From Pirellula sp. SH-Sr6A (GTDB lineage Bacteria > Planctomycetota > Planctomycetia > Pirellulales > Pirellulaceae), in the NCBI RefSeq assembly GCF_001610875.1, contig NZ_CP011272.1, positions 4,197,988-4,261,987 of the forward strand: a DNA stretch of 64,000 bases. The letters run 5' to 3'. The position numbers and the translations under genes are program-made. Positions 1 through 64,000 of the stretch are shown piece by piece. Below the pieces are notes generated by a model. The model was not told where the DNA came from. It ran no database searches and saw only the letters and a program-made list of their open reading frames with translations. Every line of letters starts with the position of its first letter. Positions within the stretch are counted from its first letter, which is position 1.

Positions 1-1545
1 GTAACATTTCGAAGCCTTCTGCATGCAGCATATCCCGTACGCCCTGTTGCCCTACTTTCACCACAACGACCACCACTTCCGCTTGGCGGCGCAGATCCTC
101 TTGAAACCAATCGCCATCGATGGTGGAGAGTTCATCGACATCCATATCGAAATGAGAAATCAAACGTATCGCAGCTTGTCGAGTACCCGAGGCCTTGGAA
201 CCGAGCATGACGCGTCTGGAGGCGATATCTTCGATACGACGAATGCCCAATTCCTTTCTCACCAAAATATGCACTGCTTCGTAAAACAAAGGTGCAACCA
301 CCGCGACTTGATCGGATCGTACGGCAGATTCCTGCATGATCGCTAGGTGTACCTTGCCGTCCTGAAGCTGCTTCAAATTATCTAGGGAACCATTGGTTGG
401 GATCACATTGGGGTGCAATCCAGTTTCGCGTTCGATTTCGGCAGAAATTTGACCTGCAAACTGGAAATACATCCCTCCCGGGGACCCCGAGGCGATCGTG
501 ACGCGTCGGGGAAGCGTGTTGTCATGAACGACTTCCAGCATTCGGGGACCGACGAGCCAAGTCACCAATCCGGCGAAGAGCAGGAAGAGGACGATATTTT
601 GGGTCATGCGTTGGGAACGCGTGGGCTCGACATTTCGCGATCCCGATAGAGCCGCGATGATCGGTACGTTGGACAGCCAGTACTTGGCCTGTCTCCACAT
701 CGATGGGGGGCGCGCCGAAATGGGAGACCCCTGATAGAAGCGTTCGAGATCGTCCGCTAATTCGCGGGCCGTGGCATAGCGTCGCGATGGTGTTTTTTCT
801 AAACACTTCATGACAATCGTATCCAGATCGGGATGGACATCCGGCCTGGATAAACGAACGCTAGGGGCTGGACGGTTCATGACCTGCATCATGGTTTGCA
901 GGACCGTCTCGGCTTGGAAAGGGGGCTTGCCTACGAGCAACGCATAAAGAATCGCCCCCATCGCATAAACATCGGTCGACGCGCCCTGCTCTTCGCTCTT
1001 CCCCGCGGCTTGCTCGGGTGACATGTAGCTGGGGGTGCCTAGAGCCGCCCCCGTCGCGGTGAGGCCTTCGTCGGCGCCTATGCGTTTGGCCAATCCGAAG
1101 TCGGTTAAGACGACCTCATCATCCTGTGTGATCAGAACGTTGGCCGGTTTTAAATCCCTGTGAACGACCCCTTGGGAATGTGCGTAATCGATGGCCCGAG
1201 CGACATCTCGAACATACCGAACAGCCTCCCGGACGTTCATGGGCCCCTCGCTTAGCTTTTTGGCCAAGTCGGTTCCGGGGACGTAGTCCATCGAAAAGAA
1301 ATGATGTCCCTCGTGCTCCCCGCAGTGGTAGATCGTGATGATCGAAGGGTGCATCAAGCTCCCTGCGCTGCGGGCCTCAGCATAGAATCGGATGACTTCA
1401 TCGTCGCTCGCCAACGCACCCGAACGGATCATTTTGACTGCGACCTGGCGACTTAAGTTGGATTGGGTCGCCAAGTAAACGACGCCCATACCACCTCGCC
1501 CTAATACCTTTTCTAATACATAGTCACCGAAACGGCAGGGCAACG
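1..1545 (-). pseudogene. Ser/Thr protein kinase with TAXI-type sensor domain, 3' part (split by IS66; runs off window)
   Basis: This is the downstream part of a Hanks-type kinase gene and has no start codon of its own. Reading leftward from 1545 it gives a glycine-rich loop (GRGGMG), VAVK lysine, HRDLKPAN catalytic loop, DFGLAK and an APE-like SPEQ segment. After the kinase domain comes one membrane segment (about 600-540). Then follows a periplasmic domain opening with TIASGSPGGMYFQFAG, the hallmark of TAXI (TRAP-associated) solute-binding proteins. The frame is open to position 1, so the C-terminus lies outside the window. The N-terminal part is at 3101-3537 beyond the IS66 element. Removing the element and one 7-bp target copy restores one frame (ATLP-CRFGDYV). 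Family assignment is firm; ligand and substrates are unknown. Confidence 0.9.
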
Positions 1546-3100
1546 GTAACCGTTCACGGGGTGGGGAGTATCTTGGGGGCTGGCTGATTTGTTAGTTTGG
1601 CTTCGATGGCTCGAACAAGGTACTGATAGACGCTTCGATTTTGAATGCGGCATGTTGCTGCAACGCTAAAGATGCGCTCGATAAACCTGCTGCCGCCTTC
1701 CGACTGCGTTCCAAAAGATAACTTTCGATAAATGACAGCCTTGCGCAACGCTCGTTCGGCGCGGTTGTTCGTTGGTTCAAGCCCTTGATTGCTGATGAAC
1801 AGCCATAACCGGTTTCGGTGCACATACAGCGATTTACACTGATTCCGCAACTTCGAATCGTGACTTCCCATTCCTGCGTACAGAAGTTCATTGATCTTCT
1901 TGGCTATTGGGATCGCTGAATTCTGGAATTCCTCCCATTCGATCTGGCCTTGCTTGAATCGATGCCATAGACGAAAAACTTCTTTGACCTCTTTCATGAC
2001 TTGAGTACCGAATCCGACACGATCCGGGACCTTCGAATCGATCATCGCTTGGATATCGCGAATCAAGTGAGCCCAGCACCATTGCAGATGTTTCGCAACA
2101 TAGTACATCTTCGCACGGTCGCAGTTGATGATGCCTTCAAAATTAGAACCTAGAAGCGATTCGATCGCAGTTGCTGCGCGACTGGCGAAAACAGAAAAAA
2201 CGACGAATTGATTTGCTACGGCCGTCCACAGCCAGGCCTTGGTGTTGGCCTGCTTAGTGGGGGTTTCGTCCATAAAGACGTTGCGCTCTGATGCAAGCGA
2301 TTGCCGGAGTTCTTCGTGCGGTTTGGCGAGCGCTGCCGATGCGATGTCCTGCATCTTGACGGTGGTTGCAGGGCAACAGGGAATGTTCAGTAGGTCGCGT
2401 AGAAATTCCGACGCTAGGCGTTTGCTTTGGCGAAAGTGTCCCATCAGTAATGCGGTAAATGCAATCAGCCTCGGTCCGGACTGTCCACTCGGTACACCTA
2501 TTGGAAGCTCAGCACATGTTGTTGTGCCGCATCGGGTGCAATGGAGTCGATGACGCTGGTATTCGGTGATGAAAGCCTTGATGACCGGAAGTTCATAAAC
2601 TTGGTGACGGATAGGTGAAGAATCTTCGCCGGACAGTGGTTTTTGGCAACAACGGCACGTCGAAGGCATCAGCGCAATTATAGAGTCGCATTGGTCAACC
2701 GGGACCAACGCACGCTGGTGGCGAGGGTGTCCCTTTTGTCCACCACGACTTTTACCGCTCTTGGGTTTGTTCTTAAGAGCTTTGGCGTGGGGATGCACGC
2801 TGCTTGGCGGTATTGAGGAATTCTGAGGGGTCAGTTTCTTGACTTGAGATTCGAGATCCGAGATTTTCGCATTTAAATCAACGATCTGCGATTGCAGGAT
2901 GTTGATCTGGGACTGAAAGCCAGCAATCAACGCGTGCACAAAAGCCCGAACCGCCGGAGTCATCTCGGCGTCGATTTCAGCAGGGATCAGCGGATGGGAT
3001 GATGTTGGTGGAGACACGATAATCTATGTCGTGTCCCAAACACCTCTTCCGTGTCTAGATCAGTTTTTCCATTTTGTTGGCGCGACCCGTGAACGGTTAC
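1546..3100. mobile_element. IS66-family insertion sequence, complete, with terminal inverted repeats and target duplication
   Basis: The element is bounded by perfect 15-bp inverted repeats (GTAACCGTTCACGGG at 1546-1560 and its complement at 3086-3100). They begin with GTAA, as is usual in the IS66 family. The direct repeat GGCAACG flanks it (1539-1545 and 3101-3107). That is 7 bp exact, or 8 bp with one mismatch; IS66 normally makes 8 bp. It carries a single transposase gene without tnpA/tnpB accessory genes, like the ISBst12 subgroup. It lies inside a kinase gene. The intact ends and intact transposase suggest a fairly recent insertion. Confidence 0.93.
1554..3017 (-). CDS. IS66-family transposase
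   Basis: DDE transposase of 487 residues. In order: an N-terminal coiled coil (about 34-65), a basic glycine-rich linker (KSGKSRGGQKGH, 86-97), a zinc-finger-like segment with CRCC (121-124) and CTRC (160-163), then the catalytic IS66 domain. Catalytic candidates are D250 in FMDETPTKQ, D300 in NCDRAKMYY and the glutamate in the NNRAERALRKAV motif, followed by the typical SFGTQSEGG segment. Length fits the family. Its TGA stop (1554-1556) lies inside the left inverted repeat, so the last codons are part of the IS end. There is no frameshift or internal stop, so it may be active. Confidence 0.95.
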   Translation of the reverse strand: MSPPTSSHPLIPAEIDAEMTPAVRAFVHALIAGFQSQINILQSQIVDLNAKISDLESQVKKLTPQNSSIPPSSVHPHAKALKNKPKSGKSRGGQKGHPRHQRALVPVDQCDSIIALMPSTCRCCQKPLSGEDSSPIRHQVYELPVIKAFITEYQRHRLHCTRCGTTTCAELPIGVPSGQSGPRLIAFTALLMGHFRQSKRLASEFLRDLLNIPCCPATTVKMQDIASAALAKPHEELRQSLASERNVFMDETPTKQANTKAWLWTAVANQFVVFSVFASRAATAIESLLGSNFEGIINCDRAKMYYVAKHLQWCWAHLIRDIQAMIDSKVPDRVGFGTQVMKEVKEVFRLWHRFKQGQIEWEEFQNSAIPIAKKINELLYAGMGSHDSKLRNQCKSLYVHRNRLWLFISNQGLEPTNNRAERALRKAVIYRKLSFGTQSEGGSRFIERIFSVAATCRIQNRSVYQYLVRAIEAKLTNQPAPKILPTP

Positions 3101-3537
3101 GGCAACGTGGCTTGTGTATTGTCGAGATTGGGGAGTGCCGAAAAGCTACCTTGCCGCGAAAGCGTCCGCGTAGGAGGGGGAAGGGTTGATTCGTCCGGGG
3201 ATAAGGACCTCGCGTTGAGGTTCCCACTGCCGACGCCAGGAAGAGTCACTGCGTTCGGATCCGCAATCGACTGGGACAACGGCAAGCTCTCGTCCTCGAT
3301 TGGCTTCGGCGCGCGGGACTCTCGATCCAGTTCCTCGGCTTGGGCCAGCATCGGTCCGGCCATCGATTCGATCCAGTCCGCCGTATCCAAAAGCTCGCTG
3401 AGGTGGCTTGCGTATTGAGGATAACGCTGCAGGAACGTTTCGCGATCCTCGGGATTCCCCACGTCATAGCGGCGCATGAATTCTAGAAGCGCTCGATCCA
3501 ACTCCAACTCGGAGTTATCATCAGGTTCATCGTTCAT
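3101..3537 (-). pseudogene. Ser/Thr protein kinase, 5' part (cut by IS66)
   Basis: N-terminal 145 or so residues of the kinase whose remainder lies at 1-1545. It has an acidic start (MNDEPDDNSELELD) and a helical region with FMRRYDVGNPEDRETFLQRYP, of a kind that often precedes the kinase domain in planctomycete kinases. A low-complexity Ser/Pro linker follows. Translation now ends at a TAA made by the first bases of the IS66 terminal repeat (TTG CCG TAA). The upstream ATPase gene (3648-5141) is in the same direction 110 bp away, so the kinase may have been co-transcribed with it. A truncated 146-residue peptide without a kinase domain is the only product expected. Confidence 0.9.
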
Positions 3538-3647
3538 GCGAAGAGATTTATCCGAAGGATTGTGAAGGCGAAGAGTCCGTGACTCGTTCGTGCCAAATCA
3601 CCTCCTAGAATACCCGATTCCTCTTTCTCGCTCCACTGGAACGCCGC

Positions 3648-5141
3648 TCAGCCAGTCGTTCGCTTCTCTTCCGAAATAGCCAAGGCGAGCGTCGCTTCGA
3701 ACAATTCAACGGAAATTTGAAACTGCGGTGTCTCCGAACGGTATCGTTTGCAATGTTCCGTGATCAGCCTGTACATGAAGCGGAAAAGGTTTCTAGGAGT
3801 TCCCAGCGACTGAAACGCAGAGATCATTCTGCTCTCGGTTAGCCCATTCTCGAACAAGGATTTGGGGCTTACCGGACTGCCGCCATTCGAGCAAGCTTTC
3901 ATGCGGGCGGCGAGCAAATCGTACAACGCCTCCCCTGTCCAATCGAACGATGGAACGACATTCTGCTTGTCCAACCGGGCACGCTCATGGAACTCGCGAG
4001 TTTCCCGATCGACGAAATACTGCAACTCGCTCGGAAGCAACATTTTTATTCCGAAATGATCGTGCTTGAGCAGCTTGTTGTCGAGCAGCGGCCAAACCAG
4101 AAGCTTCATCCGCTCGGCCAAGCCATTGACCAAATCGGGCTCATCGACCCGATCGACAATCACAATCATCCCTGGGTAACCGAGGGACCGGAGCAGCAAT
4201 TGCAGTTTCTCTAGCAACGCGTAGCGATCGTCAGAACGATTCGAAACTGGCAGCGGCTGTTCATCAAGCTCCTTGCCGGAAAATCGCATCATCAACCCTC
4301 GAAGCTGCCCAACGTCTCGCGGGATGACGCGTAGATTGCGAACAATGCGTCGAGCCAACTGAAAACATCGAATCCATCGAAGCGCGTAGAGTGCCCAAGC
4401 TATGACCAGTCCAATGGGGATGAACCATAGCATCCGCTTGAGCTGAAGCACCTCCGATTGCACGAGGAAGACACCAAGTCCAATGACCAGCAACGTCCCT
4501 AAAACGCCGACGATAAGAGGGAGCCATGTCGACAGTGAGTAGAATCGAAGCTTGGAACGAAGCCGCTGGACTCGATCGGCATGCGTTCCCACCGACGATC
4601 GATCATACACCGACGCTAACAACAAAAGGTCCCGTTTCTGCCCGCGGTCCAACGTCGCCAACATATCGATGGCAAGGTTATGTTCAATCGGTCGCACCGA
4701 AGAATGAACGCCCAGGATCTGGTCGACCAGGGGCGTCATGGCCTCGGACAGAATTGCGTCCATATGGTCCCACAGATGCAACCCCTGCAGTACTTTCTCT
4801 GGATGAGCCTGAACCCGCTTGGAAAACCGCTGCTGGAACGGTCCTAGATAAGCGTTGAAATCATCGAGCTCAACCAAATAGACCTTCGTATTCGGGTTTT
4901 TCTCGTTGTGGCTAGCAATATGCTTCTTCAGTTGCAACCGGATGGCGGTCTTCCCTGAGCCTTTCGGGCCGAAGACGATCGAGGTGGCGGGTTGGCTAGC
5001 GTCGCCAACGACCTTGCTCCAGGACGGATGAAAAATCCCAGAAATACAATAATCCCGGAAAACGGCGTCCGTTTGAGCGTCTTCGTCGGAAAATGGATTC
5101 CGAGTCAGCTGGTGATGCTGCAAAAATTCTTGTTCTGTCAT
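3648..5141 (-). CDS. Membrane-anchored P-loop ATPase, planctomycete type
   Basis: About 497 residues. There is a Walker A motif GPKGSGKT near residue 60, a Walker B-like MIVIVDRVDEP near 330, and two adjacent membrane segments in the middle (LPLIVGVLGTLLVIGLGVF and MLWFIPIGLVIAWALYAL). The ATPase domain is therefore interrupted by a membrane hairpin. The layout recalls KAP-type membrane P-loop NTPases, but I did not find enough motifs to assign it. Two starts are possible: TTG at 5153 and ATG at 5141. A purine-rich GAGAGG precedes both, touching the TTG and 12 bp before the ATG, so I took the ATG. It lies upstream of and parallel to the split kinase, and divergent from flgC. Function unknown. 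Confidence 0.75.
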   Translation of the reverse strand: MTEQEFLQHHQLTRNPFSDEDAQTDAVFRDYCISGIFHPSWSKVVGDASQPATSIVFGPKGSGKTAIRLQLKKHIASHNEKNPNTKVYLVELDDFNAYLGPFQQRFSKRVQAHPEKVLQGLHLWDHMDAILSEAMTPLVDQILGVHSSVRPIEHNLAIDMLATLDRGQKRDLLLLASVYDRSSVGTHADRVQRLRSKLRFYSLSTWLPLIVGVLGTLLVIGLGVFLVQSEVLQLKRMLWFIPIGLVIAWALYALRWIRCFQLARRIVRNLRVIPRDVGQLRGLMMRFSGKELDEQPLPVSNRSDDRYALLEKLQLLLRSLGYPGMIVIVDRVDEPDLVNGLAERMKLLVWPLLDNKLLKHDHFGIKMLLPSELQYFVDRETREFHERARLDKQNVVPSFDWTGEALYDLLAARMKACSNGGSPVSPKSLFENGLTESRMISAFQSLGTPRNLFRFMYRLITEHCKRYRSETPQFQISVELFEATLALAISEEKRTTG

Positions 5142-5329
5142 ACCTGGATGCAACCTCTCTGCTTGTTCAGTCTCCCCAATTTACCACGCTTCTAGAAGGC
5201 ATCTTGGAAATTTTTCTGGGATTTGCTAAAGCTCGAACAAACCGGTGCGCTTTGCACCGACTTCCCCACTTCCGAGCCGCTTCGGTGACCGGGTGGGAGT
5301 TTGAACCGCCGTCGATTGCAAACTATGGC

Positions 5330-5335
5330 AGGAGG
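5330..5335 (+). promoter_or_regulatory. Strong ribosome binding site of flgC
   Basis: AGGAGG five bases before the ATG at 5341. It is one of the few perfect Shine-Dalgarno sequences in the window and fixes the flgC start. Confidence 0.8.
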
Positions 5336-5340
5336 CCGAC

Positions 5341-5760
5341 ATGATTTCTCCATTGGATATTAGCACCAGTGCTTTGGTGGCGCAGCGCGTCCGCTTGAAC
5401 ACGATCTCCGGCAATATCGCAAATATGTCGACGTTGAAAAACGAAGAGGGGGAAAACAAACCGTATCAACCTCGCTTCGTGGTCTTCAAAACCGACGAAG
5501 ACAAAGCCGAAGGAGGAGCGGCTGGTGTGAAAATCGACAAGGTTGAGATCGATCAATCGGAGCCCAAATACCGCTACCAACCCGATCACCCTTTGGCTAT
5601 CACCGAAGGGAAATGGAAGGGGTATGTTGCCTACCCGAATATCGACATGAATGAACAGTTTGTCGATGCCCTCGAAGCGTCGCGCGCCTACGAGGCAAAC
5701 GTCGGGGTGATTGAAGTCACCAAAGGGATGACCCGTCAAACCCTGAGCATCCTGGCTTAA
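5341..5760 (+). CDS. flgC: Flagellar basal-body rod protein FlgC
   Basis: 139 residues, the normal length for FlgC, which forms part of the proximal rod of the flagellar basal body. The N-terminus has the rod-protein signature (LDISTSALVAQRVRLNTIS followed by NIAN). The C-terminus has the matching helix (ASRAYEANVGVIEVTKGM) that pairs with it in the export-competent coiled coil. The segment GYVAYPNIDMNEQFVDAL is typical of FlgC rather than FlgB. It is followed after two bases by fliE and then fliF, one operon. flgB, which usually precedes flgC, is not in the window; the upstream gene runs the other way. Confidence 0.95.
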   Translation: MISPLDISTSALVAQRVRLNTISGNIANMSTLKNEEGENKPYQPRFVVFKTDEDKAEGGAAGVKIDKVEIDQSEPKYRYQPDHPLAITEGKWKGYVAYPNIDMNEQFVDALEASRAYEANVGVIEVTKGMTRQTLSILA

Positions 5761-5762
5761 TC

Positions 5763-6092
5763 ATGCAGTTGCGAGGCCAGGAACTCTTTTCCCATCACCA
5801 AGATCGAGTCCAGCAATTACTGGATCAGATCGCGTCACGCCAAAAGATCGTTGACGATCAACCCCAAGAAGAGACTCCCTTCGCTTCGCTAATGACCGAA
5901 GGAATCGGTCGTGTGAACGCGCACCAATTGGACTCTCAAGACCTAGTCGAACAGCTACTCTCAGGCGGCGACGTCAACCAAGCGGAAGTCTTCACGAGCG
6001 TTCAGAAAGCGGACATGTCCTTTCGCCTGCTGGTCCAAATCCGAAACAAACTCATGCAAGCCTACGAAGAATTGAATTCCATACGAGTCTAA
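5763..6092 (+). CDS. fliE: Flagellar hook-basal body complex protein FliE
   Basis: 109 residues. FliE joins the MS ring to the rod. The C-terminal half carries the FliE pattern: VNQAEVFTSVQKADMSFRLL and the following QIRNKLMQAYEELNSIRV. It starts two bases after the flgC stop, so translation is probably coupled. The N-terminal third is variable and rich in Gln, as is common in this family. Identity rests on the conserved C-terminus, the size and the position between flgC and fliF. Confidence 0.93.
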   Translation: MQLRGQELFSHHQDRVQQLLDQIASRQKIVDDQPQEETPFASLMTEGIGRVNAHQLDSQDLVEQLLSGGDVNQAEVFTSVQKADMSFRLLVQIRNKLMQAYEELNSIRV

Positions 6093-6162
6093 AGCGGATG
6101 GAGCCACCGGCTCCGCGCCGATCGAACCAAAAGAACCGCCGACATAACACGAAACGCAGAAC

Positions 6163-7875
6163 ATGAATCAACTCACCAAGCTCTCGCAACAACTGCAAAC
6201 CCTGTTTGCAGGGATGACGGCACAAGCTCGGGTTCTCGCCGTTCTTCTCGTTGCCGCGATCGCGGCCAGCGTAGGGATGCTCGCCACGAACTACCGCTCC
6301 GGCAGTGGCGAGACGACTTATTTGTTCGACGGCGAGAGCTTCAGCGAGGAACAGCTTAGCCGGTTCGAGATGGCATTTAGCGCCGCTGGGCTCCGCGAAT
6401 GGGACCGCGTGGGATACCGGATCCAAATTCCTGCGGCTAACAAAACGGAATACCTGAAAGCCGTCGCGGAAGCAAAAGTTCTGCCTGGCGGCCTCCACTC
6501 GCAACTAGATGAGGCATTGAAGGAAAGCAATTTCCTGGAATCGACCCGAACAACCGAAGCCAAGCAACTCTCAGCCAAACTCTCCTCGATCTCGCGATCC
6601 TTGGAAACGATGCCTTTTGTTCACAAAGCGTTTGTGACCTTCGATGAAAAAAGGGAAGGCTTCTCATCGAAACGTCCCAAAGTAGCTTCGATCGCCATCC
6701 TGCCTCGACACAACACGGGACTTACCAACGATCAGTCCCGAAGCATTATGCAGTACGTGCAAAAGTCCATCGCTGGACTCGGTGCCGCTGACATTGCTCT
6801 GCTCGACCTAAGCACCGGGCAAACACGGACAGGAGAAGACGACCCACTCGCTCTCGAACAAGAACGCTACTACCAGATCAAAAAACAAAGGGAGCAAGAC
6901 CTCAAGCGGCGGGCCCAACAGCTACTTACCGACTACGGAAATGTTCGAATCGAAGTCAACGTCGACATCGATCCGACCTTGGGTAAAGAAACAAGCAACA
7001 TCAAATACGATCCCAAACCGACCACAGTGCAATCCAGCACATCGAAACGGGATTCGGATCTACAAAAAATGGGGCCAGGGGGAAGACCCGGAACCGAACC
7101 GAACGCTTTGGCCAATCGCAGCGCATCGATCAGCCCGACTCCCGAACAAATCAATAAGGAAAAGGAGTCGACGGAAAGTTCCAAACAAGTCGTGGGTAGC
7201 ACTCTTTCCACCATTCGCGAAGCAGGTTTGCAAACCAAACAAGTATCCTTCTCGATCCTCCTTCCGTTTTCCTACTATCGAACCGCTTACCTCGGGGAAT
7301 GGATGCAACTGAACCCGGACAAGAAGACCGAAGATGCCCCACCCTTCGATGAAGCCACGCTGGCGACAGTGAAGCAAAAGGTTGAGGCAAACGTCAAAAG
7401 CGTATTGACGGCTATCGTTCAAACGTCAGTCGAAGGAGAGGCCAAAGTCCCAAACATCACCGTCAGCCACTACGTCGACTTCCCCGGCGAAGAGATAGCA
7501 GGCCCCTCGGTCATGACGCAGACAGTCGATTGGCTCCAACAGTCGTGGCAGACACTTATGCTGGCTGCCATCGCACTCGCCGCAATCGTGTCGATGCGAA
7601 GCTTCGCGAAAACTGCGCCATCGACCGACGACCGACCGTTTGAGAACGGTTTTGATATCCCGATCGATGACGCAATCGACCTTAATCTGACAAGCCTCAC
7701 AGGGGACGATGACGAATTGGGCTCGGGTGCATCGAATAGTTCTGAACCAGGAGTGCCACCTAAATTCAAGATCACCGGCGGTGACTTGAAAGGAAACCTT
7801 ACAACCATGGTTCGCGAAAATCCGGACGCTGCAGCCACCCTCCTTCGCAACTGGATCGGCGGAACGCAAACCTAG
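6163..7875 (+). CDS. fliF: Flagellar MS-ring protein FliF
   Basis: 570 residues. FliF forms the membrane ring on which the flagellum and its export gate are built. The first membrane segment is near 22-42 (VLAVLLVAAIAASVGMLA). Ring-building motifs follow (YLFDGESFSEEQ; LDEALKESNFLEST). The second membrane segment is near 465-485. The cytoplasmic tail ends in TTMVRENPDAAATLLRNWI, the conserved FliG-binding helix. Seventy bases separate it from fliE. The next flagellar genes expected (fliG, fliH, fliI) are missing; a convergent DUF1501 gene begins six bases after the stop. Since the FliG-binding tail is kept, fliG is presumably elsewhere in the genome. Confidence 0.96.
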   Translation: MNQLTKLSQQLQTLFAGMTAQARVLAVLLVAAIAASVGMLATNYRSGSGETTYLFDGESFSEEQLSRFEMAFSAAGLREWDRVGYRIQIPAANKTEYLKAVAEAKVLPGGLHSQLDEALKESNFLESTRTTEAKQLSAKLSSISRSLETMPFVHKAFVTFDEKREGFSSKRPKVASIAILPRHNTGLTNDQSRSIMQYVQKSIAGLGAADIALLDLSTGQTRTGEDDPLALEQERYYQIKKQREQDLKRRAQQLLTDYGNVRIEVNVDIDPTLGKETSNIKYDPKPTTVQSSTSKRDSDLQKMGPGGRPGTEPNALANRSASISPTPEQINKEKESTESSKQVVGSTLSTIREAGLQTKQVSFSILLPFSYYRTAYLGEWMQLNPDKKTEDAPPFDEATLATVKQKVEANVKSVLTAIVQTSVEGEAKVPNITVSHYVDFPGEEIAGPSVMTQTVDWLQQSWQTLMLAAIALAAIVSMRSFAKTAPSTDDRPFENGFDIPIDDAIDLNLTSLTGDDDELGSGASNSSEPGVPPKFKITGGDLKGNLTTMVRENPDAAATLLRNWIGGTQT

Positions 7876-7881
7876 TTCACT

Positions 7882-9393
7882 TCAGCGCAGAATCTCGCGG
7901 ATGACTTGGCCATGCACATCGGTCAAGCGACGTTCTAAACCGTTGTAGTAAAACGTCAAACGTTCATGGTCCAATCCCAGCAGGTGCAAGATGGTGGCAT
8001 GGAAATCGTGCACCGATACTTTGTTCTCGACGGCTTTGTAACCGAATTCGTCGGTTGCACCGAAGCTGAATGGGGCCTTGACGCCGGCACCCGCCATCCA
8101 GCATGTGAAGCCCTCGGGGTTGTGGTCCCGACCACTCGCTCCCTTCTGAAAGGTTGGCATTCGCCCAAACTCCGTGCACCAAACGACCAAGGTGTCTTGA
8201 AGCATTCCTCGTTGTTTCAAATCTTGGATCAACGCCGCTGTCGGTTGATCGAGCACTGGGCCATGCAAGTTGTACTGTTGCTCCAGTGCCTTATGACCAT
8301 CCCAATTGCTTACTCCCTCTCCTCCTGTTTGGTAGGCACCGTTAAAAAGCTGCACGAAGCGAACTCCTTTCTCGAGCAACTTTCGAGCGAGAAGGCAGTT
8401 CTTGGCGTAAGAGGCTTTCAAGGGATGGGTGGTGTCGTCGGCGCCGTAATTCGCAAGCGTTGCGGCGGTTTCCGTCGAAAGGTCGCTCACCTCTGGGATG
8501 CTGAGTTGCATTCGAGCCGCTAACTCGTAGCTCGCAATGCGAGCCGCCAATTCGCTGTCCCCCGTATAACGCTCCTGCATCCGCTCGTTCATCTGTTTCA
8601 AAAACTCGCGGGCACGGCGATCGGACTCCGGTGAGACGGACGCGGGTATCGCCAAATTGCGAATCGGCTTTAAGGCATTGAAATCGGTTCCTTGGTATGC
8701 AGCCGGGAGAAAGCCTGGCCCCCAATTGTTGACCGAATTCTGTGGGGTGCCTCTTGGATCCGGAATGGCGACATATGCGGGAAGATTCTCATTCTCGGTC
8801 CCCAATGCATAAGTTGTCCACGCCCCCATGCTAGGAAAGCCATCGAGCGTGAAGCCCGTGGACATGAAGTTCTCTCCAGGTCCATGGGTGTTGGTCTTCC
8901 CATGTACCGAGTGAACGAAACACATGTCATCGGCCAACGCCCCTAAACGCGGTAGCAAATCGGAAACCATCTTTCCGCACTCTCCCCTGGGACGAAAGGT
9001 CCAAGGACTCTTCGTCACATTCCCTTGCTCTCCTTGGAATGTGATCAACTTGTCGGCGCCCGGGAGTGGCTGCCCGTGACGTCGGATCAACTCGGGTTTG
9101 AAATCAAAGGTGTCAAGGTGGCTGCAAGCCCCTGAACAGAAAATCACGAGAACTCGCTTGGCCGCTGCAGGAAAGTGCGTCGGCCTAGCTGCAAAGGGTT
9201 TGGAAGGATCGATCGGCGGACGAATTGGAGCCTTCCCACTAACGGTTGAATCGAGTTCTTCTTCAGCTCGTAACAATCCTTGCTCGGAGAGCATTGCTGC
9301 CAGCGCGATTCCGCTTAGTCCTGTTGCTGAGTGAGCCAAGAATGCCCTTCGCTCGAGCAAGTGCGAACTTTGCGGGATCGTGAATGTCGACAT
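7882..9393 (-). CDS. DUF1501 family protein with Tat-type signal
   Basis: 503 residues. The N-terminus carries a twin-arginine-like signal ([20 protein letters not shown]), so export folded through Tat is likely. The body has DUF1501 features (alkaline phosphatase/sulfatase fold): [45 protein letters not shown] and [19 protein letters not shown] with metal-binding Asp/His residues. DUF1501 proteins are very numerous in planctomycetes and nearly always follow a PSD1-type gene, as here (24 bp downstream of the gene at 9418-12234). The substrate of the pair is unknown. Confidence 0.92.
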
Positions 9394-9417
9394 GCTTGGT
9401 ACCGATTGGGACGCGAT

Positions 9418-12234
9418 TTAAGGGAGAAAGACGAACTCGTTTGAATTCAAAAGGACCCGGCAGAAGGGAACGATTCCTTCTGCATCGATGAATGAAAGAG
9501 CATCCTGCAACTCGTCCGGCAAAGGAGGCCGCCCCATACACAGCCAATATCCTCGTTCGACTTGAGATCCCAGATCCGAACCACATTCCTTATTCAATCG
9601 ATTCGCCAGAAGCTGCGCCTGTTGCAGCACAAAAGGGCTGTTGAACAGATTGAGGGCCTGCATCGGTGTGGTAGATCGATTTCTTTTCGGAACCGATATA
9701 GAAGAGTCAGGACAATCGAATGCACCGAAGACCGATTCTCGTTCCATGCGGACCTTGGTCATATAGACCATACGCCGCCAATCTTCGCTTGAGTATTTCT
9801 GTTTTGGGAAATAATGGCGTACGTTTTCTAATTCGACTTCGAATCCGCTGAAACCCGGGCCGTGCATGCGACGATCTAGTGAATCGGTAACTGCGAGGAT
9901 ACCGTCGCGAATCGCTTCCGCTTCCAATCGCCTAGGAGGAAATCGCCACCACCACTGCGTCCCTCCGTCCCTTTGCATCGATTCCGCTCGCGATTCACTA
10001 CTCTGACGGTAAGTGGAGGAATGCAGGATGAGCCGGTGCAGCTGCTTGAGCGAACCGTCGTTGTTCACTAGATACCGAGCGAGATAGTCGAGCAATTCCG
10101 GATGCGTTGGTGCAATGCCGGCTTCTCCGAAATCATTGGGAGTTTCCACCAACCCTTTTCCGAAATGGTACTGCCAGACTCGATTCACAATGACGCGAGA
10201 CGTTAGCGGGTTGTCCGGCGATGCGATCCAGTCGGCCAGTGCTAGCCTGCGGAATTGTTCGGGTGTCGTATCGTCGATCGCGAGGCTACCTAAGGCTGCT
10301 ATCGTGCCAGGTGCAACACGCTCGCGTGGGGATGTGGGCTCGCCGCGAAACAAGCGATGGCTCGGTGCGGGCTGTTCGAAGACTCCCGCGTACACGGTCC
10401 GCGATGCGATCAACTGCTGACGGCGTTGTTCCAATTCAAGAGATTCGTCGAGCAAGCTTCTTCCGCGCTGGGCGTCGATTTCTGCCTGGCGACCGAAATC
10501 GTAACGGGATGTCCACGCTGCGTCCGAGGGAGGCATGCGATCCTCGGATGAAGCGATTTGTTTCCAATTACCAAGCGTTTCCGCGATTTCGATTCGATAT
10601 CGAGTGGCCAGCCGATCGGAGAATCGCCCGTCTCGATCGCGAGCCCAAACAACACGATCGATCCGCATCGCCCCCGGGAACTCCAACTGCACCCACCCTT
10701 TACCGGGTTCGTTCGAGATCCAACTCGCAGAATTGCCCCCCCGGCCGTCGTGAATGTGTTTGAGCTGGTGAATCTCGTAATTTGGTAAGGAACTCGATGC
10801 GGTCGCAATGCATCCTTCGGAGGAGAGAGCGACGTTCTTTTCTTTGGAAAAGACTTCAAGCTCGTCGATGCAAGGTTCTCCGCTATTGGTATCTTCAACT
10901 ACAAAGCGGAGGAACCGTGCCTCCACCGAAGGAAACGATTCCGTATTTCTGGCGGCGTTCACTGGGGGGCGAAATCGGTAGGGATCTTTTAAAAAGGGGG
11001 CCAAGCTTTCTCGGAGCTCTGCTAATCGCTCGTCGATGTGCGCCAGAGATTGCAGAGTTGATTCGCTGAAGGATAGCTTTCGTTCCCCATGTTGGACGCC
11101 CGCAAAGATCGATTGCATCGCGTAGTAGTCGGTTTGTCGGATCGGATCGAACTTGTGATTGTGGCAACGAGCGCATCCGACAGTAAGCCCGAGAAAAACG
11201 GTCCCCGTAGTCCCGACCATATCGTCCAACTCGTTCTGTCGCTGCATGAGCGTCAACGAAGGATCGGGGCTCTTCACAAGATCGTAGGGACCCGCAACCA
11301 AGTAACCAGTCGCCTCCGGAACTCCCAACGCGTCTCCCGCAATCTGTTCGCGAACGAATTGAAAAAAGGATTTGTCCGCATTCCATGCGCGGATGACGTA
11401 ATCCCGGTACGGCCAAGCATTGGGGCGTTCGCGATTGGTTTCGAAGCCATTGGTTTCTGCGAAACGAACCAAGTCGAGCCAGTGCTGTCCCCATCGCTCC
11501 CCGTAATGGGGGTTTTGAAGCACTCGTTCCACGAGATTCGAATAAGCCTCTAGTGAATGATCTTGTTCGAACGAGAGAATCTCTTCCGGAGTGGGCGGGA
11601 CCCCCAGCATATCCAAATAGAGTCTTCGGATCAGCATGCGTTTAGATGCGACGGGGCTCGGTGCAATGCCTTGTTCGTTGAGTCGTTCGAGGATGAAGGA
11701 ATCGATTGGATTTGCGATAAAGGGGCTGGCGATCGAAGGTGGTTCGGGAGACTGCAGAGGTTGAAACGCCCAATGGTTGGGAAGTGGAGGATCCTTTTGG
11801 TCCTCGGAGTCAGGAGAGTGCCATGGCGCGCCAGCGTCGATCCACGCGATGAGGACTTCGATTTCTTCTTTGGAAAGTCGATTGGATTCCTCTGGCGGCA
11901 TAATCCTGCCAGCCTCTTTTCCTTGAACCAACGCAATGAGATGACTATGGGCACCATCGCCGACCACGATTGCCGGTTCCCCCGAATCTCCACCTTCTAG
12001 CATGGATCGACGTCGATCAAGTCGCAGATGACTTTCTTGAGCATCTGTGCCGTGGCATTCCAAGCATTTTCCTGCGAATAGGTCTCGCACCCGTTTTTCG
12101 AGCCTGGTCGAATCGGATTGGAGTACATTAGGTTTTCGTGCGTCCTGGGGCGCTCCGGAGGCCAGCGATGGCTGGCTGATGAGGATGCCAAGACATCCGA
12201 TGGAGACAATGCATCCAGTAATGAGAAATCGCAT
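9418..12234 (-). CDS. PSD1 / DUF1549 / DUF1553 planctomycete cytochrome-type protein with discoidin-like insert
   Basis: 938 residues from the chosen ATG at 12232-12234 (MRFLITGC, a signal peptide). In order: a class I cytochrome-like haem motif (CLECH), a DUF1549 region (ILERLNEQGIAPSPVASK; GCARCHNHKFDPI), a discoidin / F5-8C-like beta-sandwich (from about ARFLRFVVEDTNSGEPCIDE to the RYRIEIAETLGNW segment), then DUF1553 (DNPLTSRVIVNRVWQYHFGK; LHRLILHSSTYRQ). The open frame extends 46 codons upstream to 12372, but that extension is encoded by the intergenic repeats and is not part of the family. It forms an operon with the DUF1501 gene. An extracytoplasmic redox or carbohydrate role is commonly supposed but unproven. 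Confidence 0.93.
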   Translation of the reverse strand: MRFLITGCIVSIGCLGILISQPSLASGAPQDARKPNVLQSDSTRLEKRVRDLFAGKCLECHGTDAQESHLRLDRRRSMLEGGDSGEPAIVVGDGAHSHLIALVQGKEAGRIMPPEESNRLSKEEIEVLIAWIDAGAPWHSPDSEDQKDPPLPNHWAFQPLQSPEPPSIASPFIANPIDSFILERLNEQGIAPSPVASKRMLIRRLYLDMLGVPPTPEEILSFEQDHSLEAYSNLVERVLQNPHYGERWGQHWLDLVRFAETNGFETNRERPNAWPYRDYVIRAWNADKSFFQFVREQIAGDALGVPEATGYLVAGPYDLVKSPDPSLTLMQRQNELDDMVGTTGTVFLGLTVGCARCHNHKFDPIRQTDYYAMQSIFAGVQHGERKLSFSESTLQSLAHIDERLAELRESLAPFLKDPYRFRPPVNAARNTESFPSVEARFLRFVVEDTNSGEPCIDELEVFSKEKNVALSSEGCIATASSSLPNYEIHQLKHIHDGRGGNSASWISNEPGKGWVQLEFPGAMRIDRVVWARDRDGRFSDRLATRYRIEIAETLGNWKQIASSEDRMPPSDAAWTSRYDFGRQAEIDAQRGRSLLDESLELEQRRQQLIASRTVYAGVFEQPAPSHRLFRGEPTSPRERVAPGTIAALGSLAIDDTTPEQFRRLALADWIASPDNPLTSRVIVNRVWQYHFGKGLVETPNDFGEAGIAPTHPELLDYLARYLVNNDGSLKQLHRLILHSSTYRQSSESRAESMQRDGGTQWWWRFPPRRLEAEAIRDGILAVTDSLDRRMHGPGFSGFEVELENVRHYFPKQKYSSEDWRRMVYMTKVRMERESVFGAFDCPDSSISVPKRNRSTTPMQALNLFNSPFVLQQAQLLANRLNKECGSDLGSQVERGYWLCMGRPPLPDELQDALSFIDAEGIVPFCRVLLNSNEFVFLP

Positions 12235-12585
12235 GAAGGGTCCGGCAAGGCGGTACAAGTGGGAGGGAGGGCGTACAGCGAGGATCAATTCATTCTCTAG
12301 TCTACTCAAAAAGGCATCCCAATAGCAGGCACCCACCTTATCATCCCAATAGCAGGCACCCACCTTATCCAATCATCCCAAAGGCAAATAGCAGGCACCC
12401 ACCTTCTCAATAGCACCAAATCTGAGGCACCCATCTATCCCGATAGCATTCCCAATAGCAGGCACCCACCTTTTGGAGGGGGTGGGGTGGAAGTGGATGC
12501 GGAAGTGGCTTAATAGTAGGCACCCATCTTTTGAAGGGAGGGGATGGAGGGGGGACGGGGTTTTGGGGTGGAAGTGGGGGCTGAC

Positions 12586-12727
12586 GTGGCCTGGGGGGCT
12601 GGAATTCGGAGGGATTGGGCTCGGATGGGCGCAGCGGCGAACCGGACCCGAGAATGCAGGAGGGCGAAGAGAGGGAGATGGGAAAGAGGGGGACTGGAGA
12701 GCGAGTGTTCTGGCTCAGACTCCAAGG
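12586..12727 (+). repeat. 142-bp direct repeat, copy A
   Basis: This stretch and 13223-13363 are nearly identical (shared landmarks: TGGCCTGGGGGGCTGGAATT, GGATGGGCGCAGCGGCGAAC, GTTCTGGCTCAG). Each copy follows a GGCACCCATCTTTTG unit by some 35-60 bases, so the repeat and the core unit were probably copied together. It is G-rich and has no gene. Confidence 0.88.
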
Positions 12728-13070
12728 CTTAATAGTGGGCACCCATCTTTTGGAGGGAGAGTTCTCGCAAAGACGCCAAGACGCAACGAAACGCGATCAC
12801 CAAATCCGAGGCACCCACTCATTGCGGCGCAATCGCTCTTCAAATAGTAGGCACCCACCCAAACAAATAGTAGGCACTCACCTATTGCAGCGGTCGAAAG
12901 AACCCGTACACCGTATTGTTCGTGACTTTAATCTTTGGTCGCATCAGCCTAAGCCCTTCTCCCGATAGCAGGCACCCACCCATTCCCGATTCCGGCCCCG
13001 ATTCCCGATAGCAGGCACCCAGCGATTGGAGGGGGTAAATGAGAGGCACCCACCTAATTAAATAGAAGAC

Positions 13071-13152
13071 ACCCACCTAATGGGGGGGGGGGAGGTTTCT
13101 CGCCAAGGCGCCAAGACGCAAAAGGGGAGGGGCGGGGATTCGGGGCACCCAC
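13071..13152 (+). repeat. About 80-bp composite repeat, copy 1
   Basis: It reads from CACCCACCTAATGGGG through TTTCTCGC, AAGGCGCCAAGACGCAAAAG and GGGGCGGGGATTCGGGGCAC. It is almost identical to 16357-16435, which lies on the other side of the RAYT and the IS4 element. Shorter relatives (CTCGCAAAGACGCCAAGACG at 12765; CTCGCAACGGCGCCAAGACG at 16928) show the inner part is itself a dispersed repeat. Confidence 0.85.
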
Positions 13153-13222
13153 CTAACCAAGGCAGTCATTCCCAATAGAAGGCACCCATCTTTTGGGGGG
13201 GACGGAGGGGGGTGGGGCTGAA

Positions 13223-13363
13223 GTGGCCTGGGGGGCTGGAATTCGGGGGGATTGGGCTCGGATGGGCGCAGCGGCGAACCGGCCCCGAAGATGCAGGAGG
13301 GCGAAGTGAGGGAGATGGGAGAGCGGGAGACTGGAGAGCGGGGTTCTGGCTCAGGCTCCAAGG
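13223..13363 (+). repeat. 141-bp direct repeat, copy B
   Basis: Second copy of the segment at 12586-12727, with about a dozen differences. It ends shortly before the 3' end of the RAYT gene (13438). The 75 bases between hold a simple-sequence-like stretch (CTTGCTACTTGCTCCTTGCT). Confidence 0.88.
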
Positions 13364-13437
13364 TGGGGAACCGGAGCTAGCGGAGCCACTTGCTACTTGC
13401 TCCTTGCTACTGGCCAGTTGTCGCGAAGCGCTGCCCG

Positions 13438-14595
13438 CTAGGCGAAGCAAGCGGCAGCTTGGCGCTGGCCGCGACTCCAGCGCTTGTGGGTCCGCTCCGC
13501 GTCGGCGATCATCGCCTTGGGATTCCCACTACAACGGCTTGTCCCAAAGTACTTGGTGTAGTTCCACACCAAGTCGCACCACATGCTCGGTTCCACTCCC
13601 AAGCCGGTAAACAAGGGCTCTAAGGATTCAGGAACCGGACACACGCTCCCTGGCGGATGATCCTGCTGCTTAGCTGTCCATTGCAACAACTTCACATAGT
13701 CCTCCAGGTTCATCGTCAAGAACCCTCGGTTGCTGGCGCGCAGACCATTGGTGCTGGCCTGCGGATCAAACGCGTCCACTTCGGGGTCGAGCGTCAAAGG
13801 GGCCAACCAGGCGTCTCGGGGGACCAGTGGACGGGGGCCAGTCTGCTTACGAGCCTTCTTCTGCTCCTCGAGCGTCATCTTGGTCCTCCTCGCGATCGAT
13901 TCCTCCCGGGACAAGGGAATACGATCCAGAGCCGAGGATTCGATCATCGCTCCCTTGGCAGCCTCGATTCGATCAAACACCGACGTGTGCATCGAGAGTT
14001 CGATTGTTGCGGCCAGGTTCGCGCGCAAGACATTGAGATCCACATACATGGCGCAGGCCAGCAAACCCGCTTCATCGAGTAGCCGCTTCGCTTTGAATCG
14101 GCCATCCCAGAAGCAGCCACTGCATTCATCTTCTGCATTGGCTCGCCTGGCGATGACTTCTGCGAGAGAACGCATGAACCAAGAGATATCGGAGAGTCGG
14201 CTGCGATACTCTTGGATCTTCTCGGGATTGGCTACAGCGCTTCGGACATCCTCCTCGTTGGGCTCGGCCAAGACATCGAGGATTCGGGTGCCTGGAAAGA
14301 GTCTTAGCCAGCGGGTGGCGACTTCTACGTCGGACCAAGTCTTCACGACATCGGGGCGATTGCGGAGGATGACATGGAGGTGATTGGATAGGACGGCATA
14401 TTGGAGAACGTCGATACCGAAGACAGAGGCCAGGGACTCCAGGCGCTGGCGAATCCATTCTCTGCGGTGGGTGTAGTCTTTCTGGGTGAGCTGATCGAAG
14501 CCAGTAAGAAAGGCACGACGGACACAGCGATGGTAGCAATGAACAAGGCAGATTTCGTCGCTGACGAACTGCTCACAGCGGAGCGTGCTGGACAT
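13438..14595 (-). CDS. Y1/HUH transposase, REP-associated (RAYT) type
   Basis: 386 residues from ATG 14593-14595 (MSSTLRCEQF); an earlier in-frame TTG at 14610 is possible. The HUH pair is HLH (72-74) in QYAVLSNHLHVILR. The single catalytic tyrosine is probably Y184 in CAMYVDLNVLRANLA, preceded by the RAYT-typical CFWDGRFKAKRLLDE. It is longer than usual RAYTs (about 165-250 residues), with a C-terminal extension of some 170 residues rich in Lys/Arg/Trp. It sits alone between two blocks of the GGCACCCACC repeat, the arrangement expected of a transposase that mobilises short non-autonomous repeats. No IS200-type partner gene is present. Family confidence is high; the repeat-substrate link is inference. 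Confidence 0.87.
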   Translation of the reverse strand: MSSTLRCEQFVSDEICLVHCYHRCVRRAFLTGFDQLTQKDYTHRREWIRQRLESLASVFGIDVLQYAVLSNHLHVILRNRPDVVKTWSDVEVATRWLRLFPGTRILDVLAEPNEEDVRSAVANPEKIQEYRSRLSDISWFMRSLAEVIARRANAEDECSGCFWDGRFKAKRLLDEAGLLACAMYVDLNVLRANLAATIELSMHTSVFDRIEAAKGAMIESSALDRIPLSREESIARRTKMTLEEQKKARKQTGPRPLVPRDAWLAPLTLDPEVDAFDPQASTNGLRASNRGFLTMNLEDYVKLLQWTAKQQDHPPGSVCPVPESLEPLFTGLGVEPSMWCDLVWNYTKYFGTSRCSGNPKAMIADAERTHKRWSRGQRQAAACFA

Positions 14596-14679
14596 GGTGG
14601 ATTTCTCCAAGAAGTTCGGGGTGTAGATCCCATCACCTTATGGGATTGAAGGAAGGGATGCAACCAAATAGGTGAACTT

Positions 14680-14709
14680 TTTGGAGAGGGGTAAATGAGA
14701 GGCACCCAC
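14680..14709. repeat. GGCACCCACC repeat unit cut by IS4 (left half)
   Basis: The sequence GTAAATGAGAGGCACCCAC runs into the IS4 left end. Joined to CTAATGGGG beyond the IS4 right end, it rebuilds a unit identical over its core to the one at 13035-13060. The 10-bp AGGCACCCAC (14700-14709) is repeated at 16353-16362 as the likely target duplication. Confidence 0.8.
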
Positions 14710-14840
14710 GAATGGCACTGTAATCTCCAATGATCGCGCAGTTCCCCCTAGCGACAGAGCGGGAATTTTCTTTAGAATCTCGCTCGCCTTGAAGATTGTT
14801 CTGGCTATGAACCCATTTTCTTGGCTATGATTTTGATCGT

Positions 14841-14889
14841 CCCTCCTTGGTTAAGTTGCCTAAACATAAACCAAGGAGGGTTTTGTTTT
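14841..14889 (+). terminator. Intrinsic-terminator-like hairpin at the start of the IS4 transposase
   Basis: A perfect 12-bp stem (CCCTCCTTGGTT at 14841-14852, AACCAAGGAGGG at 14869-14880) with a 16-base loop, followed by TTTTGTTTTG. The candidate TTG start of the transposase (14888) falls inside the T-tract. A terminator here would block read-through from neighbouring genes into the transposase, a known way for IS elements to limit their own expression. Confidence 0.75.
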
Positions 14890-16318
14890 GGTCTCTATAC
14901 CACCAAGGCGATCTCAAGCCAATTTCAGCTTTGGAGATTCCATCAAGGCTTTCCTGCTGCAACCCGGACTGCCGTTTGCATCGATTCTTTGCGAGCAGCA
15001 CATCAGAAATGTTTTTCGCAAGCACGGTTGCACGATGAATGGGATCTATTCCACCGCAATTGTCTTGTGGGCGTTCATGTCGCAAATTATGCGTGATGGG
15101 AAAGAAGCCGCTTGCCAGTCCGCCGTCGCTCGTATTACGGCATTCTTTACTCTTCACGGGAAGTCAGCACCCGGGGCCGATACGGGGAACTACTGTCGCG
15201 CAAGAGCAAAGCTTCCCGAGGACGCTTTGAAAGAACTATGCCTTGGTGTTGCCTCTGAAGCGGAAGCCAAGGTGGAGTCCAAATGGCTCTGGAAGTCTAT
15301 GCATGCCAAGCTTATTGATGGATTTACTTTCAAAATGCCCGATACGCGAAAGAACCAGAAAGAGTATCCGCAGCATACTGCCCAAAAGCCAGGGATTGGT
15401 TTTCCTATTGCTCGTGTCTTGGCTGTGATGTCGTTGGCCACAGGTTGTTTGCTTGATGCAACGGTCGGTCCCTTCAGCGGAAAAGAAACGGGCGAAACCA
15501 GTCTTCTGCGTCGGTTGCTCAAAGGTTTTTCAGCGGGAGATATCGTGATTGCTGACCGCTTCTTTTGTAACTACTGGTTGATCGCGATGTTCATGAAATT
15601 GAACGTTCATGTTTGTTTTCGCAGGAAGAAGGGACACACAGATTTTCGAACTGGAAAGCGATTGGGTAAACAAGATCACTTGATTCAGTGGTATCGTCCC
15701 GCTCGTCCGGCCTGGATGAGCCACGAGATGTACCAATCCTTACCGCTCGTGATCGAATTACGGGAGTTGCGATATACGGTCGAAGCTCCGGGCCGTAAAT
15801 CAGGCCCGTTTATCATTGTGACAACATTGCTAGAGCACAAGGGTGACCAGGGTGTTAGCTATGAGGAGATATCCGATCTGTTTAGCTTTCGTTGGAATGC
15901 AGAACTTGACATCCGTTCTATCAAGACGTTTATGAATTTAAACTTTGTGAGATGCTTATCGCCCGAGATGGTCAGGCGAGAGTTATGGACGACGCTTCTT
16001 GCCTACAACTTGATTCGAACAACGATTTGCTCTGCCGCTTCGCTCTCTGGAAAGCGGCCGCGAGAGATCAGCTTCGTCTGTGCTAGCCAGTACATCCTAG
16101 CGAGTTGGCAGGAGGTGACGGCTCATCTTCGCGGCAAGCAACTTGAGCGTTACGCCAGATTTCTCCTCGAGCGGATTGCGAACTGTAAGGTTGGCAACCG
16201 TCCGGGGCGGATTGAACCGCGAGTTGTAAAGCGACGCCGCGACCAATACGCGCTGATGACCGAACCCAGAAAACAACTCCAAAAGCGACTCTATAAAGGC
16301 GATAACCGATTTGAATGA
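14888..16318 (+). CDS. IS4-family transposase
   Basis: DDE transposase, 476 residues. Candidates for the triad are D144 (LIDGFTFKMPDT), D223 (IVIADRFFCNYW) and E339. The IS4 signature Y-x2-R-x3-E-x6-K is present as F332-R335-E339-K346, with Phe in place of Tyr. PDTRKNQKEYPQ and GIGFPIARVLAV are further family landmarks. The start is uncertain: the open frame begins with TTG at 14888 within the terminator-like hairpin's T-tract, and the first ATG is not until 15035 (MNGIYSTAIVLWAF). Conserved-looking residues precede that ATG, so I kept the long form. The gene is intact. Confidence 0.92.
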   Translation: MVSIPPRRSQANFSFGDSIKAFLLQPGLPFASILCEQHIRNVFRKHGCTMNGIYSTAIVLWAFMSQIMRDGKEAACQSAVARITAFFTLHGKSAPGADTGNYCRARAKLPEDALKELCLGVASEAEAKVESKWLWKSMHAKLIDGFTFKMPDTRKNQKEYPQHTAQKPGIGFPIARVLAVMSLATGCLLDATVGPFSGKETGETSLLRRLLKGFSAGDIVIADRFFCNYWLIAMFMKLNVHVCFRRKKGHTDFRTGKRLGKQDHLIQWYRPARPAWMSHEMYQSLPLVIELRELRYTVEAPGRKSGPFIIVTTLLEHKGDQGVSYEEISDLFSFRWNAELDIRSIKTFMNLNFVRCLSPEMVRRELWTTLLAYNLIRTTICSAASLSGKRPREISFVCASQYILASWQEVTAHLRGKQLERYARFLLERIANCKVGNRPGRIEPRVVKRRRDQYALMTEPRKQLQKRLYKGDNRFE

Positions 16319-16352
16319 AACGACTTACGCAAATCGATTACAGTGCCATTCA

Positions 16353-17092
16353 AGGCACCCACCTAATGGGGGGGAGGGTTTCTCGCGAAGGCGCCAAGAC
16401 GCAAAAGGGGAGGGGCGGGGATTCGGGGCACCCACTTAATGGGGCGGAAATAGCGGAAATAGGAGGCGCCCACCTTTTGGGGGGCGTAGACGCATCGGCA
16501 TTAGGACACCATCGAAGAGTGAAACTGTGTGGATCCAAGGCGGACCATGGTCGCACCTTCCTCGATTAAATAAGTAAATAAGAGGCACCCACCTTTTGAG
16601 GGGGCGGGGATTCGAGGCACCCACCTAACGGGGGGAGATTGGGGGGAGGGAAATAGAAGGCACCCATCTAATGGAGCTGGTCTCTCGATTGAGTGGTATC
16701 AAGGTGGATCTTTCTAGGCAACTGTCTTTGTGTGTTCTTGCTGACGAGTCGTCCCGGCAAAGCGAAAAGAACAGCCGCACTTATCCACGCAAGAAACGCA
16801 TGCGTCAAACCGGCGAGCCGAACATAAAGCCCATTAACGACCAGCTTCGATCGCTCGCAAACAAAATGCTCTCGCAAATCATTACCAGCGTTGTGTGGCA
16901 CCCATCCAACAGGATGGAGGGAGTTTTCTCGCAACGGCGCCAAGACGCAACACCTCAATAAGAGGCACCCACCTTTTGAGGGGGGAGTTGAATAGGAGAC
17001 ACCCACAATTTTTGCTCGATCAACGACCAGCTTCAATCGCTCGCAAACAACATGCTCTCGTAAATCATTACCAGCGTTGGGAGGCACCCATC
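16353..17092. repeat. Block 2 of the GGCACCCA(C/T)C repeat family (10 units)
   Basis: Core units start at 16354, 16427, 16465 (GGCGCCCACC), 16584, 16616, 16659, 16897, 16964, 16998 (GACACCCACA) and 17083, all in the orientation of block 1. Between them lie a second copy of the 80-bp composite repeat (16357-16435) and a paired 75-bp repeat. No gene was recognised. The open frame at 16671-16961 crosses repeat units and has no family features. Base composition is strongly G-rich on the plus strand around the units. Confidence 0.88.
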
Positions 17093-17096
17093 TAAT
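16836..17096 (+). repeat. Pair of about 75-bp direct repeats (16836-16910 and 17022-17096)
   Basis: Both copies read AACGACCAGCTTC, ATCGCTCGCAAACAA, ATGCTCTCG, AAATCATTACCAGCGTT and then run into a GGCACCCATC unit. They differ at only a few bases. The tail CACCCATCTAATGGAGCTG also occurs at 16661-16679. Their origin is unknown; they may be remnants of a copied gene end. Confidence 0.8.
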
Positions 17097-17184
17097 GGAG
17101 CTGATTCGGGCCAGGGGAGCTTACTAACCTTGATTGATGTCGCTTTGGAAAATGCTCAATACAAGTTATAAGGGCTGTTTTTTT

Positions 17185-17202
17185 CGTCGCGATGGCGCGA
17201 CG
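17185..17202. other. Perfect 7-bp hairpin downstream of the response regulator
   Basis: CGTCGCG - ATGG - CGCGACG, with seven T bases directly before it on the plus strand. On the minus strand, on which the response-regulator operon is read, the stem is followed by A rather than T, so it is not a canonical intrinsic terminator for that operon. It may still act as an RNA 3'-end stabiliser. Confidence 0.4.
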
Positions 17203-17248
17203 TTGGTGACTCCGTGGGGAGGCAAAACGAGAGCGGGTAGGGGCAAAG

Positions 17249-17890
17249 CTAGTAAATCAATCCGTGGCGGATTCCGAATTCCATCAAATCTGATTTCGAA
17301 GCAAGGTTGAGTTTGGTCATCATGCGCGATCGATACGACTCGATCGATTTTACACCAACACGCAATTGGTCTGCGATGGCCTGATTCGTGTATCCCCGCA
17401 ACAAGAGTCCGAGAACTTCTTTCTCTCGTTGACTGAGGTCTTCCAATGGATCTTTCTCTGGAGCTTGACTGGATGCTCTTTCATGGGTCTCGGCTGCAAT
17501 TCCCAAATTGATATAGAGCTTTCCGTCCATCACCGATCGCATTGCATTGAGGAGGTCGACATCGGCTACCGATTTAACGATGTACCCGTGCGCACCGCTT
17601 GCAAGCATCTTTCTTACTATTTCTCGATCATCGTGCATCGTCACAACAAGTATCTTGCTCTTCGCATTTTGGTATCGAAGATGGTTGATCGTCTGCGATG
17701 GTTCTCCACCAGGCATGGAAAGATCGAAGAGAATCAGATCGGGTTGCAAATTCTGGGCTGCTTGGATCGTTTCGCTTGCCGATCCCGTCTCCCCTACGAT
17801 CTCGAAGTCCCTCTGGGTTTCGATAAGTAGTCGAATACCTGCCCGCACCAAGGCATGATCGTCTGCCAGTAGCACTTGCGTTTGCGTCAC
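17249..17890 (-). CDS. NarL/FixJ-type response regulator
   Basis: 213 residues. Receiver domain (about 1-120) with the acidic pocket D10-D11 and phospho-acceptor D56 (LILFDLSMPGG), and the conserved lysine in GYIVKSVADVD. A LuxR/GerE helix-turn-helix (about 148-205) follows: LSQREKEVLGLLLRGYTNQA and KSIESYRSRMMTKL. The start is GTG 17890, overlapping the histidine kinase stop by 4 bp (GTGA), so translation is coupled. It is the last gene of a leftward operon that also holds YceI and two methyltransferases. Regulation of the divergent polyketide locus is a reasonable guess from position only. Confidence 0.94.
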   Translation of the reverse strand: MTQTQVLLADDHALVRAGIRLLIETQRDFEIVGETGSASETIQAAQNLQPDLILFDLSMPGGEPSQTINHLRYQNAKSKILVVTMHDDREIVRKMLASGAHGYIVKSVADVDLLNAMRSVMDGKLYINLGIAAETHERASSQAPEKDPLEDLSQREKEVLGLLLRGYTNQAIADQLRVGVKSIESYRSRMMTKLNLASKSDLMEFGIRHGLIY

Positions 17891-18780
17891 GATGATACGT
17901 CCTCTGTGCGAGCGGGTAGGACCGCATGAACAGTAGTCCCTTTTTCGGAACTCAAGACCTCCACCTGCCCTCCCACGGACATGACTCGCTCGCGAATGCT
18001 AATGAGGCCATTTCCGGATGCCGTCGGTAGCGCCCGAGAAAGAGCCATGCCGATACCATCGTCTTGCACACGGACGTGAAGCTCTTGCTGATCATTGGAC
18101 AACTCTACGCGAATGTGTGCGGCGTTTGCATGCTTGATCGCATTCGCCAGCCCTTCTTGAACAATTCGATACACCGTTGTGGCGTAGTTGCGTTCGAACG
18201 AGATGGTATCCATTCCCTTGAATGCCGTCGAGATAATTGCTTTGGAGGATGGCTGCATATCCCGAACCAACTTTTCAATCGCCTGCGACAACCCTAGAGT
18301 GTCGAGAACGGCAGGATGAAGTCCCGACACGAGTCGACGCAATTCAACGAGGATATCGGCTCCGGTTTTTCGGACTTCCGATAGTTCACTGCGAATTTCG
18401 GCGGACTGCGGTGATTCCTCCATAGCGCGGAGGTGGAGGAGTACGCTGGTGATCGATTGCCCGATTCCGTCGTGTAATTCCTGCCGAAGCCGCTGCCGCT
18501 CGGATTCTTGCGCGAACATGGACCGACGCAAAAAGAGCATGCGGCTTTGTGCAAGCTGCTGGATGGGTCGGATCATCCAAAACCAAAGAGCAGGTGCTAA
18601 AAGAAGGGTCAGCAGGCAGGAGTCGATGATTGCTTCGAAGACCACGCTGCTACCGATTGGGAGGATGTACGGCAGGAGCGACATCACGACGAACTCCGCC
18701 CCAAAGGAGAGCAACAGGACGATCGCGTAAAGTTTAAGGGGCTTAACCGGGTACGGGGTCAGGTCGAGCCTATCGGTCAT
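17887..18780 (-). CDS. Membrane sensor histidine kinase, NarX/HisKA_3 type
   Basis: 297 residues. Two membrane segments (about 18-40 and 48-70) with only a short loop between them, so there is no real periplasmic sensor. The HisKA_3 dimerisation helix has phospho-acceptor H103 (LRQELHDGIGQSI), and the HATPase domain has the N-box YRIVQEGLANAIKHANA and a DDGIGM motif. It overlaps its response regulator by 4 bp and lies 59 bp after the ICMT-like gene. The signal may be sensed in the membrane itself, for example lipid or membrane state. That is inference from the missing sensor domain. Confidence 0.92.
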   Translation of the reverse strand: MTDRLDLTPYPVKPLKLYAIVLLLSFGAEFVVMSLLPYILPIGSSVVFEAIIDSCLLTLLLAPALWFWMIRPIQQLAQSRMLFLRRSMFAQESERQRLRQELHDGIGQSITSVLLHLRAMEESPQSAEIRSELSEVRKTGADILVELRRLVSGLHPAVLDTLGLSQAIEKLVRDMQPSSKAIISTAFKGMDTISFERNYATTVYRIVQEGLANAIKHANAAHIRVELSNDQQELHVRVQDDGIGMALSRALPTASGNGLISIRERVMSVGGQVEVLSSEKGTTVHAVLPARTEDVSS

Positions 18781-18839
18781 GTTTGAGACCGCGATGGCAG
18801 ATTGGGAGCAGAGTCATGTTCCGAAAGGTTCTATGCGAA

Positions 18840-19577
18840 TTACGATTCGGTTTTCATCGTCGATGGTAGTTTCCGCAATGAACCGAAACCGATCAAGGGG
18901 AATCCGACGACTCGCGTTCCATATTCCACATACGGTTGCCCTATATAACGAATCAATCGCTGATCTTTGAAGTAGCTACCCAGATAGATGTAGAAAGTCC
19001 AAACCGTCGTCAGGATTGCGTGATCCAAGGTCATCTGGGGAGTGAACCAGATCAACCCAAGGAAACTCATATAGACAGGGTGCCGCATCCACTTAAAGGC
19101 TCCGCGGGTAACAAATTGTCGCTGGGGTTGTTTCTCTCCTCGGAGCCAATACCACCAAGGAGTCAATCCCGTCTGATAGCCAAGCCCCGTTAACCAAAGA
19201 CTGTAAAAAAGCGCCGCCCACGAAAGGTAAAAAAGCCCTAGAACGACAGACTCGCTAGCTCCGTGCAGATTCCAGATGTAGGTGTCACTGCGCCCCCAAA
19301 AGTGAAACAGGACCAGCAAACTAACGCAGGTCACCGAGCAGTGAACACATCCAATCCAAGCGGCAGGGAGGTAAACTTTGATCCGCTTTTGAACCGGTGG
19401 TGCCAACAACAGGCTGTGTGGCAAAGCGAATCCGATTGCAAGCACCAAATCCGTCAACCACCAGGAGGCGAAGCCCTGTTCGGTCCCATATCGGAGGAAG
19501 AGAAAAAGAAAAACAACCGTGTAGAGAAACAGCAATTGTGTCCCAATTCCGAAAAGCATCCCTGCCAAACGTATCAT
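18840..19577 (-). CDS. Membrane methyltransferase of the ICMT / NnrU-MddA superfamily
   Basis: 245 residues with five or six membrane segments. The C-terminal half has the isoprenylcysteine-methyltransferase-like signature: TRGAFKWMRHPVYMSFLGLI followed by the terminal EYGTRVVGFPL, as in NnrU and MddA (methanethiol methyltransferase). It overlaps the preceding methyltransferase gene by 4 bp (ATGA). ICMT-like proteins also accompany bacterial type III polyketide synthases (Streptomyces SrsB, Bacillus YpbQ/BpsB), where they O-methylate alkylresorcinols or alkylpyrones. That makes the nearby type III PKS a possible partner. An MddA-like role is the main alternative. Confidence 0.75.
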   Translation of the reverse strand: MIRLAGMLFGIGTQLLFLYTVVFLFLFLRYGTEQGFASWWLTDLVLAIGFALPHSLLLAPPVQKRIKVYLPAAWIGCVHCSVTCVSLLVLFHFWGRSDTYIWNLHGASESVVLGLFYLSWAALFYSLWLTGLGYQTGLTPWWYWLRGEKQPQRQFVTRGAFKWMRHPVYMSFLGLIWFTPQMTLDHAILTTVWTFYIYLGSYFKDQRLIRYIGQPYVEYGTRVVGFPLIGFGSLRKLPSTMKTES

Positions 19578-20410
19578 CCGACCTTCTCCGCGACAAAGTA
19601 TCCATACTCCATGGCTCCACTTCGATACGCATTGAGAATGGCATCAAAATGGTTCAGAAACAGCGTGTGGTTACGGCCAAGTAGTTTGGCAATCAGACGC
19701 ACACCCGATTGTTCGACACGGCGTTTGCAAATCTCCCAAGTACGTTCGACATTGCGAGTCCACAGACCTTGGTGCACCACGCGCATACCTGCTTGTTCAA
19801 ACCATTGTACGTAGTCGTCTTGGGTACCGAGCGATGGGCAGAACATCCCCTCACACACTTTTACGACTTGCGAAACACGATCGGAATCCAAAGGTGGTGA
19901 GCCCGCTAACCATGCGCACAATGCAAATCTCCCACCAGGCTTAAGCCAGCTTGCAGCCCGTTTAAAAAAAGCTGGCTTATCGAACAAGTGCTCCGTGCAC
20001 TCGATGCTCCATACATAGTCAGCCGACTGCGCGTCGAAGTGGATGGATTCCGCGTCGCTACAGCGGAATTTGGGTCTGTTGTGAAACGAACGGCCCAGGC
20101 ACGCGAGGGTTGCCCAATGCTTCTGTACCGGGCTGAGCGTAACCCCTGTAACGTGGCAATCTCTCTTTCGAGCCAACCAAATAGAAGAACCACCCATTCC
20201 ACAGCCAATGTCGTAGACGACGGAGCCATTCCGTATTTCCGCGAGCCCGGCGAGGCGCTCTGTCAATGCGAGTTGCGCTGTGGCGGGTGGTTCGCTCCCC
20301 TCCCAGTAGCCGTGATGGATGTGTGGCCCCCATAAGAGTCGATAGAACAAGGTGCTCACATCGTAGTGACTTTGGATCACTCGCTTCTCAATCGCTGGAC
20401 ACTCAATCAT
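19574..20410 (-). CDS. Class I SAM-dependent methyltransferase, tocopherol/sterol methyltransferase-like
   Basis: 278 residues from ATG 20408-20410 (MIECPAIEKRV). This start gives a 4-bp ATGA overlap with the YceI gene; a longer frame starts at 20428. The N-terminus HYDVSTLFYRLLWGPHIHHG resembles gamma-tocopherol and cyclopropane/sterol methyltransferases. The SAM motif is VVYDIGCGMGGSSIWLA, then VTGVTLSPVQ. The acceptor is probably a small lipid-like or aromatic molecule. Next to an ICMT-like enzyme and across from a type III PKS locus, it could methylate the polyketide product. Substrate unproven. Confidence 0.85.
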   Translation of the reverse strand: MIECPAIEKRVIQSHYDVSTLFYRLLWGPHIHHGYWEGSEPPATAQLALTERLAGLAEIRNGSVVYDIGCGMGGSSIWLARKRDCHVTGVTLSPVQKHWATLACLGRSFHNRPKFRCSDAESIHFDAQSADYVWSIECTEHLFDKPAFFKRAASWLKPGGRFALCAWLAGSPPLDSDRVSQVVKVCEGMFCPSLGTQDDYVQWFEQAGMRVVHQGLWTRNVERTWEICKRRVEQSGVRLIAKLLGRNHTLFLNHFDAILNAYRSGAMEYGYFVAEKVG

Positions 20411-21147
20411 GATGCTGGAACGACCCAAAGATCCCCGTAGATTCGAAGCTCATCTTTGACTCCGACAGTCCCCATCATTTTGCTGAATGGTTTGATTCTG
20501 TAGTCCGACTGCAAAATGCGAAATGCGCCTCGGACATGCAGCCAACCATCTTTGAGCTCGGCATCGCATACCGCCTGGATAGGTCGTGTTGTTTTATGCA
20601 ACGTGAAGTTACCCTCCAGTAAATACTCTGGCAGATTCCGTTTCGAGGTCTTTCCTGTCGGTTTCCATTTGACGTTTTTTAACGTCGCTTCAGGATAGTG
20701 TTCGACCGAGAGTATTTCGAGACCAAGCATGTTCTCATTCACCTTCTTTCTTGTTTCTTCATCAATTTCACTTTGTATTGACAGGTATTTCCTGGCAAGA
20801 GGCGTATCCGCATCAAAGCTTTTCATATCAAAGGTAATGGACGATTTTTTGTCATCATTAATAACTAGATGTCCATCCTTTAGTCGCCCCTCGACTGCGT
20901 GTTGATGGCCTACCAAACCTGCCTTGTCTACAAAAATGAAAACGCGGCTGAATTCGGTGTTGATTTCCCCTGCTACCCAATTTTTTTCAGTCCCGTTCTG
21001 CGCGGTCGCGTGGGAAACAAACCAACCTAGCAGCAGAAGGACAGACATTGTGATCTTGCACGCCAAGACTGATCGCTTCTGGGTTAATGACTCCTTGAGC
21101 CATGCGATCTGCTTGCAAGTGTTTGCGAATAATAGATTTGCTCTCAC
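20407..21147 (-). CDS. Secreted YceI-family lipid-binding protein
   Basis: 246 residues from a GTG at 21147 with AAGGA upstream. An ATG at 21046-21048 would give a more standard signal peptide (MSVLLLLGWFVSHATAQ). After cleavage near AQNG comes the YceI lipocalin-like barrel: NTEFSRVFIFVDKAGLVGHQ, ITFDMKSFDAD, VEHYPEATLKNVKW and GNFTLHKTTRPI. YceI proteins bind polyisoprenoid-type lipids in the periplasm. It is the first gene of the leftward operon and stands back to back with an MMPL exporter. A role in carrying a hydrophobic product after export is plausible. Confidence 0.87.
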   Translation of the reverse strand: MRANLLFANTCKQIAWLKESLTQKRSVLACKITMSVLLLLGWFVSHATAQNGTEKNWVAGEINTEFSRVFIFVDKAGLVGHQHAVEGRLKDGHLVINDDKKSSITFDMKSFDADTPLARKYLSIQSEIDEETRKKVNENMLGLEILSVEHYPEATLKNVKWKPTGKTSKRNLPEYLLEGNFTLHKTTRPIQAVCDAELKDGWLHVRGAFRILQSDYRIKPFSKMMGTVGVKDELRIYGDLWVVPAS

Positions 21148-21268
21148 CTCGAAATCCTTTCGTCGTTAGGATGAGACTGGTTGCAATGGAGCGCCTGATT
21201 GCAAAAGAAGTATGCGGATCACGTTAGCATGCAGTCGGCATCATTGACTAGTCGGAAAAGCAGAGACC
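21148..21268. promoter_or_regulatory. Divergent promoter region between the YceI and MMPL operons
   Basis: The 121 bp between two divergent translation starts, both GTG, must hold promoters in both directions. I see no clear sigma-70 boxes or operator palindrome. It is the natural place for the response regulator encoded in the leftward operon to bind. Confidence 0.45.
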
Positions 21269-23545
21269 GTGAATTTTTTTTGTCATCGTACTTGGATCGT
21301 CGCGCTCATTGCGATGGTTGCGATCCCCTTTGCACTGAATGCCACGGTTCACTTGCCCATAGGATCGGCTGGGGTGCATGAATGGCTTCCCTCCTCCCGT
21401 CCAGAAAAAAGAGCGTACGATCGCTTTCAGCAACAATTCGGCAGCGATCAGACATTATTGGTTTCTTGGGACGGTGCGACTATCGATGATCCTCGCATTC
21501 CGGCACTGGCATCCAAGCTTCAAGATTCCGTGGTGGATGATGGTTTCGTGAGTTCGATGGTGACGACTCCCGAGGTGTTGGCGACTCTCGAAGGAGAACC
21601 ACTGCGGCTTCGCCCCGAGCAGGCGAGAGAGCGGTTGCAGGGAACGTTGCTAGGTGCTGATGGGACGTGTGCGTTGTTTCTCATCGCTTCGCCTACTGGT
21701 GTCGATCATCACGCGGAATTGATCCGGCGCGTGCGACGGGCCGCAGACGAGACGGAGTCTTTAGGGAGTGATTCGCTCCGCATGGTAGGCTCCTTGTACG
21801 AGTCATACGCAATCGATGTCGCATCGGCAAAGAGTCTATCGCAGTTGGTGATCCCATCTTCGATCGCTGCGGTTGTTATGGCTTGCTTGTTGTTAAGAAG
21901 TTGGCGTTACGCATTGATTGCATTCCTCTTGGCAACGGCTGGGCAACTGGTATCGGTCTCCTTGGTCTACTACGGTGGATTTCAATTCAGTGCGGTGCTC
22001 ATCGTTTTGCCGACGTTGATCTTTATGCTGACCCTCTCGGGGGCCATTCACCTTGTGAACTACCAGCGAGATTCCAGACAGCCCACCAAACAGGGAGCGG
22101 GATGGGAAGCGGTCAGACATGGATTTTGGCCGTGTATCCTTTCATCAGGGACAACCATGCTCGGCATGGGGTCGCTGCTCGTGAGCGAGCTTTCCCCAGT
22201 TCGGGAGTTTGGAGGGTTGTCTGCAGTTGCCCTTGGGATAGCGACCGTTATGTTGCTCGTTTACTTTCCGTATTTGCTCGGCGTTGCCAGGCCCTCCCAC
22301 CCGTCACAAGATACGCCTCAAGATACGCCTCAAGATACGCCTCAAGATACGTCGCAAGATACCGGGCGACCATCGCTGTTCTTGTTCCTCGCCATTCGCT
22401 ACCTACGATGGCAGTCGCAGAACGCGGCGTGGATTTCTACAGTCGGAATGTTGTTGCTTTGTCTTTCATTGGAGGGAGTGACACAGTTGAATGCATCGAC
22501 GAAGTTTTGCGATCTATTCCCACCTTCGGACCCCGTGTCGCAGGATATGGATTGGTTTGAAGATCATCTCGGGCCGATTGCTTCGGTGGAGATTGTACTT
22601 CGATTTGACGCAAACAGTTCAGCCAATTCTTTAGAGCAAGCTCGATTGGTTTCGATAGTGCAACGAGAAGTCGACGAGCTCTCGGAGGTTGGTGCGACCC
22701 TCTCCGCGGCGACCTTTCTACCGCAAATCGGGGAGGCTAGGGGGGTGCGAGGTGCTGCCCAACGGGGTGTCTACAAGCAGAGGATCGAAGGGGCATTTTC
22801 GGAATTACAGGAGCGTGGCTTCCTGCATGATTCTCCCACGGCGACTTCGTGGCGGTTGGCGACGAAAGTCTCTGCGTTAACATCGATGAGTTATCGAGAG
22901 GCGACCGATCGATTGGAGGCCGCTGTCCATAAGTGTCTCGACCAGGAAAAATCCGATGCGGTCGTCACGGTTACGGGTTTAGCACCCGTGATGCATGAAA
23001 CACAAGTAGCGTTACTATCCGATTTGGGTTACAGCTTTCTTTCCGCGTTTGCATTGATCACGCCGGTGATGATGTGGATCGTGCGGAGTGTGAAGGGTGG
23101 ATTGTTGGTGATGGTGCCGAACGTACTTCCGGTAACCATGGCGTTTGGAGCGATGGGGTGGCTCGGTTATTCGCTGGACATTGCCGGGATCTTGACTGCA
23201 AGTATCGCACTTGGAATTGCCGTGGACGATACACTTCATTTCATTTGTTGGTATCGCAAGGAGAAAGAGGCTGGTTACTCTGCTGCCGACGCGGTCCAAC
23301 GCACATTCGTCGCGTGTGCGCAAGCGATGATCCAAACGACGGTGATCGCATGTTGCGCGATGCTTCCTTTCTTGTTTGCGGATTTCAACCCAACCAGACA
23401 GTTCGCGTTCTTGATGATTTCGATCCTATCCCTCGCTTTGGTAGGGGACCTTTGTTTGCTCCCTGCCTTGTTACAGACGCGATTCGGTCATTGGGTGGCG
23501 CCCAATCGAAAACCTGATTCCTTATCTCCTGCGGTCGAGGCGTAG
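21269..23545 (+). CDS. RND/MMPL-family exporter
   Basis: 758 residues from a GTG start. It has the two-fold MMPL design: a membrane helix at the N-terminus, a periplasmic loop, five or six membrane segments (about 190-350), a second helix and loop, then five membrane segments to the end. Landmarks include MLTLSGAIHLVNYQ and ASIALGIAVDDTLHFICWYR with the conserved acidic pair in the membrane. Between the halves (about 347-366) lies a QDTP repeat coded by five 12-bp direct repeats. It is first in an operon with a methyltransferase, a flavoprotein and a type III PKS, so lipid or phenolic-lipid export is the likely job. Confidence 0.9.
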   Translation: MNFFCHRTWIVALIAMVAIPFALNATVHLPIGSAGVHEWLPSSRPEKRAYDRFQQQFGSDQTLLVSWDGATIDDPRIPALASKLQDSVVDDGFVSSMVTTPEVLATLEGEPLRLRPEQARERLQGTLLGADGTCALFLIASPTGVDHHAELIRRVRRAADETESLGSDSLRMVGSLYESYAIDVASAKSLSQLVIPSSIAAVVMACLLLRSWRYALIAFLLATAGQLVSVSLVYYGGFQFSAVLIVLPTLIFMLTLSGAIHLVNYQRDSRQPTKQGAGWEAVRHGFWPCILSSGTTMLGMGSLLVSELSPVREFGGLSAVALGIATVMLLVYFPYLLGVARPSHPSQDTPQDTPQDTPQDTSQDTGRPSLFLFLAIRYLRWQSQNAAWISTVGMLLLCLSLEGVTQLNASTKFCDLFPPSDPVSQDMDWFEDHLGPIASVEIVLRFDANSSANSLEQARLVSIVQREVDELSEVGATLSAATFLPQIGEARGVRGAAQRGVYKQRIEGAFSELQERGFLHDSPTATSWRLATKVSALTSMSYREATDRLEAAVHKCLDQEKSDAVVTVTGLAPVMHETQVALLSDLGYSFLSAFALITPVMMWIVRSVKGGLLVMVPNVLPVTMAFGAMGWLGYSLDIAGILTASIALGIAVDDTLHFICWYRKEKEAGYSAADAVQRTFVACAQAMIQTTVIACCAMLPFLFADFNPTRQFAFLMISILSLALVGDLCLLPALLQTRFGHWVAPNRKPDSLSPAVEA
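22307..22366 (+). repeat. In-frame 12-bp tandem repeat (five copies) in the MMPL gene
   Basis: CAAGATACGCCT three times, then CAAGATACGTCG and CAAGATACCGGG. It encodes QDTP/QDTS units in the cytoplasmic linker between the two halves of the transporter. The period is a multiple of three, so copy number can change without breaking the frame. Confidence 0.92.
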
Positions 23546-24274
23546 ATGCATACACGTCACCTAGTCCCCGAGCTAATGGACGATCCAGAGCTGGACATCG
23601 CCGAACACCAATTGGCTTTGGCTGGTCTGAGACTCATCAATCAATGGAGTGGAACGGCGAAGCGCATCGCCGCCGAAATCAACGCATTGATCAAGATGAG
23701 GAAGCTAAAACATTGCCGTATCCTCGACTTGGGGTGCGGGAGCGGCGACATCGCTTGCGACGTTGCAAGTCGGATAGCAAATCACCATCCCATATCGGTA
23801 ACCGGATGGGACTTTAGCGAAACGGCCGTCGCGCAAGCGACCGCAAATCGCGATCGAAGACTTGCCCCAACGAAGCATGCATGCGAAGTTCGATTCGAAT
23901 GTCGCAATGCGTTAGATACGAGCTTAGCGGCGCAGAAACCTCGACCGTTTGACATCGTCTACTGCTCGCTGTTTTTGCATCACTTTACCGATGGGCAATC
24001 GTTGGAACTTTTAGCTCGGATGGCATCGCTCGCGGAGCATGCTTTGGTCGTGGACGATTTGATCCGATCGAGAAGAGGTTGGCTGCTAGCTCAATCGGGG
24101 TGCCGATTGCTCTCCCGTTCTCCGATCGTTCATTTCGATGGTCCGCAATCGGTTCGAGCCGCGTTCACTATCTCGGAAATTCGCGAGATCGCTGCGGATG
24201 CTGGACTGCATCCCATCTCCGTTCGAAGATGTTGGCCAATGCGATTCCTTTTAAGATGGGAGCGGACTGAGTAA
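23546..24274 (+). CDS. Class I SAM-dependent methyltransferase
   Basis: 242 residues. SAM-binding motif I is CRILDLGCGSGDIACDVA, motif II VTGWDFSETAVAQA, and a later FDIVYCSLFLHHF segment is typical of UbiE-like small-molecule methyltransferases. It starts immediately after the MMPL stop and shares one base with the next gene (TAATG). Methyltransferases of this kind commonly stand beside type III PKS and FAD oxidoreductase genes in bacteria. A ring C- or O-methyl transfer on the polyketide is therefore the favoured role. Confidence 0.88.
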   Translation: MHTRHLVPELMDDPELDIAEHQLALAGLRLINQWSGTAKRIAAEINALIKMRKLKHCRILDLGCGSGDIACDVASRIANHHPISVTGWDFSETAVAQATANRDRRLAPTKHACEVRFECRNALDTSLAAQKPRPFDIVYCSLFLHHFTDGQSLELLARMASLAEHALVVDDLIRSRRGWLLAQSGCRLLSRSPIVHFDGPQSVRAAFTISEIREIAADAGLHPISVRRCWPMRFLLRWERTE

Positions 24275-25473
24275 TGGAGGCAGTCACCCACGATTCAAAA
24301 TCGCATCCAATTTTGGAAACTGATTGGGACTGCGTCGTGATCGGTGCTGGAGTGGCGGGCCTTAGTTTTGCGATCCGAGCGGCTCGAGGCGGGCATCGGG
24401 TTTTGATTCTGGAGGCAAAGACGTTTCCACGTGAAAAAGTATGTGGTGGCTGTCTGAACCGTCGTGCTCAAGGGCACTTGAAAGAACTAGGAATCCTGGG
24501 ACGGGTCATGGCGCTAGGAACTCCAATCGAGGAACTCGTCGTTGATTGCCAAGGGACTTTGTCTTCGTGGAAAGTGCCCACCATGCTTAGCATTCGACGT
24601 TCGACACTCGATCAAGTGTTGGCAGAGACAGCCATTGCTGCGGGATGCGAGATTCGCTGGAACACACGCGGAACAGTCGTGGAGGCAGGCGAATCGGGAC
24701 CAGCGACTGTGAAATTGCAGAAGGAAGGGGAGACACGTGCGGCAACATTTGTTCACGCAGGGATGGTGGCCGTCGCGGCTGGACTGACCCGTTCTCCTAT
24801 TCAAAAGGATCCGAGATGGAATCAACAGATCTCAGATCGTTCTAGGATTGGTGTACACGCTCTTTGTCATTTATCGGATTTGCATTCTCAGCTTGGAAGC
24901 TGCGAATGGTTGCGATCGCTCGTCGCCCAAAGGCAGCTTCATATGCTCGTGGGCAAGTCCGGATATTTGGGGATTTGTCTCTCGGATGACGGATATGTTG
25001 ATTTCGCTGCAGCCATCGATCCCGATAGAATTGAGAACCGGCAATGTATCGGGGGGACGGTCGATTCCATTCTTCAAGATTGCCAGCGCGATAGCCTCTT
25101 TGGGAGACTCCATACAGAGTGGTTCGCAACTCCACCCCTGACCCGTAGCTCTGCCGTGGTGGGGATCGGACGAACATTCTTAGTTGGAGATGCGCTCGGT
25201 TACGTCGAGCCATTCACGGGAGAAGGCATGTCCTGGGCGTTCGCTAGTGCGAAGCGATTGGCTGCATTGTTTGGTTCTTCTCAAGAAGAAGGATGGATGC
25301 AATTAGCCAAGCATTGGAACGACTGGGCGCGGCAGGAACGCTCGACGAAGACTTGGGTGGCGACATGGGTTGCTGCGCAGGCGCGAAAACCCAATCGATG
25401 CAAATGGATTTTGCGAGGACTGGATGTATTCCCTCCAGTTCGTCGCTTTCTCGTCAGAAAGGCAATGCAATGA
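24274..25473 (+). CDS. FAD-dependent oxidoreductase, geranylgeranyl reductase / aromatic hydroxylase type
   Basis: 399 residues. The Rossmann motif CVVIGAGVAGLSFAIRAARG binds FAD, followed by FPREKVCGGCLNRRAQ. The second FAD motif is FLVGDALGYVEPFTGEGMSW, as in geranylgeranyl reductase-like enzymes and in flavoprotein hydroxylases. In the Streptomyces srs operon a flavoprotein (SrsC) hydroxylates the alkylresorcinol made by a type III PKS. The same gene set here makes that a fair model. The stop overlaps the PKS start (ATGA). Whether it reduces double bonds or hydroxylates a ring cannot be told from sequence. Confidence 0.88.
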   Translation: MEAVTHDSKSHPILETDWDCVVIGAGVAGLSFAIRAARGGHRVLILEAKTFPREKVCGGCLNRRAQGHLKELGILGRVMALGTPIEELVVDCQGTLSSWKVPTMLSIRRSTLDQVLAETAIAAGCEIRWNTRGTVVEAGESGPATVKLQKEGETRAATFVHAGMVAVAAGLTRSPIQKDPRWNQQISDRSRIGVHALCHLSDLHSQLGSCEWLRSLVAQRQLHMLVGKSGYLGICLSDDGYVDFAAAIDPDRIENRQCIGGTVDSILQDCQRDSLFGRLHTEWFATPPLTRSSAVVGIGRTFLVGDALGYVEPFTGEGMSWAFASAKRLAALFGSSQEEGWMQLAKHWNDWARQERSTKTWVATWVAAQARKPNRCKWILRGLDVFPPVRRFLVRKAMQ

Positions 25474-26594
25474 CGGCGTGTCTGCGGTCGTTTCGAACAC
25501 AGCTCCCTTCGATCGGAATCGATCAGGAGGATGCCGCGCGTCTCGCGAGCAGTCTGGAGATCAGTTTGCGGTGGAATCATGCAATACCTGCTTTGTATCG
25601 AAAGTCGGGAGTCGGTCATCGTTACTCCGTTTTGCTTCATGATCAAGCCGAATCGGATTCAGTTCCCCAGGACTTCTATTTACCTAGGGCCGAATCGACG
25701 AATGGCCCATCGACTAGTCAACGCATGGCAGCCTATGAACAGTTCGCGCCTCCGTTGTTGGAAGCTGCGTGTCGAAACGCGATGGAAGATGCCGGTATCC
25801 ATCCCACGGAAATACACAACTTGATCACAGTTTCGTGCACTGGATTTTGCGCGCCTGGTATCGATCATCGGCTTATGGGTGCGATCGGAATGAGTCCCCA
25901 CATTCACCGAACGCACGTTGGGTTTATGGGGTGCCACGGTATGATCAACGGAATGCGAACAGCGGATGCGATTGTTCGAGCCGATCCGAACGCGATTGCG
26001 CTCGTCGGCGCCGTCGAACTTTGTAGCCTTCATCAGCAATACACGGACGACCCACAGCAACTCGTCGCCAATGCGTTGTTTGCGGATGGAGCAGCAGGAG
26101 TAATGGTGGTCCATCGTAATCACGCCGTGACGGCCGCTGACAAGGGGTGGGAGATTTTATCGACCCATTCGATTTGGATTCCTGATACCGATCGAGCCAT
26201 GTCGTGGAAGATCAGCGACCATGGATTTGTCATGCAGCTTTCCCCCGAAGTGCCAAGCGTACTCCGAAACAGCTTGCATGAACCGGTTTCCCATTGGCTT
26301 TCTTCGCACGGACTGTCGATCGAGCAGATCGATCACTGGGCAATCCACCCAGGAGGCCCTCGCATTTTGGATGCTTGCGAGGCCGCTTTTCGATTGCCGG
26401 CCAGCAAGGTGGAGGACTCGCGAGCAGTCCTTCGGGAATGCGGAAACATGTCTTCCCCAACCGTGATTTTCATTCTCGAACGAATCACCGCTGGCTTGGA
26501 TCCCGCTTCTACCTCCCCGGTTTATTGTCTTATGATTGCGTTCGGCCCTGGGCTTCATGCGGAGCTCATGCTTCTCCGAAAGGTTCCCGGCTAA
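25470..26594 (+). CDS. Type III polyketide synthase (chalcone/alkylresorcinol synthase family)
   Basis: 374 residues from ATG 25470-25472, chosen for the 4-bp overlap with the flavoprotein stop; the open frame runs upstream to 25293. The catalytic triad is C155 (GFMGCHGMIN), H293 (WAIHPGGPRI) and N326 (RECGNMSSPT). SCTGF (122-126) and the FGPG loop near the C-terminus complete the family pattern. The length is standard. These homodimeric cytosolic enzymes extend a CoA starter with malonyl-CoA and cyclise it to resorcinols, pyrones or similar. Partners in the operon are an exporter, a methyltransferase and a flavoprotein. The starter is unknown; a fatty acyl chain would suit the YceI and MMPL neighbours. 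Confidence 0.93.
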   Translation: MTACLRSFRTQLPSIGIDQEDAARLASSLEISLRWNHAIPALYRKSGVGHRYSVLLHDQAESDSVPQDFYLPRAESTNGPSTSQRMAAYEQFAPPLLEAACRNAMEDAGIHPTEIHNLITVSCTGFCAPGIDHRLMGAIGMSPHIHRTHVGFMGCHGMINGMRTADAIVRADPNAIALVGAVELCSLHQQYTDDPQQLVANALFADGAAGVMVVHRNHAVTAADKGWEILSTHSIWIPDTDRAMSWKISDHGFVMQLSPEVPSVLRNSLHEPVSHWLSSHGLSIEQIDHWAIHPGGPRILDACEAAFRLPASKVEDSRAVLRECGNMSSPTVIFILERITAGLDPASTSPVYCLMIAFGPGLHAELMLLRKVPG

Positions 26595-27451
26595 CGCAAG
26601 CTCTTATTTTTTCGGACGTAAGGTTTTTGGATGGGAACGAGGAGTTCTCCTTGGAAGGTTTCGCAGATCGAAAGCCTTCTCAAACCAATTTTGACGTATT
26701 CGCCCGATTGTTCGATTCCGATCGATCGGCGTCCCAAGCGTTTTGCGACGGCGCTCGCGGTGAAGGTCCCAGAGAACAGATCGAGAATGCAATCTCCAGG
26801 ATGACTGCTAGCGAGAAGCATCCGTTCCAAAAGTGCTTCCGGTTTCTGAGTTGGGTGATGTTCGTATTCGTTCATACGATAGCGAACACGGGGGAACTCC
26901 CAAACGTTCCCTGGAACTTTAGAGCTATTGTAGGGAACGGGGGGAGATTTGCGATAATCGATCAAGCGTCGGACCGAGCCCGTGGGGGCATCCACACGTA
27001 CCGCATCGGCGTTGAAGGTGTATTGATTCGGATTCATAACACAGTGCAATATCGGTTCGTACATCGAACCGAATTTCCGCTTCGCTTGAACTCCCGAGCT
27101 ATCGTAATGCCACACGATTCTCGCCAGCACTGTGGATCGCTTGCGGAGAAACAAATCGAGATACGGCATCGCTTGTGTGCTGGACATGACGTAGAGCGAT
27201 CCTGTTGGCTTTAGTTTTCGGAGCCCGAGTGCCAGCCATTGATAGCACCAATCCGCGTAGGCTTCGTCGGATTCCCAACGGTCCAAAAACGAATCGTATT
27301 GCTTGCCGATGTTATAGGGTGGGTCCGCGAAAAGAAGATCGATGGATTGATCGGGAACACACTCCTCCATGACTTTCAGGACATCTCCCCAATAGATGGC
27401 ATGCTCCTCGTCTCGGCTGAATCGTTCGATGGTCTTGTGATCATCCCGCAA
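26591..27451 (-). CDS. yhdJ: Beta-class DNA adenine methyltransferase, YhdJ-like
   Basis: 286 residues. Motif IV is LLFADPPYNIGKQYD (DPPY at 43-46) and motif I comes later as DLFSGTFTASAVAK, the beta-class order. VWHYDSSGVQAKRKFGSMYE, DYRKSPPVPYNSSKVPGN and HHPTQKPEALLERM match E. coli YhdJ (M.EcoKII) closely along the length. YhdJ modifies the second A of ATGCAT. No restriction endonuclease gene lies beside it, so it is an orphan methyltransferase. The gene ends convergently with the type III PKS, sharing 4 bp (CTAA). Specificity is inferred from similarity only. Confidence 0.9.
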   Translation of the reverse strand: MRDDHKTIERFSRDEEHAIYWGDVLKVMEECVPDQSIDLLFADPPYNIGKQYDSFLDRWESDEAYADWCYQWLALGLRKLKPTGSLYVMSSTQAMPYLDLFLRKRSTVLARIVWHYDSSGVQAKRKFGSMYEPILHCVMNPNQYTFNADAVRVDAPTGSVRRLIDYRKSPPVPYNSSKVPGNVWEFPRVRYRMNEYEHHPTQKPEALLERMLLASSHPGDCILDLFSGTFTASAVAKRLGRRSIGIEQSGEYVKIGLRRLSICETFQGELLVPIQKPYVRKNKSLR

Positions 27452-27641
27452 AGTGAGTGCTCCTCAATTGCCTCGCCAGACTAGCGAGTGATGGAGATGG
27501 TATTCCATAGGAATCATCGGCCATAGTCATGTGGTTGAATCGTTCTCCATGTCGCGCACTCCTTGGCGACACGCGGTTATGATAGCCTCCCGCCCAAACA
27601 AAACAACGATCGAAAATGCTGCAGAGCGGCTGGAGGATGAA

Positions 27642-28724
27642 ATGGCCATCGAATGGGAATGGGATTCAATCCAAGGAGATTTTCGCACTTGGTTTGGCGA
27701 AGGAGCAAAGCGAGGAGCGTCGGATCTTCACCTGATCGCGGACTATCCACCCATGCTTCGAACTTTTGGAAAGCTAGTCCCGATCGAAAATGTATCGCTC
27801 ACAGAAGAGCGGATTCTCGATGCCCTCCGACCTATCGTCACCGACGAGAAGCTGACGCGAATGGCCTCTGTTAAGAATTGCGATCTTGCTATCGCAGTTC
27901 GATTCGATGAAGAAACGATTCGATTGCGGATCAATCTCTTCTTGAGTAACGGAAAGGTCGGTGCATGCATTCGTTTCATTCCAGATCAAATCCCTAGCTT
28001 TTCTTGGGCATCGTTCCCCGAAGATATTGCACGTCGATTGATTGAGTTTCCCCATGGATTGGTTCTGTTTGCCGGGATTACAGGGGCGGGAAAGAGCACT
28101 TCGCTGGCGATGATTATCCAGCGATTGAATCGACAGGGTGGTTCCAGGATCGTCACGATTGAAGACCCGATCGAGTATCGGTTTCCCGTTTGTCCCGCTT
28201 CCTTGGTGACGCAACGGGAAATAGGGACCGATGTGGAGACGTTTCATGACGGTTTGAAGTATGGGCTTCGGCAAGACCCCGACGTGATCTTGGTCGGTGA
28301 AATTCGAGATCAAGAAACAGCGAAGATGGCGTTGAGCGCTGCCGAGACGGGGCATTTGGTCTTTTCCACCTTGCATACACGCGACGCGAAGGGGGCGATC
28401 TCCCGTTATGCGGATTTCTTTCCGCAGTCGGTACAGAATGAAGTCCGATCGCAGTTGGCTTCTTCGCTCCGCGCTGTCATTTGCCAGCGATTGATCGAGA
28501 GCGTTACTCCGAACGAAAAACAAGAGCTTGCGCTGGAGATTCTCTTCAACAACGCGCCGATCGGCGCAGCGATCCGAAATGGAAAGCTCGAAAGTGTCGA
28601 CAACTACATACTCACAGGTCGAAACGAAGGGATGGTCACCATGGACGAGTCCCTTCGCAGGTTGGTAGCTGGCGGTTTGGTCCGTAAAGAAGTTGCCGAG
28701 CTATGGATGGTCGATCGATCGTAG
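27642..28724 (+). CDS. PilT/VirB11-like secretion ATPase, type IV pilus retraction type
   Basis: 360 residues from ATG 27642, which has GGAGG five bases before it; the open frame starts at GTG 27531. Landmarks: GASDLHLIADYPP, Walker A GITGAGKSTSLA, VTIEDPIEYRF (Asp box), QDPDVILVGEIRDQETAKMA (Walker B) and the His box TGHLVFSTLHTRDA. A PilT-like AIRNGKLESVDNYI segment follows near the end. PilT depolymerises type IV pili at the inner membrane. No other pilus gene is nearby, so it could also serve another surface system. The pilT name is withheld for that reason. Confidence 0.88.
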   Translation: MAIEWEWDSIQGDFRTWFGEGAKRGASDLHLIADYPPMLRTFGKLVPIENVSLTEERILDALRPIVTDEKLTRMASVKNCDLAIAVRFDEETIRLRINLFLSNGKVGACIRFIPDQIPSFSWASFPEDIARRLIEFPHGLVLFAGITGAGKSTSLAMIIQRLNRQGGSRIVTIEDPIEYRFPVCPASLVTQREIGTDVETFHDGLKYGLRQDPDVILVGEIRDQETAKMALSAAETGHLVFSTLHTRDAKGAISRYADFFPQSVQNEVRSQLASSLRAVICQRLIESVTPNEKQELALEILFNNAPIGAAIRNGKLESVDNYILTGRNEGMVTMDESLRRLVAGGLVRKEVAELWMVDRS

Positions 28725-28760
28725 GGCGAGATCTTATCAAGACATCCCAGAGTGGCAGTG

Positions 28761-30842
28761 CTAGATTTTGGTCGCAGGGCGCTTGGGAGGTGGTGGTTTA
28801 AGCATGCGAGCTTCGTCGTCGCGTGCGGGAGGTGGCGGATTGTTATTGGCGGGACGGTTATTGTTGCGTGGGGGCGGATTCAGATCGGTGAAGCTCTCTT
28901 CCCATTCCCAGCCGACGCGATGATCGAGTTCACGCGAAGCGAGGAGTGCCCAGGGGGTACCGGGGTGTTGATCGACGACTCCTTGCAATAGTTCGCGAGC
29001 CAGTTTCGCTTCCTTTTCCAATTTACTATCGCCACCCACGGAGTCGCTCGGTTTGAGATTCCATGTGTTGCTCTCCTTCTGTTCGAAAGGCATTCCTCGT
29101 TTCGCTTTGGCCAGCATCGCGTTGTAGGATTCTGCGCGGACTTTGGCGGCGAGGGCAGTGCCATAGGAGAGGTCGAAGCTCGCCAGCCATCTCGGCGAGG
29201 TCTCGCGGGATCGGAATTTTTCGCCTTCTGCAAGCATGGCGCACATTTGAAAAAGTTCCGGCGCGAGTCTCGCGGACTCTTGTTGGGCGAGGGTGAGATC
29301 GCGTATGAAGGTCGCTTCTTCTCGTTTGATGAAGACTTGTTTAGGTTTGTCGAGTGTGCCGACGCGTGAAAGCTTAGCCGCTTGAACCAATGCGGCGCGC
29401 AGCGGGCTCTTTTTGATGCGGTTCATGTATTCGGAGTCAGACAAGTAATCGGGGCGGTAGGCCTCCATAACATCGGGGGAGAAGAAGTAGCTCATTCGCG
29501 ATGCAAAGGCTTCCACGTCGCTTGCTTGCACGCGCTGTCCCACTTTTCGATTCGGGTGGATCGAGAAATAGATACCACCTGTTTCGTAGCACATGCGTGA
29601 GAGAGCGTAGGGACCGAACCCCGAGTCGATGACCGGTTCCTCGTAGTAATTGTCTTGGTAGCCGAGTTGGACGCGTTCGGGAACGAGTGTCTCGGGTCCT
29701 TGATCGACTTGCCGCCAGTCGGGCGTCTGATCGTATTTGGGATCTGGGTCGACGAATTTGATGTAAGTGAATTCGCGGCCAAACGGGGCGGGAACACCGA
29801 GGACGTGGGATTGGATTCCGAATTTCCTGCACAGCGCGATCGCTTCGTCTGCTGCAGCCGCGTCGTCGCCCCGTTCGTCGGTGATCGTGATGAGGACTAC
29901 GTTGCGTTCTGGGTCATCGGGACCGCGGGAGACTCGCATGGTTTTGTACTTGTCCGCGACGGTTTTGACCGCGGTAAAGACCATTTCGACTCCTGATTCA
30001 TCGACTTCGATCCCCTCGATTGCCTCACGGATTTCGCCCAAGTCTGCCGTGGGATTCTTCGTGAGGAATTTAACGTCCTGTCCGAACGAAACGATTCCTG
30101 TCAGAAGGGGTTGGCTCAGGTCGACGCCAGCGGATCTCTTTTTCTTTTCTTCTTGAACGATTCCAAGTTCTTCGTAGATGCGATCGAATCGGTTGCGAAT
30201 TTCATCGCGTCGTTTCGCCATGGAGACGGAGCTATCGAACAACCAGACCACGAGTGTCGGGCGTTGCTCGATCGCTTGCAGGAGTTCGTAGGTGATTCGG
30301 TCGACGGCTCCATCGGTCCCTGTGACTCCCACTCCGGTCATACCCTTGACCGCGTTGGGGGCTTCGGTGATGCCGATTGCTTTTTGGATATCGATCGACA
30401 CGTTCAATTCTCCGGTTGGAATGGATACGTCGATAGGCGTCGATGGAAGCTCGGAGATTGTTGCTAAGGAGGCTGCGGTGGAGAGAGCCATATCGGCAAG
30501 CCCTTCCGAATTTGCCCCTATCTCTTCGGAGGGGGCTTCGGAGTAGGCCAAGTCACTGACGACATCGAGAAGAGGGGGTTCGATTTCCGTCGGAGTCGAC
30601 TGGATGAGAATTTGCAGTACTTCTGGCTGCGTGACGACGGTAAACGAGGCCAAACCGACGATCACGGCGACATGGACCAGCATGCTCACCAAGAAGGATT
30701 TTGTGTCCGCATCGACCCAGCTACCGGACTCCTCGTCTCCCCCATCCTCTTCGAGACCTTCCGTGCCCATTTCCGCTGCGGGAGCGGGCTGGAGATCAGT
30801 TGGTGGGTTGGAGTCGGTGTGATCCTTTGGTCGTCGTAGCAT
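28761..30842 (-). CDS. VWA-domain membrane protein, planctomycete type
   Basis: 693 residues. An acidic cytoplasmic N-terminus is followed by one membrane segment (about 49-70) and a long extracytoplasmic part. The von Willebrand A domain begins with LVVWLFDSSVSMAK and an intact DxSxS metal site (D203, S205, S207). The C-terminal region is helical and ends in a proline/asparagine-rich tail (NNNRPANNNPPPPARD). VWA proteins of this build are usual in planctomycetes; the ligand is unknown. It stands alone, convergent with the PilT-like gene. The flanking 389-bp upstream region contains no gene. Confidence 0.82.
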   Translation of the reverse strand: MLRRPKDHTDSNPPTDLQPAPAAEMGTEGLEEDGGDEESGSWVDADTKSFLVSMLVHVAVIVGLASFTVVTQPEVLQILIQSTPTEIEPPLLDVVSDLAYSEAPSEEIGANSEGLADMALSTAASLATISELPSTPIDVSIPTGELNVSIDIQKAIGITEAPNAVKGMTGVGVTGTDGAVDRITYELLQAIEQRPTLVVWLFDSSVSMAKRRDEIRNRFDRIYEELGIVQEEKKKRSAGVDLSQPLLTGIVSFGQDVKFLTKNPTADLGEIREAIEGIEVDESGVEMVFTAVKTVADKYKTMRVSRGPDDPERNVVLITITDERGDDAAAADEAIALCRKFGIQSHVLGVPAPFGREFTYIKFVDPDPKYDQTPDWRQVDQGPETLVPERVQLGYQDNYYEEPVIDSGFGPYALSRMCYETGGIYFSIHPNRKVGQRVQASDVEAFASRMSYFFSPDVMEAYRPDYLSDSEYMNRIKKSPLRAALVQAAKLSRVGTLDKPKQVFIKREEATFIRDLTLAQQESARLAPELFQMCAMLAEGEKFRSRETSPRWLASFDLSYGTALAAKVRAESYNAMLAKAKRGMPFEQKESNTWNLKPSDSVGGDSKLEKEAKLARELLQGVVDQHPGTPWALLASRELDHRVGWEWEESFTDLNPPPRNNNRPANNNPPPPARDDEARMLKPPPPKRPATKI

Positions 30843-31231
30843 GGTTTTTGCGTTTCAGAACTGATGGGACCTTAGGGGGAACCGATTTTGGGGGGCGAAC
30901 CCACTAGTCGTTGCCGAGCTTTTTTATTCTCCCGTCTCCGCCGAGTACGTTCAACGATTTAAGGTCTTGGAGCGTAGCAAAAATACTCACTTTTTACGGG
31001 GAGTCCCGAAAATCGCTCGATTCCAACGTCAAGGCGGCAGTTCGGTCCAGCGAGCGATGTTGAAAGCCCCCTAAAAAAAGTGGTAGGGAAGGTGCTGAAA
31101 GTGGTCGTGATTTGGGTAATCTGGAAAAGGATTTCAGCCTGGAGTGGCGAGAACGTATGGAAATGGATTGAAGGTCGATAATGGTTTTGCCGTGATTCTT
31201 CCTTTGCGGAACTTTTTTCCGGACCGATACC
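30843..31231. other. Intergenic region, divergent promoters expected
   Basis: The 389 bp lie between the divergent VWA and desaturase genes. The open frames here are antisense shadows with no family features. I see no repeat, RNA gene or strong hairpin. Promoters for both genes must lie here, but no clear boxes stand out. Confidence 0.5.
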
Positions 31232-32353
31232 ATGGAACTCACTTCGCTCGAGACGCCCAAGTTTTCCATCCGACAAGCGAAAGAGCTTGTGAAAGACCTC
31301 CATAGGCCCGTGCCTTGGGTTTTTTGGACCGATTTTTTGGTGACTATTATCGCGGGTCACGCGTGCTTTTCGCTGAATGTGAATTCTTGGAGGTGGCTCG
31401 ACCTCTCATCCCCGGTTTCGTGGGCAATCCAGGCTGGATTGTTTGCGGCCAATGTCTTGCTGTACCTCCGGGCCGCGATGTTCACCCACGAGTTGGTTCA
31501 TTTGCCCAAGGAAGGCTGGACAGCGTTTCGGATCGTGTGGAACGCTTTGTGCGGGATTCCCTTTATGATTCCTTCATTCACTTACTACCCCCACATCGAC
31601 CATCACCGCAGGAAGTCCTATGGAACGGAAGAGGACGCGGAGTATCTGAATTTGAGCCATCAACCCCCGAGCGCCATTGTCTGGTACATGCTCGGCACAT
31701 TGGTCACGCCGTTTGTCGCTTTGATCCGTTGGGGAATACTCACTCCCATCGCTTGGGTTTATCCGTCTGTGCGCCAATGGACGTTCGCGCGTGCCTCGAC
31801 GATGGTTATGGATATCAGTTATGTCCGCCCTGAGGCGGGCGAGAAAGTCTACCGAATCATGCGGTTGCAAGAGGTCGCTTGCCTCGCAATTGCGTGGTTC
31901 ATCTTGTTGCATGGCCCTGTGATTGCTGGGACTTGGTGGGATCCCTTTTGGTTCTATGCGTACGCGGTAAGCGTTTCCATGATTGTCATGAACAATGTCC
32001 GAACGCTCGGTGCGCACCGTTGGACGGGGGAAGGGTCCGAGCTTTCCTTTGAGCAGCAGCTATTAGATTCGTGCGATTATCCATACAGCCCTTGGTTCAC
32101 CGAATTATGGGGCCCGACGGGAACGCGTTATCATGCGACCCATCACCTTTTCCCGAGCATTCCTTACCATAATTTGGGGAAAGCCCACCGAAGTCTGATG
32201 GCGGGGCTTCCTGCGGACAGCATCTTCCGAGAGACGGTCAAGAAGAGTTTGATCGCTGAGATTGCGGGGCTTTGGAAACGGAGTGCTGCATCGCAGCAGT
32301 CCCGTCCCAAAGTCACAGGTTCTCGTTCTGGGGGCTTATCGCAAGCTGCGTAG
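31232..32353 (+). CDS. Membrane fatty acid desaturase family protein
   Basis: 373 residues with about four membrane segments. The three histidine clusters of diiron desaturases are present: HELVH (86-90), HIDHHRR (121-127) and HATHHLFP near 308, with the last in the usual HxxHH context. The family inserts double bonds or hydroxyl groups into acyl chains, sterols or carotenoids in the membrane with O2. It is a single gene followed after 49 bp by a kinase gene in the same direction. Acyl desaturase is the simplest reading. Confidence 0.87.
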   Translation: MELTSLETPKFSIRQAKELVKDLHRPVPWVFWTDFLVTIIAGHACFSLNVNSWRWLDLSSPVSWAIQAGLFAANVLLYLRAAMFTHELVHLPKEGWTAFRIVWNALCGIPFMIPSFTYYPHIDHHRRKSYGTEEDAEYLNLSHQPPSAIVWYMLGTLVTPFVALIRWGILTPIAWVYPSVRQWTFARASTMVMDISYVRPEAGEKVYRIMRLQEVACLAIAWFILLHGPVIAGTWWDPFWFYAYAVSVSMIVMNNVRTLGAHRWTGEGSELSFEQQLLDSCDYPYSPWFTELWGPTGTRYHATHHLFPSIPYHNLGKAHRSLMAGLPADSIFRETVKKSLIAEIAGLWKRSAASQQSRPKVTGSRSGGLSQAA

Positions 32354-32402
32354 CGATTGCAAAACGACTGCAAAATATCCGGGCTCCGAGTAAACTTGGG
32401 GC

Positions 32403-33974
32403 ATGGACCCCACCGAAACCGCCGATCTCACTCCGCACATCGCAGCGCAACGCAATCTGCTTTATCGCTGCGTATGCGGAACGGAGTTTCGGGTCGATCT
32501 GAATTTGGGTGGCAGGTGCCCTGACTGCCAAAGGCACGTGCAGCCGGAAGCGTTGAAGACGGCGATGAGCGCGACGGTCTCTATCACCGGCTTGGAGGAG
32601 CCCTCCCATCTCAGTTGTTTTGATTTAAGCGAATCCGACGAGCTGCCCCAAGATCATTACGGGCATTTTCGACTTGACCGAAAGCTCGGTGTGGGAGGGA
32701 TGGGTTCGGTTTATCGAGCGCTCGATACGTCCCTTCAACGTTTCGTTGCTGTGAAGGTCATGCGGCAGCCAAACCAAACCGTCGACTCGCGGGTGGCTGC
32801 TATCCTGCGCGAAGCGATTGCTCAGGCTCGGCTGAACCATCCCAATGTCGTGACAATCTATTACGTCGGGCGCGAGGGAGAAGAGCCTTTTCTCGCGATG
32901 GAGTTATTGCCCGGACCTACGTTGGCCGAGAAGTTGAAACAGGACGGCAAGATTCCTTACGCAGACGCGATCCGATACGGTATCCAGGTTGTATCGGCAT
33001 TGGATCACGCGTCGCAATTCGGGATCGTGCATGGAGACATCAAGCCGGCAAATCTCTTGCTTACCTTGGACAACAATATCAAGCTTTCCGATTTCGGACT
33101 TTCGAGTAATACGACCTCTGAGAATCGCACCGAATCGGTCTCTGGAACCCCGGCCTACTTCGCCCCCGAGTTGTTGCAGTGTTCCAACACGATCCAGTCT
33201 GACATGTACGCACTGGGGGTGACTCTTTTTGAGCTGGTCTTTGGAAGGACACCTTTTGCTTTGCAAGGGGATACGGTGCGCGAGCGTTTGAGCACCCATA
33301 TCACTGCCACCATCGATTTCCCTCAAGTGTGGCCGAATCAAATCCCTCGAGAGTTCGCATCTGTTGTCCTTCGACTTCTCGCGAAGAAGCCGGAGGATCG
33401 CTATCGCAGCTACGACGAGTTGCTGGAGGATTTGCAAGCGATCGAACCAGTGAGTACGACAACAGCAGGGATGGCATCCCGCGTGATGGCGTACTTGGTG
33501 GACCAACTTTTCCTACTCGTGTGCTTGCTACCATTCGCCATCGTCATTCTTCTGCTGCGGGATCGGGCGTTCAAGGCGTTTCAGTGGATGGTTCCGATCA
33601 TCGCATTTATTTCGCTCATCGTACCTGCGATCTATCTGACATTCATTTATCGCGGTTGGCGATCGATCGGAAGATATTTGTTTCAATTGCGAATTGTCGA
33701 GGAGAATGGACTGACACCTCGTCGAGAACAGATGGTGACCCGCGAAGTGCTCCGCAATGCGATTTCGTGGATTGGGCCTTTGGTGATTTATCTGACTCTC
33801 TATTATGAGGGAATTGGCAGGTGGCCCGATTTGGCCTTAGTCCTATTTGTGGCTACCGATGCTGCCTTGGCGATTTTCCGAAAGGATCGTCAATCCCTTC
33901 ATGATTACTTGTCGAGAACGCGCGTCGTGCTCGCCACTGAGAAACAACACTCTAACCAACTTCACAGGTCATGA
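32403..33974 (+). CDS. Ser/Thr kinase with N-terminal zinc ribbon and C-terminal RDD membrane domain
   Basis: 523 residues. The N-terminal zinc-ribbon-like segment has CVCG (23-26) and CPDC (39-42). The kinase domain (about 88-345) has GVGGMGSVY, K118, an APE-like APEL and D230 in SDFGLS. The catalytic loop reads HGDIKPAN: D212 is present but the arginine of HRD is replaced by Gly, so it is a non-RD kinase. The C-terminal part has an RDD family domain (RVMAYLVDQLFLLV; several membrane segments; GRYLFQLRIV). It overlaps aroB by 4 bp (ATGA), so the two are translated together. An unusual domain set; function unknown. Confidence 0.88.
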   Translation: MDPTETADLTPHIAAQRNLLYRCVCGTEFRVDLNLGGRCPDCQRHVQPEALKTAMSATVSITGLEEPSHLSCFDLSESDELPQDHYGHFRLDRKLGVGGMGSVYRALDTSLQRFVAVKVMRQPNQTVDSRVAAILREAIAQARLNHPNVVTIYYVGREGEEPFLAMELLPGPTLAEKLKQDGKIPYADAIRYGIQVVSALDHASQFGIVHGDIKPANLLLTLDNNIKLSDFGLSSNTTSENRTESVSGTPAYFAPELLQCSNTIQSDMYALGVTLFELVFGRTPFALQGDTVRERLSTHITATIDFPQVWPNQIPREFASVVLRLLAKKPEDRYRSYDELLEDLQAIEPVSTTTAGMASRVMAYLVDQLFLLVCLLPFAIVILLLRDRAFKAFQWMVPIIAFISLIVPAIYLTFIYRGWRSIGRYLFQLRIVEENGLTPRREQMVTREVLRNAISWIGPLVIYLTLYYEGIGRWPDLALVLFVATDAALAIFRKDRQSLHDYLSRTRVVLATEKQHSNQLHRS

Positions 33975-35062
33975 CAAAATCGGTCCGAGTGGACTTGCAA
34001 GAACGAAGCTACAGCATTTGGATCGGTACCGGTCAATGGGAAGAGAACCTGCAGCGATGTTTGGATTCCTTGGAATCCCTACAGCATGCTTTCTTGATTT
34101 GGGACGAGCATCTCGATTCATTGCGAGAAGCCTTTACCGATCGACTTGCTAGTCGTAGTATCCGCGTGCAGGGCTATCGAGTGGCCAGCGGTGAAGGAAG
34201 CAAATCCGTCGCATCCCTGTCGTCCATATGGGAGGCAATGTTAGCTGCTCGAATGGATCGCAAATCCGTGGTGATTGCGATCGGCGGGGGAGTGGTGGGC
34301 GATTTAGCTGGGTTTGCCGCGGCGACCTACATGCGAGGCGTTCGATTCTTTCAGGTGCCCACGACGCTCTTGGCGATGGTCGATAGCAGCGTCGGTGGGA
34401 AAACCGGCATCAATCTTCCGCAATCCAAAAATGCAATCGGTGCATTCTGGCAGCCCCATGCAGTTCTTATCGATACAACCGTGTTGCAATCTTTGCCAGA
34501 AAGAGAATTTCGCAGCGGAATCGCGGAGATCGTCAAATACGGAGTCATCCTCGATCCGGAGCTGTTCCAGTGGATAGAACAAAACGTTGCACCTATCCTG
34601 AGCCGGGAATCACAGGCGATGGAGAAACTGATTCAACGTTCGTGCGAGTTGAAGGCCCAAGTGGTATCGAGCGATGAGCGTGAAACGACGGGACTAAGAG
34701 CCGTCCTCAATTACGGTCATACGTTTGGCCACGCCATCGAGGCCATCACCACCTATGGTAAGTATTTGCATGGAGAGGCGATTTCCATCGGGATGACGAT
34801 GGCCGGGTGGCTGGCTGCCGAACACAACCTCTGGCCGCGCGAATCGTGGGAGCGACAGACTCAGCTTTTAAAACGTCTGGAGTTGCCCACCCGATGCGAG
34901 CCAGGAATGGACTGCGAAGCAATTTTATCGGCGATGCAATCGGACAAGAAAAATGAGCATGGAGTACTGACCCTTATTCTCCCCGTGAAAATCGGGGAAG
35001 TTCGCTCGGTCAAGCATATGGGTGCGGACGAGGTGCGACGGGCTATTGAAGCATTTCTCTAG
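33971..35062 (+). CDS. aroB: 3-dehydroquinate synthase
   Basis: 363 residues, normal length. AroB converts DAHP to 3-dehydroquinate, step two of the shikimate pathway, in the cytosol with NAD and a divalent metal. Landmarks: IAIGGGVVGDLAGFAAATYM (nucleotide binding), PTTLLAMVDSSVGGKTGIN (substrate site), REFRSGIAEIVKYG and LNYGHTFGHAIE with the metal-binding His residues. Its start overlaps the kinase stop. An aromatic-pathway enzyme coupled to a membrane kinase gene is an unusual pairing, perhaps only economical packing. Confidence 0.96.
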   Translation: MTKSVRVDLQERSYSIWIGTGQWEENLQRCLDSLESLQHAFLIWDEHLDSLREAFTDRLASRSIRVQGYRVASGEGSKSVASLSSIWEAMLAARMDRKSVVIAIGGGVVGDLAGFAAATYMRGVRFFQVPTTLLAMVDSSVGGKTGINLPQSKNAIGAFWQPHAVLIDTTVLQSLPEREFRSGIAEIVKYGVILDPELFQWIEQNVAPILSRESQAMEKLIQRSCELKAQVVSSDERETTGLRAVLNYGHTFGHAIEAITTYGKYLHGEAISIGMTMAGWLAAEHNLWPRESWERQTQLLKRLELPTRCEPGMDCEAILSAMQSDKKNEHGVLTLILPVKIGEVRSVKHMGADEVRRAIEAFL

Positions 35063-35074
35063 TGGTACCGCGGT

Positions 35075-35794
35075 TTAATTGCTTTCGGCTCGATAGTTCA
35101 AGACACCTTTCGACACATACAAAGGTATGATCTGACTATCCACTTTTCCGCCACCCAACAGCGGGTCCTTCTGAACTAACTCTTGCACCGAAGCTTCTCC
35201 TGTATTTTTCAGGATCGCAACGGAGAGCCGTGGGGAACGATCGTCGAATTGAAATGCGGCGGAGGCTTTGCCTTCTCGCGCGACCTGTTGCCAATATTCC
35301 CATTGTTGGTTTCTTTCTGATTGCGAAGGGGCTTCCACGGACTCTTTCTTCGTGAAGAGAGCGAGTCGATGCTCCTCCATGCCGACCGGATCCAAGATCA
35401 TTTCGAATTTCCCAAGCTCGCGATCGATACCGTTGATTTCAAGTTTCATGAATCCTTGGTCGACGTATGGGTCATCGCGGAATAGCTCGGGAACTCGCTC
35501 TCGATCTTGCGCCCGAACTCCGACAATGCCTCGCAAGGTTTTTTGAGGGTCGGCGACGGGACCCGCGGCAAAGAGCAGACCTTTTTTGCCTTGTGCGACG
35601 AAGTTATCGATGTGGAGTTTTTGCATTTTTTGCACTTCCTCTTTTTCGACTCCTGCCGTGGTGCGTCCTGTCGTGAGGAAGATGAAAAAGCTTCGCAGCT
35701 GGTTCGGTTCCTTCTCTTGCGCTCGAGCGTTGGTGGTCAAGCAAACGGATAGAATCAGCAAGGGAACAGTGGCGTATTGGATGGATGCGAACAT
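35075..35794 (-). CDS. Secreted protein with two YCII-like domains
   Basis: 239 residues with a signal peptide (ATVPLLILSVCLTTNARAQ). Two repeats of about 85 residues resemble the YCII-related fold: FFIFLTTGRTTAG to the GPVADPQKTLRGIVGV region, and the second half with AVARSP-like replaced by FDDRSPRLSVAIL. YCII relatives are usually cytosolic small enzymes or ligand binders of unclear role; an exported tandem form is seen in planctomycetes. It is convergent with aroB (12 bp apart). The assignment is moderate. Confidence 0.6.
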   Translation of the reverse strand: MFASIQYATVPLLILSVCLTTNARAQEKEPNQLRSFFIFLTTGRTTAGVEKEEVQKMQKLHIDNFVAQGKKGLLFAAGPVADPQKTLRGIVGVRAQDRERVPELFRDDPYVDQGFMKLEINGIDRELGKFEMILDPVGMEEHRLALFTKKESVEAPSQSERNQQWEYWQQVAREGKASAAFQFDDRSPRLSVAILKNTGEASVQELVQKDPLLGGGKVDSQIIPLYVSKGVLNYRAESN

Positions 35795-35945
35795 AGGGGA
35801 AAGGAGCCACGAAGAAGGAAAAAGTGAGTCAGGAACTGGGGAGGCGGGCGCGAAACACGGTGGAGAACGAACTCTGTTTGCCGCATGGTGGGACTAGTAC
35901 TACACTACTAGAAAGTTGTTCAGCACCATCCCTTCTCAATCTACT

Positions 35946-36449
35946 ATGACTCATCGAAAAATACTGGTTTGTGCATGGATCTTAGTTCCATTTGTGGGAA
36001 TTTCCTGCTCCCCGGGTACGCCTCCGAGTGAAAAGCCGGCAGCTTCTCCAACCGCGACCTCCGAGGAGCTCCTTCCCAATGGCGAGCCTAAGGAGGTAAC
36101 GGTTCAACATTGCTTGATCGCCTTCCAAGGCTCTTTGGGAGATCAGCCCGTGCGTCGAACCAAGGAGGAAGCGGAAGCGTTAGCCAAGGACCTTATGAAG
36201 ATGCTGGAAGCGGGAGACAAGTTTGATGAAATCGTCCGTCAATTCACGGACGATTCCGCACCAGGGATCTACTCGATGGCAAATCATGGAGTCCCTGCGG
36301 ATCCGACCCGTTCGGTTTCTCCTCGCGGAGGCATGGTGGCCGCGTTCGGCGATGTCGGGTTCAAATTGCAGGTAGGTGAGTATGGATTAGCCGAGTACGA
36401 TCCCGAAAAATCGAAGTTCGGTTGGCACATCATCAAGCGTATTAAGTAA
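35946..36449 (+). CDS. PpiC-type (parvulin) peptidyl-prolyl isomerase lipoprotein
   Basis: 167 residues from ATG 35946; the open frame begins at TTG 35916. The lipoprotein signal ends with VGISC as lipobox. The parvulin core follows: VQHCLIAFQGSLGD, KDLMKMLEAGDKFDEIVRQF, SPRGGMVAAFGDVGFKL, GLAEYDPEKSKFGWHIIKRI, matching the PpiC pattern of ASxCSS...GGDLG...F and GWHII. It would help folding at the outer or inner membrane. The 3' end overlaps the convergent transporter gene by 8 bp. Confidence 0.87.
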   Translation: MTHRKILVCAWILVPFVGISCSPGTPPSEKPAASPTATSEELLPNGEPKEVTVQHCLIAFQGSLGDQPVRRTKEEAEALAKDLMKMLEAGDKFDEIVRQFTDDSAPGIYSMANHGVPADPTRSVSPRGGMVAAFGDVGFKLQVGEYGLAEYDPEKSKFGWHIIKRIK

Positions 36450-37926
36450 GGGGCACACCTTTGGTTTCGCGGACCATGGCGAAAACCCAAAGCAGGTGCA
36501 GGCACATCATGAAGCAGAAAAACCCAAAGATCACTTCCGGAGCAAATTGGGTGACTGCGATCGGGAAAACGAGCGTTAGCAGGGCAGCAAAGATCCAATG
36601 GGTAAAGCTCCCGAGGGCTTGACCGTTGGCTCGGTGCTGGTCGGGGAAGATCTCGGAAATGAGCACCCAAATCACGGCCCCTTGCCCCATCGCGTGGGCG
36701 GCGATGAACGCAAAGATGCACCCAGGAACCAACCAATAGGTCTTGGTCGAAAACGCCCACGCGCACAGGCCGAGCGATGCGATGTAGCCAAACGAGCCTA
36801 GAATCAACAGCGTTTTGCGTCCCAATCGATCGATAAGCCATAGGCCGACGAAGGTGAAAATGAGATTGGTGACACCGATGCCAACCGACTGCAGCAATGC
36901 AGCTTGCTCCGCCAGTCCCGTCAATTCAAATATACGAGGCGCGAAGTAAAGGATCGCATTGACGCCCGACATCTGATTAAAAAAGGCGACGAGGAAGGCG
37001 ATCGCGATAGGGAGTGCGAGGGATCGGGACCAGAAGGGAGCGTGGGACGACCGATTCGAAGGGTGGGAGGTATCCCTTCCAGCGGTAAGTGCAGCCAAGT
37101 CTTGGTCGAGTTGTTCCGGTGTAGTGTCGGGATCGAGAGTTCGGAGCACTTCGCGGGCTCCCTGCGTGTCGTTTCGAAATGCGACCAGCCAGCGAGGACT
37201 CTCGGGTAACCCAACGCACATGGCGGTATACAAAAGTGCCGGGAAAGCTTCGACGCCGAGCATCCATCGCCATGCGTGTTCGCTCCCGGATTGGGCGATC
37301 AATGCATTGGAAATGAGTGCGATAAGAATTCCAAGGACGATATTAAATTGAAAAAGACCGGCCAATCGTCCGCGTCGATGCGGAGGGGATAGCTCTGCGA
37401 TGTAGAGGGGGCTGGTGACCGTGGAGATTCCGACACCGACGCCTCCGATAAAACGAGCGATCGAGAAAGTCCAGAGGCCGGTAGCCAGTCCGGACCAAAC
37501 CGCGGACACCAGATACAGGATTCCTATCCAAAGCAGTGTCTTGCGACGGCCGTAACGATCCGTGGGAAACTGTCCGATCATCGATCCTAGCACGGTTCCC
37601 CATAAGGCAGAACTGATCGCGATACCGTGCTCGAAATCCGATAGTTGCCACAGCGACTGGATGGTTTTTTCTGCACCGGAGATGACAACGGTATCGAATC
37701 CGAAGAGGAATCCCGCGAGAGCCGATGTCAACGACCAGAAGAAGAGTTTATTCGATGCGTTCACCGAGGTGCCTTCGACGACAGGGGAGAGGAGTGCAAG
37801 GAAATTCGGAGCTTCCGGATAACGTTCGAATAGCCAGGTGCGTGCGTTAGCCGCGATCAGGAGACGTGACGCGATCAGAAGCCATGAGCAGTATAGCCCA
37901 ATCAGAGTGGCGAATCGGCGATCCAC
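36442..37926 (-). CDS. Sugar porter (MFS, XylE/GLUT-like)
   Basis: 494 residues from a GTG start at 37926, which overlaps the end of the upstream gene by 25 bp; later starts cannot be excluded. Twelve membrane segments. Sugar-porter signatures are clear: GFLFGFDTVVISGA in helix 1, DRYGRRKTLLW, RFIGGVGVGISTVTSPLYIAELSPPHRRG, PESPRWLV and IDRLGRKTLL in the second half, ending ETKGVPL. It is a proton-linked or facilitative hexose/pentose carrier in the inner membrane. The substrate is not readable from sequence. Confidence 0.92.
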   Translation of the reverse strand: MDRRFATLIGLYCSWLLIASRLLIAANARTWLFERYPEAPNFLALLSPVVEGTSVNASNKLFFWSLTSALAGFLFGFDTVVISGAEKTIQSLWQLSDFEHGIAISSALWGTVLGSMIGQFPTDRYGRRKTLLWIGILYLVSAVWSGLATGLWTFSIARFIGGVGVGISTVTSPLYIAELSPPHRRGRLAGLFQFNIVLGILIALISNALIAQSGSEHAWRWMLGVEAFPALLYTAMCVGLPESPRWLVAFRNDTQGAREVLRTLDPDTTPEQLDQDLAALTAGRDTSHPSNRSSHAPFWSRSLALPIAIAFLVAFFNQMSGVNAILYFAPRIFELTGLAEQAALLQSVGIGVTNLIFTFVGLWLIDRLGRKTLLILGSFGYIASLGLCAWAFSTKTYWLVPGCIFAFIAAHAMGQGAVIWVLISEIFPDQHRANGQALGSFTHWIFAALLTLVFPIAVTQFAPEVIFGFFCFMMCLHLLWVFAMVRETKGVPLT

Positions 37927-38861
37927 GGGGAAAGCAGGCTGAGCAATCCGAGACCATAAAACGTGTACTCGACATCTTGAGAGTCATCCAATTCAAAACC
38001 GGCGAATCCTCCGGCTTCTCGTTCCATGCTCGTTCCGTATCGATAGGCACGAAAAGTGTCCGCGTCGTCGAGGCGTTGCAGGTCCCAAAGGGTGACGCAG
38101 GCGGTGAAGGTACTGAGCAAATCGGGGAGTGGCATCCGCGTGTTGGCTTGAAAGCCACCTTCGTCGGTCTGAACATCCAAAAGGAACTCGGCAGCCGTCG
38201 ATGCCACCTCGGGTTCGAGAGCGTTTAAGGTTCGGAGGGCGCCGATGGCAGCGGCCGTTGGATTGGTTCCCGATCGTTTGGCAACTCGAACCTCGAGAAA
38301 CCCACCATCGTCGCGCCGTTGTTTCAATAAAAAAGCGACGGCAGGGTCGTCGGCTGGAAGTGGATGCTCTAGCAGTTCCAAGCAGATAGTAACCAGGAAG
38401 GTTTGGTACGTGCTCCCGACATTGGCTTGTTCGATTCTCGCGAATCCACCATCGTCGCGGCGAAGGCGATGAAGCAGATCGCTCAATCGCCCTTTCCAAT
38501 CGATGGAAAGGGACGCAAGGGGATGGGCTTCCGTGGACGCTTCGATGAGCGAGGCACCGTAGATCAAGGAGAGGAGATCGATAATCGATTCTTGGTGTTC
38601 GGTGCGCGAGAACAGAAAGCGGCTCGCGTTGTCAGCTACGGTTCCTTGGAGTTCACCGAGGATAGCTAACGAGCGAAGCGCGAACGAGGTGTAGTATAGA
38701 TCGCTACTCCCTTCGCGTCCTCCCCAACCTCCATCTTCACGTTGCGAGCGTAGGATATAGGCGGCATGCCGCTCTCGCAACGTGTCCGGCAGAAGGGCAG
38801 CGCCGGCGGTCAATTGAATCGTAAGACGCTCCAGATATCCGAATTCCAAGCTGTCGTGCAT
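37902..38861 (-). CDS. Prenyltransferase / squalene-oxidase repeat protein
   Basis: 319 residues from ATG 38859-38861 (MHDSLEFGYLERL); an upstream frame runs to 38927. At least five repeats of the alpha/alpha-barrel type with DGG(W/F) turns: SQREDGGWGG, RRDDGGFARI, QRRDDGGFLEV, QTDEGGFQANT, EREAGGFAGF. This is the beta-subunit geranylgeranyltransferase / terpene cyclase repeat. Protein prenylation is not expected in bacteria, so a structural or lipid-binding role is possible. Its stop is followed, within the overlap, by the sugar-porter start. Confidence 0.8.
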   Translation of the reverse strand: MHDSLEFGYLERLTIQLTAGAALLPDTLRERHAAYILRSQREDGGWGGREGSSDLYYTSFALRSLAILGELQGTVADNASRFLFSRTEHQESIIDLLSLIYGASLIEASTEAHPLASLSIDWKGRLSDLLHRLRRDDGGFARIEQANVGSTYQTFLVTICLELLEHPLPADDPAVAFLLKQRRDDGGFLEVRVAKRSGTNPTAAAIGALRTLNALEPEVASTAAEFLLDVQTDEGGFQANTRMPLPDLLSTFTACVTLWDLQRLDDADTFRAYRYGTSMEREAGGFAGFELDDSQDVEYTFYGLGLLSLLSPWIADSPL

Positions 38862-38902
38862 GGCATTATCAGGATGGGTTGGGGTCTTGGATTGAAACCG
38901 AA

Positions 38903-39505
38903 CTAGGAATACAGGTGCTGAATGCAAAGCTGCGACCAGGTTTCGAAGCGACCGATTTCGGTTCGGATCCGATCGATTGTTTGGAAACCTGCGAATTGAA
39001 GATCCTCTTCAGCGCTGGAAACTTTGCAGGAGAAAAGTTGCATGATGTGAACAACACCGAGGTGAACGCGACCAACTTCGGTGCTGTCGTCGTAGATCAA
39101 ACCGACCACCCGTTGTTGCCCACCGCATTCGATTTTTACTTCTTCCTCTAGCTCTCGCTGCATTCCGGTGTTGTACCAATCGTCTCCCGTTGTGTCTTCG
39201 ATGGAGATATGCCCTCCGATCCCGATCGATTTTTTAGCATGGAGACGTTTTTCCCCTTGTCCTTTTCCACGGGTGTACTGGAAGAGTTGCGTTTGATTCG
39301 CATCGCTGCATTCCAGAATAATGTAGGGGATCAGCTGTTTGAACGAGGGGTCGTCCTCGACCATGCTCCGGGGAAGAAACGACTGATTGTTTCGGTCCAA
39401 GATCGCAGGCAGATAGCGATCGACATTGTGCTGAAATCCGGAAAAGGAACCTAGTTCGTCAAGGAGCCGTGCGGGCACTACGAGTACTTCTTCGTCTTTG
39501 GCCAT
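38903..39505 (-). CDS. Nudix-family predicted phosphoesterase
   Basis: 200 residues from ATG 39503-39505 (MAKDEEVLVV); a longer frame starts at 39586. The Nudix box is present in the variant form GIGGHISIED ... RELEEEV, with 15 residues between the GG and the REL where the classical spacing differs slightly. HLGVVHIMQL precedes the C-terminus. It resembles the predicted-phosphoesterase branch of Nudix proteins (COG4112 type). The substrate is unknown. It lies 41 bp before the prenyltransferase-like gene and parallel to it. Confidence 0.8.
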   Translation of the reverse strand: MAKDEEVLVVPARLLDELGSFSGFQHNVDRYLPAILDRNNQSFLPRSMVEDDPSFKQLIPYIILECSDANQTQLFQYTRGKGQGEKRLHAKKSIGIGGHISIEDTTGDDWYNTGMQRELEEEVKIECGGQQRVVGLIYDDSTEVGRVHLGVVHIMQLFSCKVSSAEEDLQFAGFQTIDRIRTEIGRFETWSQLCIQHLYS

Positions 39506-39664
39506 CGCGATTGAGGGGAGATAAGGAGGATTCGAGCTCGAGACGAGAGAGAGGAGTGCAGGATGCCGACAGGCTTCCATCCACAAGCCGGGCTCCCATC
39601 TCCCATGGGTTTGCGATACGATACACGGTTTGAATCGCGCTGACTATTAGGATTTCGATACAAA

Positions 39665-41608
39665 ATGCAACGAGGAGGGACATCGGTGCCAAGCTCACAT
39701 AAGAGTGCCATCCGACCGCACGGGAAAATTCGTCGACAATTGAGGAAGGTGATCTTGTCGATGGGGCTTGTATCGCTCGGCTTGCCTGCGGGCGATGCAT
39801 GGGCGGAGTCTGTTCCGGCCAGCAAGATGTTTCCAGACACCACGCAGGCCTTGATTACTCTTCCCGACACCCCCACTTTTTTGGAGCTCTGGAACAAAAC
39901 CCAGCTCGGAAAGCTCGCCATCGATGACAAGCTGGTGTCTTTCTGGGAAACGCAGCGAAAAGAACTTCAGTCTCGGTTCAGCGATGCAGGTTGGCAGCTG
40001 AGCCTTCAAGTCGATGACTTGGAACATCTCTCGGCCGGACAAACCACCTTGGGATGGATTGCACGCACGGGCGAGAAGCCTTATTCCATCGGGTTGGTCA
40101 TCGATATCGGCGACAACACGGACGAAGCCGACAAATTTCTCAAGCGAGTCGAACAGCAGCTCAAGGATCGCAAAGCCCAGGTCAAGACATGGGAGGATAA
40201 GGGCGTCAAGATCACGCAATACTTTGTCCCATCCCCCTCGGATGAGAATCGAATCCTCGAGTCCAACTATGCCGTGCATGGTGGTCAATTGATCGCGACC
40301 GATGACGTAGCGACGATGACCGAGTTGTTGGCTGCCCAGAGTGGGAATCGAACCGGTGCGCTCGCCGACTCCCCTCTTTACCAAGACGCTTTGTCGAAAG
40401 TGAAAGGTGATGGCCCGGCCGAAGTCGAGTATTTCGTCCGACCCATTGGAATCGCCAAACTCCTTCGTTCGATCAGCGGCAAACCACCCAAGAACCAACA
40501 GGACTTGATCAAGCTTCTCGAAGAGCAAGGCTTCGATGCGATTCGCTGTGCCATTGGACACGTTCATTTCAACGAAAGCGATTTCGATGTCTTTCATCAC
40601 GGGTTTGTGAAGCTGGAGAAACCGGTCAAGCCCTCGGTGGAGATCTTGGATTTCCCAAATGTCGAAAAGCTGGAGCCCCCGGTTTGGCTCAACAAAGAAA
40701 GCGCATTGGTCCTTGGTTTTTCATGGAATTTGAAAGAAGCCTTCCCCAAGTTCCAGTACATCGTCGATGCCTACATCGGCGATAAAACTTTCGAAGCGAT
40801 GATGGAGGGGATTCGTGATGACTCACAGGGTCCCCAGATCGACATAACCAAGGAGGTGCTTCCCTACCTTTCGACCGAGTTATTCCTCTCCACCGAAATC
40901 GTGAAACCCGTCACGCCGGAGAGCAAACGTTCTTTGGTCTTGCTCCGATTGAACGATCCCGACAAAAAACTCAACCGCGTCGTGGATCGTTACGGGAGCA
41001 ACGAGACTATCAGCACTCCCGAGGATTACGAAGGCTACCGGATATGGAGCTTCAAGAACGAAGAAGAAGTCGAAGTGGAACTCGATTTCGGTAGTCCCAA
41101 AACCGCAGGCAATGCGGAGGAAGAAGAAGAATCCGACGAGCCGTTGCTTGAGCAGTATGCGATCAGCATCGTCGAAGGCTATTTTGTTTTCGGCTCGGAT
41201 ACGGAATTGATCAAAGAGCTTATCGATCGCGTGAAGTCTGCCCCTTCGGAGTCAGAGTTCAACAAGCAGCCTGACGTTCAACGCGCTCGGAGCACCATGG
41301 ATGCCATCTCCGGTGGAAGCCCTGTCAGTGCATTGCAAATCGACCGAACCGACAGGTCGTTTGAGATGCAATATGAACTTTTCCGCGAAGGAAAGTTGAA
41401 CGCTTCCCGAAGTATTCTCGCAACGGTTCTCGATCGATTGCTCGATCCCAAGCATAAAAATCGAGAGCAGGAGCAAAAGCTCAAGGGAGATACGTTGCCG
41501 CCGTTCGACGAAATCCGTGGCTACTTTATGCCCGCAGGGAGCGTGATCCGAACCGAAGAAGACGGGTGGTCGATCCAGAGTTACGTGCTTCGAAAAGAAG
41601 AAAAGTAA
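39665..41608 (+). CDS. Large secreted hypothetical protein
   Basis: 647 residues. There is a long basic N-terminus, then a signal-like stretch (LRKVILSMGLVSLGLPAGDAWA). The mature part is acidic, without membrane segments, with phrases such as PDTTQALITLPDTPTFLELW and HGGQLIATDDVATMTELL. They recall planctomycete exported proteins related to DUF3352. A very acidic stretch (NAEEEEESDEP) lies near 475-490. No catalytic motif was found. It reads into a hydrolase gene 77 bp on and may share its transcript. Confidence 0.7.
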   Translation: MQRGGTSVPSSHKSAIRPHGKIRRQLRKVILSMGLVSLGLPAGDAWAESVPASKMFPDTTQALITLPDTPTFLELWNKTQLGKLAIDDKLVSFWETQRKELQSRFSDAGWQLSLQVDDLEHLSAGQTTLGWIARTGEKPYSIGLVIDIGDNTDEADKFLKRVEQQLKDRKAQVKTWEDKGVKITQYFVPSPSDENRILESNYAVHGGQLIATDDVATMTELLAAQSGNRTGALADSPLYQDALSKVKGDGPAEVEYFVRPIGIAKLLRSISGKPPKNQQDLIKLLEEQGFDAIRCAIGHVHFNESDFDVFHHGFVKLEKPVKPSVEILDFPNVEKLEPPVWLNKESALVLGFSWNLKEAFPKFQYIVDAYIGDKTFEAMMEGIRDDSQGPQIDITKEVLPYLSTELFLSTEIVKPVTPESKRSLVLLRLNDPDKKLNRVVDRYGSNETISTPEDYEGYRIWSFKNEEEVEVELDFGSPKTAGNAEEEEESDEPLLEQYAISIVEGYFVFGSDTELIKELIDRVKSAPSESEFNKQPDVQRARSTMDAISGGSPVSALQIDRTDRSFEMQYELFREGKLNASRSILATVLDRLLDPKHKNREQEQKLKGDTLPPFDEIRGYFMPAGSVIRTEEDGWSIQSYVLRKEEK

Positions 41609-41685
41609 TCCCCTGTGGATGGGATTCGTTCCCCGTGCGCACTCACCTTTCGAATCCTTTCTCCGTCCTAGGAGTTGCCTCGCTG

Positions 41686-42549
41686 ATGCGTTCTTCGCTT
41701 ATTTGCATGCTCTGTCTCGTCATGGGATGGAGCAATACGAATCCGTCGGCAGTCCTGGGCCAAACGGGAGAATCCAAAACGCAACGGGCCGCACCAAAAC
41801 AAACCGGTGCACCTCCTCGGCTGGAGCTTCCCGGTAAATCGTGGACGATCGACGGCCACCGCGCTTTTGTTTTCCTGCCGGAAGAGTCGAAACGCTCCCA
41901 GCCGCAGCCTTGGATTTTCTATGCTCCTACTCTCCCCGCTTACCCCGATGAAGCGGAGCGTTGGATGCACGAACAGTTCTTGACGGCGGGAGTTGCCGTC
42001 GCGGGCGTGAATGTTGGGGAAGCCTATGGGAATCCCTCAAGTCATCAAGTGTTTCTTAAGCTGTACGAGATATTGATTCGAGAACACGGCTTTGCACCGA
42101 AGGCCTGTTGTTTTGGTAGAAGTCGTGGCGGCCTTTGGGTCAGCAGTTGGGCAATCGCTCATCCAGAAAAGGTGAGCGGAATCATTGGTATCTATCCTGT
42201 GTTCGATTTCAGGACGTATCCCAAATTAGACAAAGCGGCTCCAGCATATGGACTCACATCCGACGAACTGGTCTCGCAGAACGAAAAACTGAATCCTATC
42301 TCCCGAATCAATGTTCTGGCAAAGTCGAAAATCCCGATTGTCCTCATCCATGGCGACGAGGACAAAGTAGTGCCACTCGACGAGAACTCTGCCGAGCTCA
42401 AGCGTCGCTATGAAAAGGCCGGTGCTAGTGATTTGGTGGAACTCATCGTTGCACCGGGCCAAGGCCACAGTTTTTGGGAAGGATTTTTTCGCGAACAACG
42501 CCTTGTTGATTTCGCCATCGAAAACGCCAAGAAAGCTGCTGCTCGTTGA
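41686..42549 (+). CDS. Secreted alpha/beta hydrolase
   Basis: 287 residues from ATG 41686, with AGGAG 11 bases upstream and a signal peptide (LICMLCLVMGWSNTNPSAVLG); the open frame begins at 41566 inside the upstream gene. Catalytic candidates: Ser in the elbow GRSRGG, Asp in HGDEDKVVP and His in GQGHSFWEG. It belongs to the prolyl-oligopeptidase / dienelactone hydrolase-like group. An exported esterase or peptidase is likely. Substrate unknown. Confidence 0.85.
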   Translation: MRSSLICMLCLVMGWSNTNPSAVLGQTGESKTQRAAPKQTGAPPRLELPGKSWTIDGHRAFVFLPEESKRSQPQPWIFYAPTLPAYPDEAERWMHEQFLTAGVAVAGVNVGEAYGNPSSHQVFLKLYEILIREHGFAPKACCFGRSRGGLWVSSWAIAHPEKVSGIIGIYPVFDFRTYPKLDKAAPAYGLTSDELVSQNEKLNPISRINVLAKSKIPIVLIHGDEDKVVPLDENSAELKRRYEKAGASDLVELIVAPGQGHSFWEGFFREQRLVDFAIENAKKAAAR

Positions 42550-42788
42550 TCGAATCGGCCCCGTCGCCGCAGTTTGTTCCATGGAATCATGTGCCGACGG
42601 ATTCCATCGGGCTAATGCCCCCTCCTCTGGTGCTCCCGTCATGCCTAACGGCCCAGTAGCTCCCATCGATCCAGCGCCCGCCAGCAGACAGAGCCCCAAA
42701 TTAGAGCCCGAGCAGTCCAAAGCGCAACCGTGACCCGATCACGCTTGTAGTCATTCTCGCTGCTTCAGCGAATTGTCGCGGCCGGGGG

Positions 42789-44033
42789 TTATTTGGTATT
42801 GGGGATGAGAAAAACGCCATCGAAACGCGCGGTACCTTGGGCGCCGAACAGGCCGATCGAAACGATGGCTTCGCGGGTCGCTGCGGGGACGCGGAATTCA
42901 TCTTCATGGCGTTTCCATGGAAGTGTTCCTTTGAGTCCACCGACGTAGTTGTACCCGATCAGATTGCGTTTTTCGTCGAAGTACTGAATCGCTACGGAGG
43001 GGGAACGCGTGCGGTCTGGACCGATTCGAACTTCATCGACTTTCATCCAGGCTCCTAGGCGGATTCGCTTCACGACGCGACCGTCCAGAGCCAGGCCTTG
43101 CAGCAGCATGCTCGGTTGGCTGGGGTCGTCGCTTGAAAACTCAGCGACTCGTTTTCCTTCGGGCGCCGCGGGGTCCTCCACGACGGTGCAACCGAACTGG
43201 TAGTACCATCCCGGAACGTGAAACTCTTTGATGAGATCTTCCTCAAAGCTGTTGTTGAGAAGTTTGGGGTTCGCTGGGTCTGGGGCGATCTCCCGGCTCG
43301 CCTCCGCTTGTCCTGTCATCGGCACAAACAGCGTCGGTTGTAGCGATTCCTTTTCCAGGACCCCGTTGATCTTTTTCATTCGGCAGAGCATTTGTTGGTA
43401 GCGCTCTCCGACGGGAATGATCATCACCCCACCTTCTTTGAGTTGATCCTGTAGAGGTTGCGGGACCTTTTCAGGGGAGCATGTCACAATGATCTTGTCG
43501 AAAGGGGCATGTTCGGGCCAGCCTTTGAAACCGTCGCCGACCAGACAGTGGACGTTGGTGTATTGCAAATCTGCAAGCAGTTGTTTGGTTCGGTAGCCTA
43601 GTTCCTCGACGATTTCGATGGTGTACACATCCTGGACGAGCGGACTTAAGATCGCCGCTTGGTAGCCACTCCCGGTTCCGATTTCGAGAACTTTGTCCGT
43701 CGGCTTTGGTTCCAACGCTTGGGTCATCAGTGCGACGATGAAGGGGCTGCTGATGGTCTGGCTTTCGCCGATCGGGATCGCGATGTCTTGGTAGGACTTG
43801 GCGATGTGCTGTTTGGGAACGAACTGATGGCGAAGCGTGGTCTTTACCGAGTTCAGGACTCGCTGGTCGGTGATGCCACCTGGGATAAGAACATTGTCGA
43901 TCAGTCGTTCGCGCAGGATGCGGAACTGTTCTTCGGGGTCATTGTTGAAGAAACGTCCGGGGGGCTGCGCGGAGGTGATGATCGGCATGGCGATAAGGAA
44001 ACCGAAAGCGAGGGGAAGAAGGGGGAGTCGCAT
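42789..44033 (-). CDS. pcm: Secreted protein-L-isoaspartate O-methyltransferase with C-terminal beta-sandwich
   Basis: 414 residues. It begins with a signal peptide (LPLLPLAFGFLIAMPIITSA). The Pcm domain (about 30-230) has FVPKQHIAKSYQDIAIPIGE, QTISSPFIVALMTQAL, VLEIGTGSGYQAAILSPL and VTCSPEKVPQPLQDQL, all core Pcm motifs. After it comes a 150-residue domain like galactose-binding sandwiches (NNSFEEDL...VPGWYYQFG...ARFDGVFLI). Pcm repairs isoaspartyl residues in proteins and is normally cytosolic and about 210 residues long. Export would raise the question of where SAM comes from. Confidence 0.85.
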   Translation of the reverse strand: MRLPLLPLAFGFLIAMPIITSAQPPGRFFNNDPEEQFRILRERLIDNVLIPGGITDQRVLNSVKTTLRHQFVPKQHIAKSYQDIAIPIGESQTISSPFIVALMTQALEPKPTDKVLEIGTGSGYQAAILSPLVQDVYTIEIVEELGYRTKQLLADLQYTNVHCLVGDGFKGWPEHAPFDKIIVTCSPEKVPQPLQDQLKEGGVMIIPVGERYQQMLCRMKKINGVLEKESLQPTLFVPMTGQAEASREIAPDPANPKLLNNSFEEDLIKEFHVPGWYYQFGCTVVEDPAAPEGKRVAEFSSDDPSQPSMLLQGLALDGRVVKRIRLGAWMKVDEVRIGPDRTRSPSVAIQYFDEKRNLIGYNYVGGLKGTLPWKRHEDEFRVPAATREAIVSIGLFGAQGTARFDGVFLIPNTK

Positions 44034-44060
44034 AGTACCGGCAGTCTCCGAAAGGGAAAC

Positions 44061-44087
44061 AAAAAATGCACCGAGGGAATCGGTGCA
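44061..44087 (-). terminator. Intrinsic terminator of efp
   Basis: On the minus strand an 8-bp perfect stem (TGCACCGA / TCGGTGCA, plus-strand arms 44067-44074 and 44080-44087, 5-base loop) is followed by TTTTTTGTTT. It lies 39 bp after the efp stop and before the Pcm gene, so efp is transcribed separately. Confidence 0.88.
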
Positions 44088-44125
44088 TTATCCACGATGC
44101 TAATGGTGAGGACAACGAAAAAGCG

Positions 44126-44698
44126 TTAGTCCATGCTGACCCGTTCGACGTAATCGCCGGTGCGGGTGTCGATTTTGATGACGTTGCCTTCTTTGATGAA
44201 GCCAGGGACGTTGAACTCTCCCCCTGTTTCCACCTTCGCAGGTTTGGTGACGTTGGTGGCAGTATCCCCTTTGACGCCCGGCTCAGTCTCGATGACTTTC
44301 AAGGTGACGTGGGAAGGTGGGGAAATGGTGATGGGGTTTCCATTGAAGAGAACCATCGCCACCGGCATTCCCTCTTTGAGGTATTTCCAGTTCTCGTCGA
44401 CTTGATCGGCCGACAGTTCGAATTGTTCGAACGAAACGATGTCCATGAAGACGAAAGTGCCGGTTTGGTTGTACAGGAATTGGGTTTCGACTTCTTCGAC
44501 GTCGGCCACTTCCAATTCGTCACCACCCTTGAGAGTTCGGTCGAGGACGGTGTTTCGGATCAAGTTCTTCAGTTTGCATTTGTAGAGGGCGTTTCCTTTG
44601 CCTGGCTTGACGAAGTGGACTTCGGAGAGGAGGTATGGTTCGCCGTCGATTTGGACTTTGAGGCCCTTTTTCAGGTCACTGGTCTTGTAAGATGCCAC
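44126..44698 (-). CDS. efp: Elongation factor P
   Basis: 190 residues, normal length. EF-P enters ribosomes stalled at polyproline stretches. Domain I has the exposed loop VKPGKGNALYKCK with K34 at its tip, the site that EpmA/EpmB beta-lysylate in other bacteria; domains II-III follow with FVFMDIVSFEQFEL and the C-terminal GGEFNVPGFIKEGNVIKIDT RTGDY pattern. No epmA or epmB gene is in the window. It is a monocistronic gene with its own terminator. Confidence 0.96.
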   Translation of the reverse strand: MASYKTSDLKKGLKVQIDGEPYLLSEVHFVKPGKGNALYKCKLKNLIRNTVLDRTLKGGDELEVADVEEVETQFLYNQTGTFVFMDIVSFEQFELSADQVDENWKYLKEGMPVAMVLFNGNPITISPPSHVTLKVIETEPGVKGDTATNVTKPAKVETGGEFNVPGFIKEGNVIKIDTRTGDYVERVSMD

Positions 44699-44907
44699 AG
44701 AAAACTCGCTAATGAGGAACGGGAGTAGGTCGTCGAAACGTCGGCGAAGCCCGTCGGGAAACCTCTCCCGAGACCTTGCCTGAAAACCGAAAGTTTAGGC
44801 GATCCTGTCGCGATCGGCTACGCCATCTTGAGCCCCCGTCGGCGTTTGCCCTGCCGGTCGATGCCTGATTATTTCCAGGCCCTTTTCACAAACCAACCCA
44901 GAACACC

Positions 44908-45207
44908 ATGGTGAAAGTCGTTTCGCTCGATCAGTCGAAGGCAGGTTCCATCGACATGCCGGAGCGATTTCGCAAGGAAATCGTTTACTTCATGACCCCT
45001 TCCGATACGCCTGGAGCACCGGCGTGCGGTCGGAGCGAGTACTGGATTCAGGCGGCGGACGCCCAGCGGTGGCTCGACGACGGGATCTTCACCCTGGTTT
45101 CGCCGCTGGATGCCGAGTCGGTCGCGGAAATCGAATTGACCGAGGATCAGGAGCGTTGGCTCGAGTGGATGGTAGCGCATGGGGTAACCCACGTTCGGCT
45201 CGAGTAG
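44908..45207 (+). CDS. Small conserved-looking hypothetical protein
   Basis: 99 residues, acidic, without membrane segment or signal. It starts with MVKVVSLDQSKAG and ends with WLEWMVAHGVTHVRLE, with an aromatic core (EYWIQAADAQRWLDDG). I do not recognise a family. Codon use is like that of its neighbours, and the coding frame spans the divergent region after efp to the purM promoter, so a real gene is likely. Function unknown. Confidence 0.65.
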   Translation: MVKVVSLDQSKAGSIDMPERFRKEIVYFMTPSDTPGAPACGRSEYWIQAADAQRWLDDGIFTLVSPLDAESVAEIELTEDQERWLEWMVAHGVTHVRLE

Positions 45208-45271
45208 TTCGATTTTGCCCCAGTCCTTGCTCGCGTGGGAAACATCTCTTCGGTTGGTCTCCCGAGTTGAC

Positions 45272-45299
45272 TTCACGAGGCGAGAAAAAAGGCCATAAT
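45272..45299 (+). promoter_or_regulatory. Possible sigma-70 promoter upstream of purM
   Basis: TTCACG (45272-45277) and CATAAT (45294-45299) are 16 bases apart, 113 bp before the purM ATG. A better -35 box (TTGACT, 45267) is 21 bases away, which is too far. Weak evidence. Confidence 0.3.
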
Positions 45300-45411
45300 A
45301 GCCCGACTTTTGTTCCCTGAATCCAATCGCTTGTCGCACTGCTTCTCGCACATCGTTTCGCTGCGGCTCAGCGTGTGAACGGCTCCCAACCAGAAAATCT
45401 TAGATTCGCCG

Positions 45412-46473
45412 ATGGCAACGACTTACAAAGACAGCGGGGTGGATCTCGAGCTTTATGAACAAGCGATGCAGAAGCTGCCGTCGCTCATGCACCGCACCTT
45501 CACACCTCGCGTCGTTCGCAACGATGGAGGATTCGCAGGTCTCTACGCGCTCGACTTTGCCAAGTCGCTGTTTGCTCGCAACTACGAAGAACCGATTTTG
45601 GTATCGGGGACCGATGGAGTGGGTACGAAATTGCAGGTCGCTCAGCGGGCGGGCAAGCATGACACGGTCGGGATCGATTTGGTCGCGATGTGCGTAAATG
45701 ATGTTCTTTGCACCGGCGCTGAGCCGTTGTTCTTTCTGGATTACGTGGCGATGGGGAAGGACAATCCCCCTCTCTTGGAAGCGATCGTGCGAGGAATTTC
45801 CGATGGATGCATCGATGCCGAGTGCAGCTTGCTCGGGGGCGAGACCGCGATCATGCCGAGTCACTACCACGACGACATGTATGATCTCGCGGGATTTTGT
45901 GTTGGGGTTGTCGATAAAAAACGCTTGGTTTCTGGAAATGCCATCGCGGCGGGGGATGTGTTGATAGGAGTCCCTTCATCGGGGCTACATAGCAACGGAT
46001 TCAGCTTGGTCCGCAAAGTGGTCTTCGATAAGGCAAAGCTCGATATCGATAGCCATGTGGCTGACTTGGGCACCACGGTAGCCGATGCCTTGCTCACCCC
46101 CACCTTGATTTACAGCAAAGTGGTTCGATCTGTCTTGAGCCGATACAAAGTGAAGTCGGTCGTGCACGGGATTGCGCACATCACAGGGGGCGGGCTGCTG
46201 GAAAATACCGAGCGAATCCTACCCCCAACCGTCGATTTGGAGTTCGTACGAGGCTCATGGGAAGTTCTCCCAGTCTTTCGATGGCTCCAGCAATTGGGTG
46301 AAATCGAGCAGCACGAGATGGAGCATGTGTTCAACATGGGACTCGGCTTGGTCTTTGCTGTAAGTCCTTACTATGCCGACAGCGTGCAGGCGTTGATTCG
46401 CTCGCAAGGTCTTGCTTGCTCCGTCATCGGGGAGGCAGTCGAGGGTACCGGAAAGAGTCGCTACCGTTCGTAA
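45412..46473 (+). CDS. purM: Phosphoribosylformylglycinamidine cyclo-ligase
   Basis: 353 residues. PurM closes the imidazole ring to make AIR in purine synthesis (cytosol, ATP). Landmarks: [77 protein letters not shown] and [20 protein letters not shown]. All core motifs of the PurM family are intact. moaD follows after 51 bp in the same direction. Confidence 0.97.
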
Positions 46474-46524
46474 GACTTCGAGCATTCCAACTCGAGCCTC
46501 GCTCGATTTTGATTTATTGGGGGC

Positions 46525-46776
46525 ATGATGCGAATTTTGCTGTTCGGAGGGGCGAGGGAAGCCGCCGACGCGACTACCGTCGAAGTCGAACTTCAATTGC
46601 CTGTCACGATTGCACAGATCGCAGAGTCTTTGGGGGCGCAGGTCCCAGGGCTCAAGTCCTACCTTGCCTCGTCTCGCTTCGCGGTCAACCACGAGATCGT
46701 TGATTCCCAGTTTCTCATCACTCCCGACCTTCCTAACCTTGAAGTCGCATTGATTCCTCCCGTCAGTGGAGGCTGA
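46525..46776 (+). CDS. moaD: Molybdopterin synthase small subunit
   Basis: 83 residues, ubiquitin-like fold, ending in SGG, the C-terminal Gly-Gly that is thiocarboxylated and donates sulfur to cyclic pyranopterin. RFAVNHEIVDSQFLI and DLPNLEVALIPPVSGG are typical of the family. ThiS is about the same size but lacks the longer insert seen here. The large subunit gene moaE is not adjacent. The next gene starts 14 bp downstream. Confidence 0.88.
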   Translation: MMRILLFGGAREAADATTVEVELQLPVTIAQIAESLGAQVPGLKSYLASSRFAVNHEIVDSQFLITPDLPNLEVALIPPVSGG

Positions 46777-46789
46777 AAGGCTGTTCCCT

Positions 46790-48079
46790 ATGAATTCTCA
46801 GGCCACAACCCTTTTTCAAGAGCTCGACGCGATCGTTCTTATCGACTCGCACTCCCATATCAATCCCACGAGCGCTGCGTCGCGCGATCTAGCCGATTTG
46901 CTCGGGTACCATTACTACACGGAGCTGGCTCACTCCTCTGGAAAGCCCAAGACGGAGATTGAGGAGCCGGGGATTTCTTCGCGAGAGAAAGTCTCCCGTC
47001 TCTTCACGCACTTAGGAAACATCGACAACACGATTCAGTGGTCTTGGTTCCTCGAGCTAGCTCGAGAACTGTTCGGGTTTCAGGGGGAAGAAATCGATTC
47101 TTCGAACTGGGAAGAGGTGTATGACCTCGCGTCCGAGTGCATGCAACAGCCTGACTGGGAAGAACAAGTCCTACGCAAAAGCGGTGTGGAAAAAGTTTTT
47201 CTGACGAACGATTTTGATGATTCGCTGAAGGGCTTCGACACCCAGCGCTATGTCCCTTGCTTGCGAACCGATGACCTGGTGTTTCACTTGGCGAATCCTG
47301 CGGTTCGGGAGCGTTTGGCCAAAGCGACCGGCTTGGAATCTTCTAATCTATCGGTTCTCAAGCAGGCAATCGCCAAGTTGTTCCAACACTTTTGCGCGAA
47401 CCAAGCCAGAGCCTGCGCGATCTCTCTTCCGCCGTGGTTTTCCCCCAAGGCATACACCGATGATTCCGCCGTCGCCGCCAAAGCGATGGACGAAATCCTT
47501 TCGCGAGGGCTCGATGCCTCCGATGCCGCCAAGCAGACGATAGCGGAATGGGTTTTTTGGAAGATTGCAGAACTTTCCGACGCTCATGGGCTCCCTTTCG
47601 ATTTGATGATTGGGGTGAACAGGAAGGTCTATCCTGGGGGCGTTTTCCAAGGCCAGGATTTGTATGACTCGCGCGTTTCACTCGTTCAGTACAGCGAGTT
47701 GTTTAATGCATTTACCAAGCTTATGTTCCCGATTTCGGTGCTCGCGTCGGTCACCAACCAAGAGCTCGTCGATTTCGCGTGGATCTTTCCCAACGTCCTC
47801 ACACACGGACATTGGTGGTATAGCAATACTCCCAATTACATCCGGCATGACCTGCGAGGGCGCATCGAAGCCATACCTCGCAATAAGCAGATCGGCTATT
47901 ACAGCGATGCTTACAAACTGGAATTCATTCTCCCCAAATTCCGAATGTACAAACGACTGTTGGCGGAGACCTTGGCATCCGAATATTGCGTGGGACGAGG
48001 GTGGAGCGAAGCCAAAGCGATCGACTTGGGACGCCAAATCCTACGGGGTAACGTCGAGACAATCTTCCAAATTCAATAA
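46790..48079 (+). CDS. Uronate isomerase (UxaC)-like amidohydrolase-superfamily protein
   Basis: 429 residues from ATG 46790 (MNSQATTLF); an in-frame start at 46766 would overlap moaD. The metal-binding start is LIDSHSHINPTSAA (HxH), followed by the LLGYHYYTELAHSSG segment; uronate isomerases have HYKWR-like residues here. DLMIGVNRKVYPGG, and a late FVDFAWIFPNVLTHGHWW stretch with an acidic and His residues, fit a TIM-barrel metal enzyme. UxaC isomerises glucuronate or galacturonate to ketouronates. No other uronate-catabolism gene is present, so the substrate may differ. Confidence 0.65.
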   Translation: MNSQATTLFQELDAIVLIDSHSHINPTSAASRDLADLLGYHYYTELAHSSGKPKTEIEEPGISSREKVSRLFTHLGNIDNTIQWSWFLELARELFGFQGEEIDSSNWEEVYDLASECMQQPDWEEQVLRKSGVEKVFLTNDFDDSLKGFDTQRYVPCLRTDDLVFHLANPAVRERLAKATGLESSNLSVLKQAIAKLFQHFCANQARACAISLPPWFSPKAYTDDSAVAAKAMDEILSRGLDASDAAKQTIAEWVFWKIAELSDAHGLPFDLMIGVNRKVYPGGVFQGQDLYDSRVSLVQYSELFNAFTKLMFPISVLASVTNQELVDFAWIFPNVLTHGHWWYSNTPNYIRHDLRGRIEAIPRNKQIGYYSDAYKLEFILPKFRMYKRLLAETLASEYCVGRGWSEAKAIDLGRQILRGNVETIFQIQ

Positions 48080-48115
48080 AACACTCCAGGCAGCACCTGA
48101 GGAATCGAGGGTATC

Positions 48116-49243
48116 GTGAAGAAGGTAGGTTTGGTCGGTTGGCGTGGGATGGTCGGGTCCGTCCTTATGCAGCGCATGGCGGCGGAGAGTGATTTCCAGC
48201 ACTTCGAACCCGTTTTTTTCTCGACATCAAATTCAGGGGGTGCAGCGCCTCAGGTCGGCGGGTCCGGGTCGGGGATTCTGCAATCGGCAACCGATATATC
48301 GATTCTTTCGAAGATGGACGCCATCGTCTCCTGCCAAGGAGGTGATTACACATCGTCGATTTATTCGCAATTGCGTACCAGCGGATGGAACGGGATTTGG
48401 ATCGACGCGGCATCGACCCTTCGGATGGACAAGCATTCGATCATCATTCTCGATCCCGTGAATGACCATGTCATTCGCGATGGACTGAAGAAGGGCGTCC
48501 TCGCTTATATTGGTGGTAATTGCACTGTGTCGTTGATGCTGATGGCGTTGCACGGGCTCTTCCGAAATGATCTCGTCGAGTGGCTCACCAGCATGACCTA
48601 TCAAGCTGCATCGGGCGCAGGCGCGCAAAACATGCGCGAGCTTTTGCAACAAATGGGAGTCGCGCACGGCAGCGTTGCCAATCTCCTCGCAGACCCAGCT
48701 TCGGCCATCTTGGAAATCGACCGACAAGTTGCTGGTACGATTCGTTCGTCGGACTATCCAACCTCTCAATTCGGCGCCCCTTTGGCGGGGAGTTTGATTC
48801 CTTGGATCGATAAAGATCTAGGGAACGGTCAGAGCAAAGAAGAGTGGAAGGGGAGATCCGAAACGAACAAGATCCTGGGCCTGGCACCCAATACGATTCC
48901 GGTTGACGGAGTCTGTGTGCGCATCGGTGCAATGCGTTGTCATAGTCAGGCCCTGACGATCAAGTTAAAAAAGGATGTGCCGATCGACGAAATCGTAGAC
49001 ATGCTGGCAACCGCCAATCCGTGGGCTAAGGTCGTTCCCAACGAGCGTGAAGCCTCCATGCGAGAGCTTACACCGGCTGCGGTAACGGGCGGACTCGTTT
49101 GCCCTGTCGGTCGACTGCGAAAATTGGATTTAGAACCGAGTAACCGAGGGCGTTTCCTCTCTGCATTCACCGTGGGAGATCAACTTCTTTGGGGAGCTGC
49201 CGAACCTCTTCGCCGCATGCTCCGCATCTGGTTGGAAGGCTAA
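48116..49243 (+). CDS. asd: Aspartate-semialdehyde dehydrogenase
   Basis: 375 residues from GTG 48116 (GAGG nine bases before). It reduces aspartyl phosphate to the semialdehyde for Lys, Thr, Met and DAP synthesis. N-terminal NADP loop [17 protein letters not shown]; active-site Cys136 in [28 protein letters not shown] and [16 protein letters not shown] follow. The features are those of the longer Gram-negative (E. coli-like) form rather than the short one. Single gene with no obvious operon partner. Confidence 0.96.
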
Positions 49244-49248
49244 AGTCG

Positions 49249-49926
49249 CTAGTCGGTTGGCTTGCGTGGGCGACCGCGAGGGCGGAGCGTCGATTCCAAT
49301 CGGAATCGCTTTGCCATCCGTTCGACCCAAACGGGATCTCCGTAAGGTGCGCCTCGTTTGATGCACTTTTGGATTGCCGCCAGTTTCTCGTTGTCTAATC
49401 CTTCTCGAAGCTGGCTTTCCCAGGATGCAGGCAAATGAACGGGAGGAGGTGAAATCCAGTTCGATGTCTTCGAATCCGCCGAAGCTCTTGGGTGCATCGA
49501 GGTGTAATGGTATGCTGTCGGATCCGAGGTAATGCCGAGCCTCAATGGAAGCGATTCGATATACAGTATCGCATCGAGGATGCGCTCGTTATCTTGAACG
49601 GGAAACGAACGGTAGCGGCGTTCATAGATGCCCCGACTCGGTGCGTCCGGTGTCAAATGGCGATTGCGCATCGCGTGCACCGAAGTGATCCATCCGATCC
49701 ATTTCGAAAGGTCGCCATCTTTGCGTGGGACCACCAGCGCAAGCCATTGGTCCGGCAATAGCGCATAAGCGAGTAGGCGTGGCTCACATCGCTCCAGCGA
49801 CTCCTGCAGGATGCTCGTGAACGCCTGGAACGCTTCGTCGTCGGGGAAGATCGTCAGCCCGTCGAGACCTCGGCAGACCGTTAGATAGGGGAAGCCCCCT
49901 TCGCTGGCTCTCGGGGCGCGTCCCAT
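49249..49926 (-). CDS. Degenerate RAYT-like protein (HUH histidines lost)
   Basis: 225 residues. The fold-defining parts of a planctomycete RAYT are present: AYALLPDQWLALVVPRKDG, YERRYRSFPVQ, LYIESLPLRLGI, and the C-terminal LESTLRPRGRPRK AT-hook-like tail. The HUH pair, normally H-W-H, reads Q60-W-L62, so the metal-binding histidines are gone, while the catalytic-position tyrosine Y122 remains. The reading frame is intact. No repeat of the GGCACCCACC family flanks it. It ends only 5 bp after asd. A domesticated DNA-binding protein or a decaying transposase are both possible. Confidence 0.75.
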   Translation of the reverse strand: MGRAPRASEGGFPYLTVCRGLDGLTIFPDDEAFQAFTSILQESLERCEPRLLAYALLPDQWLALVVPRKDGDLSKWIGWITSVHAMRNRHLTPDAPSRGIYERRYRSFPVQDNERILDAILYIESLPLRLGITSDPTAYHYTSMHPRASADSKTSNWISPPPVHLPASWESQLREGLDNEKLAAIQKCIKRGAPYGDPVWVERMAKRFRLESTLRPRGRPRKPTD

Positions 49927-49929
49927 CGA

Positions 49930-50481
49930 TCAGTTCCAACTCGGGTCGGCGACCGATTGTGCTCGGTCTAGTCCTGTAGCCAGGATTTGGTGTCCGATGC
50001 GCTTGACCATGGTGTCCCAGAGATCCGATGTGGAAAGGATCTCTTCTACGGTAATGTCGGATACCAACCAGCTTCCGGTGTCGAGTTCGGATTGCAATTG
50101 CCCAGGGCCCCAACCCGAGAATCCGTCAAAGAGTTTCACGCGGGCCGATTTGGTGACGAACAGCTTTTTGAGATCGTCTTGGTCGCTTGTCACATAGAGC
50201 ATCTCCGAAAAGGGGTGACCTCCCACGTTGGGGCTGTCATGGATCGCGATGAGAGGGCCATCGACGGGGCCACCGTAATAGAGCGGCTCGGAATGCACGC
50301 ACTCCAATTCGCAAACCATCGAAACCACTTTGGACATTGTAAAGTCCGTAGGACGATTCAGTACCAACCCGAATGATTCCTGTTCGGAGTGTTGCAGAAT
50401 GAGCACGACGGAACGGCTGAAATTGCTGTCCTCCATGAAGGGGGAAGCGAGAAGACATCTTCCTGCAAGTTGTATATCCAT
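49930..50481 (-). CDS. YqgE/AlgH family protein
   Basis: 183 residues. The pattern of UPF0301 is clear: LAGRCLLASPFMEDSNFSRS, VVLILQHSEQESFGLVLNRP, PLYYGGPVDGPLIAIHD and FDGFSGWGPGQLQSELDTGSW. The role of the family is unsettled (AlgH affects alginate and virulence regulation in Pseudomonas). It is three bases upstream of the degenerate RAYT gene and 30 bp downstream of the ABC exporter. Confidence 0.93.
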   Translation of the reverse strand: MDIQLAGRCLLASPFMEDSNFSRSVVLILQHSEQESFGLVLNRPTDFTMSKVVSMVCELECVHSEPLYYGGPVDGPLIAIHDSPNVGGHPFSEMLYVTSDQDDLKKLFVTKSARVKLFDGFSGWGPGQLQSELDTGSWLVSDITVEEILSTSDLWDTMVKRIGHQILATGLDRAQSVADPSWN

Positions 50482-50511
50482 AGGCTTACCGGCTAGAACG
50501 CAACCAATCGA

Positions 50512-52470
50512 TTATTCGTCCACAAACTCCTGCATGATGGGGCTTTCAATTTGGAGTCGCACCATTTGCTGGTAGACGCCGTTTTGCTCCATCAGCTCCC
50601 GGTGAGTTCCGCGTTGAACGATTTGCCCTGCGTCCAGCACCAGGATTTGATCTGCATGGATTATCGTACTCAGTCGGTGCGCGATGACAAACGAAGTCCT
50701 GTTACGAAGCAGGATACTCAAGCTTTCTTGAATGCGTTTTTCGCTTTCGCTGTCCAGATTGGATGTCGCCTCGTCGAGAATCAAGATACGGGGGTCCGCC
50801 AAAATGGCGCGGGCGATAGCCAGCCGTTGTCGCTGGCCTCCGCTGAGCTTAAAGCCTCGCTCGCCGATCTTGGTTTCGTACCCGTGGGGGGATTGCAGAA
50901 TGAATTCGTGGGCCGCTGCCGCTTGAGCCGCTTCCTCGATTTCATCTTGGGTCGCGTGGCGACGTCCATACGCAATATTCTCCGCGATCGTTCCATCGAA
51001 CAGGAAAACGTCTTGCTCGACAACTCCGAGGAGTTGGCGATAGGAATGGAGTCGAATATCGCGGAGGTCTGTCCCGTCGAGGCGAATCGATCCACGGTCC
51101 GGATCAAAGAAACGGGCGACAAGATTGCAGAGCGTGCTCTTTCCCGCGCCGCTTCTCCCGACGATGGCGATGGTGGTCCCGGGTTCGGCGTCGAAGCTCA
51201 CGTCTTGGAGAACCCAACTTTCATTTTCTGGATACTTGAACCAGACATTCTCAAACTCGACGTGGCCGTTCGCCTGTGACCGGGAAACGCGTTTGGATCC
51301 GGAATGATCGACCAGTTCCCGGGGAGACGCCAGAAGGTCGAGGATGCGATCGAGCCCTGCCAAGTTGTTCTGGAACTGGACCGCACTCCCCGCGAGCGTG
51401 GCGATCGGACCGAGAAGCATGGTGAGATAGACAAGGAACATCATCAGGTCACCAAGCGTCAGTTCTCCTTGGAGGATCTGCCATCCGCCGTAGACAAGCA
51501 GGGATGTCGAAGCCAGGGGGATGATGACTTCCCAAACGATTTCAATCAATCTGGTTCGCCACCAAACCATGAGCTGTTGGCGGACGAGCACATGGCTCCA
51601 CCAAAGAAATCGTTTCGATTCACTCCGCTGACGCGCAAAGGTTCGAACGACTCGGATCCCCCCAAAAGTTTCCGTCGTGTTGGCATCGATGGTTTGACGA
51701 CGATTGCGAACGTCCCGGTACAGCGGGCGAATGGCATAAATCCAGGTACGGTGGCTGAAATAGACTGCAGGCAATAGCAGAAGACCGGCTGCCAACAATC
51801 GCCAATCCACCAACATCAGGACCAACAAGCTTCCCAGAAGCTGTACAACGGCTTGCCATGGGTTGTAAACCATGCTGAAGATAAGGTCAGCGATTCCGCC
51901 CGCATCCTCTCGGATCAAGCTGGTAGCGCCGCCTGATTTGAGCTGTTGGATTTTGTGAAGCGGCATGTGGAGCATGTGGTCGAAGACTCGGCGGCGAATC
52001 GACATTTGGACTTGGTTGACCGCTTGCGTGCAAAGCCATCGTCCATAGAGGTGGATCGCGGTGCGGACCAAGGTCACCAGGGCAACGGCGATGGCGATGC
52101 CGACGAGGAGCGTGATCGGTTCGGGAGAACCAACCCATCGTGCAAGGGAGTCGGGGAGAGGGGCCGGGGGATTCGTCAACGCGCCATCGATGGCGACTTT
52201 GGTACCGAGCGGGGGGAGCAGAGCTAGCAGGGTGGAGATCGTCAGAGAAGCCAAACCGAGATAGATCTTCGTTTGGTAGCCGGCGAGCAATTGCCAGAAT
52301 GCTCGGAACAATTGCCAGAAGGAGCGGTGGGTCCGTTTGACAAGAGCATCTTTGTCCTTGCCAGACATCGACGCGTGGTAGGAGTCGATTTCTTTCGACT
52401 TCTTTTCCTCCTTGATCCGGGAGGGGAGAGTTGCCAGATATTTCTGGAACTCTGATTTGCTGACTGGCAT
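50512..52470 (-). CDS. ABC exporter with fused membrane and ATPase domains (MsbA-like)
   Basis: 652 residues. Extended cytoplasmic N-terminus of about 65 residues, six membrane helices (about 70-375), then the nucleotide-binding domain: Walker A GRSGAGKST, Q-loop VVEQDVFLFD, signature LSGGQRQRLAIARAI, Walker B ILDEATSNLDSESE and H-switch IAHRLST. It works as a dimer in the inner membrane exporting lipids, peptides or drugs. The gene stands with AlgH and is not adjacent to biosynthetic genes, so the cargo is unknown. Confidence 0.94.
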   Translation of the reverse strand: MPVSKSEFQKYLATLPSRIKEEKKSKEIDSYHASMSGKDKDALVKRTHRSFWQLFRAFWQLLAGYQTKIYLGLASLTISTLLALLPPLGTKVAIDGALTNPPAPLPDSLARWVGSPEPITLLVGIAIAVALVTLVRTAIHLYGRWLCTQAVNQVQMSIRRRVFDHMLHMPLHKIQQLKSGGATSLIREDAGGIADLIFSMVYNPWQAVVQLLGSLLVLMLVDWRLLAAGLLLLPAVYFSHRTWIYAIRPLYRDVRNRRQTIDANTTETFGGIRVVRTFARQRSESKRFLWWSHVLVRQQLMVWWRTRLIEIVWEVIIPLASTSLLVYGGWQILQGELTLGDLMMFLVYLTMLLGPIATLAGSAVQFQNNLAGLDRILDLLASPRELVDHSGSKRVSRSQANGHVEFENVWFKYPENESWVLQDVSFDAEPGTTIAIVGRSGAGKSTLCNLVARFFDPDRGSIRLDGTDLRDIRLHSYRQLLGVVEQDVFLFDGTIAENIAYGRRHATQDEIEEAAQAAAAHEFILQSPHGYETKIGERGFKLSGGQRQRLAIARAILADPRILILDEATSNLDSESEKRIQESLSILLRNRTSFVIAHRLSTIIHADQILVLDAGQIVQRGTHRELMEQNGVYQQMVRLQIESPIMQEFVDE

Positions 52471-52551
52471 GCTTAAAATCCGGCTTGCAAAGGGTAAATG
52501 GGATCCCTCGATGCTACACAGTAGCCGGATGTTGAGAAAGGGCTAGGACCC

Positions 52552-53856
52552 TCACAGGGCGAGGGCGTCTCCCTGTCGATCCCGTTCGATCTGCGTCAAG
52601 CGATACATGTCGTAGATCAATTGAACATCGCATCCCCGTTGTTGGACATTGCGCCGGGAGAACATGCGTTGTTGGGAGCTAACCATCACTTCGGGCGGTA
52701 GGCTCGCCAATTGACCGAAGAGTCGCGCGTAGTTCACAAAACTCGGAACGTTGCTCGTCACGAATCCGTACATCATACTGCAGACCCCGATGACTTTACC
52801 TGTAAAGATCCCGGTATTGATCGCTGTTTTGGAATAGTCTCCCATAATGCAGCCCAGGAACTGCATATTCGTTTGGGATTTTCCAAAGCCGTATTCCATA
52901 TTCACCGTGCCGTAGGTGTTCTTGAGATCGCTGTTGCAGGTTCCCGCTCCCAGATTGATCCAACTGCCAAGGTAACTGTGTCCGAGAAATCCGTGGTGTT
53001 GTTTGTTCGTATACGGTTCGACGATCGATGCTTCTACCTCACCACCAATCTTGGTCGTATGGCAGAGGGAGACCGCATCCTTGATGGCCGAATGCTCCAA
53101 GATCCGTGATTTCGGACCGATATAAATCGGACCGCGGAGAAGTGTGTAGGGACCGATCTCCGCGCCTCGGTCGACGATAATCGGTCCCTTTCGAGTGTCG
53201 CTCAACACATAATCCCCTACCGTCGCGCCTTCGGCTACGAACAATCCATCGCTGAGTTGGGTCAGCGCCGGGGAGCCGGATGACTCCATTTGCGAGAGAC
53301 GAATCCGCAGGTCTAAGTTCTCTCGGATGCAATCCATATGAATTTGGATCAATTCGTGCGGCAGTCCGATCGTCGAAAGCGCAGCATCGATCGGGTGAAA
53401 TTGTTTTGCCTTTTCGAGGAGTTCCTCCATCCCCAGATAGCCGGACTGAAACAAATCGTGCAGAGACCAAGGAGGACCGATCACCGCCGCGACGTGTTCC
53501 CGATCCATGATGACGCTGGGAGGGAGAGGAGCATCCCCTTGCTGCAACCCATCGAGAATTGTTTGAAGTGTCGCCAAGTTGCTTGCAGTAGGAGCTACTC
53601 GCGCGTTGAGGAATACCGAGACGGGTCGGTCCTCGGCGATCCCGTTCGCTTCCGACTCCAATGACTTGAGGGAGGGGAAGTCGATCCGTTGAATCGCTTG
53701 CAAGTGGGGACGCGACACTGCGAAAACGTCGTCGGATAGCAGTTCCAAAAAGTCGACCAGTCGGTAGCTACCGCAAGTCACCGTCGCGGCCAAGCGTGCG
53801 AGGGTAATGGGAGCCAAGAGTTCGCACTGTGGATCTTCAAAGACGACGATGGTCAT
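52552..53856 (-). CDS. GlmU-like sugar nucleotidyltransferase / left-handed beta-helix acyltransferase
   Basis: 434 residues from ATG 53854-53856 (MTIVVFEDPQCELLAPITLA); a frame runs on to 54027. The N-terminal half resembles the NTP_transf_4 type found in Bacteroidetes-like GlmU-family proteins. It lacks the GxGxRM loop, so nucleotidyl transfer is unsure. The C-terminal half has hexapeptide repeats (IIVDRGAEIGPYTLLRGPIYIGPKSRI; IGGEVEASIVEPYTNKQHHG written in parts) and HGFLGHSYLGSWINLGAGT, close to the acetyltransferase half of GlmU. Cell-envelope sugar metabolism is likely. Confidence 0.82.
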   Translation of the reverse strand: MTIVVFEDPQCELLAPITLARLAATVTCGSYRLVDFLELLSDDVFAVSRPHLQAIQRIDFPSLKSLESEANGIAEDRPVSVFLNARVAPTASNLATLQTILDGLQQGDAPLPPSVIMDREHVAAVIGPPWSLHDLFQSGYLGMEELLEKAKQFHPIDAALSTIGLPHELIQIHMDCIRENLDLRIRLSQMESSGSPALTQLSDGLFVAEGATVGDYVLSDTRKGPIIVDRGAEIGPYTLLRGPIYIGPKSRILEHSAIKDAVSLCHTTKIGGEVEASIVEPYTNKQHHGFLGHSYLGSWINLGAGTCNSDLKNTYGTVNMEYGFGKSQTNMQFLGCIMGDYSKTAINTGIFTGKVIGVCSMMYGFVTSNVPSFVNYARLFGQLASLPPEVMVSSQQRMFSRRNVQQRGCDVQLIYDMYRLTQIERDRQGDALAL

Positions 53857-54242
53857 GTTCGGTTCCCTGCAGGAAAAGTTCGGAGTCCATCGGGGTGATG
53901 CCAATGCGGCGCGATGCCGCGGACCGAAATGTTTGGGGCGTCGTGACAATAGAGACCCTTCCCATAAAATGGAACGGCAACTCGCCAGCAAACCTATTGA
54001 CCCGTGCGAGACGCTTTGTCTATACACCTCGATGGAAATATTGCTCGCCCGGTAAACTTGGTAATTTTTTCCGTTTGTAACTAAAAAAACGAAGACAACG
54101 GTCCGATAAGAAAAAGCAACGGTGGCAGGTCACGCCATCGCTGCCCATCCAGGCAGACCTGTCACAAGTCATCGAATGCCCTGACAACGAAGAACCTTCG
54201 CGGTTGGAAACGGGGTTGAGTGCTATCAAAGGATTGTTAGCT
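53857..54242. other. Intergenic region, divergent promoters
   Basis: The 386 bp lie between the GlmU-like gene and the divergent lipoprotein gene. An AT-rich, A-tract-bearing stretch (about 54055-54115) is the likely promoter area for the lipoprotein. The longer open frames on the minus strand here are upstream extensions without family features. Confidence 0.5.
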
Positions 54243-55175
54243 ATGCGAACGAAAATCGCAAATTGGAACAAACTCGCTCTCGTTGTGCTCATCGTGGGCG
54301 GTACCCAAGTCGGTTGCAAGAGCGGATGGAAAATGCCGGGTGCGAGCATGTTCTCGTGGAGCAAAAAGCCATCGGAATCGACATTGGCTGGTAGCAACCC
54401 GAGCATTAGCTCACCGTCGGCTGCTTCGATGGGATCTGGATTAGCTGCCTCGGGTGCACCGACTAGTCCTGCGCTACGCAACACTCCGAACATGTTGGCT
54501 TCGACGGCCAAGACATCGCCTTACGGTACGCCAACTGGCATGGCTGGATCCGCGGGTCCCGTCGCGGGTGGAGCGGCTGCTTCAAATGGCTATCAAACAG
54601 GGCCTTACGTAACGAGCACGGGTAACCGTCCAACCGGGTTCACTGCGCCAACGGGCTATGGACCGACGGGAGCACCCACTGGTGTACCGACGGGAGCTCC
54701 CACGGGTAGCTTCGCGATGAACGGGGCACCTGCAGGCGCTCCATCTGGTTTTGGTCTTCCGGGGGCCGGTTCGAACGGTATGGCACCTCCACCGAGCAGT
54801 CCGACGTTGGCGACCGCGTCAGCTTATGGCGCCCCCCAACCAACAGCTCCCTATGGAATGCCGAGCGCTCCCGCCGGAGTGCCTGCTCTGCCGGTTGGTA
54901 TGAGCAGCACGAACATGGCAAGCCTTCCAGCAGGCATGCCAGCAGGAACGATGAGTTCCATGCCCAATGCAGCTCCCGCTTCCTACACGCCACAGCAGAA
55001 TGCTGCACCCATCTATGCCGGTGCTGCTCCTTATCGTCCGGGAAGCACCGCTCGCCAAACGTCTTATGACTTCAGCCAGCCTTCCGCGACCGGGGCACCC
55101 AACACCGGGCTGCCCGGCGTGAATGTGCCTCAAACGGCGACAGGATTGCCTCAACCGAACAATCTTTATCGTTAA
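54243..55175 (+). CDS. Gly/Pro/Thr/Ala-rich lipoprotein
   Basis: 310 residues from ATG 54243 (MRTKIANWNKLAL). A signal peptide with lipobox VGGTQVGC; after the Cys, a short basic piece, then a low-complexity region rich in Gly, Pro, Ala, Thr and Ser with runs such as TGAPTGVPTGAPTG. A disordered, possibly glycosylated surface chain is likely. I found no catalytic motif. Codon use is like the rest of the window. It has its own terminator-like hairpin downstream. Confidence 0.75.
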   Translation: MRTKIANWNKLALVVLIVGGTQVGCKSGWKMPGASMFSWSKKPSESTLAGSNPSISSPSAASMGSGLAASGAPTSPALRNTPNMLASTAKTSPYGTPTGMAGSAGPVAGGAAASNGYQTGPYVTSTGNRPTGFTAPTGYGPTGAPTGVPTGAPTGSFAMNGAPAGAPSGFGLPGAGSNGMAPPPSSPTLATASAYGAPQPTAPYGMPSAPAGVPALPVGMSSTNMASLPAGMPAGTMSSMPNAAPASYTPQQNAAPIYAGAAPYRPGSTARQTSYDFSQPSATGAPNTGLPGVNVPQTATGLPQPNNLYR

Positions 55176-55222
55176 GACCAGGTAGTTCGGTTTCGAGCCG
55201 ATACAGGGAAGCCGCTACAATG

Positions 55223-55258
55223 AAGGGAGTGCACGATCGCGCTCCCTTTGTTCGTTTC
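55223..55258 (+). terminator. Terminator-like hairpin after the lipoprotein gene
   Basis: The stem AAGGGAG(T)GC / GC(G)CTCCCTT (55223-55232 with 55239-55248, one T-G wobble, six-base loop) is followed by TGTTCGTTT. The T-run is broken, so it is moderate evidence. Confidence 0.5.
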
Positions 55259-55283
55259 CCATTCTAAAGTTCGGTGGTTTGCT

Positions 55284-55628
55284 TTGGGTTTATTCGACGG
55301 AACATCATTAGAACGCCCGGTCCTGTGCGAGCGTTGTCATCAAGACATCAAGGTCTGCACGTGTCCGCCTCCGGATGTTCCCCCAGGCAAACAGCGCGTT
55401 TCGGTTCGACTGGAAAAGCGAAAGAATCAACGCTTCGTCACCCAAGTTGCAGGCTTTGCGTGCCCACTCGGGCAAATTCAACAGCTTCTGCTCGAGCTTA
55501 AAAATCAGTGCGGTGCGGGTGGTAGCTGCGGCGAGGATTGGTTGGAAATCCAAGGGGATCATAAGACGAAAATCGAATCGGCATTGATCGACCGCGGTTA
55601 TCGCATTGCGAAGGGAAAAGGGAAATAA
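55284..55628 (+). CDS. SUI1/eIF1-family protein (YciH-like) with N-terminal zinc ribbon
   Basis: 114 residues from a TTG start at 55284 (MGLFDGTSLERPVLC), chosen because this opening is the common one in the family; the frame runs up to 55248. The N-terminal zinc-knuckle-like part has CERC and CTCPPP. The SUI1 domain follows: VRLEKRKNQRFVTQVAGF, LLELKNQCGAGGSCGEDW, EIQGDHKTKIESALIDRGY. Bacterial SUI1 proteins are thought to tune start-site choice on ribosomes. The P-type ATPase gene begins 4 bp after its stop, so they form an operon. Confidence 0.87.
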   Translation: MGLFDGTSLERPVLCERCHQDIKVCTCPPPDVPPGKQRVSVRLEKRKNQRFVTQVAGFACPLGQIQQLLLELKNQCGAGGSCGEDWLEIQGDHKTKIESALIDRGYRIAKGKGK

Positions 55629-55632
55629 CCCA

Positions 55633-57645
55633 ATGGAAAAGAATATTCCAGCTATTCCCTCGAAGAGTTTGAAGCGCGAGCATTCCGAGCCACCGAAATG
55701 GGAGGCGATTCAAACGTTCGTTTGTTTTGCGCTTGGACTGACTGGTTTTTTGCTTCAACGTTTTCTATCGCCCGAGTATCAATACGGGGCGTTGATCCCT
55801 CTCGTGGGTGCTTATCTGGCCGGTGGCAACAAGACGGCAACAGAAGCCGCGATTAGTTTGTGGCATCGCAAATTGAACATCGATCTGCTCATGATCTTGG
55901 CCGCACTAGGAGCTGCGATCCTTGGAGATTGGGTAGAAGGGGTCATTCTGTTGTTCCTCTTTTCGTTGAGCGGAACACTCGAAGCGTTTGCTTCGTACCG
56001 TACCAATCGTTCTATCGAGGCGTTGATTCGTCTGCGCCCCAGCACCGCGAATCGGCTTGTCGTGAATTCGAGTCAATCGACTGCGCCGCAGGAGGAATCG
56101 GTCCCCATCGAATCGCTGGCAGTAGGTGATTGCGTTCGAGTTCGACCTGGAGAGCGATATCCGGTCGATGGGAAAATTGTGGATGGGGAGACATGGGTTG
56201 ATGAATCCACGTTGACGGGAGAAAGCCGTCCGATTGCCAAACAAAAAGGAGCTGACGTTTACTCGGGAACCATGAACGGCGCTGGGACCGTCGTGGTGGA
56301 GATGCGCAAAGAGATCGGCGATACAACCTTGGAACGAATTGTCGCCATGGTTCACGAGGCGCAAACCAAAAAGACGGCCACCGAACGATTCGTCGATACG
56401 TGGCAACAGCCTTATGTGATCGCTGTCATCGTCGGTGCGTTGGTCACCTTCTTTGCAACGCTATTTTGGAATCGCTCGGATGCAAACGATGCGTTCTACC
56501 ATGCGATGGTTCTGCTTGTCGCTGCTTCACCCTGCGCCGTGGTCCTCAGTTCCCCATCGGTGATGCTTTCCGCGATCGCCCTCGCGGGACGGCATGGAGT
56601 ACTGGTCAAGGGGGGGACTCATATCGAGCATCTCGGAACGATCGATGTCCTGGCCATGGATAAAACGGGGACCATTACAATGGGCAAACCGACAGTTCAA
56701 GAAATTTGGACACCACCCGGTTGCTCCCCCAACAAACTACTCGCGTACGCGGCACTGGTGGAAACGCAGAGCGAACATCCGTTGGCTCAGCCCATCCTCG
56801 ATGAGCTCGCGAAACGGGGTGAACCCATTCCGAACGTCGTGCTTCAAGAGTTTCATAGCCATACGGGGCTAGGCGTCCATGCGAGCATCGATGGTGTATG
56901 GGTTGGGATTGGAAAGGAATCTCTCTTTGAAAGCCATGACCACCCCTTCCCTGCTTCCATTCAAGAGCAAGTCAGCAAGATGCGCGAGCGTGGCGAGACG
57001 GCTTTGCCAGTCGTCACCTCCGATCCGGGTATGTTCGGGATCATCAGCGTTACCGACCCATTGAGATCGGACACCGATTCCACGCTGAAGACCCTCAAGG
57101 GGTTGGCGATTCCGAAGATTGTCTTGTTGACGGGAGACCATCCAAGGGTTGCGCAGGCGATCGCTGGAAAATTGCCGTTCGACGAAATCGTCGCCGGACT
57201 GATGCCGGACGAAAAGGTGAAGCATCTTGTTCGACTCGGCGAGGGACAAAAATGTATTGCGATGGTGGGGGATGGTGTGAACGATGCCCCCGCGCTGGCT
57301 ACGGCGGACGTCGGCATTGCGATGGGGGGAGTGGGGTCCGATGTGGCGCTCGAAGTGGCAGACGTGGTGTTGATGCGAGATAATTTGAGCGCGCTTCCGA
57401 TCGCCATTTGGATAGGTCGCGTGGCGAACCGTCGCGTTCGGCAGAATTTGTTCTTCTCGTTTTCGATGATTGGATTGTTGGTCGCTTCGTCGTTTTTCAA
57501 TCTTCCGATGTGGATGGGAGTTTTGGGGCACGAAGGAAGCACCTTGTTGGTTGTCTTCAACGGCATCCGACTGTTGTGGACCCGTATTCCCGATTCCCTG
57601 CGCGGTGTGGGTCGAGAGGGAACAACCGGCCACTTGGACGGTTAA
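55633..57645 (+). CDS. P1B-type heavy-metal ATPase, P1B-4 class
   Basis: 670 residues from ATG 55633; the open frame starts at 55606. Phosphorylation site AMDKTGTIT with D343; actuator TGES (195-198); transmembrane metal motif SPC (299-301); and HEGS near the C-terminus in LGHEGSTLLVVFNG. The SPC plus HEG(G/S)T pair marks P1B-4 pumps, which export Co2+, Fe2+ or Zn2+ rather than copper. There is no N-terminal HMA metal-binding domain, which also fits. It pumps metal out across the inner membrane at the cost of ATP. Translation may be coupled to the SUI1 gene. Confidence 0.92.
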   Translation: MEKNIPAIPSKSLKREHSEPPKWEAIQTFVCFALGLTGFLLQRFLSPEYQYGALIPLVGAYLAGGNKTATEAAISLWHRKLNIDLLMILAALGAAILGDWVEGVILLFLFSLSGTLEAFASYRTNRSIEALIRLRPSTANRLVVNSSQSTAPQEESVPIESLAVGDCVRVRPGERYPVDGKIVDGETWVDESTLTGESRPIAKQKGADVYSGTMNGAGTVVVEMRKEIGDTTLERIVAMVHEAQTKKTATERFVDTWQQPYVIAVIVGALVTFFATLFWNRSDANDAFYHAMVLLVAASPCAVVLSSPSVMLSAIALAGRHGVLVKGGTHIEHLGTIDVLAMDKTGTITMGKPTVQEIWTPPGCSPNKLLAYAALVETQSEHPLAQPILDELAKRGEPIPNVVLQEFHSHTGLGVHASIDGVWVGIGKESLFESHDHPFPASIQEQVSKMRERGETALPVVTSDPGMFGIISVTDPLRSDTDSTLKTLKGLAIPKIVLLTGDHPRVAQAIAGKLPFDEIVAGLMPDEKVKHLVRLGEGQKCIAMVGDGVNDAPALATADVGIAMGGVGSDVALEVADVVLMRDNLSALPIAIWIGRVANRRVRQNLFFSFSMIGLLVASSFFNLPMWMGVLGHEGSTLLVVFNGIRLLWTRIPDSLRGVGREGTTGHLDG

Positions 57646-57766
57646 ATTTGGCACACTTTTTGGCGTCAGCACTGCAGAGAAAGCTTGCGCTGAACTAAAC
57701 TATTGAATCCGTCGTCTCGGTTCTGACGTAGAACGCTACGGTTCTTGCGAAGGAGTCCTCACCACC

Positions 57767-58423
57767 ATGTCGACGCTATCGATTCGGGATACCTTGTCAG
57801 TTTCCCCCCCATCCCGCACCAAAACATTGCAGCCGGCGAGACAGTCCGGTTCACGGCGTAACGAGATGTCCAACGCTTCAATCCTTCAACGCATCGCGAT
57901 GCGCGAGGAAGCAGCCTTCGAGGAGTGTATCCAGCGCTATGGATCGCTGGTATGGTCATTGGCCAATCGCTTCACGTCGACCCATGCCGACGCCGAAGAT
58001 GCGACGCAGGAAATCTTCGTCGAGATTTGGCAGAAAGCGCATCGATGGGATGCGGAGAAATCGGCCGAATCCACATTTATTACGATGATCGCGCGACGAA
58101 AGCTGATCGATCGTTTTCGAAAGTCGAGTCGCTCGCTCGAAGTCGCCAGTATCGGTTCGGAAGCGGAGTTGCCTGCGGCGGACTCCAGCGAGCTCGTCGA
58201 TATCTTAGACGAATCGGAAAAGGCGCTCGAATGTTTAGATCGACTCAATTCCGTGCATCGCGACGTTTTGCGTCGATCGATTCAAGTTGGTGACTCGCAT
58301 TCACGGATCGCTGAGCAACTTGGTCTTCCACTCGGCACGGTAAAAACTTACGCGCGCCGAAGCTTGATTCAGCTGAGGGAGTGTATGGAACGGAGAGCGT
58401 TGCGGCAGGGAGTGTCACGATGA
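57767..58423 (+). CDS. ECF-type RNA polymerase sigma factor
   Basis: 218 residues from ATG 57767, with AAGGAG about 11 bases upstream; a second Met at 57866 (MSNASILQRIAMREEA) would give the core length. Region 2: FEECIQRYGSLVWSLANRF and DAEDATQEIFVEIWQKAHRW. Region 4: LNSVHRDVLRRSIQVGDSHS and LGLPLGTVKTYARRSL. It is followed at once by its anti-sigma partner, overlapping by 4 bp (ATGA). The pair resembles SigK/RskA. The signal is unknown. Confidence 0.93.
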   Translation: MSTLSIRDTLSVSPPSRTKTLQPARQSGSRRNEMSNASILQRIAMREEAAFEECIQRYGSLVWSLANRFTSTHADAEDATQEIFVEIWQKAHRWDAEKSAESTFITMIARRKLIDRFRKSSRSLEVASIGSEAELPAADSSELVDILDESEKALECLDRLNSVHRDVLRRSIQVGDSHSRIAEQLGLPLGTVKTYARRSLIQLRECMERRALRQGVSR

Positions 58424-59322
58424 AAGCGACCTTTAACCAAGACCAACGATTCGAGGATTTGATCGCGGGATTTGTCTTGGGCGATCTCAACGATCAGGAA
58501 ATGGCAGAACTCCAGTCCTATTCGTCCGAAGAGGTGGAGTCTGCTGTCGAGCGAACAGAAGTAGCAGCGGCTCGAGCCCTGCTCACTTTCGAAAGCCAAT
58601 CCTCTCGCATCGCCCCCATGCCTGATGACTTGCGAAAGCGACTTTCATCCCAGGCATGGAGCGCCCACACGGCGAGCGATGAGCTCCGGTTGTTCAGTCG
58701 TTCCACCTTGGGCGGGGCACTTTCTGCAACGTCATCATCGCCTGCTGTGGAAGTAACCCAGCGGACGCAGCCCACTAGCTCCATGGAATTGCGCGAGATG
58801 GTGGGATGGTTTGCAGCTGTTGCGGCGACCGCGTTGGCGATTGCCAGTTGGCTCCCCAATTGGAACGATGGAATAGCGGGGGGGAGGGCTCGACCCGGTT
58901 CGCTCCAACAAGCGGCGGTCGACCGCGCTGCATTGCTCGCCTCTGCCGAGGATTTGGTGCGCGTATCGTGGACTCGTCCAGGCGACGCATCGGCGACGAC
59001 TTCGGAGGAGAGTTCGGATTTGGGCGACGTCGTGTGGAGTTCCAAATTTCAAAAGGGCTACATGCGCATCCAAGGTTTGAAGCCGAACGATCCAACCCAG
59101 GAACAGTACCAGCTTTGGATTCTCGATCCCAATCGAGACAGCAAACCGGTGGATGGCGGCGTTTTCGATATTGATCAAGCAGGTGAAGTCGTATTGCCCA
59201 TCCACGCCAAATTGAAAGTAGACGATCCGACCTTGTTCGCTATTACCATCGAAAAGCCAGGCGGGGTTGTCGTCTCCGATCAATCGCGTCTCCCCTTGCT
59301 CGCGGTTGTTTCTGCCCGGTAA
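58420..59322 (+). CDS. RskA-like anti-sigma factor
   Basis: 300 residues from ATG 58420; the ATG overlaps the sigma stop. N-terminal anti-sigma helix (FEDLIAGFVLGDLNDQEMAE), a Ser/Thr-rich linker, one membrane segment (about 126-145, WFAAVAATALAIASWLP), and a periplasmic RskA domain: GYMRIQGLKPNDPTQEQYQL, WILDPNRDSKPVDGGVFD and TLFAITIEKPGGVVVSD. It would hold the sigma factor at the membrane until a periplasmic signal frees it. Positions 58881-58940 contain the TM exit and a low-complexity stretch. Confidence 0.9.
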   Translation: MKATFNQDQRFEDLIAGFVLGDLNDQEMAELQSYSSEEVESAVERTEVAAARALLTFESQSSRIAPMPDDLRKRLSSQAWSAHTASDELRLFSRSTLGGALSATSSSPAVEVTQRTQPTSSMELREMVGWFAAVAATALAIASWLPNWNDGIAGGRARPGSLQQAAVDRAALLASAEDLVRVSWTRPGDASATTSEESSDLGDVVWSSKFQKGYMRIQGLKPNDPTQEQYQLWILDPNRDSKPVDGGVFDIDQAGEVVLPIHAKLKVDDPTLFAITIEKPGGVVVSDQSRLPLLAVVSAR

Positions 59323-59398
59323 ACGCTGTCCATCTGCGCAGCGCACTGGTATTCTATAGGACCCTCCAACGCATCGATCCTCCATCCCCGCGCGACGT

Positions 59399-60574
59399 AT
59401 GATCCAAGAAAACCATGGACTGCTGGTCATTCTCTCCCAGGGGCAAAGCCGTAGCCCAGAAAAGCGGGCTTTGGAGGAAGGGATCGCAGACATGGCGGCT
59501 CGGCTCCCTAATACGGTATCACTCGTTGTCCCGCATCTCTACGACCTTGGGAACGACAGCGAGAGTTTGGCTCGTATCCGTCAGTGGAAAGGTCCACTCG
59601 TCATTTTGACTTGGCTCTTCGATCGCGCTGCCCATTGGATTCTCGATCGCATGGACATTCGCGGTACTCCGGGGGATGTCGAGTTGATCAATCCGGACGC
59701 AAAGTTGGATGCGGATGACGACGAAGACGAAACCGAGGACGCAGTCGACGAACGGGAGGAAGATCGCGTTGTCAAAATCCATCCCCGTCCGAATCGCGGG
59801 ATCTACTCGATCGATCTTCGAGCCAGCGATCGGTTAGAAGCCTTTGAAACGGAGTTTCGCCGCATCCTGAATCTGGAGCGATTGGATTCCACCGAAGATC
59901 GTGAAACGCTGACTCTCGAGCGGTTCCTGCACCCCACCAACAGTACCGCGTTGTCGACGGACAGGCTCGGGATGCTCGATGCCACATCCTCGACGACACC
60001 TCCGAGCACGCTCCAGGAGAATCTACTTCCCATCGTCCACGAGTCTCCTCTCGGGATTACTCCGATTCGGATCGATGAGCATCCTGCGAGACGATGGTAT
60101 CCGGTCATCGACTACAGTCGTTGCACCAACTGCATGGAGTGCATCGACTTCTGCCTCTTCGGAGTCTACGGAGTGGATCGTGCGGAAACGATACTCGTCG
60201 AGCAACCTGACAATTGTCGAAAGGGCTGCCCCGCGTGCTCCCGCGTTTGTCCAGAAAACGCGATCATTTTCCCCCAACACAAATCGCCCGCGATCGCTGG
60301 TGCGCCTGTGGAATCGGGTGGTGCGTTCAAAATCGACTTGTCGAAGCTCTTCGGTGCACCGGATCGTAATGAAGATCCCGTCGCCGCTGCCGCTCGAGAA
60401 CGAGACGAGCAGTTGATTCTCGCTGGGCGGGCTGCAGTTGGCTCGGCGACGTCTCCTGGCAGTTCCAAGCCCGCGACGGCGGCTTCATTGGTGGCAGAAA
60501 ACGGTGGCGCGACGAAGCCATCTCGCGACGCCCTCGATTCCTTGATCGATCAGCTCGATAGTCTCGATCTTTAG
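59399..60574 (+). CDS. 4Fe-4S ferredoxin-type protein with extra N-terminal domain
   Basis: 391 residues. The N-terminal 90 or so residues have a Rossmann-like look (GLLVILSQGQSRSPEKRALE; LVILTWLFDRAAHWILDRM), perhaps related to sirohaem-type chelatase folds, but no motif secures that. A very acidic linker follows (about 99-120, runs of D and E). The ferredoxin part binds two 4Fe-4S clusters: CTNCMECIDFC and, after CRKGCPACSRVCP, the second set. The C-terminal tail is low-complexity. Convergent with the next gene, sharing 4 bp (TTAG/CTAA). Electron-transfer partner unknown. Confidence 0.8.
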   Translation: MIQENHGLLVILSQGQSRSPEKRALEEGIADMAARLPNTVSLVVPHLYDLGNDSESLARIRQWKGPLVILTWLFDRAAHWILDRMDIRGTPGDVELINPDAKLDADDDEDETEDAVDEREEDRVVKIHPRPNRGIYSIDLRASDRLEAFETEFRRILNLERLDSTEDRETLTLERFLHPTNSTALSTDRLGMLDATSSTTPPSTLQENLLPIVHESPLGITPIRIDEHPARRWYPVIDYSRCTNCMECIDFCLFGVYGVDRAETILVEQPDNCRKGCPACSRVCPENAIIFPQHKSPAIAGAPVESGGAFKIDLSKLFGAPDRNEDPVAAAARERDEQLILAGRAAVGSATSPGSSKPATAASLVAENGGATKPSRDALDSLIDQLDSLDL

Positions 60575-61797
60575 ACAACGGGCAGACCGTGGACTTCTTC
60601 GGCGATGATTCCGCGGTTTTTGCCTTCGACTCGGGTGCAAAGAAGAGTGAGCGTCCGGTCCGAAGTCGGATCGGTCCGCAGCTGTTTGCGAAGGGAGTCC
60701 AAGTCAATATCGCAACCTCGGCTCTTCAGTTCCCAGGTTCTTGCGTTTGCGGATCGGGAATAGGCGGCAAGCCTTTTACGATCCAAGCTGGTAAGCTCCA
60801 ATACTCTGAACCATCGTACCAACGGGTGCTCGAGCGGTGCTCCAGATGTCAGATATCCGTTTTCGAACAGAATGTTGCACCCAAGACGTTCGGCGAATGG
60901 GGCTGAGACACCTCCTGCTCGGAAGGCTGGATCGTAATCCCCGATGTAATTCTTGAGTTCGACTTCCCGGTCAGCAAGGCATTCGCTCGTTTCGCATTCC
61001 GATCGTCTGAAGATCTCGTGATGCCAAGACTCCCTACTCATGGCGCTAACGACGATCGAGTCTTGAGGCCAACGGTCCAAATTCCAAAGCCATCGCTGTT
61101 GTCGGACGGATCGCTGACGGGACAAGAATCGAACGACGGGAGGATGCCTGTCCCCTTCGTAACGCGTTCCCGGCGCAACCTTGATCGAAATACCACGGCA
61201 TCGATCGATCATCGACTCGACGTCTTTCCATTCGGGCGCAAAGGCGTGTTGAAAGGTCGCGCGCTTCCCTGCTGCGCGACGATCAGGGTCGATGTGAATC
61301 CAGCTGTCGCGACTTAGTTCTACCGACTCAGCACGATTCAAAATGAATTTCAAATCCAGACCGTGCATTGCTGCATTGAGCGATGCCAATTGCAGTGCGT
61401 GCGGGTCACAGTCGCAGGCCAGCACTTGTTTGCTGCGCCGTGCTAACGCGATCGCATCGGCACCTGCACCGCAGCAGAGATCGGCAACGAGTTCACCCGC
61501 CGGAAAGTCTTGGGCAGATTCCGTAGCGCACCAAAAATCACTGGATTGTTCGAGGAGCTGGCGAGTCCAAAACCAACGCTCCGGGTCTGGGAACTTTTGC
61601 TTCGCCGATGTTTGAAAGGAAAGTTGCAGACGCAGGAAATCCAGTCGTCTTCGCAGCGTGGATTTGTCCATCCCCGCCTGTGTAGGTTGGAACGCAGGGG
61701 ATGCGAGCAGGGAGGTCCAAACGGACTGCCCGTTTGCAGAGGTCCACCACTGGCAGTCCTCTGCCAATTCCTTCCCGAAAACCTCGAATGCGTTCAT
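60571..61797 (-). CDS. Class I SAM methyltransferase, THUMP-like / rRNA MTase type
   Basis: 408 residues. SAM motif: LVADLCCGAGADAIALARR, then VLACDCDPHALQLASLNAA and IHIDPDRRAAGKR; the last DPxR motif is like the (D/N)PP motif of base or RNA methyltransferases. C-terminal RTWELKSRGCDIDLDSLRKQ resembles the THUMP-like domain that follows it in related proteins. RNA methylation is likely. Its start is 2 bp after the stop of the gene at 61800, so the two are probably co-transcribed. Confidence 0.8.
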   Translation of the reverse strand: MNAFEVFGKELAEDCQWWTSANGQSVWTSLLASPAFQPTQAGMDKSTLRRRLDFLRLQLSFQTSAKQKFPDPERWFWTRQLLEQSSDFWCATESAQDFPAGELVADLCCGAGADAIALARRSKQVLACDCDPHALQLASLNAAMHGLDLKFILNRAESVELSRDSWIHIDPDRRAAGKRATFQHAFAPEWKDVESMIDRCRGISIKVAPGTRYEGDRHPPVVRFLSRQRSVRQQRWLWNLDRWPQDSIVVSAMSRESWHHEIFRRSECETSECLADREVELKNYIGDYDPAFRAGGVSAPFAERLGCNILFENGYLTSGAPLEHPLVRWFRVLELTSLDRKRLAAYSRSANARTWELKSRGCDIDLDSLRKQLRTDPTSDRTLTLLCTRVEGKNRGIIAEEVHGLPVV

Positions 61798-61799
61798 GG

Positions 61800-63107
61800 T
61801 CAGCTAAGCGGCTTCGGAGTTTTTTTCAAATGATCCCGCCAGTCTTTGAGAATCTGCTGCCGTGTCTCCTCGGTGGTTCCTTCGGGAAAGCCGACGGTAT
61901 CGGTCGTGAAGCCTCGCAATGGGTGGGCGCGAAAGAGGGGAAAGAAGAGGTACGGGTTCTCGCGATGAAGAAGGATACTTGTGATGAGGGCCAAGTCTCT
62001 TGCTTGAATGATGTAATTCGCCGACCGAAATTCGTTCGGGTCAGGCGACGCGATACGTTGGAATTGATTGATGACGGTCGCGTTCTCGATCCACCGCTCT
62101 GCAATGGGGATGTCTTGATTGGTCCCGAATTTCGCAAGAGCCTGCATGGCCAGTTCGAACGACTCGGAATCTTTGATTGCGTCATCCTGCGACAAGTACT
62201 CGATGGCCACTTGCCGGGCCGCGGGAATCTCACCATTGAAGCAGGTTAAAAAAACCATTCGCTTGTCGGTGGCGCGGACGGCGAATTTGGAGTAGAGAGA
62301 GGATAAAGCGTTGGGGGTCTGTTTGTTGAGCGACAGGTAGGTCGCGAAGGGACTCCGGGAGAAAACGCGGTGGCTGGTTCGTTCCAAGCCCAGATCCAGT
62401 TTGTCTTCGCAAAGGGCCACTAAGTAAGCCAGTGCGATGCCATCTTCGGAAGTCACTTCCCCCGCGATGTCGAGCCGTTGGGAGATATTCCCCGCGACCA
62501 AACTGGCTTGCTTATACGCTTCGTCGGCCGTTTCGATTTTCGTATAGATCAGGGAAGGAAACGGTTGCAGCAGTTGCAAGAACATCGCCTTGGTCTTCCG
62601 ATCGGAAAACCCGGTAGCCATGCTAAAGCTGATCCAACCTTGGAATTCATGTGTCGGACTAAGCTCTCGGGAGCGGAGGAATTCACGCGTAATCCGTTGT
62701 TTGCGTTCCTCCTTTCGCTTGGCGACGATTCCACTCAGCCGGGCTTTGGCTTCCGGAGAGCGGAGCGAACCGAGAGCGTTTTCAAGATCGGAAAGGTAAT
62801 CTTCGCCGAGGGCAGCAATCGCTTCGGTGGCATCTTCGCGTGTCTGAAACCGCGGTGCCGAAAGGTCTTCGATCCACTTCGCTAGTTGGCCCCGCTCCTC
62901 ATCGTTTCGGTTCTCGGCATTCTCGCGCGGGGGCACTACCAGACCAAGCTGTTCCGTCGGGGTGGCCGCGTCTTGTCCATTTTGAGCGAGACCAACTCGG
63001 ACGGTGGAGAAAAAGGACGCCATCCCAAGACACCCAACGATCCAGCCACGCGTCCATTTCGGGCGATCGAAAAGGAGTGTCGAATAAGCGGGGGGGCCGT
63101 CGGTCAT
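61800..63107 (-). CDS. Secreted helical hypothetical protein
   Basis: 435 residues. An N-terminal membrane or signal segment (WIVGCLGMASFFSTVRVGLA) is followed by a helical body with phrases such as DLSAPRFQTREDATEAIAAL and RSPEAKARLSGI, recalling HEAT-like repeats of planctomycete exported proteins. No catalytic residues could be picked. It is first in a leftward pair with the methyltransferase gene. Function unknown. Confidence 0.65.
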   Translation of the reverse strand: MTDGPPAYSTLLFDRPKWTRGWIVGCLGMASFFSTVRVGLAQNGQDAATPTEQLGLVVPPRENAENRNDEERGQLAKWIEDLSAPRFQTREDATEAIAALGEDYLSDLENALGSLRSPEAKARLSGIVAKRKEERKQRITREFLRSRELSPTHEFQGWISFSMATGFSDRKTKAMFLQLLQPFPSLIYTKIETADEAYKQASLVAGNISQRLDIAGEVTSEDGIALAYLVALCEDKLDLGLERTSHRVFSRSPFATYLSLNKQTPNALSSLYSKFAVRATDKRMVFLTCFNGEIPAARQVAIEYLSQDDAIKDSESFELAMQALAKFGTNQDIPIAERWIENATVINQFQRIASPDPNEFRSANYIIQARDLALITSILLHRENPYLFFPLFRAHPLRGFTTDTVGFPEGTTEETRQQILKDWRDHLKKTPKPLS

Positions 63108-63633
63108 AGGGTGGTCGAAACGTGAATGCGTTCAGGGGTGGCCTCGGTAGATCGTTTTGCACTCGGTGCAGAAACGCCGTCCAAGTGTAAGGATAGGGAC
63201 TTTCCCGTTGGAATGCCACCGGCCAAAAGGAGCTTGCGCGGATTCGCTAGGCGGCAAAGTCCTCGCGCTTCAACGCTCGACCGTAGAACTTCTCTGCGCG
63301 GCCCGCAACAAAACTTCTTGCTCCCCTCGTACGAGCGAGGTAGACTAGTGATGTTTTCAGGGATTTGCGGCCGCTTGCAGCCTCACTGCTAAAAAGCCAC
63401 TGTTGTTCGCCGAACGCCATTTTGCGGTCGAGCCACAGCGTTCTTACCCGCGGGTGCCTGGAGGGATTTCTTGCCAGGGCCTTCGTCCCATTCGGACACC
63501 AGCTTCTACGCGGAGAGTCGCTCTCAGACACCGAGTTGTTGTCGATCCGTTTTCTCGGGAAACATTCCATGGGTCTTGTTTGTTGATTGTTCGATCGAGC
63601 AAGGCATGGTTCCTCCACAAGGGTGCTCCGTTC
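63108..63633. other. Intergenic region upstream of the trans-sulfuration gene
   Basis: The 526 bp are divergent on both sides. They contain a perfect 10-bp palindrome (CTCGTACGAG, 63326-63335), a possible operator. I looked for a SAM riboswitch because the downstream gene is in sulfur amino acid metabolism, but recognised none. The open frames here have no family features. Confidence 0.45.
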
Positions 63634-64000
63634 ATGAATGCTGAATCCGCGTTGTCTTCGAAAGAGAAAGACCCTTCCACCCAAACCTCCTCCAGTTCCA
63701 ATACCGATCGCATGAATTTCGAACCCACCGCGCGGCGAGCAGGATTCAGTACCACCAGCGTTCATGCTGGCGAGGCCCGTCAAAAGCCTAATGCTGCCAT
63801 CACCGACTCGATTTGCTGTGCCAGCACCTACACCTTCGAGTCGACTCAAAGCATCCTCGACTACATCACGGAGAAGCAAGATCGTGAGGAGTATGGTCGT
63901 TACGGAAATCCAAACGAGAAGGTGGTCGAGCGAAAGTTGGCCGCTCTCGATCATGCAGAGGATGCGATCATATATTCTAGCGGAATGGCAGCGATTGTCG
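63634..64000 (+). CDS. Cys/Met metabolism PLP-dependent enzyme (trans-sulfuration type), 5' part
   Basis: The first 122 residues of the protein, open to the window end. A low-complexity Ser/Thr-rich start of about 35 residues is followed by the family opening: AGFSTTSVHAGEARQ, the ITDSICCASTYTF strand, then EEYGRYGNPNEKVVERKLAAL and AEDAIIYSSGMAAIV. The YGRYGNPN segment matches the RYGNPT-type active-site entry of cystathionine gamma-synthase, gamma-lyase and O-acetylhomoserine sulfhydrylase. The lysine that binds PLP lies beyond the window. Which of the reactions it does cannot be told from this part. Confidence 0.9.
   Translation, partial: MNAESALSSKEKDPSTQTSSSSNTDRMNFEPTARRAGFSTTSVHAGEARQKPNAAITDSICCASTYTFESTQSILDYITEKQDREEYGRYGNPNEKVVERKLAALDHAEDAIIYSSGMAAIV

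Follow-up and report, generated by a model that had tools for sequence, protein, structure and literature searches.

Two divergent operons around a type III polyketide synthase

The window analyzed here is a 64,000-nt stretch of the Pirellula sp. SH-Sr6A genome (contig NZ_CP011272.1, positions 4,197,988 to 4,261,987 of the forward strand), the genome being a single 6.53-Mb contig. Positions 17249-26594 of the window are occupied by two divergent, closely packed operons, and the ORF list together with Pfam and NCBIfam profile searches recovered all nine predicted ORFs in the arrangement described by the original prediction (Table 1). In the rightward operon, the MMPL and methyltransferase genes are separated by 0 nt, the methyltransferase and FAD enzyme genes overlap by 1 nt, and the FAD enzyme and polyketide synthase (PKS) genes by 4 nt. 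The leftward genes overlap as well, by 22 nt (YceI/CMAS), 4 nt (CMAS/ICMT) and 4 nt (histidine kinase/response regulator). A gap of 59 nt lies between the ICMT gene and the histidine kinase gene, the kinase and regulator genes being co-directional with the ICMT gene. The PKS start was set at 25470, following the earlier end coordinate and homologues, instead of at 25293, where the longest ORF begins.

Table 1. Features of the locus, with window coordinates and the evidence for each assignment.
Feature	Coordinates	Strand	Evidence and remarks
Response regulator, NarL/GerE-type	17249..17890	-	Pfam Response_reg and GerE above cut-off; adjacent, not part of the conserved set
Histidine kinase, HisKA_3	17887..18780	-	Pfam HisKA_3 and HATPase_c above cut-off; adjacent, not part of the conserved set
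ICMT/MddA-like membrane methyltransferase	18840..19577	-	NCBIfam MddA and Pfam ICMT, both below cut-off; hydrophobic segments
CMAS/RebM-like SAM methyltransferase, without membrane segment	19574..20428	-	Pfam CMAS 71.2 bits; Methyltransf_11
YceI-type lipocalin, N-terminal hydrophobic segment	20407..21147	-	Pfam YceI 47.6 bits (cut-off 23.7)
Intergenic region between the divergent operons, 121 nt	21148..21268	.	Coordinates; probably holds the promoters of both operons
MMPL-family RND transporter, 758 aa, first gene of the PKS operon	21269..23545	+	Pfam MMPL 99.7 bits (cut-off 20.5)
SAM methyltransferase, HidA-like	23546..24274	+	Pfam Methyltransf_25 above cut-off
FAD-dependent oxidoreductase, HidB-like/geranylgeranyl-reductase superfamily	24274..25473	+	Pfam FAD_binding_3 above cut-off
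Type III PKS, HidC-like, presumed alkylresorcinol synthase, 374 aa	25470..26594	+	Pfam Chal_sti_synt_N/C above cut-off
DNA adenine methyltransferase	26591-27451	-	Convergent with the end of the PKS gene; marks the boundary of the locus

The core of the rightward operon, in which methyltransferase, FAD oxidoreductase and type III PKS genes follow one another on one strand in an order retained in relatives, is already known as the hidABC-like alkylresorcinol operon of planctomycetes. According to the main text of Milke et al. (2024; PMC10896814), of 96 type III PKS genes from planctomycetes, 58 go with a tricistronic methyltransferase-oxidoreductase-PKS operon that is kin to hidABC of Cyanobium; four of the six planctomycetal PKSs tested in C. 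glutamicum yielded alkylresorcinols (pentadecyl- and heptadecylresorcinols), and co-expression of the G. maris methyltransferase and oxidoreductase led to one further methyl group, probably carbon-bound. The same text reports that deletion of the S. maiorica PKS left growth and ampicillin tolerance both unaltered, and a 2025 review of planctomycetal metabolites (PMC12078418) speaks, in the passage concerned, of a three-gene cluster with products of unclear function. Among 80 named PKS loci that we compared, a HidB-like homologue was found in 75 and a HidA-like homologue in 71. The FAD enzyme of the window scored 109.6 bits against NCBIfam TIGR02032 (cut-off 158.8), and its sole matches among solved structures were remote flavoproteins.

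The PKS was aligned with its counterparts from 100 loci, giving 101 sequences in which six genomes and some more are entered twice. Its Cys-His-Asn residues are intact, with C155, H293 and N326 each present in 101/101 sequences. In a comparison with PKS18, T124, A128 and C185 align with T144, A148 and C205, which we take to be residues lining its acyl tunnel. C185 is invariant across the 101 aligned sequences, position 124 is occupied by Thr (63) or Ser (38), and position 128 by Ala (89) or Ser (12). Small residues are thus kept at the PKS18-equivalent positions, and the window PKS would presumably make 5-alkylresorcinols. In a quick tree of 86 PKSs, which has many weak branches and includes no outgroup and no characterised enzyme, four cyanobacterial enzymes from the hidC position fall among the planctomycetal ones.

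The parallel originally drawn was to the srsABC and bpsAB systems. Pairing of a type III PKS with a methyltransferase is common to the window, srsABC of Streptomyces and, presumably, bpsAB of Bacillus. The hidABC-like planctomycetal operon, not named at the time, fits better. A system of the srsABC/bpsAB type would be expected to have an ICMT-family gene in its PKS operon, whereas the ICMT-like gene of the window, itself below the Pfam cut-off, lies in the separate divergent operon; the window also has two more methyltransferases, the YceI protein and the MMPL transporter. The relevant passage of PMC6669644 mentions an srsB homologue, next to a monooxygenase, that carries the annotation isoprenylcysteine carboxyl methyltransferase. 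The planctomycetal PKS operon (PMC10896814) and cyanobacterial hidABC (hierridin) have gene order, PKS family and the expected alkylresorcinol core in common, the difference being that the window adds a module of further genes.

Proteins of the added module

Because searching the YceI sequence against solved structures gave weak matches (best, 1wub, E 0.13), we used a fold model. The best Foldseek matches of the AF2 model (mean pLDDT 87.9) were TT1927b, BcnA, PA0423 and E. coli YceI, and all 18 matches at E ≤ 0.001 were YceI or polyisoprenoid-binding proteins, one of them, 7bwl, being classed there according to the text of PMC9113575. The protein shares with the lipocalins TT1927b, BcnA and E. 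coli YceI the fold, the Pfam family and an N-terminal export-type segment (hydrophobic residues 26-45), but differs from them in representing a divergent, PKS-linked subfamily. Among the matches listed, module proteins scored about 48-70 bits against Pfam YceI, as compared to 73-172 bits for most other proteins of the class, taken to be Planctomycetia, and 50-58 for a few. Passages of PMC9113575 describe YceI-family structures with octaprenylphosphate, octaprenylphenol or ubiquinone-8 inside the barrel. Octaprenylphenol and ubiquinone-8 are head-and-tail molecules, in which respect they may be regarded as analogous to alkylresorcinols.

For the CMAS-like protein, the nearest solved sequence is 3bus (labelled 'Methyltransferase'), which we take to be RebM, followed by MitM, with cyclopropane synthases lower. 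A cyclopropane-synthase or mycolate-type role was rejected on account of these nearest relatives, which are other methyltransferases, and of the NCBIfam CFA synthase scores (59.9 vs 600 and 55.5 vs 400 bits). The hydrophobic ICMT-like protein reached 22.8 bits against Pfam ICMT (cut-off 24). Its sole NCBIfam match at E ≤ 0.001 was the methanethiol S-methyltransferase MddA, whose cut-off it misses (85 vs 270 bits), and a search of solved structures returned nothing at E ≤ 1; the residues R165-H166-P167 and Y169 are conserved in 95% or more of the 20 aligned rows. The MMPL protein was modeled with an RND fold (AF2, pLDDT 83), the nearest solved folds being MmpL4 and MmpL5, then HpnN, NPC1L1 and MmpL3, so that the predicted structure resembles solved lipid or efflux transporters. 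It has fold and Pfam family in common with the MMPL/HAE3 transporters MmpL3/4/5 and HpnN, but reaches no curated NCBIfam cut-off (TIGR00921, 128.9 vs 351.9 bits; HpnN, 57.2 vs 751.85 bits). Family membership and predicted fold are what suggest lipid export and periplasmic carriage as functions of these proteins.

Recurrence of the module with the PKS operon

The divergent YceI protein, the CMAS/RebM-like methyltransferase and the ICMT/MddA-like membrane methyltransferase, often with an MMPL transporter, constitute a module that recurs with the PKS operon. The main text of PMC10896814 states that genes flanking the operon are conserved only in close relatives; contrary to this, we found conservation of flanking genes for a subset of genomes. 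In 20 extended PKS loci, 16 of them from the window's genus, at least one of the YceI, CMAS and ICMT genes was present in 16 and all three in 13. For the 80 named PKS loci, many of which lie on short contigs, the counts were 19 (YceI), 19 (CMAS), 17 (ICMT) and 10 (MMPL). Of the module genes, MMPL varies most: it comes first in the PKS operon of the window, elsewhere it follows the ICMT gene or is not close by, and 12 of the 16 extended loci from the window's genus showed no MMPL gene next to the PKS. Four placements of the module were observed, namely divergent upstream (window, L054), collinear upstream (L094, L120), downstream antiparallel (L075, L102, L152) and split around the operon (L049, L066), and a distantly related PKS operon, that of G065, is also arranged divergently. 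Mapping module presence onto the PKS tree gave at least nine changes over 42 labelled rows (25 present, 17 absent), where 'present' denotes any one of YceI, CMAS and ICMT and 44 of the 86 rows, with short flanks, were left out.

Co-occurrence was assessed in 198 genomes of the class that are at least 90% complete, 130 of which have the PKS. The YceI threshold (E ≤ 1e-10) was set beforehand, and those for CMAS orthologues (>270 bits, next lower 157) and ICMT orthologues (>170 bits, next lower 78) were chosen after the score gap was visible; one tally of hits excluded coverage below 60% or bit scores below set limits. CMAS orthologues occur in 22 genomes (in five, the match was reported with one internal stop) and ICMT orthologues in 24, and the PKS is present in 22/22 and 24/24 of these, respectively. 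The divergent YceI protein was detected in 27 genomes, 26 of them with PKS (exception, G056). At least two of the three genes are carried by 24 genomes from 15 genera and seven families, and every one has the PKS (24/24 vs 130/198 overall). Treating genomes as independent, Fisher p values for association with the PKS were 4.9e-5 (CMAS), 1.8e-5 (ICMT) and 7.6e-5 (YceI); at genus level, all 15 module genera belong to the 67 of 111 genera having a PKS (p 2.5e-4, genera treated as independent), statistics that ignore shared ancestry beyond the collapse to genera. Generic YceI proteins served as a control: they occur in 126/198 genomes, and after setting aside 12 genomes with a weak, divergent-type best match, the PKS accompanied them at background level (77/114, p 0.31).

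The PKS lies within 12 kb of the module in 19 of the 24 genomes and on another contig in five (G147, G168, G200, G224, G229), where hidA, hidB and PKS genes are found together elsewhere and, in G168, a second CMAS gene stands beside the PKS. Three of these genomes, G200, G168 and G224, have the YceI-CMAS-ICMT-MMPL order without an adjoining PKS. A Pfam scan of 20 ORFs, part of those present, around modules and lone YceI genes away from the PKS revealed no recurring partner pathway. Left out of the orthologue counts were 13 genomes with weaker CMAS matches (PKS in 12, G126 being without) and 10 with weaker ICMT matches (PKS in five; G053, G064, G092, G111 and G211 without). Since such weaker homologues occur also without a PKS, exclusivity holds for the orthologue groups and not for the wider families. 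A sample of 294 genomes drawn from the phylum, each with a completeness of 70% or more, gave CMAS matches at E ≤ 1e-45 in seven. Six of these belong to the class; the seventh is G399, where the homologue (42%) is accompanied by neither a PKS nor a further module gene over 19.9 kb. At E ≤ 1e-20, a 22-genome set derived from the loci showed no CMAS match in 4/4 cyanobacterial genomes and in 11 others not labelled Planctomycetia, and a match in four of the remaining seven.

Conversely, 106 of the 130 PKS genomes carry at most one of the YceI, CMAS and ICMT genes. As most PKS genomes are without the module, the alkylresorcinol pathway does not need it, and its presence in just 24 of the 130 marks it as an optional extension. 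Given that the module is almost confined to PKS genomes, the two gene sets probably work together, acting on one membrane lipid. The original prediction that the two operons belong together was supported by their co-occurrence across families and gene orders, and for this reason the refutation it had envisaged, namely that they do not co-occur elsewhere, failed. Conservation of the nine genes as a set held in part: YceI, CMAS and ICMT recur with the PKS operon, MMPL is inconstant and the two-component genes have no homologues in the 31 ICMT-bearing loci of relatives.

A putative phenolic-lipid pathway and its alternatives

We consider it likely that seven genes of the locus form a phenolic-lipid system, in which a hierridin-type alkylresorcinol pathway is supplemented by extra methylation steps, carriage through the periplasm and extraction from the membrane. 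The PKS would use a long fatty-acyl starter and three malonyl-CoA to make a 5-alkylresorcinol, followed by ring methylation and oxidation by the HidA-like methyltransferase and the HidB-like flavoenzyme. The CMAS/RebM-like and ICMT/MddA-like enzymes would add extra methyl groups, the latter acting in the membrane. In the periplasm the amphiphile would be bound by the YceI lipocalin, and its extraction from the inner membrane would fall to the MMPL pump, the finished product ending in the outer membrane or outside. We infer these additional steps because of the families and folds of the added proteins; the module itself has good comparative support, and the product, ligand and transport direction named here are predicted ones.

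The same proteins may, however, serve retrieval, storage or redox cycling and not export, with YceI and MMPL passing a redox-active quinone or phenolic lipid from one membrane to the other, an alternative that we regard as possible, if doubtful. It would be in line with the role as antioxidant or electron carrier proposed for BcnA/YceI lipocalins: passages of PMC9113575 describe binding of ubiquinone-8 by YceI proteins and the action of BcnA and cytochrome b561 against lipid peroxyl radicals, and polyketide quinones as electron carriers of M. tuberculosis are cited in the main text of PMC10896814. In G125 (L145), where the divergent YceI gene stands by itself, a di-haem oxidoreductase/cytochrome c ORF lies next to it, a single case, whereas Pfam and NCBIfam searches found no cytochrome among the module genes. 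More speculatively, the locus might encode a private lipoquinone system, in which a polymethylated alkyl-(hydro)quinone made by the PKS would have its own YceI carrier across the enlarged planctomycete periplasm and its own MMPL transporter between the membranes, and would serve, independently of menaquinone, as a redox shuttle or an antioxidant for lipids.

The locus could also consist of two unrelated neighbours held together by inherited gene order, namely an ordinary hidABC-like operon and a YceI/methyltransferase operon that independently serves a different lipid. The many PKS genomes without the module and the reported conservation of flanking genes just in close relatives (main text of PMC10896814) would agree with this, but the PKS accompanies the module in 24/24 genomes, including the five with separate contigs, and the four placements and at least nine presence changes among 42 labelled rows are unlike retained synteny. 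We therefore judge it unlikely.

The last alternative keeps the lipid system and adds a dedicated two-component lipid sensor, a regulator of the kind that the original prediction had included. Homologues of the kinase and regulator (E ≤ 1e-3) were found in 0/31 ICMT-bearing loci, which represent 25 distinct genomes, six of them entered twice (same contigs, two sources), and extend 2.6-16 kb beyond the ICMT gene. Seven further ICMT loci yielded matches at E ≤ 1e-4 in G200 (L138) alone, where the stand-alone module adjoins a HisKA kinase and a sigma-54 regulator, a pair of another type than that of the window. In the 80 named loci, kinase matches occurred in two and a regulator match in one, none of these loci having an ICMT gene. 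Although the window pair is co-directional with the ICMT gene at a short distance and the G200 module also has kinase and regulator genes beside it, their absence from the 31 loci and the different type of the one further pair make a dedicated sensor highly improbable. We thus excluded the pair from the system as not conserved beside the module: it is a neighbour and not a defining part, and the claim that the lipid is sensed is left unsupported. What stands of the original prediction is a long-chain phenolic-lipid system whose two operons belong together, without the dedicated regulator.

What appears to be new is the association of a methylation-and-transport module with the known core operon. 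In a literature search covering mostly papers outside subscription, without figures or supplements, no paper was found that combines 'YceI' with 'alkylresorcinol', with 'type III polyketide synthase', or with 'Planctomycet' and 'polyketide'. The terms YceI, MMPL, two-component and isoprenylcysteine have no mention in the main text of PMC10896814, and MMPL has none in the passages of PMC8086630 on cyanobacterial clusters. A hint of the module in print is the 'Saltatorellus ferox' operon in the main text of PMC10896814, where a lipid/isoprenoid-binding protein and two methyltransferases precede the PKS, the two methyltransferases being given no role there. The same text states that the natural role of planctomycetal alkylresorcinols is open and that the heterologous host yielded core compounds, not the suspected fully decorated ones. 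For a defined subset of strains, the module offers named candidates for the decoration and transport steps still lacking, and by supplying them it makes the question of alkylresorcinol function testable.

The MMPL central loop and a second YceI protein

Inside the MMPL gene, we observed an in-frame 12-bp tandem repeat of 4.7 copies. It encodes a repeated DTPQ motif in the central loop of the protein, a region for which the structure model predicts low confidence (pLDDT <50). The same genome carries another YceI protein away from the main locus. This second protein scores 117 bits against the Pfam YceI profile and is closer to it than the YceI of the locus; therefore, two YceI types coexist in this genome.

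Module genes in other genomes

In genome G200, the genes of a HisKA histidine kinase and of a sigma-54 response regulator lie divergently beside the stand-alone YceI-CMAS-ICMT-MMPL module; this pair differs in type from the HisKA_3 kinase and NarL/GerE-type regulator of the window. In G125, the divergent-type YceI gene lies without adjacent CMAS or ICMT and adjoins a di-haem oxidoreductase/cytochrome c ORF. In Rhodopirellula maiorica SM1, which has a type III PKS at a separate site (L088), the CMAS-like match (L136) consists of two pieces that overlap and lie in different reading frames, suggesting module decay or an assembly error.

A repeat element near the locus

Coordinates of the features discussed
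Feature	Position	Strand	Remarks
Repeat element with 21-nt repeats	window 12459-17101	one for all copies	
390-aa ORF	window 13438-14610	-	HLHVI stretch; repeats on both sides
DDE-type transposase	window 14888-16318		Pfam DDE_Tnp_1
12-bp tandem repeat	window 22307-22362		within MMPL gene
Second YceI	G000:C1:3198473-3198937		genome of the window
G200 kinase/regulator pair	L138 12044-14772		
G125 di-haem/cytochrome c ORF	L145 9906-12166		

The 21-nt repeat RAGGCACCCACCTWWTGGGGG occurs 11 times in the element, always on the same strand, when up to three mismatches are allowed, compared to 0 in 100 shuffles. Genome-wide, 97 clustered copies were found at ≤2 mismatches, and none for the reversed pattern at this threshold; strand was likewise constant within each of 11 further clusters examined. 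The flanked 390-aa ORF had no match in a Pfam search, and its HLHVI stretch resembles REP-associated tyrosine transposases. Of the 11 further clusters, 4 contain near-identical copies, complete or partial, of the DDE-type transposase, which apparently inserted into the element, and 7 contain the 390-aa ORF at 98-100% identity. The repeats and this ORF together look like a REPtron-like mobile element that has been recently active.
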